A stretch of 64,000 nt of DNA from Tannerellaceae bacterium (GTDB lineage Bacteria; Bacteroidota; Bacteroidia; Bacteroidales; Tannerellaceae). The notes beneath the pieces are model-generated. The model made no database searches. It saw nothing but the letters and a program-made list of their open reading frames with translations, and was not told the origin of the DNA. The stretch lies in assembly GCA_021201865.1 (NCBI GenBank), contig JAJQEE010000158.1, positions 1 through 64,000 on the forward strand, given 5' to 3'. A program made the position numbers and the translations under genes. This document shows, piece by piece, positions 1 to 64,000 of this stretch (its first letter is position 1; each line of letters starts with the position of its first letter).

Positions 1-82
1 CTTTAAAAAAATGGTAGCCAGTTATTTTTCAGGAATTTTTAACAGATAGTTTTTCCTTCCATACCCCAAACTTTTATTCCGT

Positions 83-107
83 CCTTTCAAAGGAATCCTT
101 TGAAAGG
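83..107. repeat. Tandem palindromes upstream of TPR gene
   Basis: Two 11-bp near-palindromes, CCTTTCAAAGG (83-93) and CCTTTGAAAGG (97-107), are separated by 3 bp and are perfect reverse complements of each other. They could form a hairpin or be a double operator. Nothing else is recognisable in bases 1-200. Confidence 0.6.
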
Positions 108-204
108 AAATGAACTCCGGATGAAAAAGTAAAAAACTTCATTTTTAAATGAAATCAAAAGAGATTAATTAAGCCCTATATATAAACAATTGACTTAATT
201 CTTT

Positions 205-212
205 TATTTTTG
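205..212 (+). promoter_or_regulatory. Bacteroidetes -7 box for the TPR gene
   Basis: TATTTTTG matches the TAnnTTTG consensus and lies 24 bases before the ATG at 236. No well-spaced -33 TTTG is seen. Confidence 0.55.
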
Positions 213-235
213 TCTGCTAAAATCAAAAAAACAAT

Positions 236-1201
236 ATGGGAAACTTCTTTACATCTCTTTTTTCTTCCAAAAAAAAAGAAGAACCGGAAAACAATATTCC
301 ACAGAAAGATCAGAAAAACTTCGATATTCTAAAATATGATGGAGTCAGAGCCCAGAAGTTAGGACGGCTTCCATATGCTATTAAATGTTATACAGAGGCT
401 TTAAAGATCCAGGACGATTTTGAAACGATGAATTATTTATCGACTGCTTACACGATGGCTGATCAAACAGAAAAAGCGCTGGAAATAGTAGACCGGATGA
501 TTGAAATAGAGCCAGAACATACTAATACATTACTCAGCAGAGTAAATATTTTCTTCATGCTGGATAAATATACAGAAGCCATTCAGGATTGTAGCCGGAT
601 CATAGAATTGGAGCCAGAAAACTTTTTAGCTTATTATTTCAGAGGAAAAGGAAAGTTCACTAAGAAAGACTATCTGAATGCCATTGCCGACCTGACAAAA
701 GCCATTGCTCTGAAAGAAGAATTTACGGATGCTTATTTATTAAGAGCAGAAACACTTTTAGCCATGCATCAGCCAAGCGAAGCGCTACCGGATATTGAGA
801 AAATAATTGAATTAGTACCTGAAGATGAAGCGGCTTATTTATTACGGGGCCGCATTCACGAAGAGATGAACGATACGGAAGCTGCAAACAAAGACTATCA
901 ACAAGTCCTTGAATTAAATCCTTTTAATGAAGAAGCTTATTTGTTATCGGGTTCTCTGTTGATCCATCAACAAAAGTACGAGGAAGCTATTGAGTTTTTT
1001 AATGAGGCTATTGAAATAAAACCTGAGTTTGCAAAAGCGTATAGCGAACGGGGGAAAGCGAAAAATCTGAAAGGAGATAAAGAAGGAGCCTTTGAAGATC
1101 TCAAAAAATCCATTGAATTAAATCCGGAAGGAGAAGAAGCGAAAAAATTCAACGGACAACATACGAACTTTGATAATATGTATAAAGGAGGCATTTTCTA
1201 A
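236..1201 (+). CDS. Tetratricopeptide repeat protein
   Basis: This 321-residue protein is made almost wholly of TPR units from about residue 30 to 305, seen as repeated A-Y/L-x-x-R-G/A and E-L-x-P-E/N signatures (for example ELEPENFLAYYFRGKGK). The N-terminus is lysine and glutamate rich and has no signal peptide or membrane helix, so it is probably cytoplasmic. TPR arrays are protein-binding scaffolds; the partner cannot be inferred here. A -7 box lies just upstream, and the gene converges on the frameshifted protease gene across a strong shared hairpin terminator. The ATG at 236 is chosen because it follows the -7 box at the right distance and opens the repeat region. The family is confident; the specific role is unknown. 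Confidence 0.85.
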   Translation: MGNFFTSLFSSKKKEEPENNIPQKDQKNFDILKYDGVRAQKLGRLPYAIKCYTEALKIQDDFETMNYLSTAYTMADQTEKALEIVDRMIEIEPEHTNTLLSRVNIFFMLDKYTEAIQDCSRIIELEPENFLAYYFRGKGKFTKKDYLNAIADLTKAIALKEEFTDAYLLRAETLLAMHQPSEALPDIEKIIELVPEDEAAYLLRGRIHEEMNDTEAANKDYQQVLELNPFNEEAYLLSGSLLIHQQKYEEAIEFFNEAIEIKPEFAKAYSERGKAKNLKGDKEGAFEDLKKSIELNPEGEEAKKFNGQHTNFDNMYKGGIF

Positions 1202-1213
1202 AAATAGGATCCG

Positions 1214-1259
1214 GAAATAAAATGTGTTTCCTACCCGGGCGGAAAACACATTTTATTTC
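1214..1259. terminator. Bidirectional hairpin terminator
   Basis: A perfect 16-bp stem (1214-1229 with 1244-1259) and 14-nt loop sit between convergent genes, with A-rich and T-rich flanks that suit termination in both directions. The stop codon of the minus-strand protease gene lies inside the right arm. Confidence 0.85.
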
Positions 1260-3986
1260 TTTATTCCCTTCACTATCTTCATCCCCTGATTAGTATAGAC
1301 TCGGAAAATGTAGACACCGGGAGTCCAGTTATCCGTTTGAAGAGTAGATTGTGGATACTCCACCACATTTATCAACTGACCTTCCATCTGATAGATCTCC
1401 ACCTTTTTTATGAATTCCGGATGTATAAAAGATACCTGATCTTTAAACACGACCGGGAAAATATGGGTTTCATCTCTATCCATACTTAAAACATCTACTG
1501 TAACCGGATCCGTTTGCTCACTCAAAGCACTTTCTTCTCCTGAATAAACTGCCGTTAACTGATAGGTCAATATCCCTTCCGGAACATTCTTATCCACATA
1601 GGAAGTCTCCGTGATCAAAGAACTATTCATCCGGCTGTTATTTCTATAAATATTATACCCATTTATCTCAGGAAAAGCGGTCACAAGCTGGCTTTTTAGA
1701 GCGAAGGAGATAGTTTCCACAGACACTTTCGATGACTTTTTATTTATAGGCGGAATAATGGAACCGGATTTCAACTGCATATTCCCCGATCTTAATTCTC
1801 CTTCCTGTGAGGAAATTACTCCTGCTACAATAAAATTTATATTTTCCTTTGTCTGTCTCCAATCAACTCCATCCAACGATACCATAGTGCCTTTTCCAGC
1901 CTCCTCCGGTCCATTATCACAGGCAGCGGGAAAACTGATCATATTATTATATTCTTTTGCATATACAGAAATGATCAGATCTTCTGAACCAATGGTAAAA
2001 GGTGTATTTAACGGGATCCTATTCAATGTTCTTCTTTTTGGATCTGTGACGGTTTGTCTGTAATCCCGTTCTCCCTGAACAATATAAATCTCATAGGAAC
2101 CGGTAACGGGTATAAATTCAACTGCTGTTAATTGTTTTTTATAGACGGCTTTGATCTCTTCAGCCGTCCATAACTGGCCAAAATAAAAAGGGGTATTATC
2201 TTCAAAGCCGTACGTCCAGCTAAAATCCTGGGTTCCCCGGAAAATAGTCTGTTCATATACCGGAGCCTTCCAGGTGATCTCTATATCATTCCCCTGCTTA
2301 ATAACTGTCACATCCGTAGGAGGTTTATATTGCTGTATATATATAGATTCCTGAATAATTGAAGATTCTGAACCATCACTATAGATGGCAGAAACACCAT
2401 ATAAATGGAAACCGGGTTCAAAATCAATATCTACATAAGAAGTACCATGGGTACGATCCAAAAAAAGTATGATCACGATAAATATAATACCCGGAAGGAG
2501 ATCCATCCACAGTAGGTGCCTTCCATTCCAAAACAACCTGTTGTTGTGAATAACTTACTGATAAATTATCCGGAGCAGCTTTACGTGTTAACTGATTCAT
2601 TCCATTTAACGTTTCCACTCCTTTATTTAACGGATCTAACCAGACATCCATTCTTTGTGAGATGTCTGTTCCATATTTATTCCAGTGAAACGAGAACTTC
2701 CCATACACATTCAAACCATTCAAATAATTGCAGGAAGAGTTTCCTCCTGTTAAGGTACCCACTACTAATTTATTTTCATTAAAAAGAGGAGATCCGGAAG
2801 AGCCTCCTTCCGTTACTCCGTATCCGTTGACAGTTTTTGAAAATATAATATTAAAATGAGCGGAAGTTGCCCCGGTCGTTCCGCCGCTTTCTACCCAGGT
2901 ATAATCAGTTGCCGGTTGGGTAAAAGTGGATATTTTTTTTATATCTCCCTGCGGATGATGTATATTTACTCCGAATTGTGGTAGCACCTCTCTCCTATCC
3001 CAACCATTATAATATACATCAAAACTTTCCGGAATATTACTTTGTAATAAGAGCAATAAACCATCTGAACCACCTTGTAGTGGAATCGCTACTTTCCGGG
3101 TACAGCCTATTAATATATGATTTCCTGTAGCAGTTGCTGTCCCGCTACAAGCATTGCTCTCATAATTAAAATAAAACATCCATTGAGTTAAATCCTCATC
3201 CGAAGCAATGGCCAAATCATCCTCCATACAGTGATAAGCAGTTAAAATATAGGGTGACAAATCTTCGGCTGTATTATTTACAAGCGAACCGGTACAATAA
3301 TAACTATTTCTACCTATTCGCTGGATCATACGGCATATTCCTCTTTTTTCATTTTGCCAGGCATCTCCTTCGTCACAATTGATATTCACCATACAGGAAC
3401 CTGAACTTCGTAAAGAAATTGTCAGATGGTTATATCCATACCCTATGGATTCTATTTCAATCCGGGGATTCTCTCCGGACTCCGCAGCCACATATTCCAG
3501 AATAATCTCATCTCCGGCCACAAATTCAGTTACAAACTTACCATTCAGAGGATTTGTAATATGGGTATAGGCTCCTAACACATGCGTCTTCTCCACATTG
3601 TAAATAAATAATTGTCCTCCTTCAGGAATATAAAAAGCATTGTAATAAAGCATAATAGCCGTTGCATCTTTCGCCTGAAGATGTAACTGCCATATCTTTT
3701 CTCCACCTGGTAATTCAGACCATTCACCTGCATTTTCAATGGAAAGATCCGTTGGGATCAGCGTGGCTATCCGTAGAGGAGCTCCCTGTCCGGTCTTCCA
3801 TTCATCTACCAGCTTTAAATCTTCCGTATTGAAATTGACAGGTATCCGGACACTTTTATCTATGGTGCTTTTTAATCCCGTTTCATACAAAAAACTGGGC
3901 GGCAAACCACCTGTGGTTAGTTGTCCATACCCGGACCAGGTAATAAGAAAAATCAATAAGAAAGAGAAAAGATATCCTCTATTCAT
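1253..3986 (-). pseudogene. T9SS-secreted trypsin-like protease, frameshifted
   Basis: When joined, this is a roughly 910-residue secreted serine endopeptidase. It has a signal peptide (MNRGYLFSFLLIFLITWSGYG), a PA-clan protease domain with the catalytic His in LTAYHC and the catalytic Ser in GGSSGSPL, fibronectin-like linker domains, and a C-terminal T9SS sorting domain ending in WTPGVYIFRVYT and a basic tail. It resembles lysyl-endopeptidase-like proteases of T9SS bacteria. The frame breaks at a run of seven A (2460-2466, T on the coding strand): with six bases the reading passes smoothly from YIYRDHTF to LDRTHGTSYVD. The first part (2424-3986) keeps the whole protease domain but loses the C-terminal signal needed for T9SS export. 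A sequencing error in the homopolymer is an equal possibility. Family assignment is good; cleavage specificity is not known. Confidence 0.8.
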
Positions 3987-3995
3987 CTGTAAATG

Positions 3996-5099
3996 TTACA
4001 GTTTAATATAAATTTGCTTTTTATAGAGGAAATAACCTGGTATCCAGTTAATGATCACAAAGAAAATAGCCCAGGCCAGCGAACCTCCATAATTACCTAA
4101 TACCGGTACGAATACCGAACCATACATGAAACCACTCAAACCTGTTACAGCAAAAACAGTACTTAATAAAGCAGCCTGCACATACAGATAGAGTGGATTA
4201 ATACCAAACGATTCAAAAAAGAGTGACCATTTTTTCTTCCCGTTCATATCAATGATCCAGATCAATAAAGCAAGAAACAGAGAACCAAAGCCACAGGTAG
4301 TCAGTACAAAGGTACTACTCCATATCTTCTTGTTGATAGGACACCCATAACTCAGTAACAATCCTATAAACAAGAGGATCGTACCAAAAATGAATAAATT
4401 ACGAATGATCAGCTCATTATTTTTCTTACTGTCCAGAATCATTTTACCTGCATAAAAACCCAATAAAACATGTGCAATACTACCTATTGTACTCAGCAAT
4501 CCTTCCGGATCAAAAGCAATACGGGTTCCGTCTGCCATCGTGTCTTTATATACGTGAGATTCTCCGAAAAGACTCCGGTCCACAACAGCTATAATATTAT
4601 CCGGACTCATAGTCATGCTATCCGTAAACCCTAACAAAGCCCAGTAAAAAACTAAAATACCTCCGGCCACATGCAAAAGATACTTATGATTCACTGCCAA
4701 ACCTATTAATGAACCGGCTCCATAAGCGAGCGCCAGACGCTGCATAACACCTAAAATACGTAGGTTTTCAAAATCCGTAAATCCGCTACGAACTACTAAT
4801 CCAAACAGATTCAGGCCCAATCCAACCAGGAAAATAAGGATGGTCCTTTTGATTATCTTTGTTACACTTTCTTTGGATAAAGAAAAATTATATTTTCGGA
4901 GGGAAAAGAACATGGATACTCCCATAATAAACATAAAGAAAGGAAATACCAGATCAGTAGGAGTAAGACCATCCCACTGCTCATGTCTCAAAGGGGCATA
5001 TACATATTGCCAGGAACCAGGATTATTTACCATAATCATCCCGGCTATGGTGATACCTCTCATTACATCTAAAGATAATAATCTGCCAGATTGTGCCAT
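3996..5099 (-). CDS. DUF5009/HGSNAT-like acyltransferase membrane protein
   Basis: This 367-residue polytopic membrane protein has about ten hydrophobic segments and begins with the conserved signature RLLSLDVMRGITIAGMIMVN, followed by the PTDLVFPFFMFIMGVS motif. These are typical of the DUF5009 group, related to heparan-alpha-glucosaminide N-acetyltransferase and the bacterial NagX proteins. Members are thought to move acetyl groups across the inner membrane onto amino sugars, but the substrate here is not shown by sequence or context. It has its own -7 box at 5150-5157 and is followed after 9 bases by the protease gene on the same strand, though a shared function is not evident. Confidence 0.8.
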   Translation of the reverse strand: MAQSGRLLSLDVMRGITIAGMIMVNNPGSWQYVYAPLRHEQWDGLTPTDLVFPFFMFIMGVSMFFSLRKYNFSLSKESVTKIIKRTILIFLVGLGLNLFGLVVRSGFTDFENLRILGVMQRLALAYGAGSLIGLAVNHKYLLHVAGGILVFYWALLGFTDSMTMSPDNIIAVVDRSLFGESHVYKDTMADGTRIAFDPEGLLSTIGSIAHVLLGFYAGKMILDSKKNNELIIRNLFIFGTILLFIGLLLSYGCPINKKIWSSTFVLTTCGFGSLFLALLIWIIDMNGKKKWSLFFESFGINPLYLYVQAALLSTVFAVTGLSGFMYGSVFVPVLGNYGGSLAWAIFFVIINWIPGYFLYKKQIYIKL

Positions 5100-5149
5100 T
5101 TTTCAATAATATTATAGAGTTATAAAGTTAAGTTCAAAACGTTATGCAA

Positions 5150-5157
5150 CAAATATA
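5150..5157 (-). promoter_or_regulatory. -7 box for the DUF5009 gene
   Basis: On the minus strand this reads TATATTTG (TAnnTTTG), 50 bases ahead of the ATG at 5099. Confidence 0.5.
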
Positions 5158-5162
5158 GTATT

Positions 5163-5942
5163 TTATCCTGAAACCTGCACATCAAATCCTTCCGTACGTG
5201 CTTTGTCTGCAATCATTTCCAATTCTTCTTTCGAAATTTTTTTTAATCCTTTTACCGGTGTTTCCCGTTCGATCGTATAGATCATAACCTGTCTGGGATG
5301 GATCTTTTTCAAGGCTTCTATCCAGCCGGATATTTCCGGTTCAGTCGTATTATCTACCTCTTCACCCTGATAGGTTCCTTTTAAAAACATGGTCTGAATA
5401 ATCACTTGTCCTTCAAAACAAATCAACTGTGAGAGTAAATCGTCAAAATTAAAAGAGGGAGAATTGGGAACATCTATCTGTTGGATCCGGCTATCCAAAA
5501 CAGAATCCAGCTTCATAATATTATCATCCACTTTTTTGAGTGCCTCAAAAACAGCTTCTTTGTGCAACGTAGTAGAATTAGATAATACAGCAATCCGGGC
5601 TGTCGGAAAATAAATATTACGTAAAAAGATTGTATCCTCAACGATCCCTGCAAACTCAGGATGCAACGTAGGTTCGCCATTTCCGGCATAGGTTATCACA
5701 TCCGGAATCATCCCTTCTTCCTTCATTGATATTAACTTACTTTCCAACGCTTTTTTCACATTTTCCCGGGTAGGCAACTTACTGGTAGTTCGTCGTTCTT
5801 CATTGAGACCACATTCGCAGTAAATACAGTTGAATGAGCACAATTTTCCATCTGTAGGCAAAAGGTTAATTCCTAAAGAAACTCCTAAACGACGGCTCCG
5901 GACAGGTCCGAAAATAATTTCATCAAAAAGAATGGTAGCCAT
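5163..5942 (-). CDS. Radical SAM protein
   Basis: A 259-residue radical S-adenosylmethionine enzyme. The [4Fe-4S]-binding motif is present as CSFNCIYC near residue 35, and the N-terminus (FGPVRSRRLGVSLGINLLP) is typical of a COG0731-like family of small radical SAM proteins found in Bacteroidetes and archaea. A GNGEPTLHPEF motif after the cluster site fits the SAM-binding GGEP element. The reaction is not known for this branch. The gene stands alone between the DUF5009 and HHH-protein genes, with a -7 box upstream at 5987-5994. Confidence 0.85.
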   Translation of the reverse strand: MATILFDEIIFGPVRSRRLGVSLGINLLPTDGKLCSFNCIYCECGLNEERRTTSKLPTRENVKKALESKLISMKEEGMIPDVITYAGNGEPTLHPEFAGIVEDTIFLRNIYFPTARIAVLSNSTTLHKEAVFEALKKVDDNIMKLDSVLDSRIQQIDVPNSPSFNFDDLLSQLICFEGQVIIQTMFLKGTYQGEEVDNTTEPEISGWIEALKKIHPRQVMIYTIERETPVKGLKKISKEELEMIADKARTEGFDVQVSG

Positions 5943-5986
5943 TTTTACTAATATAGTTTATTCCTTAAATCAAAAACTTATAAACA

Positions 5987-5994
5987 CAAAGTTA
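5987..5994 (-). promoter_or_regulatory. -7 box for the radical SAM gene
   Basis: On the minus strand this reads TAACTTTG, a TAnnTTTG match 45 bases before the ATG at 5942. Confidence 0.5.
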
Positions 5995-6013
5995 ACAAGT
6001 TTATCGGGTTATA

Positions 6014-8059
6014 TCAGAATTTCCATTGAATAAGGAAGGATCCTTCGGTTTTCCTGTTCCCTTCAATCTCTTCCAGGCCAGTACCAATCGTTTCCTGATC
6101 CGGATAATAAGTATATCCCATTTTCATGGAAAAAGAAAGTTTTTTCCATATATTCCAACGAAGTAAACCGGACAGGCGAACTCCTCTTCCATACAAAGTA
6201 TTCATATGATATACATAGGGCATATTCTTTTCATAGGAACTGATCCGGGTGGTATAATCATCCGTATGAAAATAAGCGATAAACAGATCCAGCCGGACCG
6301 GAGAGGTGCCGGCCTCCCAACCTATACTCTGTGTAATGGCATATCCTTTTCTCTTCTTTTGAGATCTCTCTTCATATAAAACGCCTTCTAAGGAAGTTTT
6401 CAGCACAAAAGGATAGCCCATATACAATCCTTGTATTCTCAGGCGTTGTTGATCATAAGGAATTATATCATAAGAGGTATGATTATTAAAAAGGATATTT
6501 TTTTCTTTCTCTTTATACCGATACCGGATATACCAGGAAAAAAATCTATTTTGTGTATGATCTACCTGTACCATATACTCCTTACCACCCGAGGGGGTAT
6601 CGATTCCATATTTTAACCATGGATACCGGAAGAAATCTCTATAAGCAGAAATTTTCCAATAGGGAATAGGGGTAAACTGAATGCCTGTATACACACCGTG
6701 TTCATTCTGAACAGATGAACTCTGAGAAAAAGCATTTCCAAACCAGGCCTGATATCTACGATCATAATACCGGTGCAATACCAGAAAAGAGAAATAGGAA
6801 GCCGGAATAAAATTAAACCCATTTAAAACAGCGATTGCTCCATTTCCTGACAAAGCCATCTCGCCATACAATTTGGTATGCTTCGTTTTCCACACATAAT
6901 CCACACTACTGTTGATATTGGTTTTTCCTCTGAAATAGAATAAATTATAGGGCTTTTCTTCCGGTTCATAGCTATATTTTCCAAATGAGTGTGTTAATAA
7001 AGTAACCCCGACATGCACATCCGGGGTTGAATAGTTTATATTTCCCCCATAGACCTGCATAGGGATCGTTTTTCTCTTTTCCAGATCACGGACCAATCGG
7101 TTCAAACCGTCTGTTTTCACCGAAGAGATCGTATGATCCTCCACACTTCCATCCATATAACGGAAAGATTGAAATAAACTGAATTCCCAGTTCTTGATAG
7201 CCAGAGTTCCGGCGATTCCACGAAAAAAATCATTCTCATTAGTAGAATAATGTCTTCGAAAACCATTGTTTCTTCTTTCTCCCTGGATGACCATAGCCGA
7301 CTTACCCGGGGAATAATCATTACTTACTATCAATCCCTGACCAAAAGATATTTTATAATCTCCTATGGCTAAGCTTTTTAATTTGTTGATATCTTTTATA
7401 AAAAGATGTGCAGAGTAATAATCATACCCTTTATGATAATTATTCCAGAAAGCTTCCCCGGCATCTTTCTCTCCGACCATACCCAACTGGATCTTTTGTT
7501 CATATTGGTAAGAATAACGTAAGGAATGATAAAAGGGTTCCCCAACATATTTCCGGTTAGGATATAGAGCCAAAATACTATCGGAATATTCTTTATAGCC
7601 CTTTTTTTGTTGATAAGTCTGATTATAATTAATAATAAATTGATTAACGCCATACTTCAACATATTATTAACATCTAAAGGACGGTTTTCAACATTCTTT
7701 TCACCAATGTATACAAAAGGGATTAAGAGTTGAATAGTAGGGTAATCCATATGGTCCACACCTTTTAATTCATAAATGGAAACCATATACCCATGTTTTT
7801 CGCGATAATCCATCAGACCCCGGATCTGCAAATCGGTAAGAAAAGGGATCCGGTTCAACTCTTCGTGTGTAACCTGGTTAAGATCCAAAGGATTCTCTTT
7901 CAAATAGGAAAGTTCCTCATATATTTCCTCAAACCGGGAAGGATCATCAGATCCGGCAATCTGTTCTTCTATATATTCTATCCAATTATCAACAATCATT
8001 ATATTCTGGCAATAAGTATAATAACTGTTTATCAACAAGATTATAAACAACTTTTTCAT
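6014..8059 (-). CDS. Helix-hairpin-helix outer-membrane barrel protein
   Basis: This 681-residue protein has an N-terminal signal peptide (MKKLFIILLINSYYTYCQN), then about 100 residues of ComEA-like helix-hairpin-helix repeats (PLDLNQVTHEELNRIPFLTD, then IRGLMDYREKHG). The remaining 550 residues are rich in aromatic, alternating segments and end in phenylalanine (SFLIQWKF), as expected for an outer-membrane beta-barrel. Proteins with this HHH-plus-barrel design are common in Bacteroidetes, but no function is established to my knowledge. The gene follows another barrel-like gene (8073-8885) after 13 bases, so the two are probably one operon and may form a complex. Confidence 0.7.
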   Translation of the reverse strand: MKKLFIILLINSYYTYCQNIMIVDNWIEYIEEQIAGSDDPSRFEEIYEELSYLKENPLDLNQVTHEELNRIPFLTDLQIRGLMDYREKHGYMVSIYELKGVDHMDYPTIQLLIPFVYIGEKNVENRPLDVNNMLKYGVNQFIINYNQTYQQKKGYKEYSDSILALYPNRKYVGEPFYHSLRYSYQYEQKIQLGMVGEKDAGEAFWNNYHKGYDYYSAHLFIKDINKLKSLAIGDYKISFGQGLIVSNDYSPGKSAMVIQGERRNNGFRRHYSTNENDFFRGIAGTLAIKNWEFSLFQSFRYMDGSVEDHTISSVKTDGLNRLVRDLEKRKTIPMQVYGGNINYSTPDVHVGVTLLTHSFGKYSYEPEEKPYNLFYFRGKTNINSSVDYVWKTKHTKLYGEMALSGNGAIAVLNGFNFIPASYFSFLVLHRYYDRRYQAWFGNAFSQSSSVQNEHGVYTGIQFTPIPYWKISAYRDFFRYPWLKYGIDTPSGGKEYMVQVDHTQNRFFSWYIRYRYKEKEKNILFNNHTSYDIIPYDQQRLRIQGLYMGYPFVLKTSLEGVLYEERSQKKRKGYAITQSIGWEAGTSPVRLDLFIAYFHTDDYTTRISSYEKNMPYVYHMNTLYGRGVRLSGLLRWNIWKKLSFSMKMGYTYYPDQETIGTGLEEIEGNRKTEGSFLIQWKF

Positions 8060-8072
8060 GCCTGATCCCGCA

Positions 8073-8885
8073 TTAAAATGAATAATGAATCCCTACTCCG
8101 GTACTAACGCCCAACACCGGATGAAACAGAGCTGCGACATCGATGGTGAACCGTGAAAAAGTATAGCTACAGCCAAAAGAGGGTAGAAGAGGAGTGGTTT
8201 TTATGCCTGCATATATCCTGAACTGATCTAATAAGCCATACTCCAGACCAAAGCTTCCCCGGAGGAAAGTAGAAGGAGTATACCCTACAGTTCCGGCTAT
8301 TAACACCCGGTTCATAAGTAGATATTGAAAACCTGTTTCTACTTTGTATTCAGTAAAATCCTTTATTTCAATCCCTTCTTTCTGAATAGAAGCAGAAGAA
8401 AAATTCATTATAAACAATCCTATCAACAAGTTATCAGTAATTCTACAGACCATCCCTATATCAGTAGACAGATAAGAACTTTTATCTGCCTCCTGATCGG
8501 TTTGTAGAAAACTATATTGAAAACTGAGACCTAAAAACCAGGAATTATTTAGTTGTTTACTCATTAACCCACGGATCATGCTTTCTCTATAAGAATCGTA
8601 TCCAAAAGAAGAAATATGAACACCAGAAGAAAGAAAAGAGGATGGATAATAAAAACTGCCATTCAAAGAACCTAACTCTTTTATTAAATAGCGATTATAA
8701 TAAGTCATGTGTATTTCCTTACATTGCCGGAAAGCAAGTAAAGCTGGATTATAAAAGACAGATTGAGTGACTCCATTTTCACCCATAGCCAGACTCCGGA
8801 TATCCGGTAATCGTAAATTATTCATACTGTGGGCATAGTGGGCGGACATACATAGTATGATCCAACCTAAGCAGATTGTTTTCAT
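8073..8885 (-). CDS. Outer-membrane beta-barrel protein, PorV/PorQ-like
   Basis: A 270-residue protein with a signal peptide (to about residue 20) and then RSLAMGENGVTQSVFYNPALLA, which resembles the start of PorV/PorQ/FadL-type barrels, where a short N-terminal plug reads 'A-G-x-A-x-x-A-x-x-NPA'. It ends in a terminal aromatic (GVGIHYSF), typical of outer-membrane barrels. It leads a two-gene operon with the HHH barrel protein and has a -7 box at 8918-8925. A link to T9SS is possible but is inference from the fold alone. Confidence 0.55.
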   Translation of the reverse strand: MKTICLGWIILCMSAHYAHSMNNLRLPDIRSLAMGENGVTQSVFYNPALLAFRQCKEIHMTYYNRYLIKELGSLNGSFYYPSSFLSSGVHISSFGYDSYRESMIRGLMSKQLNNSWFLGLSFQYSFLQTDQEADKSSYLSTDIGMVCRITDNLLIGLFIMNFSSASIQKEGIEIKDFTEYKVETGFQYLLMNRVLIAGTVGYTPSTFLRGSFGLEYGLLDQFRIYAGIKTTPLLPSFGCSYTFSRFTIDVAALFHPVLGVSTGVGIHYSF

Positions 8886-8917
8886 AATTAAGATTTGGTT
8901 TCATTGGTTATTATTCA

Positions 8918-8925
8918 CAAATATA
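8918..8925 (-). promoter_or_regulatory. -7 box for the barrel/HHH operon
   Basis: The minus strand reads TATATTTG (TAnnTTTG) about 33 bases before the ATG at 8885. Confidence 0.5.
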
Positions 8926-9026
8926 ATATATTAACATTACTCAACAACTTTCTGACCTATATAATTGTAATTATCATTTAATTAATCAAATAGTGTAAAA
9001 CTCAAACAGCGAATAGGAAAAAGAGT

Positions 9027-9034
9027 TATTTTTG
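9027..9034 (+). promoter_or_regulatory. -7 box abutting the DUF4294 start codon
   Basis: TATTTTTG ends only 5 bases before the ATG at 9040. If it works as a standard -7 element, transcription starts at or within a base or two of the start codon. Confidence 0.5.
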
Positions 9035-9039
9035 TAAGA

Positions 9040-9654
9040 ATGAGAATTTGTAAATGGCACATATTATCCCTCACATTTCTTTTGATTATAGTCACAGAAA
9101 TAAAAGCACAGGTAATACCTCAAAAGAATGTGGTTCCGGAAGGACATCAACGGGCTTATATCGATGAAAATAACGATACGATCCCTCTTGTCCGCCTGCG
9201 AACTGTGTATGTGTATCCGGAAGTGAAGTTTAAAAACAAAAAAGAACAACAACAATATACTAAGCTGGTCAGAGATGTAAAACGAACCCTTCCGTATGCT
9301 AAGATGATATATGATACCCTGATCGAAACCTATGAATATATGAAAACTCTTCCCAATGATAAAGCCCGACAGGAACACTTGAAACGGATGGAAAAAGAGT
9401 TATTTAAAGAATATAAACCTGAACTGAAAAAATTGACTTTTAATCAGGGTAAACTACTTATTAAACTGGTAGACCGGGAGTGTAATCAATCCAGTTATAA
9501 CCTTGTGAAAGCTTATTTAGGTACTTTCCGGGCCAGTTTCTGGAATATATTTGCCGGTATGTTTGGTACCAGTCTGAAAACAGAATATGATCCCAAAGGA
9601 AAAGATGCCATGACCGAACGGATAGTAGTATTAGTGGAAAACGGGTTAATCTGA
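9040..9654 (+). CDS. DUF4294-type exported protein
   Basis: A 204-residue protein with a cleavable-looking signal peptide (residues 1-23, ending EIKAQ) and then a conserved block, DTIPLVRLRTVYVYPEVKFKN, followed by a charged helical region. I recognise this as the DUF4294 family of Bacteroidetes, whose role is unknown. Its 3' end overlaps the convergent RNA methyltransferase gene by 9 bases. The only in-frame ATG that includes the signal peptide is at 9040, immediately downstream of a -7 box, so the mRNA may have almost no leader. Confidence 0.7.
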   Translation: MRICKWHILSLTFLLIIVTEIKAQVIPQKNVVPEGHQRAYIDENNDTIPLVRLRTVYVYPEVKFKNKKEQQQYTKLVRDVKRTLPYAKMIYDTLIETYEYMKTLPNDKARQEHLKRMEKELFKEYKPELKKLTFNQGKLLIKLVDRECNQSSYNLVKAYLGTFRASFWNIFAGMFGTSLKTEYDPKGKDAMTERIVVLVENGLI

Positions 9655-10176
9655 TAATTGTTTAAACAGGTCCCATATTACTATACCCGCCGTAACAGAT
9701 ACATTCAGCGAATGTTTCGTTCCATATTGAGGTATTTCAATACACAGATCACAGTTATCAACAACGGTTTGCTGAACGCCCTTCACCTCATTTCCCAAAA
9801 TAACAGCATATTTTTTCTCCTTATCTACCACCAATTTATCTAATATACTACTTCCCTCTGCCTGTTCAATTGCACATACCACATATCCTTGTTCTTTGAG
9901 GTTATGAACAGCTTCCATGGTATCTTTAAAATAGAACCAATCTACAGAATCTTCCGCCCCTAAAGCGGTTTTATGAATCTCCGGGTGAGGAGGACAGGCA
10001 GTGATTCCACACAAATAAACCGCTTCCACTTTAAAAGCATCGGAAGTACGAAATACAGATCCTACGTTATTCAAGCTTCTGATGTGGTCAAGTACCACGA
10101 CCAAAGGTATTTTTTTACTTTCTTTGAAAGCTTCGGGTGTTAATCTGTTTAATTCCGTAATTTTTAATTTTCGCAT
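9646..10176 (-). CDS. SpoU/TrmH-family RNA methyltransferase
   Basis: A 176-residue SPOUT methyltransferase using S-adenosylmethionine on tRNA or rRNA 2'-O-ribose. The three family motifs are visible: DHIRSLNNVGSVFRTSDAF, VILGNEVKGV and IPQYGTKHSLNVSVTAGI, the last forming the trefoil-knot cofactor site. Reading can begin 24 bases upstream at 10200, but that codon overlaps the -7 box (10198-10205) and the family normally begins at MRKLK, so 10176 is chosen. It is divergent from nadA across a long AT-rich region. Confidence 0.85.
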   Translation of the reverse strand: MRKLKITELNRLTPEAFKESKKIPLVVVLDHIRSLNNVGSVFRTSDAFKVEAVYLCGITACPPHPEIHKTALGAEDSVDWFYFKDTMEAVHNLKEQGYVVCAIEQAEGSSILDKLVVDKEKKYAVILGNEVKGVQQTVVDNCDLCIEIPQYGTKHSLNVSVTAGIVIWDLFKQLSD

Positions 10177-10197
10177 ATTTTCTGTAACTTTATAGGA

Positions 10198-10205
10198 CAA
10201 AGGTA
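10198..10205 (-). promoter_or_regulatory. -7 box for the RNA methyltransferase
   Basis: The minus strand reads TACCTTTG (TAnnTTTG). It overlaps the upstream alternative start and so supports the start at 10176. Confidence 0.55.
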
Positions 10206-10738
10206 GAGGAATTAAACTTTATCAAAAATACCTGTGAAAAACTATTCATAAGTCGTGAACAGAAAATGAAAAATAATCCTTGCAAAATTCAGATTATTGA
10301 ATATACATCCACTGATCTAAAATCCATACTACAAATTTAAAATGAGTTATGAGGAAATATCAACAGTCCTTTTACACAGGTTTCAGAGGAATAATATCCA
10401 TTAAATTTTTCACAACAAGAGTTTTCAACACCTAAAAGAAAGAAATAGATAAACTCAAGATAAACAAATAGAAAAGGGTTTAATTATGTGTTGGTAATCT
10501 TTTTATAAGCTTTATAAGAATATGGATAACTAAAAATCCTACCATTTGTAATAAAAATGTATTAACTGTTTTAACGGTATATCATCATTATTATTTAGAT
10601 TTTTAATTTAAAGATTAAAGAATATAATAATATAGAATGTGGATAACTCCGGAAATGGATTCATTGTTATAGTAGCAAACCGGATAGAAAAGGTTTGATT
10701 TAAAAGAGTGGCTTATTCTTTCACAACGAAGATTATTG
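10206..10738. other. AT-rich region with DnaA boxes, candidate oriC
   Basis: This 530-bp divergent intergenic region has no credible gene. It contains a perfect DnaA box in reverse (TGTGGATAA, 10638-10646), a one-mismatch box (TATGGATAA, 10521-10529), and further one-mismatch matches near 10232 (TGTGAAAAA), 10369 (TTTTACACA) and 10406 (TTTTTCACA). A very A+T-rich block (about 10555-10637) lies directly beside the perfect box, as a DNA-unwinding element would. A parS-like site 26 kb away supports an origin-proximal position. dnaA is not in the window and GC skew was not computed, so this stays a candidate. Confidence 0.4.
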
Positions 10739-10746
10739 TAACTTTG
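10739..10746 (+). promoter_or_regulatory. -7 box for nadA
   Basis: TAACTTTG matches TAnnTTTG and lies 26 bases before the nadA ATG. Confidence 0.55.
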
Positions 10747-10772
10747 CGATCCATACTAATAATAATGTAATT

Positions 10773-11759
10773 ATGCAGACCGATCAACCCATAGGATATA
10801 TGAATATCCCTGTTCCTAAAGACATTCATCTGGAAGAGGAAATTAATAGATTACGAAAAGAAAAGAATGCGGTTATCCTGGCTCACTATTATCAGACAGG
10901 AGATATACAGGATATTGCGGATTTTGTAGGGGACAGCCTGGCGTTGGCCCAATGGGCTGCCAAAACAGAAGCGGACATCATTGTTCTTTGCGGTGTACAT
11001 TTTATGGGAGAGACAGCCAAGATCCTGTGTCCGGATAAGAAGGTACTGGTACCGGACCTGAATGCGGGCTGTTCTTTGGCAGACAGCTGTCCTGCTTCGG
11101 AATTTGAAGCGTTCGTCAGACAACATCCGGATCATACGGTGATTTCTTATGTAAATACCACGGCCGCTGTGAAGGCTGTTACAGATGTAGTAGTCACCTC
11201 TACGAACGCCAGGCAGATCGTAGAGAGCTTTCCACCGGAAACTAAACTGATCTTCGGACCGGACCGGAATTTGGGAAATTATATCAATAGTATTACCGGT
11301 AGAAACATGTTATTATGGAATGGAGCCTGTCATGTTCATGAACAATTCTCTCTGGAAAAGATCCTGGAATTAAAGAAACAATATCCGGATGCGGATATTA
11401 TTACCCACCCGGAATGTAAACAGCCGGTTATTCAGGTCTCAGATTTCGTAGGATCAACGGCAGCTCTGTTAAAGTATACGATTCAGTCTGACAAAAAACA
11501 ATTCATTGTAGCGACGGAAAGTGGGGTTATTCACGAGATGCAAAAACAAAGTCCGGATAAGGAATTTATACCGGCTCCACCAAATGATAGTACATGTGCC
11601 TGTAATGAGTGTGCATTTATGCGTTTGAATACAATGGAGAAATTATATAATTGCCTGAGATACGAATTACCGGAAATATATGTAGATGAAGAGGTGCAGA
11701 AGAAAGCAATCAAACCCATCCGCCGGATGCTGGAAATATCAGCACAATTAGGTTTATAG
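10773..11759 (+). CDS. nadA: Quinolinate synthase A
   Basis: NadA condenses iminoaspartate with dihydroxyacetone phosphate to quinolinate in de novo NAD synthesis. The 328-residue length fits the family. Visible hallmarks are AHYYQTGDIQDIADFVGDS near the N-terminus, the cysteines expected to hold the [4Fe-4S] cluster (in LCGVHFMGETAK, WNGACHVHEQF and CACNECAFM), and the HPECKQPV substrate-site motif. nadB and nadC are not adjacent. The gene has its own -7 box and starts with ATG at 10773. Confidence 0.95.
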   Translation: MQTDQPIGYMNIPVPKDIHLEEEINRLRKEKNAVILAHYYQTGDIQDIADFVGDSLALAQWAAKTEADIIVLCGVHFMGETAKILCPDKKVLVPDLNAGCSLADSCPASEFEAFVRQHPDHTVISYVNTTAAVKAVTDVVVTSTNARQIVESFPPETKLIFGPDRNLGNYINSITGRNMLLWNGACHVHEQFSLEKILELKKQYPDADIITHPECKQPVIQVSDFVGSTAALLKYTIQSDKKQFIVATESGVIHEMQKQSPDKEFIPAPPNDSTCACNECAFMRLNTMEKLYNCLRYELPEIYVDEEVQKKAIKPIRRMLEISAQLGL

Positions 11760-11793
11760 GATGTATATCCACTAATTCTTAATAATAACTTAT

Positions 11794-13245
11794 ATGTTAT
11801 TCAATTCATTTGAATATTTGGTATTCCTGCCTGTTGTTTTCCTTCTTTACTGGTTTGTGGTAAACAAAAAGTTAGAAATACAAAATGCTTTTATAGTTGT
11901 TGTAAGTTATATATTTTATGGTTGGTGGGACTGGAGATTTCTTATTTTAATAGCCATTACCTCTTTTGCCAGTTGGTTGAGTGGTATATGGATGTTACAT
12001 ATCAGGCAAACGGGAGAGAATCCTGCTGTTAGGAATAAAAAGTGTAAGTGGATCACAGCAGGGAATATAGTATTGAATATCGGAATATTAGGTTTCTTTA
12101 AATACTATAATTTTTTTGTTGATAACTTTGTTGAAGCATTTGGTTTTATGGGAATAAAATTACATGTTTCTACTTTACGGATCATTTTGCCGGTAGGGAT
12201 CAGTTTTTATACCTTTCAAGCCTTGAGTTATTCGATTGATGTGTATAGAGATAAATTAAAGCCTACAAAAGATATCATCGCATTTTTTGCCTTTGTAAGC
12301 TTTTTTCCTCAATTGGTTGCAGGACCTATCGAAAGAGCTACCAGTTTACTGGTTCAGTTTTATCATAAACGTACATTTGTTTATAAGCAGGCAGTAGATG
12401 GTATTCGTCAGATAATATGGGGATTTTTTAAGAAAATGGTTATAGCGGATAACTGTTCTGTAGTAGTGGATGATATATTTGGTAATTATGCTAATTATTC
12501 CGGTAGTACATTAGTATTAGGAGCCCTATTATTTTCTTTTCAGATATATGGTGACTTTTCCGGATATTCGGATATAGCGATAGGGACCGCTAAATTGTTT
12601 GGTATAGAATTAAGACGGAATTTCCATTATCCTTACTTTTCCAGAAATATCATGGAGTTTTGGAGGAGATGGCATATATCTTTAAATACCTGGTTCTTAG
12701 ATTATATTTATATTCCCTTGGGAGGTAGCCGGGAAGGAAGATATAAACATATCCGTAATATCTTACTTGTTTTCTTTTTGAGTGGTTTATGGCATGGAGC
12801 TGCCTGGACTTTTATTGTTTGGGGTCTTTACTATGGTTTACTTTTTATTCCATTGGTATTATTGGGTGTCCGGGTAGATACAAAAGTCCCTCAGTTTAAA
12901 AATATAGGGTCTATATTGGGTGCCTTTATGATAGTTATGTTTGGCTGGATTATTTTCCGGGCAGAAAATATGATGGTAGCAATGGGTTACTTACAACATA
13001 TGTTTGATAAAAGTCTTTTTCATATTCCTAAAGCTGCTGGGATTAATAATGTGTTTGCTATCTTATCTTTATTTTTTATTCTTATTCTGCTAAGTATAGA
13101 ATGGATGAACCGGGGAAATTCTTTTGGGTTGGATTTAAAGCATGTTCCGAATAATTTTCTTCGGTATAGTATTTATACTTTCATTTTATTTGCTATTTAT
13201 TTCTTTGGAGCAGATTCATCCAGTTTTATATATTTCCAATTTTAG
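11794..13245 (+). CDS. MBOAT-family O-acyltransferase
   Basis: A 483-residue membrane-bound O-acyltransferase of the AlgI/PatA/DltB group, with about eleven hydrophobic segments. The catalytic His lies in SGLWHGAAWTFIVWG near residue 334, and the conserved region FSGYSDIAIG with RNFHYPYFSRNIMEFWRRWH is intact. Such proteins pass acyl groups across the inner membrane to extracytoplasmic polysaccharide or LPS. The next gene encodes an SGNH-like partner, the usual two-component arrangement. The substrate is unknown. Confidence 0.9.
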   Translation: MLFNSFEYLVFLPVVFLLYWFVVNKKLEIQNAFIVVVSYIFYGWWDWRFLILIAITSFASWLSGIWMLHIRQTGENPAVRNKKCKWITAGNIVLNIGILGFFKYYNFFVDNFVEAFGFMGIKLHVSTLRIILPVGISFYTFQALSYSIDVYRDKLKPTKDIIAFFAFVSFFPQLVAGPIERATSLLVQFYHKRTFVYKQAVDGIRQIIWGFFKKMVIADNCSVVVDDIFGNYANYSGSTLVLGALLFSFQIYGDFSGYSDIAIGTAKLFGIELRRNFHYPYFSRNIMEFWRRWHISLNTWFLDYIYIPLGGSREGRYKHIRNILLVFFLSGLWHGAAWTFIVWGLYYGLLFIPLVLLGVRVDTKVPQFKNIGSILGAFMIVMFGWIIFRAENMMVAMGYLQHMFDKSLFHIPKAAGINNVFAILSLFFILILLSIEWMNRGNSFGLDLKHVPNNFLRYSIYTFILFAIYFFGADSSSFIYFQF

Positions 13246-13250
13246 TGAAG

Positions 13251-14222
13251 ATGAAATTAACAGGAACACAACAACTATCAATAGGTATATTTCTATTTTT
13301 CCTTGTAGGATTAATAGTCATATTCAATGGAATCACTCCCTGGTTATTCCGTAAAATGCCCAATGATTTTGTTCGGACTAAATTAATAATAAACACACTG
13401 AATGATCCGGATCATACACCCGGCATGGTTATTTTTGGAAATAGCAGGGCCATGAGTGGTGTAAATGGATATCTGCTTCAGGAACAGTTACCGGATCATC
13501 CGTTGACGTATAGTTTCACCTCTACCAGTCAATATATGAGTGAGAGTGTACTTTTTTATACTTCTTTACCTTCCTCTGTCCATACGGTTTTGCAATGTAT
13601 AGATATTCAATCTCTTTCACAACCTATTGATATGAAAATATCTAATCAGGTAGCTCTTCATATGTATGGATATAAAATGGATGACCAAACGAAGTCTTTT
13701 GCATTTTCTTTATATAAAAAATTAAATAAATCAGATTGGTATTATAATTTTCATGCCCGGGATTGTCTTTTTAGTGGTATGAATGTCTGGTTAAGGAATT
13801 TATTGGATGATGATGTTTCAGAAATATCTCTGGAGCATACACTCCACTATGCGATGACTCAAACTTCCGACAGGAATGAAGCTGTTTATGAGAGAGAAAT
13901 ATTGCATTATGAAACAAATGACAGTTTTAAAAATTACACGATCTTACCGGAATGGAAAGAATTGATAGAAGCTTCTTACCAGTATATTCGTGCAAAAAAT
14001 ATAAAGTATTATTTCGTAGTGATGCCACATAATCCCGATGTTCTTCCCACTCATCAGGAAGAACGGGAGAGGGCTTTCAGTATGTTTAGAGAGGAGTTTG
14101 ATTCTATTCCGGTTATCAATTGTATGGATATCTTATCTGCGGATGATTTTTATGATGCTATACATCCTAATCAGAAGGGAGCTGCTAAATTAACCCAACA
14201 TATTATTCAGTATTTGCAATGA
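13251..14222 (+). CDS. SGNH-like acyl-transfer partner protein
   Basis: A 323-residue protein with one N-terminal transmembrane segment (about residues 7-25) and an SGNH-hydrolase-like periplasmic domain. The nucleophile block is GNSRAMSG, and the Asp-His pair is in DAIHPNQKG near the C-terminus. It is likely to work with the MBOAT protein encoded just upstream, as AlgX/AlgJ-type or DltD-type partners do. A GTG codon at 13245 overlaps the MBOAT stop; the ATG six bases later is preferred. The 3' end overlaps the convergent acyltransferase gene by 16 bases. Confidence 0.7.
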   Translation: MKLTGTQQLSIGIFLFFLVGLIVIFNGITPWLFRKMPNDFVRTKLIINTLNDPDHTPGMVIFGNSRAMSGVNGYLLQEQLPDHPLTYSFTSTSQYMSESVLFYTSLPSSVHTVLQCIDIQSLSQPIDMKISNQVALHMYGYKMDDQTKSFAFSLYKKLNKSDWYYNFHARDCLFSGMNVWLRNLLDDDVSEISLEHTLHYAMTQTSDRNEAVYEREILHYETNDSFKNYTILPEWKELIEASYQYIRAKNIKYYFVVMPHNPDVLPTHQEERERAFSMFREEFDSIPVINCMDILSADDFYDAIHPNQKGAAKLTQHIIQYLQ

Positions 14223-15256
14223 TTTTGGGTATTTTTTTTTGTATATAATAGGGGGTTTTCTATATAATACCAGGATAGAATTCCTAAGATAGTACTTAAA
14301 ACAGCCGTAAGAATAAAAGTAAGCGGTAAATGGTATTTGTCTATGCCAAAATGAATAAAGGTTTGTATGATTGGAAAGTGGAACAAATAGATACCATACG
14401 AGAAATTTCCTAATTTACCTATAAAATGCAGCCATTTAAAACTATACACAATACAAATAATAAAAGAAGCTAATGCAATAGGCTCTAATAAATCAATTCC
14501 TGGGATTGTTCTGAACAATAATATGAAGATACTAACCGGAAATATATACCATTTGTATTTTCTGAAAGAATCAAAATAAAGCAAAATGATTATACCTGAA
14601 CAAAAATACATCATCTGTCCGGGAAATTGTCTTTTTAAAAATAGATATAGATTTACTCCGGTGTTATCATATAAGTATTCAAAGAGATAAGAATATAACA
14701 TAGAAAACAGGTAAATCCCTATCAGGAACCAGGACTTTTTATGTTTAAGAAGAAATAGAAACAGGAGGGGAACAGTAAAATATAACATGATCTCTACTTT
14801 CATAGTCCATAGAGATCCGTTTACTACCTGAATAGGATTGTTTGTAAAAACTCCTGGCAACTCAGGCTGCAAAAAATTTAATGTAAGAGAATTACCGATC
14901 AGGTATTGGTATAGTTGGGTGGAACTGAAATATTCGATAGGAGTCAGAGAAGTAAGAAAACTTCCCAGAATGATACATAAAAAAATGGTAATAAGATAGG
15001 CAGGCATAATCCGGCAGAAACGTTTCCGTAAATAAATAGTCAGATCCGGTGTACGTATAAAACTGAACATCACAAGAAAACCACTGATAATAAAGAATCC
15101 TTTTACTCTCATATCACCATTTACAATCCAGAAAGGTTCACTTTCTGTTAACGTACTACAGTGGTTAAACATGATAGAATAAGCCAGAAAGAAACGGATC
15201 AGATTAAAGTTGTTTTTTTCTTTTACTAAACTTATTATCTTATCATTCAGGATCAT
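14207..15256 (-). CDS. Acyltransferase family 3 membrane protein (OafA/YrhL-like)
   Basis: A 349-residue membrane protein with about ten hydrophobic segments. The N-terminal signature FNLIRFFLAYSIMFNH holds the conserved Arg and His of acyltransferase family 3, and VKGFFIISGFLVMFSFIR follows. Members O-acetylate LPS or other glycans. The codon at 15280 would place the start inside porZ; the ATG at 15256, 7 bases after the porZ stop, is the better choice and implies co-transcription with porZ. The acceptor is unknown. Confidence 0.85.
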   Translation of the reverse strand: MILNDKIISLVKEKNNFNLIRFFLAYSIMFNHCSTLTESEPFWIVNGDMRVKGFFIISGFLVMFSFIRTPDLTIYLRKRFCRIMPAYLITIFLCIILGSFLTSLTPIEYFSSTQLYQYLIGNSLTLNFLQPELPGVFTNNPIQVVNGSLWTMKVEIMLYFTVPLLFLFLLKHKKSWFLIGIYLFSMLYSYLFEYLYDNTGVNLYLFLKRQFPGQMMYFCSGIIILLYFDSFRKYKWYIFPVSIFILLFRTIPGIDLLEPIALASFIICIVYSFKWLHFIGKLGNFSYGIYLFHFPIIQTFIHFGIDKYHLPLTFILTAVLSTILGILSWYYIENPLLYTKKNTQNHCKY

Positions 15257-15263
15257 TTTATTC

Positions 15264-17537
15264 TTATTTAATGACGGCAATTTTAGTCACTATGCTCTCT
15301 GAGCCGTTTTGGGAAGCCATTAACACTAAATAAATGCCTGTTGAAACCCGTTGTCCGGATCTGTTCCTACAATTCCAGGTTGCCTGTCCACCAATAGATT
15401 TGGTTTGATAAATTAGATTTCCGTTCAGATCTGTTATTTTAACATTGCTATTATCCATCAGACCGGTAATGGTTACTCTGTCGTCATATTCCGGACGGAC
15501 TGGATTGGGAAAAGCATACACATCCGAAAAGTCTTCTTTTCCAGCTATGGCTTCTCCCTGGTAGGATATAAGTCCTTTGCTGGTACCAATAAAAACTTCT
15601 CCGGTTTGGTCATTGATATCGATAGAATAAATATGATCTGATAGGAGAGGACTATTAGCAGTAGTAAACTGATGAATGACTTCCTGATTATCTTCATTGA
15701 GCACATAGACACCATTTCCTTCCGTACCGAACCATTTCCTGTTGCCCTGATCCACTTTTATACAGGTGATTAACTGGTTATCCAGAAAATAATATAGTTC
15801 ACCATGATCTTCATGTGTTAATTTAATTCGGTTACAACGTGTTTCATTATAAATGACTCTGTCAGGTTGTGTAAAGTAAACAGGTCCACTGGTTGTCCCT
15901 ACCCAGACATATCCGTCTTTATCTTCTGCGAGACTGGTGTATCCACTGGGAGTAAGTAGTTTATCATCCTGATCAGTCATTGTACTAAAAAAGAAAGAAG
16001 TATTATTATCTAAAGCATCAATAATGGCTATACCTGCCTGCTCCTGAGGATGGGGCACATTGATCCATTTATAGTTGGAAGAGGTAATCAGAATATCATT
16101 CAAAGAATATTTTTCGGATAATCCTTCTACATATACACTATGCCATTTTCCATCTTTGTCTAATATTTTAATACCCTCCTGGATCTGAGAGTTAGTCATC
16201 CATAAATTATTATCTTTATCAAATGATAATCCATGAATAAAATGATAACCCATATTATTCTCTATAATAGTTTCTAAGGTACTGTTATTTTTATTGTAGA
16301 GATTAATTACTTCCATATCCTTTATTTCCACTACACCATCTCCAAAGGAAGAGACATACAAATGATTTTCATCTGCCGGATGAACCGCTATACTTAAGTA
16401 GTCACGAGGATTAATTTTAAATTTTTCATATACATCTTCCTGGCTGATATAACTCCATTTATTATAATCATAGACCATTATGAATCCGTAGTTACCAAAT
16501 CTGATGCCGCCGGATGTTTTCCCTCCTGCTGCTAAATATAATTTAGAAGGGGTAGAAACAACCTTGTATGGACTATTCATACGGGGTCCATCTAATCTGA
16601 TGGATTCTGTTTTTGTTTCATAGCTTCCTGAACTGTTTCTGGCAATACATTTAATTCCCTTTTCTTCCTCTGCCACCCAATAGGTATCGTTTTTGAAGGA
16701 AGAGATATCGTGAATGTTACCTTTTAATGAAGTAGGAGCACCTATATCAGAATATATGAGTATAGTATCGTTTTGTAAAACGATTAGTTTGTCATTTGTG
16801 ATCTTTACCCCTTTAATATGATTGGTATTTAGTAAAGGAGTTAATTCTCTATCATAAAAGATTCCTGTCTGATCGATAAGAAAAAACAGTCTGTTTTTAA
16901 ATACAAATACTTTGGATACTTCTTTTTCCTCTGTTAAAGAAGGAAGAGAATAAGTTTGCCAGACGTTTGAATCTAATAAATTATCATTTAAAGAACCATA
17001 GATCACTCCGTTTTCAGTAGAAGCATATAGATAATTATCGAGTATGCAACAGGAAGTTGTCTGAAGAGATAAATTATAAGTTTCCGCGATCTCTTTTTTA
17101 TTCATATTTACTACCATAATACCAAAACCTGTTGATATGTAGGCATACTCATTATATAAGTAAACGGAATATATTTCCTTGTTTCTGAGTTGTGTATTTT
17201 GAAAGAGATAAGGGAGATTGTAAACTCCGTCTTCAGACAAAATATCTATGTTCGCATTTTCATATATGATCAGTAAAGATTTAGCGGTATGATTGTAATT
17301 GATACAAATGATTTCTGTATCATTCAAATAATTACTTTTATCCAACTGCCGGATACTATTATCTTCTTTATCGTATGAAAAAAGAGAACCTTCTGCTACC
17401 ACATATACTTTAGAAGAACTTTCTTCTACTAACCGGGTCGTAAAATAGGAGAGATAAGTCTTCCACGAATTGTTGTTGGCAAAAGTGGCAGAAGTAAGAA
17501 GTAAGAAGGAGATTAAAATACATGCGAAACGCTTCAT
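15264..17537 (-). CDS. porZ: PorZ-like type IX secretion beta-propeller protein
   Basis: A 757-residue protein with a signal peptide (MKRFACILISFLLLTSATFA), two beta-propeller-like regions made of repeated 'two-component regulator propeller' units (for example DKDGYVWVGTTSGPV and DQGNRKWFGTEGNGVYVL), and a C-terminal T9SS-type domain beginning about residue 670 (FPNPVRPEYDDRVTITGL). Length and order match PorZ, the surface protein that delivers anionic LPS to the PorU sortase in Porphyromonas gingivalis. Other T9SS genes are not in the window. The next gene on the strand is an acyltransferase 7 bases away, and rdgB lies 12 bases upstream. PorZ is the best match; a generic T9SS-exported propeller protein is the alternative. 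Confidence 0.75.
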   Translation of the reverse strand: MKRFACILISFLLLTSATFANNNSWKTYLSYFTTRLVEESSSKVYVVAEGSLFSYDKEDNSIRQLDKSNYLNDTEIICINYNHTAKSLLIIYENANIDILSEDGVYNLPYLFQNTQLRNKEIYSVYLYNEYAYISTGFGIMVVNMNKKEIAETYNLSLQTTSCCILDNYLYASTENGVIYGSLNDNLLDSNVWQTYSLPSLTEEKEVSKVFVFKNRLFFLIDQTGIFYDRELTPLLNTNHIKGVKITNDKLIVLQNDTILIYSDIGAPTSLKGNIHDISSFKNDTYWVAEEEKGIKCIARNSSGSYETKTESIRLDGPRMNSPYKVVSTPSKLYLAAGGKTSGGIRFGNYGFIMVYDYNKWSYISQEDVYEKFKINPRDYLSIAVHPADENHLYVSSFGDGVVEIKDMEVINLYNKNNSTLETIIENNMGYHFIHGLSFDKDNNLWMTNSQIQEGIKILDKDGKWHSVYVEGLSEKYSLNDILITSSNYKWINVPHPQEQAGIAIIDALDNNTSFFFSTMTDQDDKLLTPSGYTSLAEDKDGYVWVGTTSGPVYFTQPDRVIYNETRCNRIKLTHEDHGELYYFLDNQLITCIKVDQGNRKWFGTEGNGVYVLNEDNQEVIHQFTTANSPLLSDHIYSIDINDQTGEVFIGTSKGLISYQGEAIAGKEDFSDVYAFPNPVRPEYDDRVTITGLMDNSNVKITDLNGNLIYQTKSIGGQATWNCRNRSGQRVSTGIYLVLMASQNGSESIVTKIAVIK

Positions 17538-17549
17538 ACGAAGATCTTT

Positions 17550-18131
17550 TTAGATACTGTTAGTAGATAAGAAAGCAGTTAATTTAGCTACAGCACGGGC
17601 CCGGTGGCTAATTTGATTCTTTATATGATCTCCTAATTCTGCAAAAGTCTGTGTATAGTCATCAGGAATAAATACAGGATCATATCCGAAACCGTTCTCA
17701 CCCCTTTTTTCCTTTGTAATCTGTCCGTTGACGATTCCGTCAAACAGATACTCCTCTCCATTTAAAAGAAGAGCTATAACGGAACGAAAACGGCCTTTCC
17801 GGTTCGCTTTACCCTCCATTTCCTGTAGTAATTTATTCATATTGGCTTCTGCATCGTGTGGTATACCGGAATAACGTGCAGAATAAACACCGGGAGTATT
17901 ATTCAGTACCTCTACTTCCAGTCCACTGTCATCTGCAAAACAGTCATATCCGTAATGTTCTTTAATATACCGGACTTTTAACAAGGCATTTCCTTCCATT
18001 GTTTCTGCTGTTTCAGGAATATCTTCACTGCATCCGATTTCCTTTAAACTTACTATTTCAATAGAATCGGAAAGCATGGCACGAACCTCTTCCAGTTTAT
18101 GTGTATTGTTTGTTGCAAATACCAGTTTCAT
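17550..18131 (-). CDS. rdgB: XTP/dITP diphosphatase
   Basis: A 193-residue HAM1/RdgB pyrophosphatase that removes dITP, dXTP and ITP from the nucleotide pool. The nucleotide site [13 protein letters not shown] is at the N-terminus, and [14 protein letters not shown] with [10 protein letters not shown] in the middle carries the metal-binding acidic residues. [10 protein letters not shown] near the end is also conserved. Reading can begin at 18158, but the ATG at 18131 gives the standard N-terminus (MKLVFATNN). It sits downstream of a hairpin terminator that separates it from yitT. Confidence 0.95.
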
Positions 18132-18151
18132 AAGATGTATATATAAATAAA

Positions 18152-18192
18152 AAAGCACTTTTATACAGTACTAAAACGTATAAAGGTGCTTT
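18152..18192 (-). terminator. Hairpin between yitT-like gene and rdgB
   Basis: A 15-bp stem (18152-18166 with 18178-18192, one G-T pair) is followed on the minus strand by a T-rich run, so it suits termination after the YitT gene. Confidence 0.75.
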
Positions 18193-18212
18193 AAATTGTA
18201 TAGCTTTTATTT

Positions 18213-19088
18213 TTAAGTTTTTATTTGATCAAAGCCTTCACCATATACTCCCCGGACTGTACTTTGTGAGATAAAAGCCTGAGGATCTATCTCCTTTACC
18301 AACCGGAAAATAGCTATGGATTCGGATTTCTTTGCCATGACCACTACTACCTTTACGGGAGATTTAGAGTAGCCACCGGTTCCTTCAAGGATTGTACACC
18401 CCCGGTCGATCTCTTTGATAATGGCATCACATATGTCATCATATTTTTGTGAAAAGATAAAGAACTGAACTGATTGACGGTTACTGTTAATTACCATATC
18501 CAGTATATAGTTACTGATCACCATTTCTACAAATCCGAATACGATCTTTTCCACATCCTGGAACAGAAAATAAGAGGAGCTGATAATGATAAAATCACAA
18601 AATAAAAGTGCTCTTCCAATAGATATGTTCTTATACTTGGTGACAATAGCAGCTATAATATCCGTACCGCCGGTACTACCATTAGCCGTAAAGATTAATC
18701 CCAATCCGGTACCACACAAACAGGCTCCTATAATGATAGACATAAAAGGTTCATCTTTCAGAATAGGAACTCCCTGTAACAGCCATTCAAACAGAGAAAG
18801 GGAGAGAGATAAAGAAAATACACCGAAAACAGTTTTCAGGACAAACTTTAATCCTAATATCTTATAGGCAATAGCAAGTAAAACCAGGTTAATCGCCAGA
18901 TAAGAGAAGGAAACAGGGATCGATGTGATAAAATAGATTAGCGCACAAATCCCGCTAAGTCCTCCGGTTATGATTTCATTGGAGAGGATAAATCCGTTAA
19001 ATCCGAAACCATATAATAGTGTTCCGATCAGGATAAAAATATAATCCTGTGTCGAATGGTATACTTTCTTCAGTGGCGTTTTTATCAT
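18213..19088 (-). CDS. YitT family membrane protein
   Basis: A 291-residue protein of the YitT/DUF161 family: five or six hydrophobic segments fill the first 190 residues (GFNGFILSNEIITGGLSGIC and TANGSTGGTDIIAAI are the conserved repeats), then a cytoplasmic DUF2179 domain ends in EIDPQAFISQSTVRGVYGEG. The physiological substrate is not established for the family. It follows leuS after 11 bases on the same strand, so it may be read from the leuS promoter, and it ends at a hairpin terminator. Confidence 0.85.
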   Translation of the reverse strand: MIKTPLKKVYHSTQDYIFILIGTLLYGFGFNGFILSNEIITGGLSGICALIYFITSIPVSFSYLAINLVLLAIAYKILGLKFVLKTVFGVFSLSLSLSLFEWLLQGVPILKDEPFMSIIIGACLCGTGLGLIFTANGSTGGTDIIAAIVTKYKNISIGRALLFCDFIIISSSYFLFQDVEKIVFGFVEMVISNYILDMVINSNRQSVQFFIFSQKYDDICDAIIKEIDRGCTILEGTGGYSKSPVKVVVVMAKKSESIAIFRLVKEIDPQAFISQSTVRGVYGEGFDQIKT

Positions 19089-19099
19089 CTCTTAGTCTG

Positions 19100-21937
19100 T
19101 TAAATGACGATATTAACGATCTTCTTAGGAACGAAAATGATCTTTTTGGGAGTTTTACCCTGTAACCATTTTTCTGCACTTTCATGTCCCAGGGCAGCTG
19201 CTTCCGCATCTTCTTTGGTTGCCTCTGAAGGAAGTTCAATACTGTACCGGGCTTTCCCATTAAAAGAAACTGCATATACAATGGTATCTTCTTTCAGGTA
19301 TTCTTCATTATATTCCGGCCATTGAGCATCTACAATTGTAGAGGTATGACCTAATTCATGCCATAATTCTTCTGCGGCATGTGGTGCAAAAGGAGCTAAA
19401 ACAATAATTAATTGTTCCAGAATAGCTCTTTTATGACATTTTAAAGACGTTAATTCATTTACACAGATCATGAATGCACTGATAGAAGTATTGAAAGAAA
19501 AATGTTCAATATCGTAGGTTACTTTCTTAATCAGTTTGTGTAATGATTTTAACTCTTCCGCAGTGGGTTCCTCATCTGTTACCTGTAGAGTATCAGTGTT
19601 ACCATAGAATAATCCCCATAATTTCTTCAGGAAACGATGAACTCCGTCAATACCGTTGGTATCCCATGGTTTGGATTGTTCCAAAGGACCTAAGAACATC
19701 TCATACAGACGTAAAGTATCCGCACCATATTTTTCAACGATCATATCCGGATTCACTACATTATACATCGATTTGGACATTTTTTCAACAGCCCATCCAC
19801 AAATATACTTACCATCTTCCAGGATAAATTCAGCTGTCTTATATTCCGGATTCCAGTTTCTGAAGGCTTCTATATCCAGTATATCATTGCTAACGATATT
19901 GACGTCAACATGCAACGGAGTGACATCATATTGGTCTTTCAGATTCAGGGAAACAAATTGATTTGTGCCATTAATACGATATACAAAATTGGAACGTCCC
20001 TGGATCATTCCCTGATTAATCAGTTTCTGGAAAGGTTCCTCTCCGCATGAAATACCCAGGTCATACAGGAATTTATTCCAGAAACGGCTATAGATCAGGT
20101 GACCAGTTGCATGTTCGGTACCACCGATATACAGATCTACATTTTTCCAGTATTCATTTGCTTTTCTGGATACTAACTCTTTTTCATTGTTAGGGTCCAT
20201 ATAATGCAGATAATAGGCAGATGAACCGGCAAAACCAGGCATCGTACAAAGTTCCAATGGGAAAATAGTCCGGTTATCTATTTTAGAAGTTTCTACTACT
20301 TTTCCATTTACTTTATCCCAGGCCCAGTTGGTGGCTCTTCCTAACGGTGGCTCACCCGTTTCCGTAGGCAGGAATTTATCTACTTCCGGTAATTCTAATG
20401 GTAGTTTATCTAATGGTAACATCTGAGGTAACCCGTCCGCATCATAATATACAGGGAAAGGCTCTCCCCAGTAGCGTTGACGGCTGAAAATAGCATCCCT
20501 CAAACGATAATTGATTTTGATCTTACCTAATCCTTTTTCTTCAATATAAGTTTTGGTTTTAGCAATCGCTTCTTTTACTTCCAGGCCATTCAATACCAAT
20601 CCTCCTTCTATTCCTTTTCCTGGTTGGGGAGAGTTGATCATCTTACCTTCTTTGGCGTCATAACTTTCTTCAGAAATGTCACAGCCTTCAATCAGAGGAA
20701 TGATCGGTAAATTAAAATGTTTAGCGAAAGCATAGTCACGGCTATCATGTCCCGGTACAGCCATAATTGCTCCTGTTCCGTATCCGGCCAATACGTAATC
20801 ACTGATCCATACCGGAATTGCTTCCTGAGTCAGCGGGTTGATCGCATAGGAACCAGAGAATACACCGGTTACCTTTTTATCAGCCATCCGTTCCCTTTCG
20901 GTTCTCTTTTTGGTCATAGCCAAATACTTATCTACCTCTTGCTTCTGTTCAGGAGTGGTAAGTGCCTGTACTAATTCACTCTCCGGAGCCAGGACCATAA
21001 AGGTAACCCCGAAAATAGTATCTGCACGGGTCGTAAAGATGGTAAATGTCAGATCCGAGTCTTTTACATGAAACTTCATTTCAGCACCTTCACTACGCCC
21101 GATCCAGTTTCGTTGGGTTTCTTTTAATGAATCTGTCCAGTCCACAGTATCCAACCCATCCAATAAACGTTGTGTGTAGGCAGATACGCGGAGACACCAT
21201 TGACGCATGACTTTCTGTTCAACAGGATATCCACCACGTTCGGAAACACCATTTACCACTTCATCGTTTGCCAATACGGTACCCAAAGCTGAACACCAGT
21301 TCACCATCGTATCTCCTAAATAAGCGATCCGGTAATTCAGGAGTATTTCCTGTTTTTCCTTGTCACTTTTTGCTTTCCACTCGTCAGCAGTAAAAGACAA
21401 TTCTTCTCCATGAGCGATATTTAAACCTTCCGTTCCTACCTGTTCAAACGCCTCGATTAATCCTTCAATAGGCATTGCTTTGTTTTCATCATAGCAATAG
21501 TAACTATTGAACATCTGTATGAAAGCCCACTGTGTCCAGCGATAGTATTCGGAATTGCAGGTACGCACTTCACGGCTCCAGTCATAAGAGAAACCAATCT
21601 TATCCAACTGTTCACGGTAGCGTGCAATATTGTTTTTAGTAGTAATTTCCGGATGTTGACCCGTCTGGATAGCATATTGTTCGGCTGGAAGTCCATAGGC
21701 GTCATATCCCATCGGATGTAACACATTGAAACCTCTTAGTCGTTTAAAACGGGAATAAATATCAGAAGCAATGTATCCAAGCGGATGTCCCACATGTAAA
21801 CCTGCTCCTGACGGATATGGGAACATATCCAGCACATAAAATTTAGGTTTACTGTGATCTTCGGTTACTTTGTAAACATTATTCTCTACCCAATATTTTT
21901 GCCATTTCTTTTCTATGGCACCGAACTTATACTCCAT
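19100..21937 (-). CDS. leuS: Leucyl-tRNA synthetase
   Basis: A 945-residue class I synthetase that charges tRNA-Leu. The HIGH-type motif is [15 protein letters not shown] near residue 40, the editing (CP1) domain follows ([10 protein letters not shown] and the [15 protein letters not shown] region), and the KMSKS loop is [10 protein letters not shown]. The C-terminal anticodon-binding domain is complete, and a Bacteroidetes-type insertion is present in the CP1 region. A -7 box lies at 22009-22016. Confidence 0.97.
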
Positions 21938-22008
21938 AACTACTATATGTATTGTCTTTAATTATTTTCTTAATTAAGTAAAATCTATTATTCATTTGAT
22001 TTTCTGTG

Positions 22009-22016
22009 CAAAAATA
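22009..22016 (-). promoter_or_regulatory. -7 box for leuS
   Basis: The minus strand reads TATTTTTG (TAnnTTTG), 71 bases upstream of the leuS ATG. Confidence 0.5.
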
Positions 22017-22194
22017 CGAATAAATGACGAAAGTTGGTTGAATTGTCCGGAAAGTAGAACCTCCTTTTAGGGAAATAGTCACTTTATTCAGATGAAAAGA
22101 AAAAATAGTTCCGGAAAAAAGGATCATAACAAGATTTAGGAAATCTTAAAAAAGAAAGTTCCGGAAAAACACTGATTAAAAACAGTAGAACTTG

Positions 22195-22202
22195 TACCTT
22201 TG
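22195..22202 (+). promoter_or_regulatory. -7 box for mutS
   Basis: TACCTTTG matches TAnnTTTG, 32 bases before the GTG start at 22235. A 13-bp direct repeat (AGTTCCGGAAAAA, 22107-22119 and 22157-22169) lies upstream. Confidence 0.55.
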
Positions 22203-22234
22203 CATGTGGTGGTAAATTTAACAAATGAAAAACG

Positions 22235-24848
22235 GTGGCAAAACCTGTAGTTGAAACTCCTTTAATGAAGCAATATTTCGACATTAAGTCGAAACATCCT
22301 GATGCAATCCTTTTATTTCGCGTAGGTGACTTTTATGAAATGTATGGTGAAGATGCAGTCATAGGAGCTGAGATCGTAGGGATTGTACAGACTAAAAAAG
22401 CAAATGGTCCGGGACAGTTCATAGAAATGGCCGGGTTTCCTCATCATGCCCTGGATAATTATCTGCCTAAATTAGTACGGGCAGGAAAACGGGTAGCTAT
22501 CTGTGACCAGTTGGAAGATCCCAAAATGACTAAGAAGCTGGTCAAAAGGGGAGTCACTGAATTGGTAACTCCCGGGGTTTCTATTAACGACAATATATTA
22601 AACCATAAGGAAAATAACTTCCTGGCTTCCGTACATTTTCACAAAAACACCTGTGGTATTTCTTTTCTGGATATTTCAACGGGGGAATTTCTGACAGCAG
22701 AAGGTACGATTGATTATGTAGATAAGTTATTGAATAATTTTTCTCCCAAAGAGGTACTGATCGAACGGAATAGCCGGAAGATGTTTGAAGAGAGTTTCGG
22801 TTCCCGCTTCTTTACATTTGAACTGGAAGATTGGGTTTTTACGGCGGATGCGGCAAATGATCGCTTGTTAAAGCATTTTGAAACCAAGAATCTGAAGGGA
22901 TTTGGAGTACAACATCTCAAATTAGGTATCATTGCTTCCGGGGCTATTTTGCATTATCTGGATATTACCCAGCATACTCAGGTTTCTCATGTGACCTGCC
23001 TTTCCCGGATAGAAGAAGATCGGTATGTACGCCTGGATAAGTTTACAGTCCGGAGTCTGGAATTAATTGGGACGATGAATGAAGATGGGATCAGCTTATT
23101 GATGTGATCGATAAAACAATTTCTCCGATGGGTTCTCGTATGCTCAGACGTTGGTTATTGTTTCCCCTGAAAGATGTTCGTCCTATTAAGGAACGGCAGG
23201 ATGTGGTGGATCATTTTTTCCGTCATCCGGATATGAAAGAGTTACTGGAAACCCGTCTTGCACAGATTGGAGATCTGGAACGGATTATCTCTAAAGTAGC
23301 GGTAGGAAGGGTTTCTCCCCGTGAAGTAGTTCAGCTAAAAGTAGCACTTCGTGCCATTGAGCCTATTAAAGAGGCTTGTATGAATAGTAATGAACCCAGT
23401 TTATGTTTGATTGGAGAACAGTTAAATGCCTGTTCCAGGATCTGTGAACGAATTGAAAAAGAAGTAAATCCGGATCCCCCTGTTTTGTTGAATAAAGGGA
23501 ATGTGATCGCTTCCGGTGTGAATGAAGAATTGGATGAACTGCGTTCCATTGCTTTTTCAGGAAAAGATTATCTGTTACAGGTACAGCAGCGGGAAAGTGA
23601 AAAACAGGTATTCCCAGTCTGAAAATTGCTTTTAATAATGTATTCGGTTACTATATTGAAGTTCGTAATACTCATAAGGATAAGGTTCCACCAGAGTGGA
23701 TACGAAAACAGACCCTCGTAAATGCAGAACGATATATCACCGAAGAATTAAAAGAATATGAAGAAAAGATTCTGGGTGCGGAGGAAAAGATCCTGAGCCT
23801 GGAAGGACGATTATTCAATGAATTGGTACTGTGTCTGATGGATTATATTGCTCCTGTACAGACGAATGCTAATTTGATTGGCCGTCTGGATTGTCTTCTT
23901 TCCTTTGCAAAAGTGGCCCAGAGTAACAAATACATCCGGCCAATCGTGGATGACAGCGATGTGATTGATATTCATTCCGGCCGCCATCCGGTTATTGAAA
24001 AGCAATTACCTTTAGGAGAATCCTATATTGCAAATGATGTCTATCTGGATGGAGAAAAGCAACAGATCATTATCATTACCGGACCCAATATGGCAGGTAA
24101 ATCTGCTTTATTACGGCAAACTGCTTTGATCACTTTAATGGCACAAACCGGTTGTTTTGTTCCTGCCGAAAGTGCCCGGATCGGATTGGTGGATAAAATC
24201 TTTACCAGGGTAGGAGCTTCTGATAATATTTCAGTAGGGGAATCTACTTTTATGGTCGAGATGAACGAAGCATCCGATATATTGAATAATCTTTCTTCCC
24301 GGAGTCTGGTATTATTTGATGAGTTAGGGAGAGGGACCAGTACTTATGATGGGATTTCCATTGCCTGGGCGATTGTGGAATATATTCATGAACATCCTCA
24401 GTTCCGTGCAAAAACCCTGTTTGCTACCCACTACCATGAGTTGAATGAAATGGAACGTTCTTTTAAACGGATCAAAAACTACAATGTTTCGGTCAAAGAA
24501 GTGGGCAATAAGGTGATCTTTATGCGGAAACTAATACCAGGTGGTAGTGAACACAGCTTTGGTATTCATGTGGCCAAGATGGCTGGGATGCCGAAAAGTA
24601 TTGTAAAACGTTCAAATGAGATATTAAAACAACTTGAAAATGAGAACCGGCAGGAGGGGATTAGCAGTAAGCCTGTGAAGAATATTGCTTCTGCTGCTGA
24701 AGGCTATCAATTGAATTTCTTTCAGTTGGATGATCCTGTGCTGAGCCGGGTAAGGGATGAAATAAGGAATATGGATGTGAATAATCTTACCCCATTAGAG
24801 GCGTTAAATAAGTTAAGTGAGATACGAAAGATCATCACAGGAAAATAA
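22235..24848 (+). pseudogene. mutS: DNA mismatch repair protein MutS, two frameshifts
   Basis: Joined, this would be a full-length MutS of about 871 residues, the mismatch-recognition ATPase. The mismatch-binding Phe-x-Glu motif ([13 protein letters not shown]) is in the first piece, and the Walker A GPNMAGKS plus [11 protein letters not shown] and ATHYHEL are in the third. The frame is lost twice: one base is missing near 23100, where GISLL should continue into [11 protein letters not shown], and a second is missing from an A run at 23597-23601 (five A, six needed), where RESEK should continue into [10 protein letters not shown]. No single open frame holds both the mismatch-binding and ATPase parts, so the gene as given is non-functional. 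The start is GTG, or an ATG ten codons later. Two independent breaks argue for decay, but base-calling error is possible. Confidence 0.9.
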
Positions 24849-24853
24849 AGAAT

Positions 24854-24891
24854 AGCCATAGACCCGGAATTACCGCTCCGGGCTTATGGCT
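24854..24891 (+). terminator. Hairpin after mutS
   Basis: AGCCATA and CCCGGA (24854-24868) pair with TCCGGG and TATGGCT (24877-24891) just after the mutS stop, with a T-rich tract following. Confidence 0.65.
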
Positions 24892-24904
24892 ACTCTTTAT
24901 TCAT

Positions 24905-24988
24905 CTACCTGGTAATCTCCTGGATATCCTGCAACGTGAAGTTTCCCACTAATTGCACAATCGTATATCCTTTGTTAACATCTCTTAT
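24905..24988 (-). pseudogene. Possible C-terminal remnant of a DUF4252-like gene
   Basis: On the minus strand a 27-codon open stretch with no start reads RDVNKGYTIVQLVGNFTLQD and then IQEITR and stop. This resembles the end of DUF4252-type exported proteins, but it is short. The rest of 24990-25250 holds a start-less plus-strand stretch (about 25000-25210) and nothing I can identify. Confidence 0.25.
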
Positions 24989-25250
24989 GATCTAACATTT
25001 ATTTTTCATATTCTCAGATTTATAAAGTTTACAACTCTTTGTCAGAATCTTCTTTTACGCGAAAAGTAATTTATGTTTTTAAAGACGGATCAGGAGAAGG
25101 TTTTGTTACAGGAAAAGGAATCTTTTTTATTTCTCTCCGGAATACATTGATAATATTTAACGCAATGAACTCAACAAAAGGCGGTTTCCTTCTGTTTTGT
25201 AGGTCCATTTAGTTAATAGAAAGTGAAATAAAAATTAAAATAAAGAGAAT

Positions 25251-25663
25251 ATGAAAAAAGTATTTTTTCAGGATTACTGGCAGTGGGACTTTTGTTTTCA
25301 GCGAATGCTTTTGCTCAGGATGTTAAAAGAGATAATACCCGGAACGAAGTAAGAGAGGGTATTGAAAGTAATAGAAATAACCTCGATGAACGGGTAGAGG
25401 ATATGAAAGGTAATATTGAGCATGATGTGGATGTGGACGTAAATACAAACACGAACCGGTCAGATATGAGAAATGATGCGGACCGTTTGGAAAACAGATG
25501 GGAAGAAGGAAAAGAAAATGTAAAAAGCGGTACCCGGGAATTAGGTGATAAAATTGAAGAAGGGGGTCGTAAAGTGAAAGAAGGAACTAAACGGACCGGA
25601 GAAAAAATAGGGGATGAAGCTAAAAAAGTAGAAAGAGAAGCTGATCGACGCTTAAATGATTAA
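25251..25663 (+). pseudogene. Small exported charged-helix protein, frameshift in signal peptide
   Basis: From the ATG at 25251, the protein would be about 137 residues: a signal peptide (MKKVFFSGLLAVGLLFSANA then FAQD), and a highly charged helical body with KEGTKRTGEKIGDEAKK near the end, like YtxH/LEA-type stress proteins. The T run at 25263-25268 has six T where seven are needed, so as written the signal peptide is out of frame and only the part from the GTG at 25283 is open. The change is in a homopolymer, so it could be a phase-variable site or a base-calling error. The function is not known. Confidence 0.65.
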
Positions 25664-25709
25664 TATATAGTTTATTGTAGTTTTTTAAAAAGTGCATTAG
25701 CAAAAAGCA

Positions 25710-25744
25710 AAGGGTATATAAATAATTTACATTTATATACCCTT
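25710..25744. terminator. Hairpin terminator after the small protein gene
   Basis: A 13-bp perfect stem (25710-25722 with 25732-25744) is followed by a T-rich tract. Confidence 0.8.
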
Positions 25745-25787
25745 CTTTTATTTGGAATGAAAAACAGATTGCTTATTTAGTAAGCCG

Positions 25788-25922
25788 TTAGCTGACAAAA
25801 GCGAAACGTCTGCTATCCGGTGCCCAGCAATCAAAGATACTGTTACCTTGTTTGATTGTGCTTGCATAGGTAAGTTTCCTACTGATAGTCCGATAACTGA
25901 GTAAATAAATAGTTTTATGAGG
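25788..25922 (-). pseudogene. Possible C-terminal remnant of a TolB/PD40-like gene
   Basis: A start-less minus-strand stretch of 44 codons ends in SIFDCWAPDSRRFAFVS and stop. The WAPDSRRFAFVS part resembles the WSPDGKxIAFVS signature of PD40 propeller repeats. An in-frame TGA (25923-25925) lies directly upstream. The similarity is short, so this is tentative. Confidence 0.3.
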
Positions 25923-25953
25923 TCAAGAATTGAATCTGACTGAATGATAATAA

Positions 25954-27156
25954 TTATTCTGATCTACTGCGCAGTTCTTTCATTCTCAGTAAAGCTTCTA
26001 CATAATAGTAATCAGCATAGGAGAGAGGAACGTCTACTTCACTGTTTCCTGGTAAATGACCCGTACAATGCATGATCGTGAAATAGTTGTTTTCTCCTTT
26101 TTCTGCCAGATATGCAGGCGAGGAGAGGGAGCGTATCTGCTGTTCGGCAAATGCCAGATATTCCTTTCCGGAGGGATCTAACTGACTTAATTCGATTAAT
26201 GCGGAGGCCATGATCGCGGCGGCTGAAGCATCCCGGGGGACGTTAGGAATATCCGGATCATCAAAATCCCAGTAAGGAACCTTATCTTCCGGCATATTAG
26301 GATGATGGAGAAGAAATCCTGCAATTTGTCTTGCCTGTTCGAGATAAACCGGGTTATGGGTTTCCCGGAACATCATGGTGTACCCATATAATCCCCAGGC
26401 TTGTCCTCTTGCCCATGCTGATTCATCGGCATATCCCTGATGGGTTTGTTTGGCATGGGGGAGTCCGCTGATGGTATCATAAGAAATGACATGATAACAA
26501 CTGTAATCCGGCCTATAGTGGTGCTCGAGGGTCTTAAGAGCATGTGTATGGGCGATCTGTTCATAGGTTTCATCTCCTGTTATACGGGAAGTCCAGGTGA
26601 GCAGTTCCAGATTCATCATATTATCAATAATTACTGCGTATTGCCACACCTCTTTATTCCAATCCCAGGAGCGGATCGCGCCGATTGCCGGATCATAACG
26701 GGTGATGAGGGAATTAGCTCCTGTAGTCAGTACTTCCACATAATCGGGATTCTGAGTGATCCGGTATCCATTCCCATAACTGCAATACAGCATAAATCCG
26801 ATATCATGCGTGTTAGTCAGATGTTTAACGTTCTCTACCCGGCCGGTGTATAATTCAGCGTATTTTTTTAATTCTGTCGTGGGATGATTCTCATATAAAT
26901 ACCACAGTTGTCCGGGAAAAAATCCGGAACACCACCATTCATAATCACTGGTAGATAAGGACCCGTCAGGATGGGTACTTCTGGGTAGTTCACCTTCCCG
27001 GTTCTCCAGCTCTTTTGCCATCAGGAGTGCCTGTTCTGTTGCTCGTTGAAATCCCCGGTCAATGACAATCGAAAGAGATTCCTGTTCCGGAGTAGGAGAG
27101 CACTGGGTAAATAGAAAAAGAATGCCCAGTGAATATAAAAGCAGGTTTCTATTCAT
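25954..27156 (-). CDS. GH88 unsaturated glucuronyl hydrolase, lipoprotein
   Basis: A 400-residue glycoside hydrolase of family 88, which removes the unsaturated uronic acid that polysaccharide lyases leave on glycosaminoglycan or other uronate oligosaccharides. The signal peptide ends in a lipobox (FLFTQC), so the enzyme is probably a lipoprotein. The expected catalytic Asp residues are in HDIGFMLYCSYG and VIIDNMMNLELL; the (alpha/alpha)6 features WARGQAWGLYGY and YWDFDDPDIPNVPRDASAAA are intact. There is no SusC/D pair or lyase beside it, so the target glycan is open. A -7 box is at 27182-27189. Confidence 0.9.
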   Translation of the reverse strand: MNRNLLLYSLGILFLFTQCSPTPEQESLSIVIDRGFQRATEQALLMAKELENREGELPRSTHPDGSLSTSDYEWWCSGFFPGQLWYLYENHPTTELKKYAELYTGRVENVKHLTNTHDIGFMLYCSYGNGYRITQNPDYVEVLTTGANSLITRYDPAIGAIRSWDWNKEVWQYAVIIDNMMNLELLTWTSRITGDETYEQIAHTHALKTLEHHYRPDYSCYHVISYDTISGLPHAKQTHQGYADESAWARGQAWGLYGYTMMFRETHNPVYLEQARQIAGFLLHHPNMPEDKVPYWDFDDPDIPNVPRDASAAAIMASALIELSQLDPSGKEYLAFAEQQIRSLSSPAYLAEKGENNYFTIMHCTGHLPGNSEVDVPLSYADYYYVEALLRMKELRSRSE

Positions 27157-27181
27157 CAGGTATTAAATTTAAGTGTTTACA

Positions 27182-27189
27182 CAAACATA
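27182..27189 (-). promoter_or_regulatory. -7 box for the GH88 gene
   Basis: The minus strand reads TATGTTTG (TAnnTTTG), 25 bases before the ATG. Confidence 0.5.
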
Positions 27190-27326
27190 CGGATTTTTTC
27201 CTTTCCCGTGGAGAGTTACCGGAAGAAAGTAATGAAGTTAGATTTTGGTGTATAAAAAAGGATTAACCCACAACTAATCCTATCAAATGAAGGTGTTAGT
27301 TGTGGGCGATGCTTTATATAACAGGA

Positions 27327-28430
27327 TTATACGTTGAAACGGAAATGCATAATATCTCCATCCTGTACAACATATTCTTTTCCTTCTACACTCATCTTAC
27401 CGGCTTCTTTTACAGCCGCTTCTGAGCCATAAGTAATGAAGTCTTCGTATTTGATCACTTCTGCACGGATAAAGCCTTTTTCAAAGTCTGTGTGGATCAC
27501 ACCGGCACATTGAGGAGCTTTGCTACCTTTCAAATATGTCCATGCACGTACCTCTTGTACACCAGCTGTCAGATAAGTTTCCAGGTTCAACAGTTTATAA
27601 GCTGCTTTAATGAGACGGCTTACTCCCGATTCTTCCAGTCCTATTTCACTTAAGAACATTTGACGTTCTTCATAGGTCTCAAATTCCGCGATCTCACTTT
27701 CAATTTTAGCAGCAACAACCAGGATCTCCGCGTCTTCATCTTTCACCGCTTCTTTTACTGCTTCCACATATTTGTTCCCGTTCACCGCACTTGCTTCGTC
27801 TACATTGCAAACGTACATCACCGGTTTACTGGTCAGTAAGAATAGCTCATGCGCCACTTTCTGTTCATCTTTTGTGTCAAAACTTACTGTACGGGCATTT
27901 TTCCCCTGTAACAAGGCTTCTCTGAATCTGGATAACACATCATAAGCCAGCTTCGCTTGTTTGTCACCTCCGGTTTGTGCCTGTTTCTGAACTTTGGCAA
28001 TACGGCTTTCAATGGTCTCCAGATCTTTTAACTGCAACTCTGTATCTATGATCTCTTTGTCACGCACCGGATCTACCTGCCCATCTACATGTACGATGTT
28101 TTCATCATCAAAACAACGCAACACATGCAGAATGGCATCTGTTTCCCGGATATTAGCTAAGAATTTATTTCCTAATCCTTCTCCTTTGCTCGCCCCTTTT
28201 ACTAAACCCGCGATATCTACTATCTCCACGGTTGTGGGAACGATTCGTTGTGGATTGATGAGTTCTGCCAGTTTATTCAGCCGTTCGTCCGGAACAGTAA
28301 TAACTCCCACGTTGGGTTCAATCGTACAAAAAGGAAAATTTGCTGATTGCGCTTTCGCATTGGATAAGCAATTGAAAAGAGTAGATTTTCCCACATTTGG
28401 AAGACCTACGATACCGCATTGTAATGCCAT
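27327..28430 (-). CDS. ychF: Redox-regulated ribosome-binding ATPase YchF
   Basis: A 367-residue Obg-like P-loop ATPase. The G1 motif is GLPNVGKSTLFN near residue 8, the switch region has VDIAGLVKGASKGEGLGN, a coiled-coil arm follows in the middle, and a TGS domain closes the protein (VIHTDFEKGFIRAEVIKYED). The family binds ribosomes and hydrolyses ATP rather than GTP because the G4 motif is altered. It stands alone with a -7 box at 28514-28521. Confidence 0.95.
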   Translation of the reverse strand: MALQCGIVGLPNVGKSTLFNCLSNAKAQSANFPFCTIEPNVGVITVPDERLNKLAELINPQRIVPTTVEIVDIAGLVKGASKGEGLGNKFLANIRETDAILHVLRCFDDENIVHVDGQVDPVRDKEIIDTELQLKDLETIESRIAKVQKQAQTGGDKQAKLAYDVLSRFREALLQGKNARTVSFDTKDEQKVAHELFLLTSKPVMYVCNVDEASAVNGNKYVEAVKEAVKDEDAEILVVAAKIESEIAEFETYEERQMFLSEIGLEESGVSRLIKAAYKLLNLETYLTAGVQEVRAWTYLKGSKAPQCAGVIHTDFEKGFIRAEVIKYEDFITYGSEAAVKEAGKMSVEGKEYVVQDGDIMHFRFNV

Positions 28431-28513
28431 TCTATCTTGAAAATTTTATTTGTTATCAGTTGTTTGTTATTCTCCAGTGTTTAAATTCCTTGGATCACTG
28501 GATTTTGAGAATG

Positions 28514-28521
28514 CAAAGATA
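28514..28521 (-). promoter_or_regulatory. -7 box for ychF
   Basis: The minus strand reads TATCTTTG (TAnnTTTG), 83 bases before the ychF ATG. Confidence 0.5.
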
Positions 28522-28690
28522 GTTATTCTTTTAATAGGAACAGATAGAAAAGAATGTTCAAAAACTAATCTGATTTTAAAATAGATAAAACTTATATCCG
28601 TTAATTTCGGCCAACTATTATCTTTCTACCGGCTATTTCTTATTAAACTATTGTTTTAACTCTCTCTTTCTAACAGTTATTTTACATTTT

Positions 28691-28803
28691 ACCATTCACC
28701 CTTCACCTGTTTAAAATAGAGTTCTTATAATCAATAATTTAACTCTTCAAAAATGGTGAATAGACGATTTTTCTCTCTATTCACCATTCACCGTCTATTC
28801 ACC
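28691..28803. repeat. ATTCACC-type intergenic repeats with hairpin
   Basis: Copies of ATTCACC occur at about 28694, 28780, 28787 and 28798. GGTGAATAGACG (28755-28766) pairs perfectly with CGTCTATTCACC (28792-28803), and a shorter alternative partner lies at 28776-28785. No coding sequence is apparent between 28522 and 29191. Confidence 0.6.
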
Positions 28804-28975
28804 TTGTCTTGTCCTGAATAGGATTGACTGTTATTAGTATAAATCCTGTATATGGTTCTCAAAATTGATATTGTTTTATGTAAATAAAGACCAAGACAGA
28901 TTATTGGGATTTACTCTCTATTCGCTGAGAAACTATAAGCCATGATAGAAAGAACTATCCTTTTTATGCCGACCT

Positions 28976-29073
28976 GGTAGGTTATGATACAGGACTCATA
29001 AGCTTGTGATACAGGATTCATAACCTTATGATGCCTGACTCTTAACCTTATGAGTCCTGTATCATAACCTACC
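28976..29073. repeat. Long palindromic repeat element
   Basis: Two 27-bp arms (28976-29002 and 29047-29073) are perfect reverse complements around a 44-base loop. Inside, imperfect copies of a roughly 22-bp unit (core GATACAGGACTCATAA, GATACAGGATTCATAA) recur in both orientations, which suggests repeated unit amplification. The element lies between polA and ychF and encodes nothing obvious. Confidence 0.85.
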
Positions 29074-29191
29074 TGAATAGTATAACCAGCCTACTATCTG
29101 GTAGGAAACAGAACAGTTTCTGTGCAAACGCAGCATAGTGCATAAGCTTCCAGTCAAACCTGGAGTCTATATATAGAATCTATGAAGATTC

Positions 29192-30949
29192 TTAATGGGC
29201 TTCCAGCCAGTTTTTCCCTACACCATATTCAGCAATTAAAGGAACCCGTAGCTTAATAGCATTTTCCATCTCTTCTACGACGATCTGTTGAACGGTTTCC
29301 AATTCTTCTTTGTGTACATTGAAATTTAATTCATCATGTACTTGAAGGATCATTTTACTTTTTAATTGTTCCGCTTCAAAACGTTGGAAAATACGGATCA
29401 TAGCTACCTTAATAATATCTGCTGCTGTTCCCTGGAGAGGAGCGTTGATCGCATTTCGTTCTGCGTATCCTCTTACTACTGCATTGTTAGAATTAATATC
29501 CGGTAAGTAGCGTTTCCGCTTAAATAGTGTTTCTACATATCCTTTTTGTTTAGCACCTTCAATACTTTTATCCATATATTCCTTTACGCCCGGATAGGTT
29601 TTAAAATATCCGTCGATTAGTTCTTTGGATTCACTCCGTGGAATATTCAATCGTTCTGCCAGACCAAACACAGATATGCCGTAAATGATACCGAAGTTAG
29701 CGGTTTTGGCTTTCCGGCGCATATCGGAAGTTACCTCATGGATGTCTATCCCGTAGATCTTAGCAGCTGTTGCAGCATGAATATCTTCCCCACTCAGGAA
29801 AGCATCTAACATATTTTTATCCCCACTTAGATCAGCCATCAGGCGTAATTCAATCTGGGAATAGTCTGCGGAGAAGAATAAGCAATCTTCATTATCAGGA
29901 ATAAATGCCCGGCGTATTTCACGTCCTAACTCATTCCGGATAGGAATGTTTTGTAGGTTGGGATTAGTCGAACTTAAGCGACCGGTTGCTGTGACAGTCT
30001 GGTTGAAAGAGGTATGGATCTTTCCGGTGACCGGGCTGATCAACTGAGGTAGGGCATCTATATAAGTACTTAACAATTTCTTAAGTCCCCGGTATTCCAG
30101 TAATTTACTAATGATCGGATGCCGGGAACGAAGTTTCTCCAGAATATCTTCACTGGTACTGTAACCTCCTGTTTTTGTTTTTTTTGCTTTATCATCTATT
30201 TTTAGCCGGTCGAATAATACTTCACCCGCCTGTTTAGTAGAATTAATATTAAATTCCATGCCCGCCAATTCATAGATTTCACCTTCTAATTTTCTTAATG
30301 CGTGCGTTAATTCTTCAGAGGATTGTTTCAGCGCTACCGTGTCTAATGTGACTCCTGTCTCTTCCATTTCCGCTAATACATATACTAATGGCATCTCCAT
30401 ATCATAGAAGAGAGGTTCCAGACCCTGCTTTTTCAATTCCGGCTCAAAAATGTTTTTTAGTTTCAGTGTGATGTCTGCATCTTCCGCAGCATACTCTGCA
30501 ATTTTTGAAAGAGGAACATCCCGCATGGTCAACTGATTTTTTCCTTTGGGTCCTATCAGTTCTGTAATGGAAATGGTTTTATATCCTAAATAGGTTTCTG
30601 CCAGGTAATCCATGCCATGGCGTAATTCAGGATTTAACAGATAGTGAGCGATCATCGTATCGAAAAGCGGACCAGCTACCCGTATTCCATATTTTCTGAG
30701 TACCAGGATATCGAATTTTATATTTTGTCCGATTTTGAGTGACCGGACATTTTCGAGGGCAGGAGAGAAGTGACTGAGGATTTGCATTACTTCTTCCCGG
30801 TTTTCCGGAACCGGCACGTACCAGGCTTCGTTTTCCTTAATTGAGAATGACAATCCGACTAAACCGGCTCTTAAAGGATCCACTCCGTCTGTTTCAGTGT
30901 CAAATGCGAAAAAATCCTGATCCATTAAAAGAGAGCCTAATTCTTTCAT
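29192..30949 (-). CDS. polA: DNA polymerase I, C-terminal (Klenow-like) half
   Basis: This 585-residue stretch carries the 3'-5' exonuclease domain (DTETDG near residue 20, then NIKFDILVL) and the polymerase domain with motif A SADYSQIELRLMADLSGD, the O helix RRKAKTANFGIIYGIS and motif C LQVHDEL. It is the second half of polA: reading continues in the same frame upstream from 30950 to 31141 with no frameshift, until an in-frame TAA at 31142-31144. The ATG at 30949 is the first plausible restart. If translated from there, a Klenow-like polymerase with proofreading residues intact could be made, without the 5' nuclease. Confidence 0.9.
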   Translation of the reverse strand: MKELGSLLMDQDFFAFDTETDGVDPLRAGLVGLSFSIKENEAWYVPVPENREEVMQILSHFSPALENVRSLKIGQNIKFDILVLRKYGIRVAGPLFDTMIAHYLLNPELRHGMDYLAETYLGYKTISITELIGPKGKNQLTMRDVPLSKIAEYAAEDADITLKLKNIFEPELKKQGLEPLFYDMEMPLVYVLAEMEETGVTLDTVALKQSSEELTHALRKLEGEIYELAGMEFNINSTKQAGEVLFDRLKIDDKAKKTKTGGYSTSEDILEKLRSRHPIISKLLEYRGLKKLLSTYIDALPQLISPVTGKIHTSFNQTVTATGRLSSTNPNLQNIPIRNELGREIRRAFIPDNEDCLFFSADYSQIELRLMADLSGDKNMLDAFLSGEDIHAATAAKIYGIDIHEVTSDMRRKAKTANFGIIYGISVFGLAERLNIPRSESKELIDGYFKTYPGVKEYMDKSIEGAKQKGYVETLFKRKRYLPDINSNNAVVRGYAERNAINAPLQGTAADIIKVAMIRIFQRFEAEQLKSKMILQVHDELNFNVHKEELETVQQIVVEEMENAIKLRVPLIAEYGVGKNWLEAH

Positions 30950-31141
30950 TTTTTCCTCATTATCAGCAATATAATAAGAATGAGGAGTGGAGTTTAAGTC
31001 TGTGAGAGTCGAATTTTTAAAAATTTCCGGCTCCCCGGTCTCAAATTCTGCAAAGAGGACGCCTTGTTGGAGACCTTTAGCAGCAGGTGCTTTCCCTTCT
31101 CCTGATAATTTATTGATAAATGTCCGGAATTCTAATTCCGT

Positions 31142-31957
31142 TTAAATTTCTTTTAATTTTTCTTTATCCGGTTTTTCCCGTACACAGCAGGATCCGTCAA
31201 AAGTAATCGGAACATCTGTTTTGATAGTGGCCAGAAATTTGGAAAAACGGATCTGCTCCGCATTTTCTGTGACTTTTTTCTGAATGGCTCCTTTGAGCTG
31301 ATCGGCATGCTCGAGTAAGTTCTCAATACTGCCAAATTCAGTCAGTAACTTAACAGCTGTTTTTTCTCCGACTCCCGGACATCCCGGAATATTATCGGAA
31401 GCATCTCCCATCAATCCTAACAGGTCAACTACCTGCTCTACGGAAGACAGTCCGAATTTTGTCAGCACCTCTTTCACGCCCATGACTTCATAATCTCCTC
31501 CGAATTTAGGACGGTAGATAAAAATATGGTCGGATACTAATTGTCCGTAATCTTTATCCGGGGTCATCATATATACATCATATCCCTCTTTTTCAGCCTG
31601 TTTGGAAATCGTTCCGATTACATCATCGGCTTCATAGAAAGGAACTTCGAGGATGGGTGTATGGTACGCTTTGATAATTTCTTTGATATAGGGAACTGCC
31701 TGGCGGATTGCTTCCGGAGTCTCTTCCCGCTGGGCTTTGTATTGCTCAAAGGCCTCATGGCGGAAAGTGGGACCTGCCGGATCAAAACCTACTGCGATAT
31801 GAGTGGGATTTTCCCGTCTCAATACATCTTCTAAGCTATTTACAAAACCAAATATAGCAGATGTATTCATCCCTTTGGAATTAATACGGGGATTTTTAAT
31901 GAACGCATAAAATGATCTATAGATCAATGCGTAGGCGTCTATAAGGAATAATTTCAT
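31142..31957 (-). CDS. polA: DNA polymerase I, N-terminal 5' nuclease half, premature stop
   Basis: These 271 residues are the 5'-3' exonuclease (flap nuclease) domain, with metal-site acidic residues in FLIDAYALIYRSFYAF, PFYEADDVIG, MTPDKDYGQLVSD and LMGDASDNIPGCPGVGEKTA. Reading stops at TAA (31142-31144) after KEKLKEI, yet the same frame goes on with TELEFRTFINKLSGEG, which is normal PolA linker sequence. A Leu codon TTA changed to TAA would explain it with one substitution. The 5' nuclease may still fold alone. The gene diverges from the polyprenyl synthase gene. Confidence 0.9.
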   Translation of the reverse strand: MKLFLIDAYALIYRSFYAFIKNPRINSKGMNTSAIFGFVNSLEDVLRRENPTHIAVGFDPAGPTFRHEAFEQYKAQREETPEAIRQAVPYIKEIIKAYHTPILEVPFYEADDVIGTISKQAEKEGYDVYMMTPDKDYGQLVSDHIFIYRPKFGGDYEVMGVKEVLTKFGLSSVEQVVDLLGLMGDASDNIPGCPGVGEKTAVKLLTEFGSIENLLEHADQLKGAIQKKVTENAEQIRFSKFLATIKTDVPITFDGSCCVREKPDKEKLKEI

Positions 31958-32031
31958 TTCTATTTTACTTGTTTTATTAAGACATTTAACTGTAAATGTA
32001 CGAAAAAAGTGCTGTACTCAATACTTTTTCT

Positions 32032-32039
32032 TACTTTTG
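32032..32039 (+). promoter_or_regulatory. -7 box for the polyprenyl synthase gene
   Basis: TACTTTTG matches TAnnTTTG, 19 bases before the ATG at 32059. Confidence 0.55.
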
Positions 32040-32058
32040 CGAATCGTAGGTTAAGTTT

Positions 32059-33030
32059 ATGGATGAAAGAGCGAAAATAGAAGAGCCGATAGCCAAAGAG
32101 TTAAGCTGTTTTAATAAAGAGTTTGCCAATTCACTGCAAAGTGAAACATTCCGACTACAACAAGCTATTGACCAGATTTTGAGTTATACAGGGAAGCATG
32201 TGCGTCCTATGTTAGTACTTCTTACGGCTAAAGCGCTGGGGAAGGTGACAGAGGATACGATCAATTCTGCTGTTTTACTTGAACTGTTGCATACGGCTTC
32301 GCTGATCCATGATGATGTGATTGATGATACCAAACAGCGTAGGGGAGTTCCCTCGCTGAATGCTATTTTTGATAACCGGGTTTCTGTTTTGGTAGGAGAT
32401 TATATTCTTGCTACCGCGTTGATCCGTTCTATTCAAACAGGTGACCTTCGTATTGTAAGCATTGTCTCCAATCTGGGAAGGGATCTTTCCGAAGGAGAAA
32501 TCAAACAACTGGAAACCGCTGAGGAAAGTGTTTTAGATGAAGAGTGCTATTTTCAGGTAATCAGAAAAAAAACAGCGACCCTCTTATCTGCCTGTACGGA
32601 AATCGGGGCTATTTCCGCGGGTGCCTCGGATGAAATGATAGAAAAATGTCGCCGGTTCGGAGAATATCTGGGATATAGTTTCCAGATCAAAGATGATATT
32701 TTTGACTATTTTGAAGCTGGGAATTTAGGAAAACCGACCGGAAATGATATCCGGGAAGGAAAAATTACTCTCCCTTTATTGTATGCATTATCCCAAGAAA
32801 CCGACCGGAAAACTTATTATCTCGATATTATAAAAAATAAAGATTTCACGGATGAACATATTGCCGAACTGATCTCTTTAGCAAAAGAAAAGGGTGGGAT
32901 TGCTTATGCGGAAAGGCGTATGGAAGAGTTTCGGGATAAAGCAGTCTGTGTACTGGAAGAACTTCCGGTTTCTGATTCCCGTGACAGTTTGATCTCTTTG
33001 GCAAATTATATTGTAAACAGGTCTAAATAA
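32059..33030 (+). CDS. Polyprenyl diphosphate synthase
   Basis: A 323-residue trans-isoprenyl diphosphate synthase, probably making the long side chain of menaquinone. Both aspartate-rich motifs are present: the first as LIHDDVIDDTKQRRG (residues about 88-102) and the second as QIKDDIFDYF (about 212-221). GKHVRPML near residue 40 is the conserved substrate-binding region. Chain length cannot be told from sequence by eye. It is a single gene, with a -7 box and a strong terminator. Confidence 0.9.
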   Translation: MDERAKIEEPIAKELSCFNKEFANSLQSETFRLQQAIDQILSYTGKHVRPMLVLLTAKALGKVTEDTINSAVLLELLHTASLIHDDVIDDTKQRRGVPSLNAIFDNRVSVLVGDYILATALIRSIQTGDLRIVSIVSNLGRDLSEGEIKQLETAEESVLDEECYFQVIRKKTATLLSACTEIGAISAGASDEMIEKCRRFGEYLGYSFQIKDDIFDYFEAGNLGKPTGNDIREGKITLPLLYALSQETDRKTYYLDIIKNKDFTDEHIAELISLAKEKGGIAYAERRMEEFRDKAVCVLEELPVSDSRDSLISLANYIVNRSK

Positions 33031-33039
33031 TTGAAAGTT

Positions 33040-33075
33040 AAAGATCCTCATAAAACATACTTTATGAGGATCTTT
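33040..33075. terminator. Strong terminator shared by convergent genes
   Basis: A perfect 15-bp stem (33040-33054 with 33061-33075) with a 6-nt loop is followed by a T run, between the polyprenyl synthase gene and convergent deoC. Confidence 0.9.
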
Positions 33076-33081
33076 TTTTTA

Positions 33082-33948
33082 TTATATGGATTGCTCAATC
33101 CGGCTTTGTAGATCTGTAACGAGTGCACTTGCACCAATCCGGAAAAGATCTTTCGTGAGCCATTCTTCTCCCAACACTTCTTTTACAATGGTGTAGTAGA
33201 TGACAGCATCCTCTGCTTTTCTGATTCCTCCGGAAGCTTTGATCCCAATTTTATTTCCTGTCAGCGTGAAATAGTTTTTTATAACCTGACACATAATATA
33301 GAATGCTTCCGGTGTGGCACCCGGGAATTCTTTTCCGGTAGAAGTTTTAATGAAATCAGCTCCGGAATAAATGGACAGAATAGATGCTTTACGAATATTT
33401 TCTTCCGTTTTCAACGCGCCTGTCTCCAGGATTACTTTTAATTTAGCATCCTTGCAACTGGCTTTTATCTCCTGTAATTCCCCTGTCAGCTCCTGATAGT
33501 TCCCTTCTAAGAAGTATCCTAAATTCAATACGACATCTATCTCTTCAGCCCCATCCATAACTGCTAAACTGGTTTCTGCGATTTTAACCTCGGTAAAAGT
33601 TTGTGAAGAGGGAAAAGAAGCGGATACGACAGCAATTTTTACATCCTGCGCTGTTAATGCCTGCTTAACTGTGTCAGCAAATAGGGGATAAGTACAGATT
33701 GCCGCTACATTGGGAATATCTGCTGATCCTTCATAATCATTCACCGTATTTACCAGGTTCCATATACTTTCTTTGGTGTCGGTACTGGTCAGAGAAGTTA
33801 GATCAATACATCCATGTATTAGCTTCAGAACTTCTGTATTTTGATTGTTTTTTGCTTCATTTTCTATTAGTTTTTTTACCTTTTTAGTAATTTCCAGGTC
33901 TGTTCCTACCGGGGCGAATTTGCTAAAAGCTTCCTGATACTTGTCCAT
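33082..33948 (-). CDS. deoC: Deoxyribose-phosphate aldolase
   Basis: A 288-residue class I aldolase that splits 2-deoxyribose-5-phosphate into acetaldehyde and glyceraldehyde-3-phosphate. The Schiff-base Lys is in DFIKTSTGKEFPGATPEAF, and GIKASGGIRKAEDA holds the second active-site Lys. The protein is longer at the N-terminus than E. coli DeoC, as is usual in Bacteroidetes. It is last in a run of minus-strand genes (mnmG, uvrC, dtd, mazG-like, deoC) with gaps of only 1-6 bases among the last four. Confidence 0.95.
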   Translation of the reverse strand: MDKYQEAFSKFAPVGTDLEITKKVKKLIENEAKNNQNTEVLKLIHGCIDLTSLTSTDTKESIWNLVNTVNDYEGSADIPNVAAICTYPLFADTVKQALTAQDVKIAVVSASFPSSQTFTEVKIAETSLAVMDGAEEIDVVLNLGYFLEGNYQELTGELQEIKASCKDAKLKVILETGALKTEENIRKASILSIYSGADFIKTSTGKEFPGATPEAFYIMCQVIKNYFTLTGNKIGIKASGGIRKAEDAVIYYTIVKEVLGEEWLTKDLFRIGASALVTDLQSRIEQSI

Positions 33949-33954
33949 CTTAGA

Positions 33955-34287
33955 TTATAATTTTTGATTGTTGATATGTCTTTCTTTATCCCGTGCTGTT
34001 TTCTTTTCTATATTCTTTTGAAATGCGGAGGTCAGGTCTGTTCCGGTTTGATTTGCTAGACATAACAGTACCCATAATACATCCGCCATTTCATCGCCCA
34101 AATCACCCTTTTTATCACTCTCTTTAAATGATTGTTCTCCATATGTACGAGCTATGATTCGTGCCAGTTCTCCTACTTCCTCTGTCAGGATAGCCAAGTT
34201 GGTGAGTTCGTTGAAGTAGCGCACACCATACGTTTGGATCCAGTTATCTACTGTTTCCTGGGCCTGTTTGATCGTTAATTCTTCCAT
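33955..34287 (-). CDS. MazG-like nucleotide pyrophosphohydrolase
   Basis: A 110-residue all-alpha NTP pyrophosphatase. The EEVGELARIIARTYGEQ helix and the DLGDEMADVLWVLLCLANQTG helix form the E-x-x-E/E-x-x-D metal site of the MazG superfamily. It likely hydrolyses non-canonical or excess nucleoside triphosphates. It lies 1 base from dtd and 6 bases from deoC, so it is translated from the same message. Confidence 0.85.
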   Translation of the reverse strand: MEELTIKQAQETVDNWIQTYGVRYFNELTNLAILTEEVGELARIIARTYGEQSFKESDKKGDLGDEMADVLWVLLCLANQTGTDLTSAFQKNIEKKTARDKERHINNQKL

Positions 34288-34288
34288 G

Positions 34289-34741
34289 CTATTCTTTGTT
34301 TTGTGAATCGATTACAATAGTGACCGGTCCATCATTTAATAATTCGATCTTCATATCTGCCCCAAATGTCCCGGTAGCTACCTTTTTCCCTATCTGTATT
34401 TCCATCTCTCTACAGAATGTCTCATACATAGAAATTGCAATTTCCGGCCTGGAGGCTTTCATGTAGGAGGGACGATTTCCTTTTTTAGTGGAGGCTTGTA
34501 AAGTAAACTGGCTTACTATCATTACTTCTCCTTTTTCCTCTATCACCGACCGGTTCATCACTCCGTTTTCATCATCAAAGATCCGTAGATTAGCGATCTT
34601 TTTGGTTAGCCATTCAATATCTTCCTGTGTGTCTCTGTTTTCTATTCCAAGAAGTATGACTAATCCTTTATCTATTTTCGAGGTCACTTTCCCTTCTATA
34701 GTGACACTTGCATACTGTACCCGCTGAATAACTGTTCTCAT
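34289..34741 (-). CDS. dtd: D-aminoacyl-tRNA deacylase
   Basis: A 150-residue DTD enzyme, which removes D-amino acids (and Gly) from mischarged tRNAs. The diagnostic motifs are the SQFTLQAS block and the Gly-cisPro-type motif in GNRPSYMKASRPE. Length and the MRTVIQRV start are standard. It lies 1 base from uvrC upstream and 1 base from the MazG-like gene downstream. Confidence 0.95.
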   Translation of the reverse strand: MRTVIQRVQYASVTIEGKVTSKIDKGLVILLGIENRDTQEDIEWLTKKIANLRIFDDENGVMNRSVIEEKGEVMIVSQFTLQASTKKGNRPSYMKASRPEIAISMYETFCREMEIQIGKKVATGTFGADMKIELLNDGPVTIVIDSQNKE

Positions 34742-34742
34742 C

Positions 34743-36581
34743 TTATTTTTTTAGTCCGTTAATGATCAGATTTGCTTTTGATTCTCCGATTAATTCTTTG
34801 ATTTCTTCAAAAGAGGCCTGTTTAATGCGTTTAACACTTTTGAAGTGACATAAAAGTAAGACTTTTGTTTTTTCACCAATCCCTTTGATGGTATCTAATT
34901 CAGATACGGTCTGTTTCTTACTTCTCATATGTCTATGAAAAGTGATCCCGAAACGGTGAGCCTCATCCCTTAATTGCTGGATTATTTTCAGGGTTTCCGA
35001 ATTCTTATCTAATATGAGAGGAATCGGATCTCCGGGATAAAAGATTTCTTCTAACCGTTTGGCTAAACCAATAATGGTGATCCTGTCTAATAATCCTAAA
35101 TCCCTCAATACTTCTGTAGCCGCATTTAATTGCCCTTTACCGCCATCAATTACGATTAATTGGGGTAAGGGAGCATCTTCTGCGATTAATCGCGTATATC
35201 GTCTGGTAACAACTTCTATCATGGACGCGAAGTCATCGGGTCCTACGACTGTTTTAATATGGAAATGCCGGTAATCTTTTTTGGATGGTTTCCCTTTTTT
35301 AAATACGACACAGGCCGCTACCGGATTCGTTCCCTGAATATTGGAATTATCAAAACATTCTATATGCATGGGAAGATCTTTTAGATGAAGATCTTTTTGC
35401 ATGGTTGTCATGATCCGGGTCGTTCGTTGTTCCGGATTTAATTTTTCTGCCTGTTTGAGTTTATCTACTTTATATTGTTTCACATTTTGTTCGGATAAAT
35501 CGAGTAATTTCTTTTTATCACCCTTTTGAGGGATGGTGAATATGATATTATCCGATAGCTGTGTATCCGGTAAAAAGGGGACAATAATTTCTTTAGCATT
35601 ACTTTTAAACCGTGCCCGCATCTCAACAATTCCTAAACCCAGTAATTCTTCTTTCGGTTCATCGAGTCGTTTTTTATATTCAAATGTATATACCTGTACG
35701 ATGGAACCGTTCCCTATATGCATGAAATTGATGTAAGCTGACTTCTCATTTTCTGCAAAAGAAAAAACATCCAGATTCGTCAGGGTTGGAGTTACAACGG
35801 TAGACTTTGCTCTGTAATTTTCGATAACTTCATACTTTTCTTTTACTATTTGCGCCTCTTCAAAACGTAATTCTTCAGATAATGTTTGCATCTGGTTAAA
35901 TAAAGTACGGCTAATCTGGGAAATATTTCCTTTTAATATTTCCTTTACATGCATAATGCCTGCGTTATAATCTTCTAAGGTCTGCAATCCCTCGCAAGGT
36001 CCTTTGCAGCGTTTGATGTGATATTGAAGGCAAACTTTATATTTTCCTTTGGCAATAGTTTCCGGAGTAAGCGGATAATTACAGGTACGCAAGGGATAAA
36101 GTTCTTTAATCATTTGCAGCATGATTTTCGCTGTATAGATAGAAGAGTAGGGACCATAATATTGTGAACCATCCCTGATAATATTCCTGGTTTGAAATAC
36201 CCGGGGAAAATATTCGTTTTTTACCACAATGGAAGGATAGGTTTTATCATCCTTCAACATTACATTGTATCGTGGTTTATATTGTTTGATTAAACTATTT
36301 TCCAGATGCAATGCATCTTCTTCCGTATCGACAATGATATATTTAATATCCCGGATCTGTTTTACCAATACCCGGGTCTTTGGATACTCATGAAATTTAT
36401 TGAAATAAGAAGATACCCTTTTCTTTAGGTTCTTTGCTTTCCCTACATATATAATCGTCCCTTTTTCATCAAAATATTGATAACAACCCGGTTTTTCCGG
36501 AATAATAGATAAGATTCCCTGAAGGTGTTTTTTTGCATCTTCCGTATCAATCCCTGGTTTTATTTGATCTTCTTCCTTCAT
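34743..36581 (-). CDS. uvrC: Excinuclease ABC subunit C
   Basis: A 612-residue nucleotide-excision repair nuclease that makes both incisions with UvrAB. The N-terminal GIY-YIG domain is GCYQYFDEKGTIIYVGKAKNL, the Cys-rich region is YKVCLQYHIKRCKGPCEG, the C-terminal RNase-H-like nuclease has HIECFDNSNIQGTNPVA and VIDGGKGQLNAA, and helix-hairpin-helix repeats close the protein. It begins 43 bases after mnmG, and that gap contains a parS-like site. Confidence 0.96.
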   Translation of the reverse strand: MKEEDQIKPGIDTEDAKKHLQGILSIIPEKPGCYQYFDEKGTIIYVGKAKNLKKRVSSYFNKFHEYPKTRVLVKQIRDIKYIIVDTEEDALHLENSLIKQYKPRYNVMLKDDKTYPSIVVKNEYFPRVFQTRNIIRDGSQYYGPYSSIYTAKIMLQMIKELYPLRTCNYPLTPETIAKGKYKVCLQYHIKRCKGPCEGLQTLEDYNAGIMHVKEILKGNISQISRTLFNQMQTLSEELRFEEAQIVKEKYEVIENYRAKSTVVTPTLTNLDVFSFAENEKSAYINFMHIGNGSIVQVYTFEYKKRLDEPKEELLGLGIVEMRARFKSNAKEIIVPFLPDTQLSDNIIFTIPQKGDKKKLLDLSEQNVKQYKVDKLKQAEKLNPEQRTTRIMTTMQKDLHLKDLPMHIECFDNSNIQGTNPVAACVVFKKGKPSKKDYRHFHIKTVVGPDDFASMIEVVTRRYTRLIAEDAPLPQLIVIDGGKGQLNAATEVLRDLGLLDRITIIGLAKRLEEIFYPGDPIPLILDKNSETLKIIQQLRDEAHRFGITFHRHMRSKKQTVSELDTIKGIGEKTKVLLLCHFKSVKRIKQASFEEIKELIGESKANLIINGLKK

Positions 36582-36599
36582 AAAAAGAAACTTTTTTAA

Positions 36600-36615
36600 T
36601 GTTTCACGTGGAACA
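36600..36615. promoter_or_regulatory. parS-like centromere site
   Basis: TGTTTCACGTGGAACA differs from the ParB-binding consensus TGTTTCACGTGAAACA at one position, and the change matches the known TGTTCCACGTGGAACA variant half-site. It lies in the 43-bp gap between mnmG and uvrC. ParB sites usually lie near the chromosomal origin. Confidence 0.8.
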
Positions 36616-36624
36616 ATTTGCCTT

Positions 36625-38502
36625 TTATCTTCCCAGGAGAACTAATAAAATATTAATGTCACTGGGTGATATCCCCGGTATCCGGCTTGCTTGTGCAATC
36701 GTTTCCGGATCAATTTTCATTAATTTTTGCCGGGCTTCGGTCGATAAAGACTGGATGGAATTATAATCAAATTTACCTTTGATACGAATATTTTCCAATC
36801 GACTGATCTTTTCTGCGATGATCTGTTCCCGCTTAATATAACCACTGTATTTGATAAGGATCTCTGCCGCTTCTATTATTTCTTCCCGCCGGCTTTCAGG
36901 GATCGTTTCCAAATGTGTTTTAAAAGCAGGAACCAGCTCCGCGAGATTTTGAATAGAAAGTTGAGGCCGTAGGATCAAATCAATTAATTTGCATCCGTGG
37001 GAGAGGGGATCTGTCCCCAGTTTTTCCAGCCCACTATTGATATATTGAGATTTGATAGAGTATTTCTCTGCAAATTCAATAATGGAATCACGAGCCTCTT
37101 TTTTCTGATTCAACAGATCATAACGAGTCTGTTTGGCTAATCCTATCTTATAGGCTTTTTCTGTAAGCCGCATATCTGCATCGTCCTGACGAAGCAGAAT
37201 ACGATATTCTGCACGGGAGGTGAACATACGGTAAGGTTCATCTACTCCTTTCGTTACCAAATCGTCAATCAAAACCCCAATATATGCTTCATTTCTACCC
37301 AAAATAAAAGGCTCTCCTCCATGGGTATTGATATGAGCATTTATACCGGCGATCAATCCTTGTCCGGCTGCTTCTTCGTATCCGGTAGTTCCATTAATCT
37401 GTCCTGCAAAAAACAGATTACGGATCTGTTTTGTTTCTAACGTATGGGTAAGTTGTGTCGGGTCAAAGAAATCATATTCGATCGCATAGCCAGGGCGATA
37501 GATCTGAATATCACGGAAAGCCGGAATGGCCTGTAAAGCCCTTAGTTGAATCTCCAAAGGCAAAGAGGAAGAAAATCCGTTCAGGTAATATTCCTGTGTA
37601 TTTTCACCTTCCGGCTCCAGAAATAACTGATGTTGGGTTTTGTCTGCGAAGGTTACTATTTTTGTTTCGATACTTGGGCAATAGCGGGGTCCGATACTTT
37701 GAATCTGTCCGTTGTAAAGCGGTGAATCCGGTAATCCTTCCCGTAAAATTTCATGACACTCTTCATTCGTATAAAGTGACCAGCAACTGAGTTGCTTCAA
37801 TTTGCGGGGTTGGAAGTCAAGATAAGAAAATTTATGGAAATCATTTTCCCCGGGCTGTTCCACCATTTCATCAAAGTAAACACTCCTTCCGTCAATCCGG
37901 ACAGGTGTACCTGTTTTCATCCGGTCTGCTTTGATTCCTCTGCTTACTAATTGTTCTGTTATTCCGGTAGTAGCCGGCTCGGCTATCCGGCCTCCGCGAA
38001 TCTGTGTTCGACCAATATGCATCAAACCGTTCAAAAAGGTTCCGTTTGTGAGGATCACTGAATGAGCTTTGAATTCCACATGCATGCCCGTTTTGACGCC
38101 ACACACCATATCGTTCTCAATGATCAGTTCATTGACTGTATCCTGCCAGATATATAAATTAGGTAAGTTCTCTAAAATATTTTTCCAGGAATCAATAAAC
38201 CGGGCACGGTCACTCTGTGCACGGGGGCTCCACATGGCAGGACCTTTGCTCTTGTTTAACATACGGAACTGGATCGCTGTTTGATCGGTAACGATACCCA
38301 TAAATCCGCCCAATGCATCAATCTCACGAACGATCTGCCCTTTTGCAATTCCGCCTACGGCAGGATTGCAACTCATTTGGGCAATTTTGTTCATGTCCAT
38401 CGTGATAAGAAGGGTCTTTGAACCTAAATTAGCGGCGGCAGCAGCGGCTTCACAGCCTGCATGCCCGGCACCCACCACAATAGCGTCGTAGCTAAATGTC
38501 AT
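36625..38502 (-). CDS. mnmG: tRNA uridine-5-carboxymethylaminomethyl enzyme MnmG
   Basis: A 625-residue FAD protein that, with MnmE, modifies U34 of several tRNAs. The dinucleotide fold VVGAGHAGCEAAAAAA is at the N-terminus, the conserved CNPAVGGIAKGQIVREIDAL and TNGTFLNGLMHIG follow, and the C-terminal helical domain that binds MnmE is complete (AQASRIPGISPSDINILLVLL). It heads the mnmG-uvrC-dtd-mazG-deoC run and has a -7 box at 38526-38533. Confidence 0.97.
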   Translation of the reverse strand: MTFSYDAIVVGAGHAGCEAAAAAANLGSKTLLITMDMNKIAQMSCNPAVGGIAKGQIVREIDALGGFMGIVTDQTAIQFRMLNKSKGPAMWSPRAQSDRARFIDSWKNILENLPNLYIWQDTVNELIIENDMVCGVKTGMHVEFKAHSVILTNGTFLNGLMHIGRTQIRGGRIAEPATTGITEQLVSRGIKADRMKTGTPVRIDGRSVYFDEMVEQPGENDFHKFSYLDFQPRKLKQLSCWSLYTNEECHEILREGLPDSPLYNGQIQSIGPRYCPSIETKIVTFADKTQHQLFLEPEGENTQEYYLNGFSSSLPLEIQLRALQAIPAFRDIQIYRPGYAIEYDFFDPTQLTHTLETKQIRNLFFAGQINGTTGYEEAAGQGLIAGINAHINTHGGEPFILGRNEAYIGVLIDDLVTKGVDEPYRMFTSRAEYRILLRQDDADMRLTEKAYKIGLAKQTRYDLLNQKKEARDSIIEFAEKYSIKSQYINSGLEKLGTDPLSHGCKLIDLILRPQLSIQNLAELVPAFKTHLETIPESRREEIIEAAEILIKYSGYIKREQIIAEKISRLENIRIKGKFDYNSIQSLSTEARQKLMKIDPETIAQASRIPGISPSDINILLVLLGR

Positions 38503-38525
38503 TTTATCTTCATTATTTCTTTATG

Positions 38526-38533
38526 CAAAGATA
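38526..38533 (-). promoter_or_regulatory. -7 box for mnmG
   Basis: The minus strand reads TATCTTTG (TAnnTTTG), 23 bases before the mnmG ATG. Confidence 0.55.
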
Positions 38534-38644
38534 TTGATAAATAACTAAAACGTTTATTAAATGGTAAATGACAATAAATAAATATCCTGAAAATGAAAAA
38601 CAGACAGGTTAGGAAAGCCGGACATAAAATAAAATCTGTGATTT

Positions 38645-39061
38645 CTACAGGCGGAGAGCCAAAGCTTTATTCTCATGTTCTTCCATGATCTCTCGTTCGC
38701 CTGGTCCTTTATCATCAATTCCGCATAAGTGTAATATTCCATGAATAATAGTCCGGAGGAGTTCTTCCTCATAGTTGGTATGGAATTTTTCGGCATTGGT
38801 TTTAACAGTGTCCAGACTGATGAAAAGATCACCGGAAATTTTATCTCCTTCGGAATAATCAAAGGTGATAATATCCGTATAATAATCATGTTGCAGATAC
38901 TGGCGGTTCACCTCTAATATTTTTTCATCCGAACAGAAGATGTAACTAATATCACCTGTCTTTTTTCCATAGGTAGCGGCTACCTGTTTGATCCAGTTAG
39001 ATACTTCTCTTTTTTTCAGAACCGGCGGTTTGATGTCTTCTGTGTAATAAGATATTGCCAT
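38645..39061 (-). CDS. ybeY: rRNA maturation endoribonuclease YbeY
   Basis: A 138-residue metal-dependent RNase acting in 16S rRNA 3'-end processing and ribosome quality control. The active-site block is TIIHGILHLCGIDDKGPGE: the first two His of the usual H-x3-H-x5-H are present, but the third position is Asp. I believe relatives in Bacteroidetes often lack that third His, but have not checked. It lies 12 bases after the spmAB-like gene on the same strand. Confidence 0.88.
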   Translation of the reverse strand: MAISYYTEDIKPPVLKKREVSNWIKQVAATYGKKTGDISYIFCSDEKILEVNRQYLQHDYYTDIITFDYSEGDKISGDLFISLDTVKTNAEKFHTNYEEELLRTIIHGILHLCGIDDKGPGEREIMEEHENKALALRL

Positions 39062-39073
39062 AAATTTTATATA

Positions 39074-40306
39074 TCAGCTAAAGAATAAATAAGCCATTGC
39101 AATAGCGGTGAGTGCACCTGCTAAATCTGCAAGTAAAGAATATTGAATGGTATAGCGTGTATTCCGTATTCCTACGCTACCATAATAGAGAGCTACTACA
39201 TAAAAAGTAGTATCTGTTGATCCCTGTGCGATGGAAGCCAGTCTTCCTACAAAAGAGTCTGCCCCATAGGTATTCATGGCATCAATCATCATGCCTCGCG
39301 CACCACTTCCACTCAATGGTTTCATCAGCATGGTAGGTAATGCTTCTATAAACTGGGTATCCATACCTACAGAACTCACTCCAAACCGTACGCTTTCAAT
39401 GACGAAATCCATTGCTCCGGAAGCCCGGAAAACACCAATCCCTACTAAGACTGCAATGAGGTAGGGGATAATGGTGACAGCCGTCTTAAATCCTTCCTTT
39501 GCGCCTTCAATAAATGTATCATACACATTGAGTTTTTTACGCAGGCCACAAACAATAAAACCACATATGATCGTAAAAAGAAGACTGTTCGCAAATACGG
39601 TTGAGTATAAAGAAACCTGTGATTGGTCCAGTGAAGTGAAAAGCCAGACTAATCCACCGATCAGTAAGATCAGGCTACTAAAAAAAATGAACAGGTTCTT
39701 CTGGAATATATTGATTTTTTGTTTGAAACAGATCAGAAGAGTAACGAACAAAGTAGAGGCAAAGGTTGCCAGCATGATCGGGAGGAAAACATCAGAAGGA
39801 TTTCCCGCTCCCATTTGCGCCCGGTACATCATTACGGAGATGGGTATCAATGTCAGACCGGATGCGTTGATACATAGGAACATAATCATAGGGTTGCTCG
39901 CCATCTCTTTCTCTTTGTTCAATTCCTGGAGTTGTTGCATCGCTTTCAATCCCATAGGAGTTGCCGCATTGTCTAATCCTAATAAATTGGCTGACAGGTT
40001 CATAAAGATAGATCCGGTGACTGGATGATTTTTGGGGATTTCCGGAAATAGCCTACTGAATACAGGAGCAGATAGTCGGGAAAATGCCTGAATCACTCCA
40101 CCTTTTTCTCCTATTTTCATAATTCCCAGCCATAGTGACAGCACACCTGTCAATCCTAAAGAGATCTCAAATCCTGTTTTGGCAGTCTCAAAGGTGGCAT
40201 TGATTATATCTGTAAATACTTCCGTATCCCCGATAAAAATAAGTTTAGCGAACGCAACCACAAAAGCGATCAGGAAAAAAGCGATCCAGATATAATTTAA
40301 AACCAT
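39074..40306 (-). CDS. SpmA/SpmB-like nucleoside-recognition membrane protein
   Basis: A 410-residue polytopic membrane protein with two 'Gate' (nucleoside recognition) domains, matching a fusion of spore maturation proteins SpmA and SpmB as found in non-sporulating Bacteroidetes. ANLLGLDNAATPMGLKAM and PLSGSGARGMM are conserved signatures, and APVFSRLFPEIP is shared with SpmA. The role outside sporulation is unknown. A TTG codon at 40339 overlaps the -7 box at 40337-40344, so the ATG at 40306 (MVLNYIWIAF) is taken as the start. Confidence 0.85.
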   Translation of the reverse strand: MVLNYIWIAFFLIAFVVAFAKLIFIGDTEVFTDIINATFETAKTGFEISLGLTGVLSLWLGIMKIGEKGGVIQAFSRLSAPVFSRLFPEIPKNHPVTGSIFMNLSANLLGLDNAATPMGLKAMQQLQELNKEKEMASNPMIMFLCINASGLTLIPISVMMYRAQMGAGNPSDVFLPIMLATFASTLFVTLLICFKQKINIFQKNLFIFFSSLILLIGGLVWLFTSLDQSQVSLYSTVFANSLLFTIICGFIVCGLRKKLNVYDTFIEGAKEGFKTAVTIIPYLIAVLVGIGVFRASGAMDFVIESVRFGVSSVGMDTQFIEALPTMLMKPLSGSGARGMMIDAMNTYGADSFVGRLASIAQGSTDTTFYVVALYYGSVGIRNTRYTIQYSLLADLAGALTAIAMAYLFFS

Positions 40307-40336
40307 GCGGATTGAAAATTTACTATATGTGATGGA

Positions 40337-40344
40337 CAAAGATA
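40337..40344 (-). promoter_or_regulatory. -7 box for the spmAB-like gene
   Basis: The minus strand reads TATCTTTG. It overlaps an alternative upstream TTG start and so favours the ATG at 40306. Confidence 0.55.
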
Positions 40345-40354
40345 AAGATTCTTC

Positions 40355-40385
40355 TTTGTATTAAGAAGCTGTTTCCTTAAATTTG
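40355..40385 (+). promoter_or_regulatory. Full promoter for the 2-hydroxyacid dehydrogenase gene
   Basis: TTTG (40355-40358), a 19-base spacer and TAAATTTG (40378-40385) make a complete Bacteroidetes -33/-7 promoter. It is divergent from the spmAB-like promoter. Confidence 0.7.
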
Positions 40386-40419
40386 ATGCCGTTATGAATG
40401 ATCTATAATTCCTGTTAGC

Positions 40420-41379
40420 ATGAAGATTTTATTTACATATGATATGTTCCGGGAAGGTTTTGCCTCCTTGGAAGAACGGTATGAAGTGACTTTTCCGGAG
40501 GGCCGGGATTTTACTTATGAAGAAGTTATGAGTAGGATTGCAGAGTATGATGTACTCTGTTCCATGTTTGATTTTCCAGTCAATAAAGAGTTAATAGACC
40601 AGGCACCCAACCTGAAATTGATCGCTAATTATGCGGTAGGGTATAATAACATCGATGTAAACTATGCTGTTGAAAAAGGAATTGCTGTAGCTAACACTCC
40701 GGACCCTGTTACTGCTCCAACTGCTAACTTAGCTTTGGGACTGATGCTGGATGTGGCCCGGCGTATCACCGAATGTGACCGGAAACTCCGTGCGTTAGGA
40801 AAAAATATGAAGATAGGAATTATGGAAAATCTGGGTGTTCATATAACTGGTCAGACATTAGGAATCATTGGGATGGGACGGATTGGAAAAGCTCTCTGTA
40901 AGCGTGCCTGTGCTTGTGGGATGGAGGTGATTTATTATAACCGGAGACAACTCAGCCTGGAGGAAGAAACGAAATTGAATGTTACCTATGTGACTAAAGA
41001 AGAGTTATTGGTACGGGCCGATTTTATTTCTCTGAATGCTCCGTATACGCCTGAAACATTCCACATCATAGGAGAAGAAGAACTGAAACTCATGAAGCCT
41101 ACTGCTATTCTGATCAATACTGCCCGTGGGCCGTTGGTAGATGAACATGCATTGGTGAGAGCATTGACAGAAAAAAGAATCCGGGGGGCCGGGCTGGATG
41201 TTTTTGAATTTGGTGATTATCCGTTACCGGAATTACTGGCTTTAGACAATATGGTTCTGACTCCGCATATTGGAACACAAACAACCCATGCCCGGTTAGA
41301 GATGGCCCGCGCGGTTTCTAATAATGTCATCGGTTTCATCGAAGGGGATCGTCCGGTGAACAGAGTGTATAAATCATGA
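40420..41379 (+). CDS. D-isomer 2-hydroxyacid dehydrogenase
   Basis: A 319-residue NAD(P)-dependent dehydrogenase of the D-2-hydroxyacid family (glyoxylate/hydroxypyruvate reductase-like). The Rossmann motif is TLGIIGMGRIGKALCKRA, the catalytic Arg is in LINTARGPLVDE, and the Glu-His pair lies in GLDVFEFGDYP and LTPHIGTQT. The natural substrate is not evident. Its stop overlaps the start of the next gene by four bases (ATGA), so the two are translationally coupled. Confidence 0.9.
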   Translation: MKILFTYDMFREGFASLEERYEVTFPEGRDFTYEEVMSRIAEYDVLCSMFDFPVNKELIDQAPNLKLIANYAVGYNNIDVNYAVEKGIAVANTPDPVTAPTANLALGLMLDVARRITECDRKLRALGKNMKIGIMENLGVHITGQTLGIIGMGRIGKALCKRACACGMEVIYYNRRQLSLEEETKLNVTYVTKEELLVRADFISLNAPYTPETFHIIGEEELKLMKPTAILINTARGPLVDEHALVRALTEKRIRGAGLDVFEFGDYPLPELLALDNMVLTPHIGTQTTHARLEMARAVSNNVIGFIEGDRPVNRVYKS

Positions 41380-42089
41380 CTGCAACGTTTCTTTTGAATG
41401 AATTGAAGTCTGTTGCTAATCCGGAAAAAGCTGCTTTTTTACAACGGTTTTTTAAAACCGGTCCGGGGGAATATGCCGAAGGGGATATTTTTCTGGGATT
41501 AGTCACTCCGTTGGTCCGGAGTATTGTAAAATCCAACAGACAGACTCCGTTATCAGAACTGAGTATTTTAATGCAGAGTGAATATCACGAAGCCCGTGCA
41601 TGCGCTTTATTGATCCTTGTGGAACAATTTAAAAGAGCAAAGGAAGAGGAGCGGAGTAAGATATATGATTTCTACCTGGAACATCGTGCTGGGATTAATA
41701 ACTGGGATTTGGTAGATATCACATGCCCTCATATAGTCGGAGCGTGGTTACTGGATAAGGACCGGTCGGTCTTATATGATCTGGTAAAGAGTTCTGATTT
41801 GTGGGAACAACGAATCGCGATGGTATCCACTATTACTTTCATCCGGAAAAGAGACTATGCAGATGCTTTGGCCCTGGCTACTGAACTTTTGGTTCACACC
41901 CATGATCTGATGCATAAGGCTGTCGGATGGATGCTTCGGGAAATTGGAAAGAGAGACCGGGCGGTTTTATCTGATTTTTTAAATACCTATGCAAGCCGGA
42001 TGCCACGTACAGCTTTAAGATATGCTATTGAACACTATCCGGAACAGGAAAGACAATTTTATCTGAAAATTCCACGGTTAAAGAAATAA
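41376..42089 (+). CDS. AlkD-like DNA alkylation repair protein
   Basis: A 237-residue all-helical HEAT-repeat protein of the DNA alkylation repair family. Signatures are LGLVTPLVRSIVK near the N-terminus, YHEARACALLILVEQ, NNWDLVDITCPHIVGAWL with conserved Trp and Asp, and HKAVGWMLREIGKRD. AlkD relatives excise bulky or cationic alkylated bases without base flipping; whether this member is an active glycosylase is uncertain. It overlaps the dehydrogenase by four bases. Confidence 0.88.
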   Translation: MTATFLLNELKSVANPEKAAFLQRFFKTGPGEYAEGDIFLGLVTPLVRSIVKSNRQTPLSELSILMQSEYHEARACALLILVEQFKRAKEEERSKIYDFYLEHRAGINNWDLVDITCPHIVGAWLLDKDRSVLYDLVKSSDLWEQRIAMVSTITFIRKRDYADALALATELLVHTHDLMHKAVGWMLREIGKRDRAVLSDFLNTYASRMPRTALRYAIEHYPEQERQFYLKIPRLKK

Positions 42090-42562
42090 AAGAAGAATAA
42101 GCAGTAAAAAACTATTTGAAGCATAAAATGGACTATATTTTTCTATTTTGTTCTTCTTTTTGAATAGTTATTTCAGTGTTATTTTGATTTTAGTGTCTAT
42201 ATTTTACTGTGAAAATGATATTTTTATTCTCTAAAAATATTTTTTTGTTTTTAATTCTTGGTTTTTAAGCGTAAATTTGCATCTGTTTAACTCGTCGAGA
42301 ATCGGTTTTTTATTTTTCTGTTACACATTGGTTTAAAATATGGAGATTAGAGAATCCTTTTTTGACAAATTGTAATTAATAAGAATGGCACCTTATATTT
42401 TTCATAAATCCGGATTAGTAATAAATACTAATTTTTTATCACAGGATCAATCGGGAAAATTTCTTATCGAAAAAAAAGTTACATTTGTGAAAATAATGAT
42501 TTAACTATATAATTAAATCATTATATAATTATAGGTGGATATGTAATCAGTGGAGATAAAAT
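42090..42562. other. AT-rich intergenic region upstream of aroK
   Basis: No convincing gene is seen. Besides the aroK-proximal -7 box there is another TAnnTTTG match (TAAATTTG, 42272-42279), so a longer 280-base aroK leader is possible. A 39-codon open stretch (42385-42504) overlaps the aroK promoter and resembles nothing. Confidence 0.5.
42480..42487 (+). promoter_or_regulatory. -7 box for aroK-ald
   Basis: TACATTTG matches TAnnTTTG, 75 bases before the aroK ATG. Confidence 0.5.
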
Positions 42563-43084
42563 ATGAAACGTATTTTTCTGATCGGTTATATGGGAGCGGG
42601 AAAGACAACTGTCGGCAAAAATCTGGCAGAACGAATGGGGCTTTCATTTATAGATCTGGATTGTTATATAGAAAACCGATACCATAAAACGGTCAGGCAA
42701 ATTTTTGATGAAAAAGGGGAGGAAGCTTTTCGTGAAATAGAACGCTCTGTTCTGCAGGAGGTTGCTCTTTTTGAAAATGTACTGGTTTCGACCGGTGGAG
42801 GTGCTCCGGTGTATTTTGATAATATGGAATTTATGAATGCAAAAGGTACGACTGTTTATTTGCAGGTTTCTGTGGAAGAATTGGCCAATCGCCTGGAGCT
42901 TTGTAAACATACACGTCCGGTACTGAAAGATCGTTGCGGGGAAGAATTAAAGGCATTCATCGCGGAAAATCTTTATAAAAGAGAACCTTTTTATAAAAAG
43001 GCTGCGATTGTTTTTAATGCGGAGAACATGTTGACGGAAACAGATGTTGAGAATATATCAAAAACACTGGAAAAGTTATTATAA
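42563..43084 (+). CDS. aroK: Shikimate kinase
   Basis: A 173-residue P-loop kinase that phosphorylates shikimate at the 3-hydroxyl in the chorismate pathway. Walker A is GYMGAGKTTVGKNLA, the shikimate site is DLDCYIE and FREIERSVL, STGGGAPV is the Walker-B-like motif, and the LID region contains RPVLKDR. It is followed after 6 bases by alanine dehydrogenase, so the two share a message despite different pathways. Confidence 0.95.
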   Translation: MKRIFLIGYMGAGKTTVGKNLAERMGLSFIDLDCYIENRYHKTVRQIFDEKGEEAFREIERSVLQEVALFENVLVSTGGGAPVYFDNMEFMNAKGTTVYLQVSVEELANRLELCKHTRPVLKDRCGEELKAFIAENLYKREPFYKKAAIVFNAENMLTETDVENISKTLEKLL

Positions 43085-43090
43085 TATAGT

Positions 43091-44305
43091 ATGGGGAGCA
43101 CGGATCGTAAATATATACAAGGAACTGCTTATATTCCACAGGAATTATTGTCTGAATTGACTAAAGTGGGAAATCGATTAGTCATCGGAATTCCATGTGA
43201 GAGAAGTAAAGAGGAGAGAAGATTACCTTTGAGTCCTGAAGCGGTTGATATATTAACGGATACCGGACACCGGATATTGGTAGAAACCGGAGCGGGGTTA
43301 GGGATCAACTATTCTGACAATCATTTTTCGGAAGCAGGGGCCGAAATTGTACATTCACCTGCTGAAGTTTTTCAGGCAGATATCATCATAAAAATAATGC
43401 CTCCTCTGCCGGGGGAAGTGGCGTTGATGAAACCAAGAGCAACGGTTTTTTCTTTGGTTCAGTTGAATCAGTTCTTACCGGCAGCTTATGAAGGAATGCT
43501 CGCAAAAAGGATCACCGCAATTGGTTATGAACTGATGGAAGATGACCATAAATCCTTGCCGGTTATGAATGCTATTTCTGAGATTGAAGGAACAGCTTCT
43601 GTTACGGTGGCATCCAACATGCTTAGTGGTATTCAAGGCGGAAAAGGAGTTTTGTTAGGCGGTGTCCCTGGAGTTCCTCCCACGGAAGTATTGATTATTG
43701 GTGCAGGTACAGCCGGAACTGTAGCAGCGCGTGCTGCTTTGGGAATGGGAGCTCTGGTCAAAGTATTTGATCAGGACTTGAATAAACTCCGGGCGATCCA
43801 GCAGGCTTTGGGTCAAATGGTATTTACCTCTAATTTTCATCCCCGTGTTTTGCACAATGCTTTTGTGAGTGCAGATGTGGTGATCGGTGCGATGGAGAAT
43901 CTGAACCCTCATAAAAGATATCTGATCGCTGAAGATTTGGTCCGGAGTATGAAGAAAGGGGCGCTGATCATTGATCTGCAGATCAATCAGGGAGGTTGTT
44001 TTGAGACAACCTGCTGTTTATCCTCTGCAGATCCGGAAATATTTGAACAGTTTGGCATACTTCATTATTGTAAGCCTAATATCAGTAATTATGTTGCCCG
44101 GACAGCTTCTATGGCGTTAAGTAATATTTTCGTGAGTATGTTGAAAATGTTAGGGGATGCAGGATCGATTCAGGCAATGATACAAGTGGAAGATGGCTTC
44201 CGTGCCGGAGTATATATGTATGGCGGTAAACCGGTAAATAATTATGTTTCCAGCCATTTTAATATGTTATCCAATAATCTGGATATTTATCTGTCAGCAT
44301 TTTGA
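43091..44305 (+). CDS. ald: Alanine dehydrogenase
   Basis: A 404-residue NAD-dependent L-alanine dehydrogenase that interconverts alanine with pyruvate and ammonia. It starts with about 30 extra residues, then GIPCERSKEERRLPLSPEAV, the substrate-binding region with the conserved Arg. The Rossmann fold is VLIIGAGTAGTVAARAALGMG. The central catalytic His of canonical enzymes (in the KAHT-like region) is not obvious, so a related transhydrogenase-like dehydrogenase is the alternative. Confidence 0.85.
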   Translation: MGSTDRKYIQGTAYIPQELLSELTKVGNRLVIGIPCERSKEERRLPLSPEAVDILTDTGHRILVETGAGLGINYSDNHFSEAGAEIVHSPAEVFQADIIIKIMPPLPGEVALMKPRATVFSLVQLNQFLPAAYEGMLAKRITAIGYELMEDDHKSLPVMNAISEIEGTASVTVASNMLSGIQGGKGVLLGGVPGVPPTEVLIIGAGTAGTVAARAALGMGALVKVFDQDLNKLRAIQQALGQMVFTSNFHPRVLHNAFVSADVVIGAMENLNPHKRYLIAEDLVRSMKKGALIIDLQINQGGCFETTCCLSSADPEIFEQFGILHYCKPNISNYVARTASMALSNIFVSMLKMLGDAGSIQAMIQVEDGFRAGVYMYGGKPVNNYVSSHFNMLSNNLDIYLSAF

Positions 44306-44316
44306 CAGAGGGTTGA

Positions 44317-44348
44317 TTTGAGGAAGTAAAGTATATTCCTTACTTTTG
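44317..44348 (+). promoter_or_regulatory. Full promoter for korAB
   Basis: TTTG (44317-44320), a 20-base spacer and TACTTTTG (44341-44348) form a good -33/-7 pair. The leader to the ATG at 44455 is about 100 bases. Confidence 0.7.
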
Positions 44349-44454
44349 AGAGTCATTGAATGTAAAACAGTAGTTAAATAGAATACTTATATTATTCTTA
44401 ACTCTTTTAACTGCTAATTAGAAGAATAACAAAGATCAAAGCTTATATAATATT

Positions 44455-46308
44455 ATGGCAGAACAAACAAAAATTACTACTTTGGAAAAGGTTGTGATCC
44501 GTTTCTCGGGAGATTCCGGAGACGGTATGCAATTAACCGGAACAATTTTTTCCAACTTGTCGGCTCTTTTCGGAAATGAGATCTCTACATTCCCTGATTT
44601 CCCGGCAGAAATTCGTGCGCCACAAGGCTCATTAAGTGGTGTGTCAGGATTCCAGGTACATTTAGGATCCCGTAAAGTATTTACTCCGGGTGATAAAGCT
44701 GATGTGCTGGTGGCAATGAACCCAGCCGCGCTGAAAGTAAACAAAAACAATCTGAAACCGAATGCTATTGTTATTATTGATACCGATTCATTTCAGCAGA
44801 GTGACCTGGATAAAGCCCAGTTCACTACGGACAATCCATTTGGAGAATTGGGACTGACCAACGTACAGGTGGTCGCCGCCCCTATCTCCACCATGGTAAA
44901 AGATGGATTGAAAGATTTCGGCCTGGATAACAAATCTGCTTTGCGATGTAAAAATATGTTTGCCTTAGGATTGGTGTGCTGGTTGTTTGACCGTCCACTG
45001 GAAGAGGCTATGAACATGTTGCAGAATAAATTCTCCAGGAAACCGACAATCGCGAAAGCGAATATCAAAGCATTGACAGACGGCTATAACTACGGTTCAA
45101 ATATTCACGCCACTGTTTCGACCTACCGTATCGAAGGACAGAAAGCAGCTCCGGGATTCTATACAGATGTGAATGGTAATAAAGCGACCGCTTACGGATT
45201 AATCGCTGCGGCTGAAAAGGCCGGACTTAAATTATTCCTCGGAAGTTATCCGATCACACCTGCTACAGATATTCTCCAGGAACTGGCCGCCCGTAAGGAA
45301 TTAGGGGTAAAAGCGGTTCAGGCAGAAGATGAGATCGCAGGTATCTGTACTGCGATTGGAGCCAGTTTTGCCGGGGATCTGGCAGCTACTTCAACTTCCG
45401 GACCGGGTCTTGCTTTGAAGAGTGAAGCCATTGGGCTGGCTGTGATAGCCGAACTTCCTTTGGTGATCATTGATGTACAAAGAGGAGGGCCTTCTACTGG
45501 TTTACCTACCAAAAGTGAACAAACGGACTTATTACAGGCACTGTATGGACGTAACGGAGAAAGCCCGGTAGTAGTGCTGGCTGCTTCTACTCCGACAGAC
45601 TGTTTTGACGCTGCTTTCTGGGCCAGTAAGCTGGCTGTTGAACATATGACGCCGGTTATTCTTTTGACTGATTCTTTTATTGCCAATGGATCCTCTGCAT
45701 GGAAATTGCCGGACTTATCTACTTATCCGGAGATTGTTCCTAATTACGTGGACAAATATAAAGGAGAAGCACCATGGAAACCTTACCGCAGGGATCATGA
45801 AACGTTAGTTCGTTACTGGGCTGTGCCGGGTATGGAGCATTTTGCACACCGGATTGGTGGCCTGGAAAAAGACTATGATACCAGTGCCATCTCTACGGAA
45901 CCGATCAACCATCAGAAGATGGTGGAAACCCGGCAGGCAAAGATCGATAAGATCGCTGATTTCATTCCTGAACTGGAAGTGATAGGAGATCAGGATGCGG
46001 ATCTGTTAATCGTGGGGTGGGGTGGTACCTATGGCCACCTGTATGAAGCGATGGAAGGAATGCATGAAAATGGTAAAAAGGTGGCTTTTGCTCATTTCCG
46101 GTTTATCAGTCCGCTGCCTAAGAATACAGCAGAAGTGCTGGGACGTTTCAAAAAAGTTGTGGTAGCAGAGCAAAACCAGGGTCAGTTTGCAAACTACCTG
46201 CGGAGTAAGATCTCCGGATTTAATCCTTATAAGTTCAACCGTGTAAAAGGTCAACCTTTCGTCGTAGCGAGATTAGTTGAGGAATTTACCAAAATACTGG
46301 AGGCATAA
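44455..46308 (+). CDS. korA: 2-oxoacid:ferredoxin oxidoreductase, fused gamma-alpha subunit
   Basis: A 617-residue subunit in which the gamma domain (VVIRFSGDSGDGMQLTG, residues about 10-190) is fused ahead of the alpha domain (FLGSYPITPATDILQELA onward). With KorB it oxidises a 2-oxoacid, most likely 2-oxoglutarate, to the acyl-CoA while reducing ferredoxin, and can run in reverse for CO2 fixation in reductive TCA metabolism. TSGPGLALKSEAIGLAVIAELP and RGGPSTGLPTKSEQ are typical. The gene ends 3 bases before korB. Pyruvate or branched-chain oxoacids are less likely substrates. Confidence 0.92.
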   Translation: MAEQTKITTLEKVVIRFSGDSGDGMQLTGTIFSNLSALFGNEISTFPDFPAEIRAPQGSLSGVSGFQVHLGSRKVFTPGDKADVLVAMNPAALKVNKNNLKPNAIVIIDTDSFQQSDLDKAQFTTDNPFGELGLTNVQVVAAPISTMVKDGLKDFGLDNKSALRCKNMFALGLVCWLFDRPLEEAMNMLQNKFSRKPTIAKANIKALTDGYNYGSNIHATVSTYRIEGQKAAPGFYTDVNGNKATAYGLIAAAEKAGLKLFLGSYPITPATDILQELAARKELGVKAVQAEDEIAGICTAIGASFAGDLAATSTSGPGLALKSEAIGLAVIAELPLVIIDVQRGGPSTGLPTKSEQTDLLQALYGRNGESPVVVLAASTPTDCFDAAFWASKLAVEHMTPVILLTDSFIANGSSAWKLPDLSTYPEIVPNYVDKYKGEAPWKPYRRDHETLVRYWAVPGMEHFAHRIGGLEKDYDTSAISTEPINHQKMVETRQAKIDKIADFIPELEVIGDQDADLLIVGWGGTYGHLYEAMEGMHENGKKVAFAHFRFISPLPKNTAEVLGRFKKVVVAEQNQGQFANYLRSKISGFNPYKFNRVKGQPFVVARLVEEFTKILEA

Positions 46309-46311
46309 AAG

Positions 46312-47325
46312 ATGGCAACAGATATAAAATACCAACCGAAAGATTATAAAAGTGATCAGTATGTACGCTGGTGTCCGGGATGTGGGGACCATGCTGTATT
46401 GAACTGTCTGCATAAGGCGATGGCTGAAGTAGGGGTGGAACCTCATAATATGGCTGTTATTTCAGGTATCGGCTGTTCCTCCCGTCTGCCTTATTATATG
46501 AATACATACGGCTTCCATACGATCCACGGACGTGGGGCAGCTATTGTAACCGGTGTGAAGACGGCAAGACCGGACCTGAGTGTCTGGTTAATGACCGGAG
46601 ACGGTGACTGTCTGGCTATTGGTGGTAACCACTTTATTCATGCGGTAAGACGGAATATAGACCTGAACATTGTTTTGTTCAATAATAAGATCTATGGTTT
46701 GACAAAAGGCCAGTATTCTCCAACCTCGGATCGTGGAGTAATCACAAAAAGTTCTCCTTATGGAACTGTAGAGGAGCCTTTTATTCCGGCAGAGTTGACG
46801 ATGGGTGCACGGGGAAATTTCTTTGCCCGCCTAATCGATGTGGATTTAAAGAATACGACTGCTGTATTAGCGGAAGCTGCCAGACATAAAGGGACGTCTG
46901 TGGTAGAAGTGCTGGTAAACTGCGTGATCTTTAATGATGGTATTCATAAACAAATTGTAGATAAAGAACACCGGGCAGATCGGACTATTTTCCTGCGCCA
47001 TGGAGAAAAAATGCTTTTTGGCAAAGAGAATGAGAAGGGAATTGTTCTGGACGGTCTCAAACTGAAAGCGGTTACGATTGGTGAAGATGGCTACACATTG
47101 GATGATATACTGGTACATGATGCGTATGAAAAAGATACCACTTTACATATGATGTTAGCGATGATGAGTGGTGATATGCCTATTGCATTAGGAATTATCC
47201 GTCAGGTGGAAGCTCCTGTGTATGATCAGGCTGTAGAAGAGCAGATTGCAGAAGTACAGGCTAAAAATCCGATCCGTACATTGAATGATTATTTAATGAG
47301 CGGAGATGTCTGGGAGGTAAAATGA
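46312..47325 (+). CDS. korB: 2-oxoacid:ferredoxin oxidoreductase, beta subunit
   Basis: A 337-residue thiamine-diphosphate-binding subunit. Cluster cysteines begin with RWCPGCGDHAVLNC, and the TPP motif runs from GDGDCLAIGGNHFIHA to LFNNKIYGLTKGQYSPT. It forms the active enzyme with the upstream gamma-alpha fusion and is followed by a strong terminator, so korAB is a two-gene operon. Confidence 0.95.
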   Translation: MATDIKYQPKDYKSDQYVRWCPGCGDHAVLNCLHKAMAEVGVEPHNMAVISGIGCSSRLPYYMNTYGFHTIHGRGAAIVTGVKTARPDLSVWLMTGDGDCLAIGGNHFIHAVRRNIDLNIVLFNNKIYGLTKGQYSPTSDRGVITKSSPYGTVEEPFIPAELTMGARGNFFARLIDVDLKNTTAVLAEAARHKGTSVVEVLVNCVIFNDGIHKQIVDKEHRADRTIFLRHGEKMLFGKENEKGIVLDGLKLKAVTIGEDGYTLDDILVHDAYEKDTTLHMMLAMMSGDMPIALGIIRQVEAPVYDQAVEEQIAEVQAKNPIRTLNDYLMSGDVWEVK

Positions 47326-47344
47326 TCCCATTAATAAGATAGAG

Positions 47345-47383
47345 AAGAGCCTGTCTGAAGCGTAGTGGACAGGCTCTTTTTGT
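47345..47383 (+). terminator. Terminator after korB
   Basis: An 11-bp perfect stem (47345-47355 with 47368-47378) is followed by TTTTT. Confidence 0.9.
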
Positions 47384-47416
47384 CTGAAATATTTGAATGA
47401 CAGTCAAACCACATAA

Positions 47417-48888
47417 ATGAATACCTCTATGAATAACACACAAACCTGTTTTTATTTGAAAAAACACAGTATTCTTCCGTTCTTTTCTTCTGTTTTGTGG
47501 ATTACTGCTCCTTCCGCAGGACAAGCAAAAGAGACAAATCAAAAGCCCAATATTCTCGTATTTGTGGCAGATGATGCCGGCATGGATTTCGGATGCTATG
47601 GAAATCCGGTTATTAAAACCCCCCCCATATAGATAAACTGGCATCAAAGGGGCTCCGGTTTCAGCAGGCTTTTCTCACTTCTCCACAATCCAGCCCTTCG
47701 CGGACCAGTATGATGACAGGAATGTTTGCCCATACGATTGGCACGGAAGATCTTCATACTCCTATAGATGATCAGACTTTAATCATGCCCACCTTTTTTA
47801 AAGACGGGGGCTATTATACAGGTACTATGCTCAAAAAACACTGGGGAGAGAACGGGGATAAACAATTTGATTATGTGATCACAGATCTCCGGTCTCCTTA
47901 TGAACTGGATTTAACAGAGGAAAAATATAAGGAATATGAGAATTTCTTTGACCAGGCCAATGGAAAACCGTTCTTTTTATGGGTGGGATTTAATGACCCA
48001 CACCGGCCATGTGACAGAACTACCTGTCCGCAGAAGAATGATCCGGCTCTGATTCCCGTACCTCCCTACCTGGTGGACGGACCTGAGACAAGAAGAGATC
48101 TGGCAGACTATTATGATGAGATCACCCGGATGGATAACCATATCGGACGGATGATCGAAGGGCTGGAAAAACGAGGATTGATGGAGAACACAATCATTGT
48201 ATTTTTAAGTGATAACGGCATGCCTTTTCCGCGAAGTAAAGGTTCTTTATATGACTCAGGTATTCAGACGCCCCTCATCTTTATGTGGAAAAATAAAATA
48301 AATGAAGGAGCTGTCCATGCCAATGGATTGATCAGTTCGATAGACCTGGCCGCTACTTTACTGGATTGTGCAGGGATCAGTAAACCGGATCATATGTATG
48401 GAGAAAGTTTTAAAAAGATTCTGTTCAACCCGGAGTTAAGAGGAAGAGAATACATTTTTGCCGAAAGGAACTGGCATGATACAGATGAATATATCCGATG
48501 TATCCGGACAGAAAAATATAAACTGATCTATAATGCTTATTACGAACTGCCTCATGGAACTGCAACCGATCTGAGTACCAGTCCCAGTTGGTATGAATTG
48601 AAAAAGAAGCAGCGATCAGAAGGGCTACATAAAAATCAGATGCAGATCTTTACCGCACCTCGTCCGATGGTGGAAATGTACGATTTGGAGAAAGACCCTT
48701 ATGAGTTGGATAATGTAGCCGATCTGGAAGAATATGTCCGGGAAGGAGAGGAGTTAGCTAAAATACTTGTAGACTGGCAACAGGAAACCAAAGATCATCC
48801 CTGGTGGACCCGTAGACGGGGAGACAGAAGTGACCGGGTCACCGGCTTTCCTTTTCCCAACCGGCGGTCAGAAATGTGGGGGAATTAA
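47417..48888 (+). pseudogene. Arylsulfatase-type sulfatase, frameshift at a C8 tract
   Basis: Joined, this is a sulfatase of about 489 residues that would cleave sulfate esters from glycans. The metal site NILVFVADDAGMDFG, the formylglycine motif SSPSRTS (a Ser-type S-x-P-x-R that needs an anaerobic maturase), GYYTGTMLKKHWG and a C-terminal YDLEKDPYELDNVADL are all present. A run of eight C at 47619-47626 puts a stop just after VIKTPPI; six C would give the normal KTPHIDKLASKG (nine would add a Pro). The open part from 47710 lacks both the first metal ligands and the formylglycine site, so it cannot be active. G/C tracts of this length can slip, so phase variation, decay and base-calling error are all possible. 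Confidence 0.85.
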
Positions 48889-48889
48889 A

Positions 48890-48916
48890 AAGTTCAACGT
48901 TTGAAGTTCAACGTTT
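48890..48916. repeat. Tandem 14-bp direct repeat
   Basis: AAGTTCAACGTTT occurs at 48890-48902 and again at 48904-48916, one base apart, just after the sulfatase stop. The rest of 48917-49080 shows nothing identifiable. Confidence 0.7.
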
Positions 48917-49080
48917 ATTTCCTAATGTAACCCCGATAAGGAAAATACAAAAGTATTTGTTTAATCTTGATTTATAACGTCTTATTTATTTGTTCCTGTG
49001 GCATTGCTTGTATTTATTCCCGGATCATTAGATTGCTGAAAAATTTCCTTAATAGGGGATGGATAATTAAAAAATAATAC

Positions 49081-49088
49081 TATTTTTG
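49081..49088 (+). promoter_or_regulatory. -7 box for pckA
   Basis: TATTTTTG matches TAnnTTTG, 85 bases upstream of the pckA ATG, which implies a leader of about 80 bases. Confidence 0.55.
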
Positions 49089-49173
49089 TATCGTGGTTAA
49101 CAAGGGGAACTACAGATTTGTATCGAGTGAGATAGTAAGTTATATATCAATCATTAAATTATTAATTTAAAAG

Positions 49174-50763
49174 ATGGCTAAAGTAGATTTAAGCAAGTAC
49201 GGAATTAGCAACGACATCGAAGTTGTTTACAACCCTACTTATGAGCAGCTGTTCCAGGCTGAAGTAGATCCAGCGAACGAAGGTTATGAAAAAGGTACGT
49301 TAACTACTACAGGTGCTGTATCTGTTAACACAGGTATTTTCACCGGACGTTCTCCTAAAGACCGTTATATCGTTAAAGATGCTACTACTGAAGATACTAT
49401 TTGGTGGGATGGAACAATTAACAAACCAGTAAGCACTGACATTTGGAATGATTTGAAAGCTCTTTCACTGAAACAGTTGAACAGTGCTGAAAAATTATAT
49501 GTAGTGGATACTTTCTGTGGAACTAACAAAGATACTCGTATGAAAGTACGTTTCATCGTGGAAGTTGCATGGCAGGCTCACTTCGTAACTAACATGTTCA
49601 TTCGTCCTTCTTTGTTCGAATTGGAAAATTACGGAGAACCTGATTTCACAGTATTCAACTCTTCAAAAACTACAAACCCTAACTGGAAAGAACAAGGTTT
49701 GAACTCTGAAGTATTCGTTGTATTCAACCTGACAGAAAAAGAACAGATCATCGGTGGTACATGGTATGGTGGTGAAATGAAAAAAGGTATGTTCGCAATG
49801 ATGAACTATTACCTGCCATTGAAAGGTATGGCTTCTATGCACTGTTCTGCTAACGTAGGCGAAAAAGGGGATGTAGCTATCTTCTTCGGTCTTTCAGGAA
49901 CTGGTAAAACAACTCTTTCTGCAGACCCGAAACGTTACCTGATCGGTGATGACGAACACGGATGGGATAACAACGGTGTATTCAACTACGAAGGTGGTTG
50001 CTATGCAAAAGTTATTAACCTGAGCGAAGAAAACGAACCGGATATCTGGAGAGCTATCAAACGCGATGCTTTATTAGAAAACGTAGTGATTAAAGAAGAC
50101 GGAACTCCTGATTATGCAGATGGTTCGGTAACTGAAAACACTCGTGTTTCTTATCCAATCTATCATATCAACAAGATCGTTCTTCCTTCAAAAGCAGGTC
50201 ACGCAAGCAAGATCGTTTATCTTTCTGCAGATGCTTTCGGAGTATTGCCTCCGGTTTCTATCTTAGATGACGCTCAGGCACAGTATCACTTCCTTTGCGG
50301 TTATACTTCAAAATTAGCTGGTACAGAACGTGGTATCACTGAACCGGTTCCTTCATTCTCTCCTGCTTTCGGTGAAGCATTCTTAACATTACACCCAACT
50401 ATGTATGCTAAGACATTAGGTGGAAAAATGAAAGAACACGGAGCGAAAGCTTATCTGGTAAACACTGGATGGAACGGAACAGGAAAACGTATTTCTTTGA
50501 AAGATACACGTGCGATCATTGATGCTATTATCGATGGTTCTATCGAAAACGCAGAAAAAGTTCACATTCCAATCCTGAACTTAACTGTACCTAAAACATT
50601 GAACAACGTTTCTGATATTTTAGACCCACGTACTACGTATGCAGATGTGGCTGAGTGGGAAACCAAAGCTAAATCTTTGGCTGCTAAATATATCAAAAAC
50701 TTTGAGCGGTACTGCGATAACGACGATGCTAAAGCATTGATCGCTGCTGGTCCTCAGATCTAA
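49174..50763 (+). CDS. pckA: Phosphoenolpyruvate carboxykinase (ATP)
   Basis: A 529-residue ATP-type PEPCK. In anaerobic Bacteroidales it is thought to fix CO2 onto PEP, making oxaloacetate and ATP on the way to succinate. [14 protein letters not shown], the kinase-1a P-loop [14 protein letters not shown], and the Mg site with [22 protein letters not shown] are intact. Codon choice is distinctly more biased (AAC, TTC, GGT-rich) than in neighbouring genes, which fits high expression. It has its own promoter and a strong terminator. Confidence 0.97.
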
Positions 50764-50787
50764 TCAGATTATTTTAATTTGGTATAT

Positions 50788-50818
50788 AAAGGGGTGTTCC
50801 GGAAGGATTCACCCCTTT
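50788..50818 (+). terminator. Terminator after pckA
   Basis: AAAGGGGTG (50788-50796) pairs with CACCCCTTT (50810-50818), followed by a T-rich tract. Confidence 0.9.
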
Positions 50819-50862
50819 TCTTTTATAGGATAACCAGGTTCCCTGCACTGATATGATGTTTC

Positions 50863-50935
50863 AGGACTTAAAACAGAAATAAATGGAAGATCAAGATATT
50901 TATTTCTGCCTTTTTCAGTAGAAAGTCCTTTTTTA
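50863..50935 (+). ncRNA. Possible structured small RNA or attenuator
   Basis: An outer stem AGGACTT (50863-50869) with AAGTCCT (50923-50929) encloses an 11-bp perfect inner stem (50874-50884 with 50898-50908), and six or more T follow the outer stem, like a factor-independent terminator. No clear promoter is seen, so this could be a leader element of the next gene or simply a second terminator. Confidence 0.25.
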
Positions 50936-51064
50936 CTATTTATTTTTCTTTGTTTCTGAACTTTTAAAACCTATCAATTGTTAATTTTATTGATAATTAT
51001 ATAGATATTTTAAATATATGATTATATTTACCAACTGTTTTCGATAAATTACGGGAAGGTTAAA

Positions 51065-52185
51065 ATGAAAATGATAAAGAATTATATACTTATCATTATA
51101 GGGTGTATTACACTCTTTTCCTGTGGAGAGAGTGCTACTTACCGGATTCAGGGAAAAGTGACCAATCTGGAAGACCAGACGGTGTATGTCTTTTTTCAGG
51201 GTGATCATTCCAATAAAGTGGAAGCCGTGGAGTGTGATAAACCCGGTCAATTCACGATTGAACGAAGTCAGTTCGGGCCTTTTCATAGTGCAACTCTTCT
51301 CTTCGAAAATAAAACGGTATGGGTAACTGTTTACCTGGAAGAAGGACAGAAGATCACCGTGACCGGTGATGTGGAATATCCGGCATTGATGCAGATCAAA
51401 GGGGGAAAGATCAATAATGAACTTACTTCTTTCCGTAAGAAGATCGGCTCTTTATTAAGAGAACAGGCTGACCTGTATATTTCTCTAAACTCCCCTTCCT
51501 CAGAAGAAAATCCGGTTGATGAAAACGATCTGACTGCTCGTCTGGCGAATGTAAATCATCAGATTAGTGAGCAGGTTTTTGAATATATACAGGGCATCCT
51601 GATGAAGAAGCATCGGTAGTACTGATGGAAGAATATTTTGCCGACCCGGATGATACCCGCAAATTAGATGAATTATTAGCCCTGATAGATCCTAAATTGA
51701 ATGATTTTTATTTAGTAAAAGAATTGGGTCAGTTCAGTGAACGGGCAAAACGTACAGCCTTAGGAGCAGAAGCTCCCGAATTTAGTGTGAAGAATGTATA
51801 TGGAAAACCGGTCAGTCTGGACTCATTCCCGGAAAGATATTTATTATTGACTTTTACGGCCCCCTGGTGTGATATGTGCCAGACAGAAAATCTGTTTCTC
51901 GATGAAATCATTCAAAAGTATCCGAAAGAGCAATTGGATATGCTTTTGGTCAGTCTGGATGATGATATGGAGGGAGTAAAAGAAGTTTTGAAGAAAGATA
52001 GTATCCAGTGGAATCTCGTAACAGACTCAGCGGGCCAGGCCAGTATGCTTCTGGAATTGTACAATGTCAGTGCATTGCCCCGTAGCTTTCTGATCGATGA
52101 AGAGGGAAAGATCGTGTTGAAAACGGAAAGTGGAACTGAAATTAAACACACGATTGAAAAACTGCTGGATGAAGAAAAGGAATAA
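51065..52185 (+). pseudogene. DUF4369/TlpA-like thioredoxin lipoprotein, frameshifted
   Basis: Joined, this is a lipoprotein of about 373 residues. The lipobox is TLFSCGES, then a beta-rich DUF4369-type domain (residues about 25-115: YRIQGKVTNLEDQTVYVFFQ), a helical linker, and a TlpA/AhpC-type thioredoxin domain with the redox pair in FTAPWCDMCQTENLF. It would face the periplasm and act in disulfide or redox chemistry. One base is missing in the G run at 51592-51594: reading should pass from EYIQ to HPDEEASVVLMEEYF. The second part has a usable ATG at 51625 but no signal peptide, so that half would stay in the cytoplasm. Confidence 0.85.
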
Positions 52186-52231
52186 GACCGGAACCGATTA
52201 ATTTATAACCTTTAATAAAACCAACCTTACT

Positions 52232-53770
52232 ATGTTAGTCAAATCCTATGCTGCCGCTGTGCAGGGTATTTCAGCTACTATCATTACTATTGAAGTCAAT
52301 TGTTCCCGGGGAGTTCAGTTCTTTCTGGTAGGACTTCCCGATGTGGCTGTTAAAGAAAGTCATGAACGTATTATTTCTGCTTTGGAAATAAATGGCTATA
52401 GGTTTCCCAGTAAACGCATTGTTATTAATATGGCACCGGCAGATATCCGTAAAGAAGGTTCAGCCTATGACCTGCCTTTGGCAATCGGCATTTTAGCGGC
52501 CGCAGAACAATTAAATTCATCCCGGCTGGGAGATTATCTCCTGATGGGAGAACTCTCCTTAGATGGCAGCATTCTGCCTGTAAAAGGAGTTTTACCTATT
52601 GCTATCAAGGCAAAAGAAGAGGGATTTAAAGGGTTTATCCTTCCTTATCAGAATGTGTCGGAAGCAGCAGTTGTCAATGATCTGGAGGTATACGGAGTAA
52701 AAAATATAAAGGAAGTCATAGAATTTTTTAATGAAAAACGGCAATTAACCCGGACCACTGTCGATATACAGGAAACTTTTTACGAACGGCAACAACCCTT
52801 TGACTATGATTTCGCAGATGTCAGAGGACAGGAAAATGTCAAACGGGCCCTGGAAGTGGCAGCAGCGGGCGGACATAATCTGCTTATGGTCGGCCCTCCG
52901 GGTAGTGGAAAGTCCATGCTGGCTAAACGGCTTCCTTCTATCCTACCTCCTTTCACCCTTCCGGAATCGTTGGAAACAACCAAAATACATTCAGTCGCAG
53001 GAAAGATCGGTAATAATAGTTCTCTCATGATCCAACGCCCTTTCCGTGCTCCCCACCACACGATCTCGAATGTAGCGATGGTAGGCGGTGGGTCCTATCC
53101 CCAGCCCGGAGAGATCAGTCTGGCTCATAACGGTGTGCTGTTTCTGGATGAATTGCCGGAATATACCCGGAATGTACTGGAAGTCCTGCGGCAACCGTTA
53201 GAAGATCGGGTCATTACGATCTCCCGGGCCCGTTTTACGGTAGATTATCCGGCCGGCTTTATGTTAATCGCTTCGATGAATCCGTGTCCCTGTGGTTATT
53301 ACAATCATCCGGAACGGGCCTGTTTATGTTCTTCAGGAACCGTACAGAAATATATGAACCGGATCTCCGGCCCTTTACTGGACCGGATAGACATCCAGAT
53401 CGAGATCGTTCCCGTCCCTTTCGAGAAAATATCAGAAAGAAGTAGCCAGGAAGCAAGCGCCGCAGTCAGGGAACGGGTAATAAAAGCCCGTATGATCCAG
53501 GAAGAGCGTTTCAGAGAATATGAGCAGGTTCATTGTAATGCCCAGATGAGTAGTCCGCTGTTACGGAAATATGCGGCTCCGGACGAGAAGGGACTGAGTT
53601 TACTGAAAAATGCGATGGAACGGCTGAATCTGTCTGCCCGTGCGTATGACCGCATTCTAAAAGTTTCCCGGACAATTGCAGATTTGGATCAGTCAGAAAA
53701 AATAGAAGCTAATCATTTAGGAGAAGCCATCCATTACAGGAATTTAGATAGGGAAGGATGGGGAATGTAA
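52232..53770 (+). CDS. comM: YifB/ComM-like Mg-chelatase family AAA ATPase
   Basis: A 512-residue protein with the N-terminal LonC-like subdomain (VKSYAAAVQGISATIITIEV), the AAA core with Walker A GPPGSGKSMLAKRLPS and Walker B GVLFLDELPEY, and the zinc-finger-like loop NPCPCGYYNHPERACLCS. ComM is a branch-migration helicase that helps integrate incoming DNA during natural transformation in Gram-negatives. The role in Bacteroidetes is inferred from the family. Its stop lies only 11 bases from the left inverted repeat of the invertible element. Confidence 0.92.
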   Translation: MLVKSYAAAVQGISATIITIEVNCSRGVQFFLVGLPDVAVKESHERIISALEINGYRFPSKRIVINMAPADIRKEGSAYDLPLAIGILAAAEQLNSSRLGDYLLMGELSLDGSILPVKGVLPIAIKAKEEGFKGFILPYQNVSEAAVVNDLEVYGVKNIKEVIEFFNEKRQLTRTTVDIQETFYERQQPFDYDFADVRGQENVKRALEVAAAGGHNLLMVGPPGSGKSMLAKRLPSILPPFTLPESLETTKIHSVAGKIGNNSSLMIQRPFRAPHHTISNVAMVGGGSYPQPGEISLAHNGVLFLDELPEYTRNVLEVLRQPLEDRVITISRARFTVDYPAGFMLIASMNPCPCGYYNHPERACLCSSGTVQKYMNRISGPLLDRIDIQIEIVPVPFEKISERSSQEASAAVRERVIKARMIQEERFREYEQVHCNAQMSSPLLRKYAAPDEKGLSLLKNAMERLNLSARAYDRILKVSRTIADLDQSEKIEANHLGEAIHYRNLDREGWGM

Positions 53771-53781
53771 AAATATACCTG

Positions 53782-53798
53782 AGTTCTCCACGAACTAA
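53782..53798 (+). repeat. Left inverted repeat of the switch (IRL)
   Basis: AGTTCTCCACGAACTAA; its reverse complement matches the right arm at 15 of 17 positions, with a 12-bp perfect core at 53785-53796. Confidence 0.85.
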
Positions 53799-53823
53799 TT
53801 TTCTGTTTTATAATGCTTTTCAT
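53785..53823 (-). CDS. Detached 5' coding exon-like segment of the lipoprotein
   Basis: An ATG at 53823 on the minus strand opens MKSIIKQKISSWR, ending at the repeat core. In the opposite orientation these 13 codons become the N-terminus of the DUF4493/BACON lipoprotein. As assembled, the reading continues past the left repeat into antisense of comM. Confidence 0.75.
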
Positions 53824-53894
53824 ATCTGTTCGCCCCTATAATTAAGTTAGATATATACTCTGATTAGATACTTCACAATATCCCAAATTTGATG

Positions 53895-53902
53895 CAAAGT
53901 TA
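53895..53902 (-). promoter_or_regulatory. -7 box inside the invertible segment
   Basis: The minus strand reads TAACTTTG (TAnnTTTG), 71 bases upstream of the ATG at 53823. No convincing -33 TTTG is seen. Confidence 0.65.
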
Positions 53903-53986
53903 TGTAAATAAGATCTATAATATTTAAGTTTTGACCTAAAAAGAGTTAACTTCAATCATTTTTAATCTGGACCAACCTACTAAAAC

Positions 53987-54003
53987 TAAGTTCGTGGAGA
54001 GCT
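53987..54003 (-). repeat. Right inverted repeat of the switch (IRR)
   Basis: TAAGTTCGTGGAGAGCT with the perfect core at 53989-54000. It is itself coding (SSWRA) for the downstream lipoprotein. Confidence 0.85.
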
Positions 54004-55941
54004 AAGTCAATCTATCTACTTTTAACGGGTATAACAGCCGTTTCTTTTCTTATTTCCTGCGACGATGAGGGTAAAAATCGGGGAGTAGGGTATGTTTCTT
54101 TATCACTCCGGACAGACACTGCATTTGCTACTACAAAAGCGGGAAATCCGGAAGATGTAAATGAATACATCATTCAAATTCTTCAGGGCCAAACAGTAGT
54201 GAATAAATTTCCATACGCAGAAAAACCGGATGAATTAAAATTAGATGCCGGTACTTATACGGCTTCTGCTACTTGGGGAAGTGATGTAGCCGCTGCGTTT
54301 GATGCGTTATATATGGAAGGAAGTTCTGAATTTGTTATAAAAGAGGATATGACTACTACCATAGAATTGGCACCTACGCCTGCTAATGTAAAAGTGGTAG
54401 TCGATTTTTCTTCAGAATTGGGGGAAGTATATGACGACTATTATATTGATATGACTACGGGTCAGACAGGTGATACACCATTAGTATATAAAAAAAGTGA
54501 AACCCGTCCGGCATATTTTGCTGCGTCTTCTATAGGTGAAATGCTTAATTTAGCGATGATGTTTCAGGCAAATGATACAAAATATCAGTTTGATAGAAGT
54601 CTTACCATTAATCCGAGAGATTTTGTTACCCTGAAACTTAAATTAGGTGAAGAGAGTGAAGGGGCAGTTACTCCAACCATTATTTCTGATATAACCAGCC
54701 TGGTATTTCCTGCAGCGGCATTAACTACACAGGAAATAAGTGTCACTACAAATTGCGAAGACTTTACAGTTACCAAATCAGATAGCTGGTTTACAGTAGA
54801 AAAAGGAACAAATAAGATTACAGTCAGTTTAGCCAGCCCTAATACAACCAATAGTTTAAGAACGGGTTCTATCACGCTGACTGCTACCTCCGGAAATAAA
54901 ACAGCAGTAGCTGTGGTAGCACTGGCTCAAGCCACCACTGCGGGGTCGGGTGCTTATGTATATTGTCTGGAAGGATATTCTTTTAAAAATAGAAAATTAA
55001 CAGTTCGTACTACAGGTAACACATTAGAGCAGGATAATGCCAGCAAAGCATGGGTAGATATAGCAGCATCATCAGATAATCAAATCTCTATAAACACACT
55101 GAGTGAAAATACTTCCGAAGATGCACGTGAAGCAGCTGTTGGTATCACCGGAACATATGAAGGGAATGAAATTACTGATTCATTAAAAGTTACCCAACTG
55201 ACAGATATGGGTTCACCCGTCATTTCTGTTTATCAGGGAATAGAAAGTGTTAGTAAACTGAATTTTACACAGGCTGGTGGTTCGGAAAAATTAATTGTAA
55301 AAATTGAAAATGCATCGGAATGGGAATTTGTTGTTCCGGAAGATGATAAGGGATGGCTGTCTGTCTCTGAGCTGACAGATGGTAAGATTACAGTAGTTGC
55401 CACAGCTTTAGGTAGTAATGAGGCACGCTCTACCGTGTTAACGATTGCGGCCAGCAATGAAAGTAATAAAATTAGCTATTACAATATTTATATTAGCCAG
55501 GGTGTTGTAAAACCAACCCTAAATGTAACCATTACAGTAAATAGAGAGGTAGAGGGAACTTATATTTTGACAGGATATGAGGTCGACAATCCATTAAGTG
55601 AAATGAATGATCCTCAAATAACTTGTAGTGGTTTTTCAAGTGGTGAAACGATCACGATTGAGAGAGGAAAAGCAAGTTCATACTTTTTGAATCTGAGAGT
55701 TCCCAATGGTATAAAGACTTTTATTTTAAGGGGATATGGTAGTGGTGAAGTAGATTTAATAAACGGAGGGAATCCTTATTTGATATGTACTCCCAATCAA
55801 ACCAACACATTGGCTACTCTTTATCTGGACTCTTTCCTGAATTCACTGACTCAGGGTTCTAGTTATATGTTACAGTGGATTGTTACCGATAATAATAATA
55901 AACAAACAATTGTTTATCTTTCCGTAAACGTAAATAATTAA
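53989..55941 (+). CDS. DUF4493/BACON surface lipoprotein, start detached by inversion
   Basis: Reading is open from an in-frame stop at 53947 and encodes SSWRAKSIYLLLTGITAVS, then the lipobox FLISC, but has no ATG, GTG or TTG before 54199. With the switch inverted, the full lipoprotein is 659 residues and lipidated at Cys33. Domains in order: DUF4493-type beta region (about residues 40-205), a BACON domain (SLVFPAAALTTQEISVTTNC), a middle beta domain, a second BACON-like domain (NASEWEFVVPEDDKGWLSV) and a C-terminal Ig-like domain. BACON domains are linked to carbohydrate or surface adhesion. It leads an operon, the next gene beginning 2 bases after its stop. Likely surface-exposed and phase-variable; the ligand is unknown. 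Confidence 0.8.
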   Translation, partial: SSWRAKSIYLLLTGITAVSFLISCDDEGKNRGVGYVSLSLRTDTAFATTKAGNPEDVNEYIIQILQGQTVVNKFPYAEKPDELKLDAGTYTASATWGSDVAAAFDALYMEGSSEFVIKEDMTTTIELAPTPANVKVVVDFSSELGEVYDDYYIDMTTGQTGDTPLVYKKSETRPAYFAASSIGEMLNLAMMFQANDTKYQFDRSLTINPRDFVTLKLKLGEESEGAVTPTIISDITSLVFPAAALTTQEISVTTNCEDFTVTKSDSWFTVEKGTNKITVSLASPNTTNSLRTGSITLTATSGNKTAVAVVALAQATTAGSGAYVYCLEGYSFKNRKLTVRTTGNTLEQDNASKAWVDIAASSDNQISINTLSENTSEDAREAAVGITGTYEGNEITDSLKVTQLTDMGSPVISVYQGIESVSKLNFTQAGGSEKLIVKIENASEWEFVVPEDDKGWLSVSELTDGKITVVATALGSNEARSTVLTIAASNESNKISYYNIYISQGVVKPTLNVTITVNREVEGTYILTGYEVDNPLSEMNDPQITCSGFSSGETITIERGKASSYFLNLRVPNGIKTFILRGYGSGEVDLINGGNPYLICTPNQTNTLATLYLDSFLNSLTQGSSYMLQWIVTDNNNKQTIVYLSVNVNN

Positions 55942-55943
55942 AT

Positions 55944-56693
55944 ATGAAAACACTATATAGAAACTGGGTCGTCTTATTGAGTTGCCTGTTAGGTATGGTA
56001 GCTTGTTCTGAAGAGGAAGTGACGCTAACAAAGACAGGTCAGGTAAAATTTGATTTAAATGTGCAGGATATTGAATCTATCATCACCCGGTCGGATGATA
56101 TAAATGTGGATGATTTTATTGTTACGATTAAGGGAGATAACTATCAAAAAGAAAAAAGTTATGCCGAACTAAAGGGAGAAGGTACTTTAGAGCTTCCGGC
56201 TGGAATTGCTTATACTTTCGAGGCAGTTTCTTCGGCAACAGATCCGGACTTTATTTCTCAAACGCCCTTTTATAAAGGGAGTAAAGAGGAAACGATTCTG
56301 GGTGGAGAGATCGTAGCTGTAAATTTAGCCTGTGCCATGACTCAGGTAGGATTAAGCATTGATCTTTCAGCCTTATCTTCTCTTTTCAATCTGGCTGTTT
56401 CTATCCGTAAAGGGAGTACTGGAACCTTGTATCCGATGACGGTGAAGGTAAATCAAAAAACAGAGATTTATTATGTAGAACCATCCGATGATCTTCAACT
56501 TGTTATTGCTGGTAAGACATCAGAAGGGTATGAACTGGGTACACTGGGAATTAAATCATTAGCTGCGGAAGGGGTCGATAGTTCTGCTGCTAATACGTTA
56601 TGGAGTTTAAAAATTACGATAGATAATTCCGGAGTCAGAAGTTCTATCAGTGAGCGTATAGGGTTAAAAATCGAATCATCAAGTATAAACTAA
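55944..56693 (+). CDS. DUF4493 lipoprotein
   Basis: A 249-residue lipoprotein: signal peptide with lipobox GMVACSEE, then one DUF4493-type domain. Recurrent family features are visible: VKFDLNVQDIESIITRS, DDFIVTIKGDNYQKEKSYAEL, the ELPAGIAYTFEAVSS block, and PFYKGSKEETILGGE. The same order of motifs occurs in the genes on both sides, so the cluster grew by duplication. It lies 2 bases after the BACON lipoprotein gene and 4 bases before the next one, hence co-transcribed. Function unknown; surface location inferred. Confidence 0.75.
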   Translation: MKTLYRNWVVLLSCLLGMVACSEEEVTLTKTGQVKFDLNVQDIESIITRSDDINVDDFIVTIKGDNYQKEKSYAELKGEGTLELPAGIAYTFEAVSSATDPDFISQTPFYKGSKEETILGGEIVAVNLACAMTQVGLSIDLSALSSLFNLAVSIRKGSTGTLYPMTVKVNQKTEIYYVEPSDDLQLVIAGKTSEGYELGTLGIKSLAAEGVDSSAANTLWSLKITIDNSGVRSSISERIGLKIESSSIN

Positions 56694-56697
56694 TTAT

Positions 56698-58005
56698 ATG
56701 AAAAAGATATTACTTCCTATTGTAGGTTTTTTCCTTTTGCTTGCCTCTTGTGAAATGAGGGACGAAATAACCGGAGGAAAAACGGTAGAAGATGAGACGT
56801 TAGGAGCAGTGGTACTTCAATTGTCACTGAATACAACCAAGTCTACCCAGGAAAATGTGAATATCGAGGATTTTATTATTCAAATTCTTGATAAACAAAA
56901 TGAAATTGTGAAAGCATCTACCTATGCAGCTTTGGCAAAGGATGAGTATATGGTGAATCTCCCGGCGGGAGACTATAAAGTTGTTTCTGCTTCCTATGCC
57001 GGTGAAGTGGAGGAAGCTGCTTTTGATAAACCTTACTATTATGGGCAGAAAGAATTTTCTATAAAAGAGAAAGAACTGGCCACTATAAAAGATACCTGTA
57101 AACTGGGGAATGTATTAGTGGATGTTAGCTTTAAGGATGATTTCCTGAATGCTGTCAACGATGATTTTACTGTTACATTAACAAATGGAGCGGGTATCCT
57201 GAATCTATATAAAGATAATCAATCAAAGTCCTATTTTAAAGTATCCAAATCCATCAGTATTGCTGTACGTGGTAAAACAAAAAATGGACAGGATTTTTAT
57301 AAATCACAAACATTGACAGGACCGAATAATACGCTGGAAGCGGGGCATAGTTTTACCATCGTATTAGGCGTAAATGATACAATCCCTTCTACGCCTGATC
57401 CGGGACCTGAGAATCCGGGAGGAGGAGACAATCCGTCCGTTGGAGAGGGATCATTTAATATCGTAATTGATGTTACCATGAGAGACCGCGAAGAAGAAAT
57501 TGTAATCCCCCGTCCGGGTGGAGAAGATAACGGAGGCGGAGATGATAATAATGGTGGTGGAACTACGGATCCGGGAGGAAGTGATGATAAAGGGAAACCT
57601 TCTATCTCAGGAACTGGAACGTATGTGTTTGATACAAGTGCAAATTCTAAAGATCCTAATAATTCTCAGGTAAAAGTGCATTTTACTGTTCCTAATGGAC
57701 TGCAGAATCTATATGTAAATATTGAGTCAACCAGTGATGATTTTATGACGGATCCTATCCTTTCACCATTAATCTCATTTGATATTATTAATCCTGGGGA
57801 ACTGGCAGACGCATTATTACAATTAGAATTAATTCAGTCTACTGATAATAAAGGTGCAACATCTTTAACTTTTGATGTCTCTTCATTTATTTTACCTCTA
57901 TCCGGATTTGGAGAAAATACTCACTATTTTAAGTTGAGGGCAGTTGATTTACTAGGAAATACTGTTTCGGGAACATTAACTATACAAATTGTAGGTTCCT
58001 TTTAA
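56698..58005 (+). CDS. DUF4493 lipoprotein with Gly/Asp-rich linker
   Basis: A 435-residue lipoprotein (lipobox LLASCEMR). Residues about 30-240 are a DUF4493-type domain (NIEDFIIQILDKQNEIVKAS, NLPAGDYKVVSASYAG, PYYYGQKEFSIKEKE). A flexible linker rich in Gly, Asp, Asn and Pro (about residues 230-305, e.g. GGEDNGGGDDNNGGG) leads to a C-terminal domain of about 130 residues, unlike those of its neighbours. The linker suggests the tip domain is held away from the membrane. Role unknown; part of the switch-controlled operon. Confidence 0.75.
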   Translation: MKKILLPIVGFFLLLASCEMRDEITGGKTVEDETLGAVVLQLSLNTTKSTQENVNIEDFIIQILDKQNEIVKASTYAALAKDEYMVNLPAGDYKVVSASYAGEVEEAAFDKPYYYGQKEFSIKEKELATIKDTCKLGNVLVDVSFKDDFLNAVNDDFTVTLTNGAGILNLYKDNQSKSYFKVSKSISIAVRGKTKNGQDFYKSQTLTGPNNTLEAGHSFTIVLGVNDTIPSTPDPGPENPGGGDNPSVGEGSFNIVIDVTMRDREEEIVIPRPGGEDNGGGDDNNGGGTTDPGGSDDKGKPSISGTGTYVFDTSANSKDPNNSQVKVHFTVPNGLQNLYVNIESTSDDFMTDPILSPLISFDIINPGELADALLQLELIQSTDNKGATSLTFDVSSFILPLSGFGENTHYFKLRAVDLLGNTVSGTLTIQIVGSF

Positions 58006-58041
58006 GTGTTAGTGGGTATAACTAATTAAAAATAATTCAAA

Positions 58042-60089
58042 ATGAATAATACACGATTGTTTATAAAATATATCAGTTATACATTATTTGTATTACTGTC
58101 ATTTTCTTGCAATGATGAGGATAAGATAACAGAAAAATCTATTATAAAGGTTATTGTTAATACAGATAAGACAGTCTTGACTAAATCCGGAAATACAATG
58201 GACGAGGTCATTCTTAGAGTAGAACCTTTAGATAATAATGGAGTAATAACAGAATATACTTTGACAGAAGAGGAAGAGTCTGAGATAACTATAGAGCCTG
58301 GCCAATACGTAATTACAGCTATTGTTGGTAAAGATACAAAAGGCAAACCTTCAGTAGACCCATATTATCAAGGTAGTGAAACTATTAACGTTTCATCAGG
58401 AGAGACTAAAAATATTCAGATTGAATGTAAATTGACAACTGTAGTAATAGGGGTAGATTATAGTAACATTACTAGTATATATAATGGTTATGAATATGAA
58501 ACTATCGTTTCAACAACTACAGGAGAACAAATAGTTTTTTCTCAGGATGATACAAATAAGAATGGATATTTTCTTCCGGGTTCTTTGAATGTTACATTCC
58601 GGTATGGAAATAATGGAAATTGGAAAAGTGAACAAATGGATGATATTACAAATGTGATGCCCCAGCATAAATATATTATTACATACTCCATACGTGATGA
58701 TAGTAATGATGAAGGTGCAGCAGGTGTGGGAATAACTATTAGTGATATAGATGATCGGGGGGGGAACAGCAAATCCAAATAGAATTACCTAAAGTAAGTT
58801 ATTTTATTGAAGATATAGAACAGGAAAATATTGGAGATGTATATGCTTTGATTTATGGAACAGCGGAATTAAATAATGGTCAGAGTTTGAGTGATGGTAT
58901 ATATTTTGAATATTCTTCTGATAATGATCTAAATAAAACAATTCAGGCTCAACTTGTTGACGGAAAATGGATGGCTCAACTTGAAAATTTATCACCTGCT
59001 ACTAAATATAAAGTTTGGTTTAAGGGTAATGAAGAAACTGTTAAAGAGTTTACAACTGAATCTGTGACGTTAGAACCAAGTCCTTGGGCCTACTTTGCTT
59101 TTTTATATGGGAAATATAGTAAAGCAGGTGAAGAAGTTAAATTTGAGTATAAATCCTCTTCTTCAAGCTGGATACAAGTTCCTGCTATATTAAGGACAGA
59201 CGGAACTTACTATGCTTCTATTAGTGGATTAATACCAGGTGGAGAATATCAATATCGCTTGGTTACTACAGAAGGAATGGAAGGAAATATAGTAAGCTTC
59301 AAAGCAGAAGAAGAACTCCAATTACCAAATGCTGGTTTTGAAAATTGGCAAAAACCTAAAAATCCTTGGTTAATTTATGGTACAGATGAAGATATATTTT
59401 GGGATAGTGGGAATCACGGTGCTACAACTCTGAGTGCTTCAGGAAGTGTAACTACACCGGTTGAATCTCCAAAGCATAGTGGAGTGTATGCTGCTCAATT
59501 GAAATCAAGAGGTGTTTGGGCATTATTCTCTACTATCTTTGCCGGAGGGAATATGTTTACTGGGGAATATATTGGAACGAGTGGTACTTCGGGTGCAATT
59601 CTGGATTTTGGAAGACCTTTTGAAACTCGGCCGTCTAAATTAACAGGATGGTATAAATATGCACCCGGAGTAATTGATTATTCTAATACTTCAGGTATGT
59701 CGGATGAGTTAAAAAGTGAAGGTGTTGCCAAGGGAGATACTGATAAAGCACATATTTGGGTGGTATTAGGAAATTGGACTGTGGCTGAGGGTCAAAAAGG
59801 ACCTGTAAGAATAAATAATGCTAGTCGTCCAGGTGGGTTATATGACTATAAAACTGATGAAAATGTTATTGCCTATGGGGAGCTGGTTCAAACAACAGCT
59901 ACTAGTGATGATAATTTGATTCCTTTTGAAATTAAACTAAATTATTTTAATCTTGAACGGAAACCTACACACATCATAATTGTATGTTCAGCTAGTAAAT
60001 ATGCAGATTATTTTACAGGAAGTACCAGCAGTACTTTATGGCTGGATGATTTTGAGTTAATCTATGACGATAGTCCTTTAACAAACTAA
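58042..60089 (+). pseudogene. DUF4493-PCMD lipoprotein, frameshift at a G8 tract
   Basis: Joined, this is a lipoprotein of about 681 residues: lipobox LLSFSC, a DUF4493-type domain (MDEVILRVEPLDNNGVITEY, PYYQGSETINVSS), then fibronectin-like linkers and a C-terminal PCMD (putative carbohydrate metabolism) domain from about GFENWQKPKNPWLIYG to STLWLDDFELIYD. A run of eight G at 58757-58764 breaks the frame; six G (or nine) would join SDIDDRG to NQQIQIELPKVSYF-like sequence. The pieces are the DUF4493 part (246 residues, anchored) and an orphan PCMD part. Whether the tract is a phase-variation site or an assembly error cannot be decided here. Confidence 0.8.
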
Positions 60090-60102
60090 ATAACTAATAA
60101 AG

Positions 60103-60124
60103 CCCCGGAAATAGCTTTTCGGGG
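60103..60124 (+). terminator. Weak hairpin between PCMD and barrel genes
   Basis: CCCCG (60103-60107) pairs with CGGGG (60120-60124), followed by a short T-rich tract. The stem is short, so termination is likely partial. Confidence 0.45.
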
Positions 60125-60125
60125 T

Positions 60126-60133
60126 TAATTTTG
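60126..60133 (+). promoter_or_regulatory. -7 box abutting the barrel gene start
   Basis: TAATTTTG (TAnnTTTG) ends 5 bases before the ATG at 60139, so transcription from it would give almost no leader. Confidence 0.45.
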
Positions 60134-60138
60134 TTTAT

Positions 60139-60875
60139 ATGAAAAAATTGATTTCTATTACACTTATGTTTTGCCTTTGTGTAATTTCTATGAGTGCTGA
60201 GAACAAACAAGAATTCGACCGTGGAATAAAAGTAACCACCTTCATTCCTAAAGGATTATGGATGGTAGGGGGTACTTTTTCCTATGCAGAATCCAATGCG
60301 GAAGATTTTAAATTACTTGTTTTAAAGAATATTGAGTATAAATCCTATACCTTTAGTCTAAGTCCCGGATTTTGTTACTTCTTCAGGGATAATGTAGGTG
60401 CTGGTGCACGCTTTTCGTATTCCCGGGATTATATTGATATTGGTAATATTGATATTGCGTTGAATGATGACCTGACTTTTGAAATTCAGAATGCTTCTTT
60501 AGTGGAGCACATGTTTTATGGAACAGGTTTTATCCGTACGTATATGAATATTGCAGGTAGTAAGGTGTTCGGTTTGTTTAATGAAGCCAGGCTTACATTT
60601 GGCGCCGGGCAGGGAAAACTTTTTCCGGTGAAGGAGAAACTTTAGACGGAGTCTATCAAAAGGTAAAACGGTTGCAGGTAGGTATCTCACCCGGTATGGC
60701 TGCGTTTATTACTAACAATGCCGCTATAGAAGTTTCTGTAGGAGTGATGGGTTTTGACTCCAGATGGGTTAATCAGGACCATAATAAAGTAGTGGAAGGC
60801 TCGTTTCGTTCTACTTCTGCTAAGTTTAAGATTGACTTATTTTCAATTAATCTGGGTATGTCTTATTATTTTTAA
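60139..60875 (+). pseudogene. Outer-membrane beta-barrel protein, frameshifted
   Basis: Joined, this is a 245-residue outer-membrane protein: signal peptide MKKLISITLMFCLCVISMSA, then alternating strands typical of 8-stranded barrels (GLWMVGGTFSYAE, SLSPGFCYFFRDNVGAGARF), ending in the classic terminal aromatic SINLGMSYYF. Four A at 60615-60618 need to be five: reading then passes from AGQGK to TFSGEGETLDGVYQK. As written the protein stops after 168 residues and lacks its last strands, so it could not fold. It lies between two PCMD genes and may anchor or export them; that is inference. Confidence 0.75.
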
Positions 60876-60880
60876 TAACT

Positions 60881-62549
60881 ATGAAAAAGTATACTGGAAA
60901 TATAATAGGTAAATATGGCCTTAGCTTATTTTTTATAAGCACGCTTCTGTTGTTCGGATGTATTGAAAATGATGTGGATTATCCGTATACCCCGGGAGAA
61001 ATTGAAACGTTTGAAGTAGAAGGAATCACTCAGGCAGCGGATATTGTAAAGAGTACGCGTACGGTAGAGGTAATAGTCGATGAAACAGTAGATATATATG
61101 ATCTCCGGATAACAAGAATGACTGTTACAAATGATGCAGCTATTTATCCTGAAAGTGAAAAAGTAGTCAATAAAGATGCTTCTTTTCCGGAGCACGGATT
61201 TGCTGCTTTAGATAGTATTCCCCTGGGTACGGATACGAGAATAGACTTTAGTCAACCAGTAAACTTCCTGTTACAAACCTATCAGGATTATGATTGGACC
61301 ATTAAAGTGACCCAAACCATTAGCCGGGATATTAATTTTAGCGGAGATATACGCATAGGGGAGCCGGTATTTGACTATGAGAGAAAACAGGCTATTGTAT
61401 ATGTAAAAGAGGGTACAGATCTTTCTAATCTTACAGTCACTTCTTTTAAATTAGGAAGTTCGTTAGCTACAACAACCCCTAGTCCATTTGCCGTGAAAGA
61501 TTTCTCGAATGTAGTCTATTTTGATGTGACTGCGTTTGGAAGAACGGAAACATGGGGAGTCAATGTGTTGTATAAAGATGAAAGTGATGTCTCTACTAAT
61601 TTGTATGCCAGAAGTAAGCAAGCTATTTTAGTGGGCGAGATGGCTAGTGGTGTGGCATTAGAAGTCCAATATAAAGAAAGAAACCAGGAGAGTTGGATGA
61701 GTCTTAACTCAGGTGATATTATCCTTAGTAGTAACTCCTATACCGCTACCATCACCGGTCTGACTCCTTCAACAAATTATCAGGCTCGTGTAGTGATGGG
61801 TGGAAGTATAGGAGAAGAGATCGATTTTACAACAGCTACTGCTGAAGTACTGAATAATGGTAGTTTTGATAACTGGCATCAGGACCCCAGCAAAACAAAT
61901 ATATGGAATCCCTGGGCATTGGATGCCAGCCAATTCTGGGACACAGGAAACAGGGGGGGCTACTTCGTTGAACAATACAACTCCTAGTAATACCTCTCCT
62001 TCAACAGAAACAAGTAAAGGATCGGGATATGCAGCGATGTTAGAATCAAAATACATTGTCCTTAAATTTGCTGCAGGAAATATCTTTACAGGAACTTATG
62101 TGAGAACAGATGGTACAGATGGTGTGCTGAGTTTTGGACGGCCTTTTACTTCTTATCCTACTAAGCTTAGAATTAATTATAAGTATACTTCTGCAACGAT
62201 TAATCGTACAAATTCTTCCTACGGGTATGAGTATCTGGAAGGAAGGCCGGACTCTTGTTTTATATATGTTGCTTTGACCGACTGGGATGCACCCAGGGAG
62301 ATACGAACAAAACCTAAAGAGCAACAATTATTTGATACGAAAGATAGTAATATTATAGCGTATGGAGAGTTTACCTCCGGAACAACATCTTCCCGTTACC
62401 AACAATTAGATGTAGAATTAGAGTATAGAAACTACAGAACCCCTAAATATTTAGTTATTGTTTGTACGGCTAGTAAATATGGGGATTATTTTGCCGGAGG
62501 AGAAGGAAGTACGTTATGGCTGGATGAATTTGAACTACTCTATGATTAG
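60881..62549 (+). pseudogene. PCMD-domain lipoprotein, frameshift at a G7 tract
   Basis: Joined, this is a lipoprotein of about 555 residues: lipobox LLFGCIEN, N-terminal Ig-like domains (residues about 35-230), a fibronectin-like segment and a C-terminal PCMD domain (GSFDNWHQDPSKTNIWNPW to STLWLDEFELLYD) that is clearly paralogous to that of the 58042 gene. Seven G at 61953-61959 break the frame; six would give FWDTGNRGATSLNNTTPSN, matching FWDSGNHGATTLSASGS in the paralogue. The break falls in the middle of the PCMD domain. It follows the barrel gene after 5 bases and ends at a strong terminator. Confidence 0.8.
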
Positions 62550-62570
62550 AGTATATGGTAATAAAGTAAA

Positions 62571-62600
62571 AAAGAGGTATTATATTTATAATACCTCTTT
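62571..62600 (+). terminator. Strong terminator ending the surface operon
   Basis: A perfect 14-bp stem (62571-62584 with 62587-62600) followed by TTTT marks the end of the lipoprotein/barrel operon. Confidence 0.92.
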
Positions 62601-62790
62601 TTTTATCTATTTATCTGCTGAACTGTTATTTGTTTAAATTAAAAGTCTATCTAAATTAATTTATGTTTCTTTTATATTGTTAATTGTGTGTAATATAATT
62701 CTTTTATATGGGTTTTTAAATAGGAATAAATCAATTGTTTATTTTAATATACTTATATTTACAAATATATACTAATCTGATTGTGATTTT

Positions 62791-62798
62791 TAATTTTG
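62791..62798 (+). promoter_or_regulatory. -7 box for the LamG-like gene
   Basis: TAATTTTG matches TAnnTTTG, 25 bases before the ATG at 62824. Confidence 0.5.
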
Positions 62799-62823
62799 TT
62801 CATAACCATTAATAATTAATCAA

Positions 62824-63480
62824 ATGAAAACTAATCAGGAAAAAGCCGCTATTAAATGGGTCATGCTGGACCACTGTGACCGCGAAGTTACAACAGATCC
62901 TATAGGGAATACAGTAGAAAGTACGGGAGGAGTGTATCAAACCTCTTTCCTTTCCAATTATGGAAATGCAAAAATAGCAGATACTATAAATTGGAGAGAC
63001 CTTCCAACTGCAAACCAATTTAATTTGCTGAGCGATGAATTTACTATTGAATTCTATATTAATCCTACTTCAAATACAGGACAATTTATTATTTGGTTAA
63101 TAACGGATTTTACTGTCAATGATCCTCGTGGATTGTCATTAGGATTTTCTAATGGAGATTTAGTCGTATTTACTAAAACAAATACCTCTGACAAAATAAG
63201 TTTTAATCAGGCATATGAGGTTAATAAACCCTTATATGTTACTTTTATTGCTAATCGCTCGGTAGCTTCTCCTTGTATAGAACTTTATTTGAATGGAGTA
63301 TTTAGGAGTAGTATATCTTTCTCATCCATAGATACTGCAAGTTTACTAACGGGAAAGGTATTTAAAATCTATGAGTTAGGAAACTGGTATCCTACCCTTT
63401 TCGATGAAGTTGCTGTAAGAACAGGTAGAGCCTATGAAAGAACAGGCTTTACACCTCCAACAAGACCTTTCTCCGTATAA
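62824..63480 (+). CDS. LamG/concanavalin-like domain protein
   Basis: A 218-residue protein that looks like a single LamG/concanavalin-A-like jelly roll, with EFTIEFYINPTSNTGQFIIWL, CIELYLNGVFRSSISFSS and YELGNWYPTLFDEVAVRTG as the characteristic strands. There is no signal peptide or lipobox, and no upstream in-frame start would add one, so an export route is unclear. It has its own promoter after the operon terminator and so is probably independent of the switch. The function is unknown. Confidence 0.6.
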   Translation: MKTNQEKAAIKWVMLDHCDREVTTDPIGNTVESTGGVYQTSFLSNYGNAKIADTINWRDLPTANQFNLLSDEFTIEFYINPTSNTGQFIIWLITDFTVNDPRGLSLGFSNGDLVVFTKTNTSDKISFNQAYEVNKPLYVTFIANRSVASPCIELYLNGVFRSSISFSSIDTASLLTGKVFKIYELGNWYPTLFDEVAVRTGRAYERTGFTPPTRPFSV

Positions 63481-63489
63481 GTTCTATTC

Positions 63490-63551
63490 CCGGGGTTTAA
63501 ATCATCACATAGTGAATGACTTACCTGTCCTTTAAATGATTTAAACTCCGG
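63490..63551. repeat. Inverted repeat upstream of metG
   Basis: CCGGGGTTTAAATCAT (63490-63505) and ATGATTTAAACTCCGG (63536-63551) are inverted copies with one mismatch, around a 30-base loop. It may be a terminator-like hairpin or an operator near the metG promoter. Confidence 0.65.
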
Positions 63552-63574
63552 AATAATTAATCATAATTATTTCC

Positions 63575-63582
63575 TACCTTTG
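63575..63582 (+). promoter_or_regulatory. -7 box for metG
   Basis: TACCTTTG matches TAnnTTTG. It lies 25 bases before the ATG at 63608. Confidence 0.55.
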
Positions 63583-63607
63583 TGCCTCAAACAGAATGTA
63601 CAAAGGT

Positions 63608-64000
63608 ATGGAAAAGCATTTCAGGAGAACGCTGATCACGACGGCATTGCCGTATGCAAATGGTCCGGTGCATATCGGACACCTCGCAGGAGTATATGTG
63701 CCTGCTGATATTTATGCCCGCTATCTGCGGTTGAAGGGAGAAGAAGTCTTGATGGTCGGAGGATCCGATGAGCATGGAGTTCCTATTACGCTGAGGGCAA
63801 AAAAGGAAGGAATTACCCCGCAGGATGTGGTGGACCGTTATCATGGGATTATCAAAAAATCGTTTGCCGATTTTGGGATTACCTTTGATATATATTCCCG
63901 TACGACTTCAGAAACGCACCGGGAAGTGGCTTCCCAATTTTTCCGTACCCTATATGATAAAGGTGAATTCATCGAGAAAACTAATGAACAGTACTACGAT
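63608..64000 (+). CDS. metG: Methionyl-tRNA synthetase, 5' part
   Basis: The first 131 codons of a class I synthetase, open to the window edge. The HIGH motif is in [21 protein letters not shown], and [18 protein letters not shown] is the conserved methionine-site region. The ATG at 63596 is in frame and 12 bases upstream, but 63608 (MEKHFRRT) gives the usual N-terminus. The zinc-binding, KMSKS and anticodon parts lie outside the window. Confidence 0.95.

Follow-up and report, generated by a model that had tools for sequence, protein, structure and literature searches.

How could a gene be translated from the beginning of its signal sequence if it has no start codon? This question is raised by a lipoprotein gene in the window, that is, the whole stretch of 64,000 nucleotides of a Tannerellaceae genome analyzed in this study. 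It was originally predicted that a DNA inversion switches both the promoter and the start codon of this gene and its operon. The features of the locus are as follows.

52232 to 53770, plus strand: yifB-family ATPase gene, upstream of the putative switch (domain and homology search)
53782 to 53796, no strand: left predicted recombination site, AGTTC-TCCAC-GAACT (sequence; site profile score 21.6, with the site excluded from training)
53785 to 53823, minus strand: ATG (at 53823) and 12 further codons, MKSIIKQKISSWR, joined to the lipoprotein frame by in-silico inversion
53797 to 53988, no strand: segment of 192 bp between the sites, predicted to invert (repeat and sequence analysis)
53833 to 53837, minus strand: AGGGG, a possible ribosome-binding site (sequence)
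53895 to 53902, minus strand: TAACTTTG, a putative promoter element fitting the Bacteroidales -7 element (sequence match)
53989 to 54003, no strand: right predicted recombination site, AGTTC-GTGGA-GAGCT, with one arm base off and translated as SSWRA (site profile score 19.3)
54004 to 55941, plus strand: DUF4493 and BACON lipoprotein gene, startless as assembled, with the lipobox LISC (frame and domain search)
55944 to 63480, plus strand: three more DUF4493 genes, two PCMD genes, and others, predicted to be in the same operon (strand and mostly short gaps)

Judging from their shared strand and spacing, the genes from 54004 to 63480 would form one operon, and the DUF4493 lipoproteins are presumably surface-exposed. 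The segment thus sits between yifB and the lipoprotein gene. The inverted repeat around it is real. It has 24-nt arms (53779 to 53802 and 53983 to 54006) which are 83% complementary, and the two sites have an identical 5-bp spacer, read on opposite strands. In the 4.2-Mb assembly, the exact 12-bp core AGTTCGTGGAGA has two occurrences, one per strand and both at this locus, while the reversed-pattern control does not occur at all. The 14-mer GTTCTCCACGAACT with up to two mismatches has three matches in the window, two of which are the sites of this locus, versus 0.27 expected in shuffles. Thus, the predicted core was found exactly and on both strands, and the distance of about 190 bp between the repeats proved to be 192 bp, but the repeat length of 17 bp was not retained, the natural unit being a 15-bp site of the form AGTTC-N5-GAACT. 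A genome search with the core, a check named together with the original prediction, returned only the two places at this locus, although the AGTTC-N5-GAACT class recurs elsewhere.

The lipoprotein frame is open from 53950 as assembled. From the right site onward, the first in-frame ATG, GTG, or TTG is the GTG at 54199, which lies 70 codons downstream and past the signal sequence; as the frame has no start between 53950 and 54199, the signal sequence could not be made from a start outside the segment. When the segment was inverted in silico between the spacers, MKSIIKQKISSWR and AKSIYLLLTGITAVSFLISC were fused in frame, and the joined frame had an ATG and a complete lipoprotein-type signal sequence with the lipobox LISC. 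At the sequence level, the start codon and the 5′ coding end lie on the predicted invertible DNA. These points agree with the original prediction of a right-hand gene open upstream of its signal peptide without a start, of the minus-strand TAACTTTG (53902 to 53895), AGGGG (53837 to 53833), and ATG (53823), of 13 codons joined exactly in frame by inversion, and of a repeat which is itself translated. A joined ATG is not a stand-alone proof. In dinucleotide-shuffled segments, a joined ATG arose in 14.6% of 5000 cases, and a joined ATG together with the lack of a start as assembled in 11.4%; taken by itself, the joined ATG thus carries little weight. The case for start capture instead comes from the lipoprotein signal sequence, which is complete except that it needs an upstream start, and from the site family described below.

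Does the segment also carry a promoter? The element TAACTTTG, which I take to be of the Bacteroidales -7 type, is present, but a -33 TTTG at the usual spacing from it was not found in the segment, so that the promoter part of the original prediction is weak, with a -7 element only. TAnnTTTG was found in 15 of 39 segments (35 public and four from the own genome, the C207 segment being omitted for its length), with a mean of 8.4 in shuffles. As 15 equals the maximum in 100 shuffles, this consensus was rejected as a weak proof. The segment likely carries a promoter. Since the start codon is absent and the putative promoter faces back to yifB, the locus as assembled would be OFF.

The ON orientation was found neither in the window assembly nor among the protein matches read. 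With the joined form as the query, seven matches were obtained among 5.8 billion proteins, and four of them were read. The nearest relative, P0001 from a Tannerellaceae metagenome-assembled genome (MAG), is 93% identical over the searched region, and its sequence starts internally with MGYVSLSL, which would be expected of an assembly likewise devoid of an upstream start. P0002 to P0004 (44 to 51% identical) each have their own, ordinary signal sequence at the start. In OFF assemblies, gene callers truncate such genes; the list of open reading frames starts the lipoprotein gene at GTG 54199, and P0001 starts similarly late.

Is the site class common in this genome and in other Bacteroidales? 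Twelve exact AGTTC-N5-GAACT sites are present in the own genome (G000), and the reversed pattern does not occur. Eight of them form four inverted pairs, one is the left site of the window, and three are single. The distances between site starts are 311 bp (C31), 188 bp (C95), 157 bp (C104), and 842 bp (C207), and in each pair the spacers are identical within the pair and private to the locus. A search of the public genome_contigs collection for sites with 140 to 170 bp between them gave 75 stretches with 82 pairs, of which 35 were inverted and identical in their spacers, 26 were direct, and 21 were unrelated. Since a matching inverted spacer is expected by chance in about 1 of 1024 pairs, the paired sites are not due to chance. 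By their record titles, all 35 matched inverted pairs are from Bacteroidales (Parabacteroides, Tannerellaceae, Phocaeicola plebeius, and unnamed Bacteroidales), 19 of them from a single MAG, Roe453_bin44; four of the other 47 pairs have Bacteroidales titles (L097, L119, L133, and L139). What appears to be the same MAG (G026; L077 to L132) has about 20 inverted pairs in 1.6 Mb, and many of them lie before genes which by eye look like glycosyltransferase genes.

In the family, 123 genomes were searched for pairs with exact arms and 140 to 200 bp between the sites. Eighteen genomes bear such pairs, and the spacers match in 50 of the 53 pairs listed (57 were counted), the non-matching ones being one in G005 and both in G096. 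Because of the exact arms and the distance required, this search undercounts; it recovers two of the five pairs of the own genome. A site profile was trained on 40 sites outside Roe453, with the two sites of the window left out. It shows that the palindrome continues more weakly outward, with C-A-T before and A-T-G after, most strongly in Roe453. The training sites score from 14.7 to 27.9. The two sites of the lipoprotein locus fall in this range (21.6 and 19.3), whereas the best other place in the window reaches 11.3. These results support that the sites at the ends of the segment belong to a class which recurs in Bacteroidales.

In most of the 35 public pairs, the nearest outward gene starts outside the segment by an open-frame test; these genes include SusC-type receptors, glycosyltransferase-like genes, and others, named by eye. 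However, the C31 pair (G000:C31:6427-6752; L032 and L247) has the ATG and the signal peptide of a SusC gene inside the segment, assembled in the ON orientation. This SusC has 992 amino acids with TonB plug, barrel, and CarboxypepD_reg domains, and the site codes for the conserved VLDEL of the CarboxypepD_reg motif. Judging from the open frames only, the start codon is probably inside the segment also at two of the 35 public pairs, at L089, where no domain was found, and at L132, a methyltransferase-like fragment. The C207 pair (G000:C207:49314-50170; L248 and L066) lies wholly inside a gene for an 830-amino-acid regulator-like protein with a Y_Y_Y domain, and this gene lies shortly before a SusC-like gene. 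Inversion there would break the frame of the regulator-like gene, and thus an intragenic switch is predicted.

The combination of yifB and the lipoprotein gene was also surveyed. A yifB match was found in 113 family genomes; 30 of these loci were read, one of them with only 348 bp downstream. A DUF4493-like gene directly 3′ of yifB was found also in G003, G004, and G070 (the last by eye), and none of the three has an AGTTC-N5-GAACT pair after yifB. No repeat between yifB and the DUF4493-like gene was found in G004 or in G070 (again by eye). In G003, a relative of the same genus (L006; G003:C233, reverse strand, 1162 to 1373), an inverted repeat of 14 bp with another sequence lies between the two genes, and the start codon is outside. 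It was rejected as a member of the same site class, as its sites score -6.8 and -4.1, and it may be a chance repeat.

Which enzyme might invert these segments? The own genome has 15 matches to PF00589 and one resolvase-family gene. In G026, which by its pair coordinates seems to be Roe453, 20 pairs were counted and no more than three PF00589 genes, at a genome completeness of 77%. One of the three is 52% identical to a 407-amino-acid protein encoded on the C95 contig, about 5 kb from the inverted pair there; for the other two, no recombinase taken from the three further genomes compared matches above 45%. Counterparts of the C95 protein exist in G003 (76%) and G005 (64%). It has Arm-DNA-bind_5, SAM-like, and Phage_integrase domains, and R251, K278, H340, R343, H366, and Y375, presumably the catalytic residues, are invariant in 22 aligned orthologs.

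With a threshold of at least 46% identity, and with G096 dropped, an ortholog was found in 15 of the 17 pair-bearing family genomes (16 of 17 if a piece at a contig end in G046 is included) and in 26 of the 106 others. The association has p = 7e-7 (or 5e-8 with G046), uncorrected for shared ancestry; likewise uncorrected, it has p = 0.09 within the largest genus and p = 1e-5 outside it. No ortholog was found in the pair-bearing G058, and the 26 genomes with an ortholog and without listed pairs include G002 (92%) and G004 (77%) of the same genus. A control recombinase, L054, does not track the pair-bearing genomes; among the listed matches, it is found at full length with at least 50% identity only in G000 and G002, and in part in G058 and G077. 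When 13 recombinases of the own genome were compared with the 75 public stretches, a comparison that would miss unlike recombinases, all matches on stretches with inverted pairs were to one XerD-like gene, in L098. A locally encoded enzyme is therefore disfavored, and one acting in trans is preferred. The original prediction had left the choice between serine and tyrosine recombinases; the shape of the sites and the distribution of the recombinases indicate a tyrosine recombinase that acts in trans. The C95 recombinase is a candidate invertase, linked to the pairs by correlation. The own genome also has three paralogous invertase-like tyrosine recombinases that are 60 to 74% alike (G000:C207:8806-19941 and C104:24612-25547).

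It is proposed, with a probability of roughly three in four, that this site-flanked segment, which carries the missing ATG and would likely be flipped by a tyrosine recombinase whose gene lies elsewhere in the genome, is a switch of the lipoprotein gene. The flip between the AGTTC-N5-GAACT sites would bring the ATG and the first codons in front of the DUF4493 lipoprotein gene and turn it ON, and a promoter may travel together with the start codon. The 407-amino-acid C95 recombinase may do the flipping in trans, and the identical 5-bp spacers may confine the exchange to the two sites of one locus. It is unlikely, but to be taken seriously, that the same switch is served by a different enzyme, another tyrosine recombinase or the resolvase-family recombinase of the genome; the number of such genes and the correlative link of the C95 protein would allow this, while G026 maintains 20 pairs with three PF00589 genes including the C95-type ortholog, and L054 has no full-length match of at least 50% outside G000 and G002 among those listed.

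The inversion itself may be read in other ways. The locus may be a relic locked OFF, with a silent gene and a decayed right site or an enzyme inactive here. The arm mismatch of the right site and the occurrence of only OFF-like forms, in the window and P0001, would fit this, but neither the lipoprotein frame nor the genes after it are disrupted, both sites retain the same spacer, and the site scores are within the training range; I regard a relic as improbable. An ordinary invertible promoter, with only transcription mattering, an incidental ATG, and translation starting elsewhere, is less probable still. Most public pairs of the class do leave the start outside and shuffling yields a joined ATG in 14.6% of cases, but here the stretch from 53950 to 54199 offers no outside start for the signal sequence. 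Finally, as every site forms a short palindrome of its own, the sites could be bound by a regulator without any inversion. This can hardly be the case, given that the private spacers, which match solely between the inverted sites of one locus, fit recombination sites, and that the C207 pair lies inside a coding sequence.

The predicted start-codon switch of the lipoprotein gene has several known relatives. In Bacteroides fragilis, the tyrosine recombinases Tsr19 (BF2766) and Tsr0667 operate promoter switches, and chromosomal inverted repeats are flipped locally or at a distance at genes for surface proteins, including SusC/SusD shufflons, much as the flipping predicted here; these are described as promoter inversions or gene shuffling, whereas the start and the first codons are on the segment here (PMC4747536, PMC11852207). 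The AGTTC-N5-GAACT class itself may already be known, for example as the Tsr0667 site. The S-layer lipoprotein BT1927 of B. thetaiotaomicron is a phase-variable Bacteroidales surface protein behind an invertible promoter, with the repeat CCGTTACCTABVRAGTAAC and an integrase nearby (PMC12548429, PMC12118408), and phase variation is similarly predicted here, but that GTTAC-N-GTAAC-type repeat (PMC12118408) belongs to another site class. Of the traits of Bacteroidales tyrosine-recombinase invertons, inverted repeats around a short segment beside a predicted surface gene and pairs with matched spacers at other loci were found here.

The start codon and the 5′ coding end are on invertible DNA in vsa of Mycoplasma pulmonis, as predicted here, and inversions occur in mba and UU172 of Ureaplasma, one inverted repeat of UU172 lying within the reading frame; alternative genes are exchanged there, while one gene of another phylum would be turned on and off here (PMC3047005). 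Several alternative genes sharing one 5′ end, as in vsa, were not found, the 12-bp core being at only two sites genome-wide. Segments overlapping a coding sequence, as the predicted one does here, made up 952 of 1837 invertons in one survey; the segment here spans the upstream region and the start codon (PMC11892184). Thus, the principle of an inversion carrying the 5′ coding end is already known. No description of a Bacteroidales switch inverting the start codon was found in the literature searched, though one may be in print. Within the limits of these sources, what is new is that the principle would serve as an on/off lock for a single lipoprotein gene of Bacteroidales, together with the site set and its candidate enzyme.

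If the flip occurs, it would switch the lipoprotein gene on and off. A promoter flip leaves the reading frame intact, whereas with a switch that also removes the start, no signal sequence could be made in the OFF state. With its private spacers and a candidate recombinase, the site class provides a set of switches searchable in Tannerellaceae. Tentatively, and with the odds slightly against it, one tyrosine recombinase may act in trans on all of these loci, with the private spacers as barcodes, flipping promoters (C95 and C104), start codons (the lipoprotein gene and the VLDEL SusC), and gene interiors (C207), and a site moved over the start would have produced a double lock. If this is true, the placement of a site across the start codon would turn a leaky transcriptional switch into a lock on both transcription and translation.
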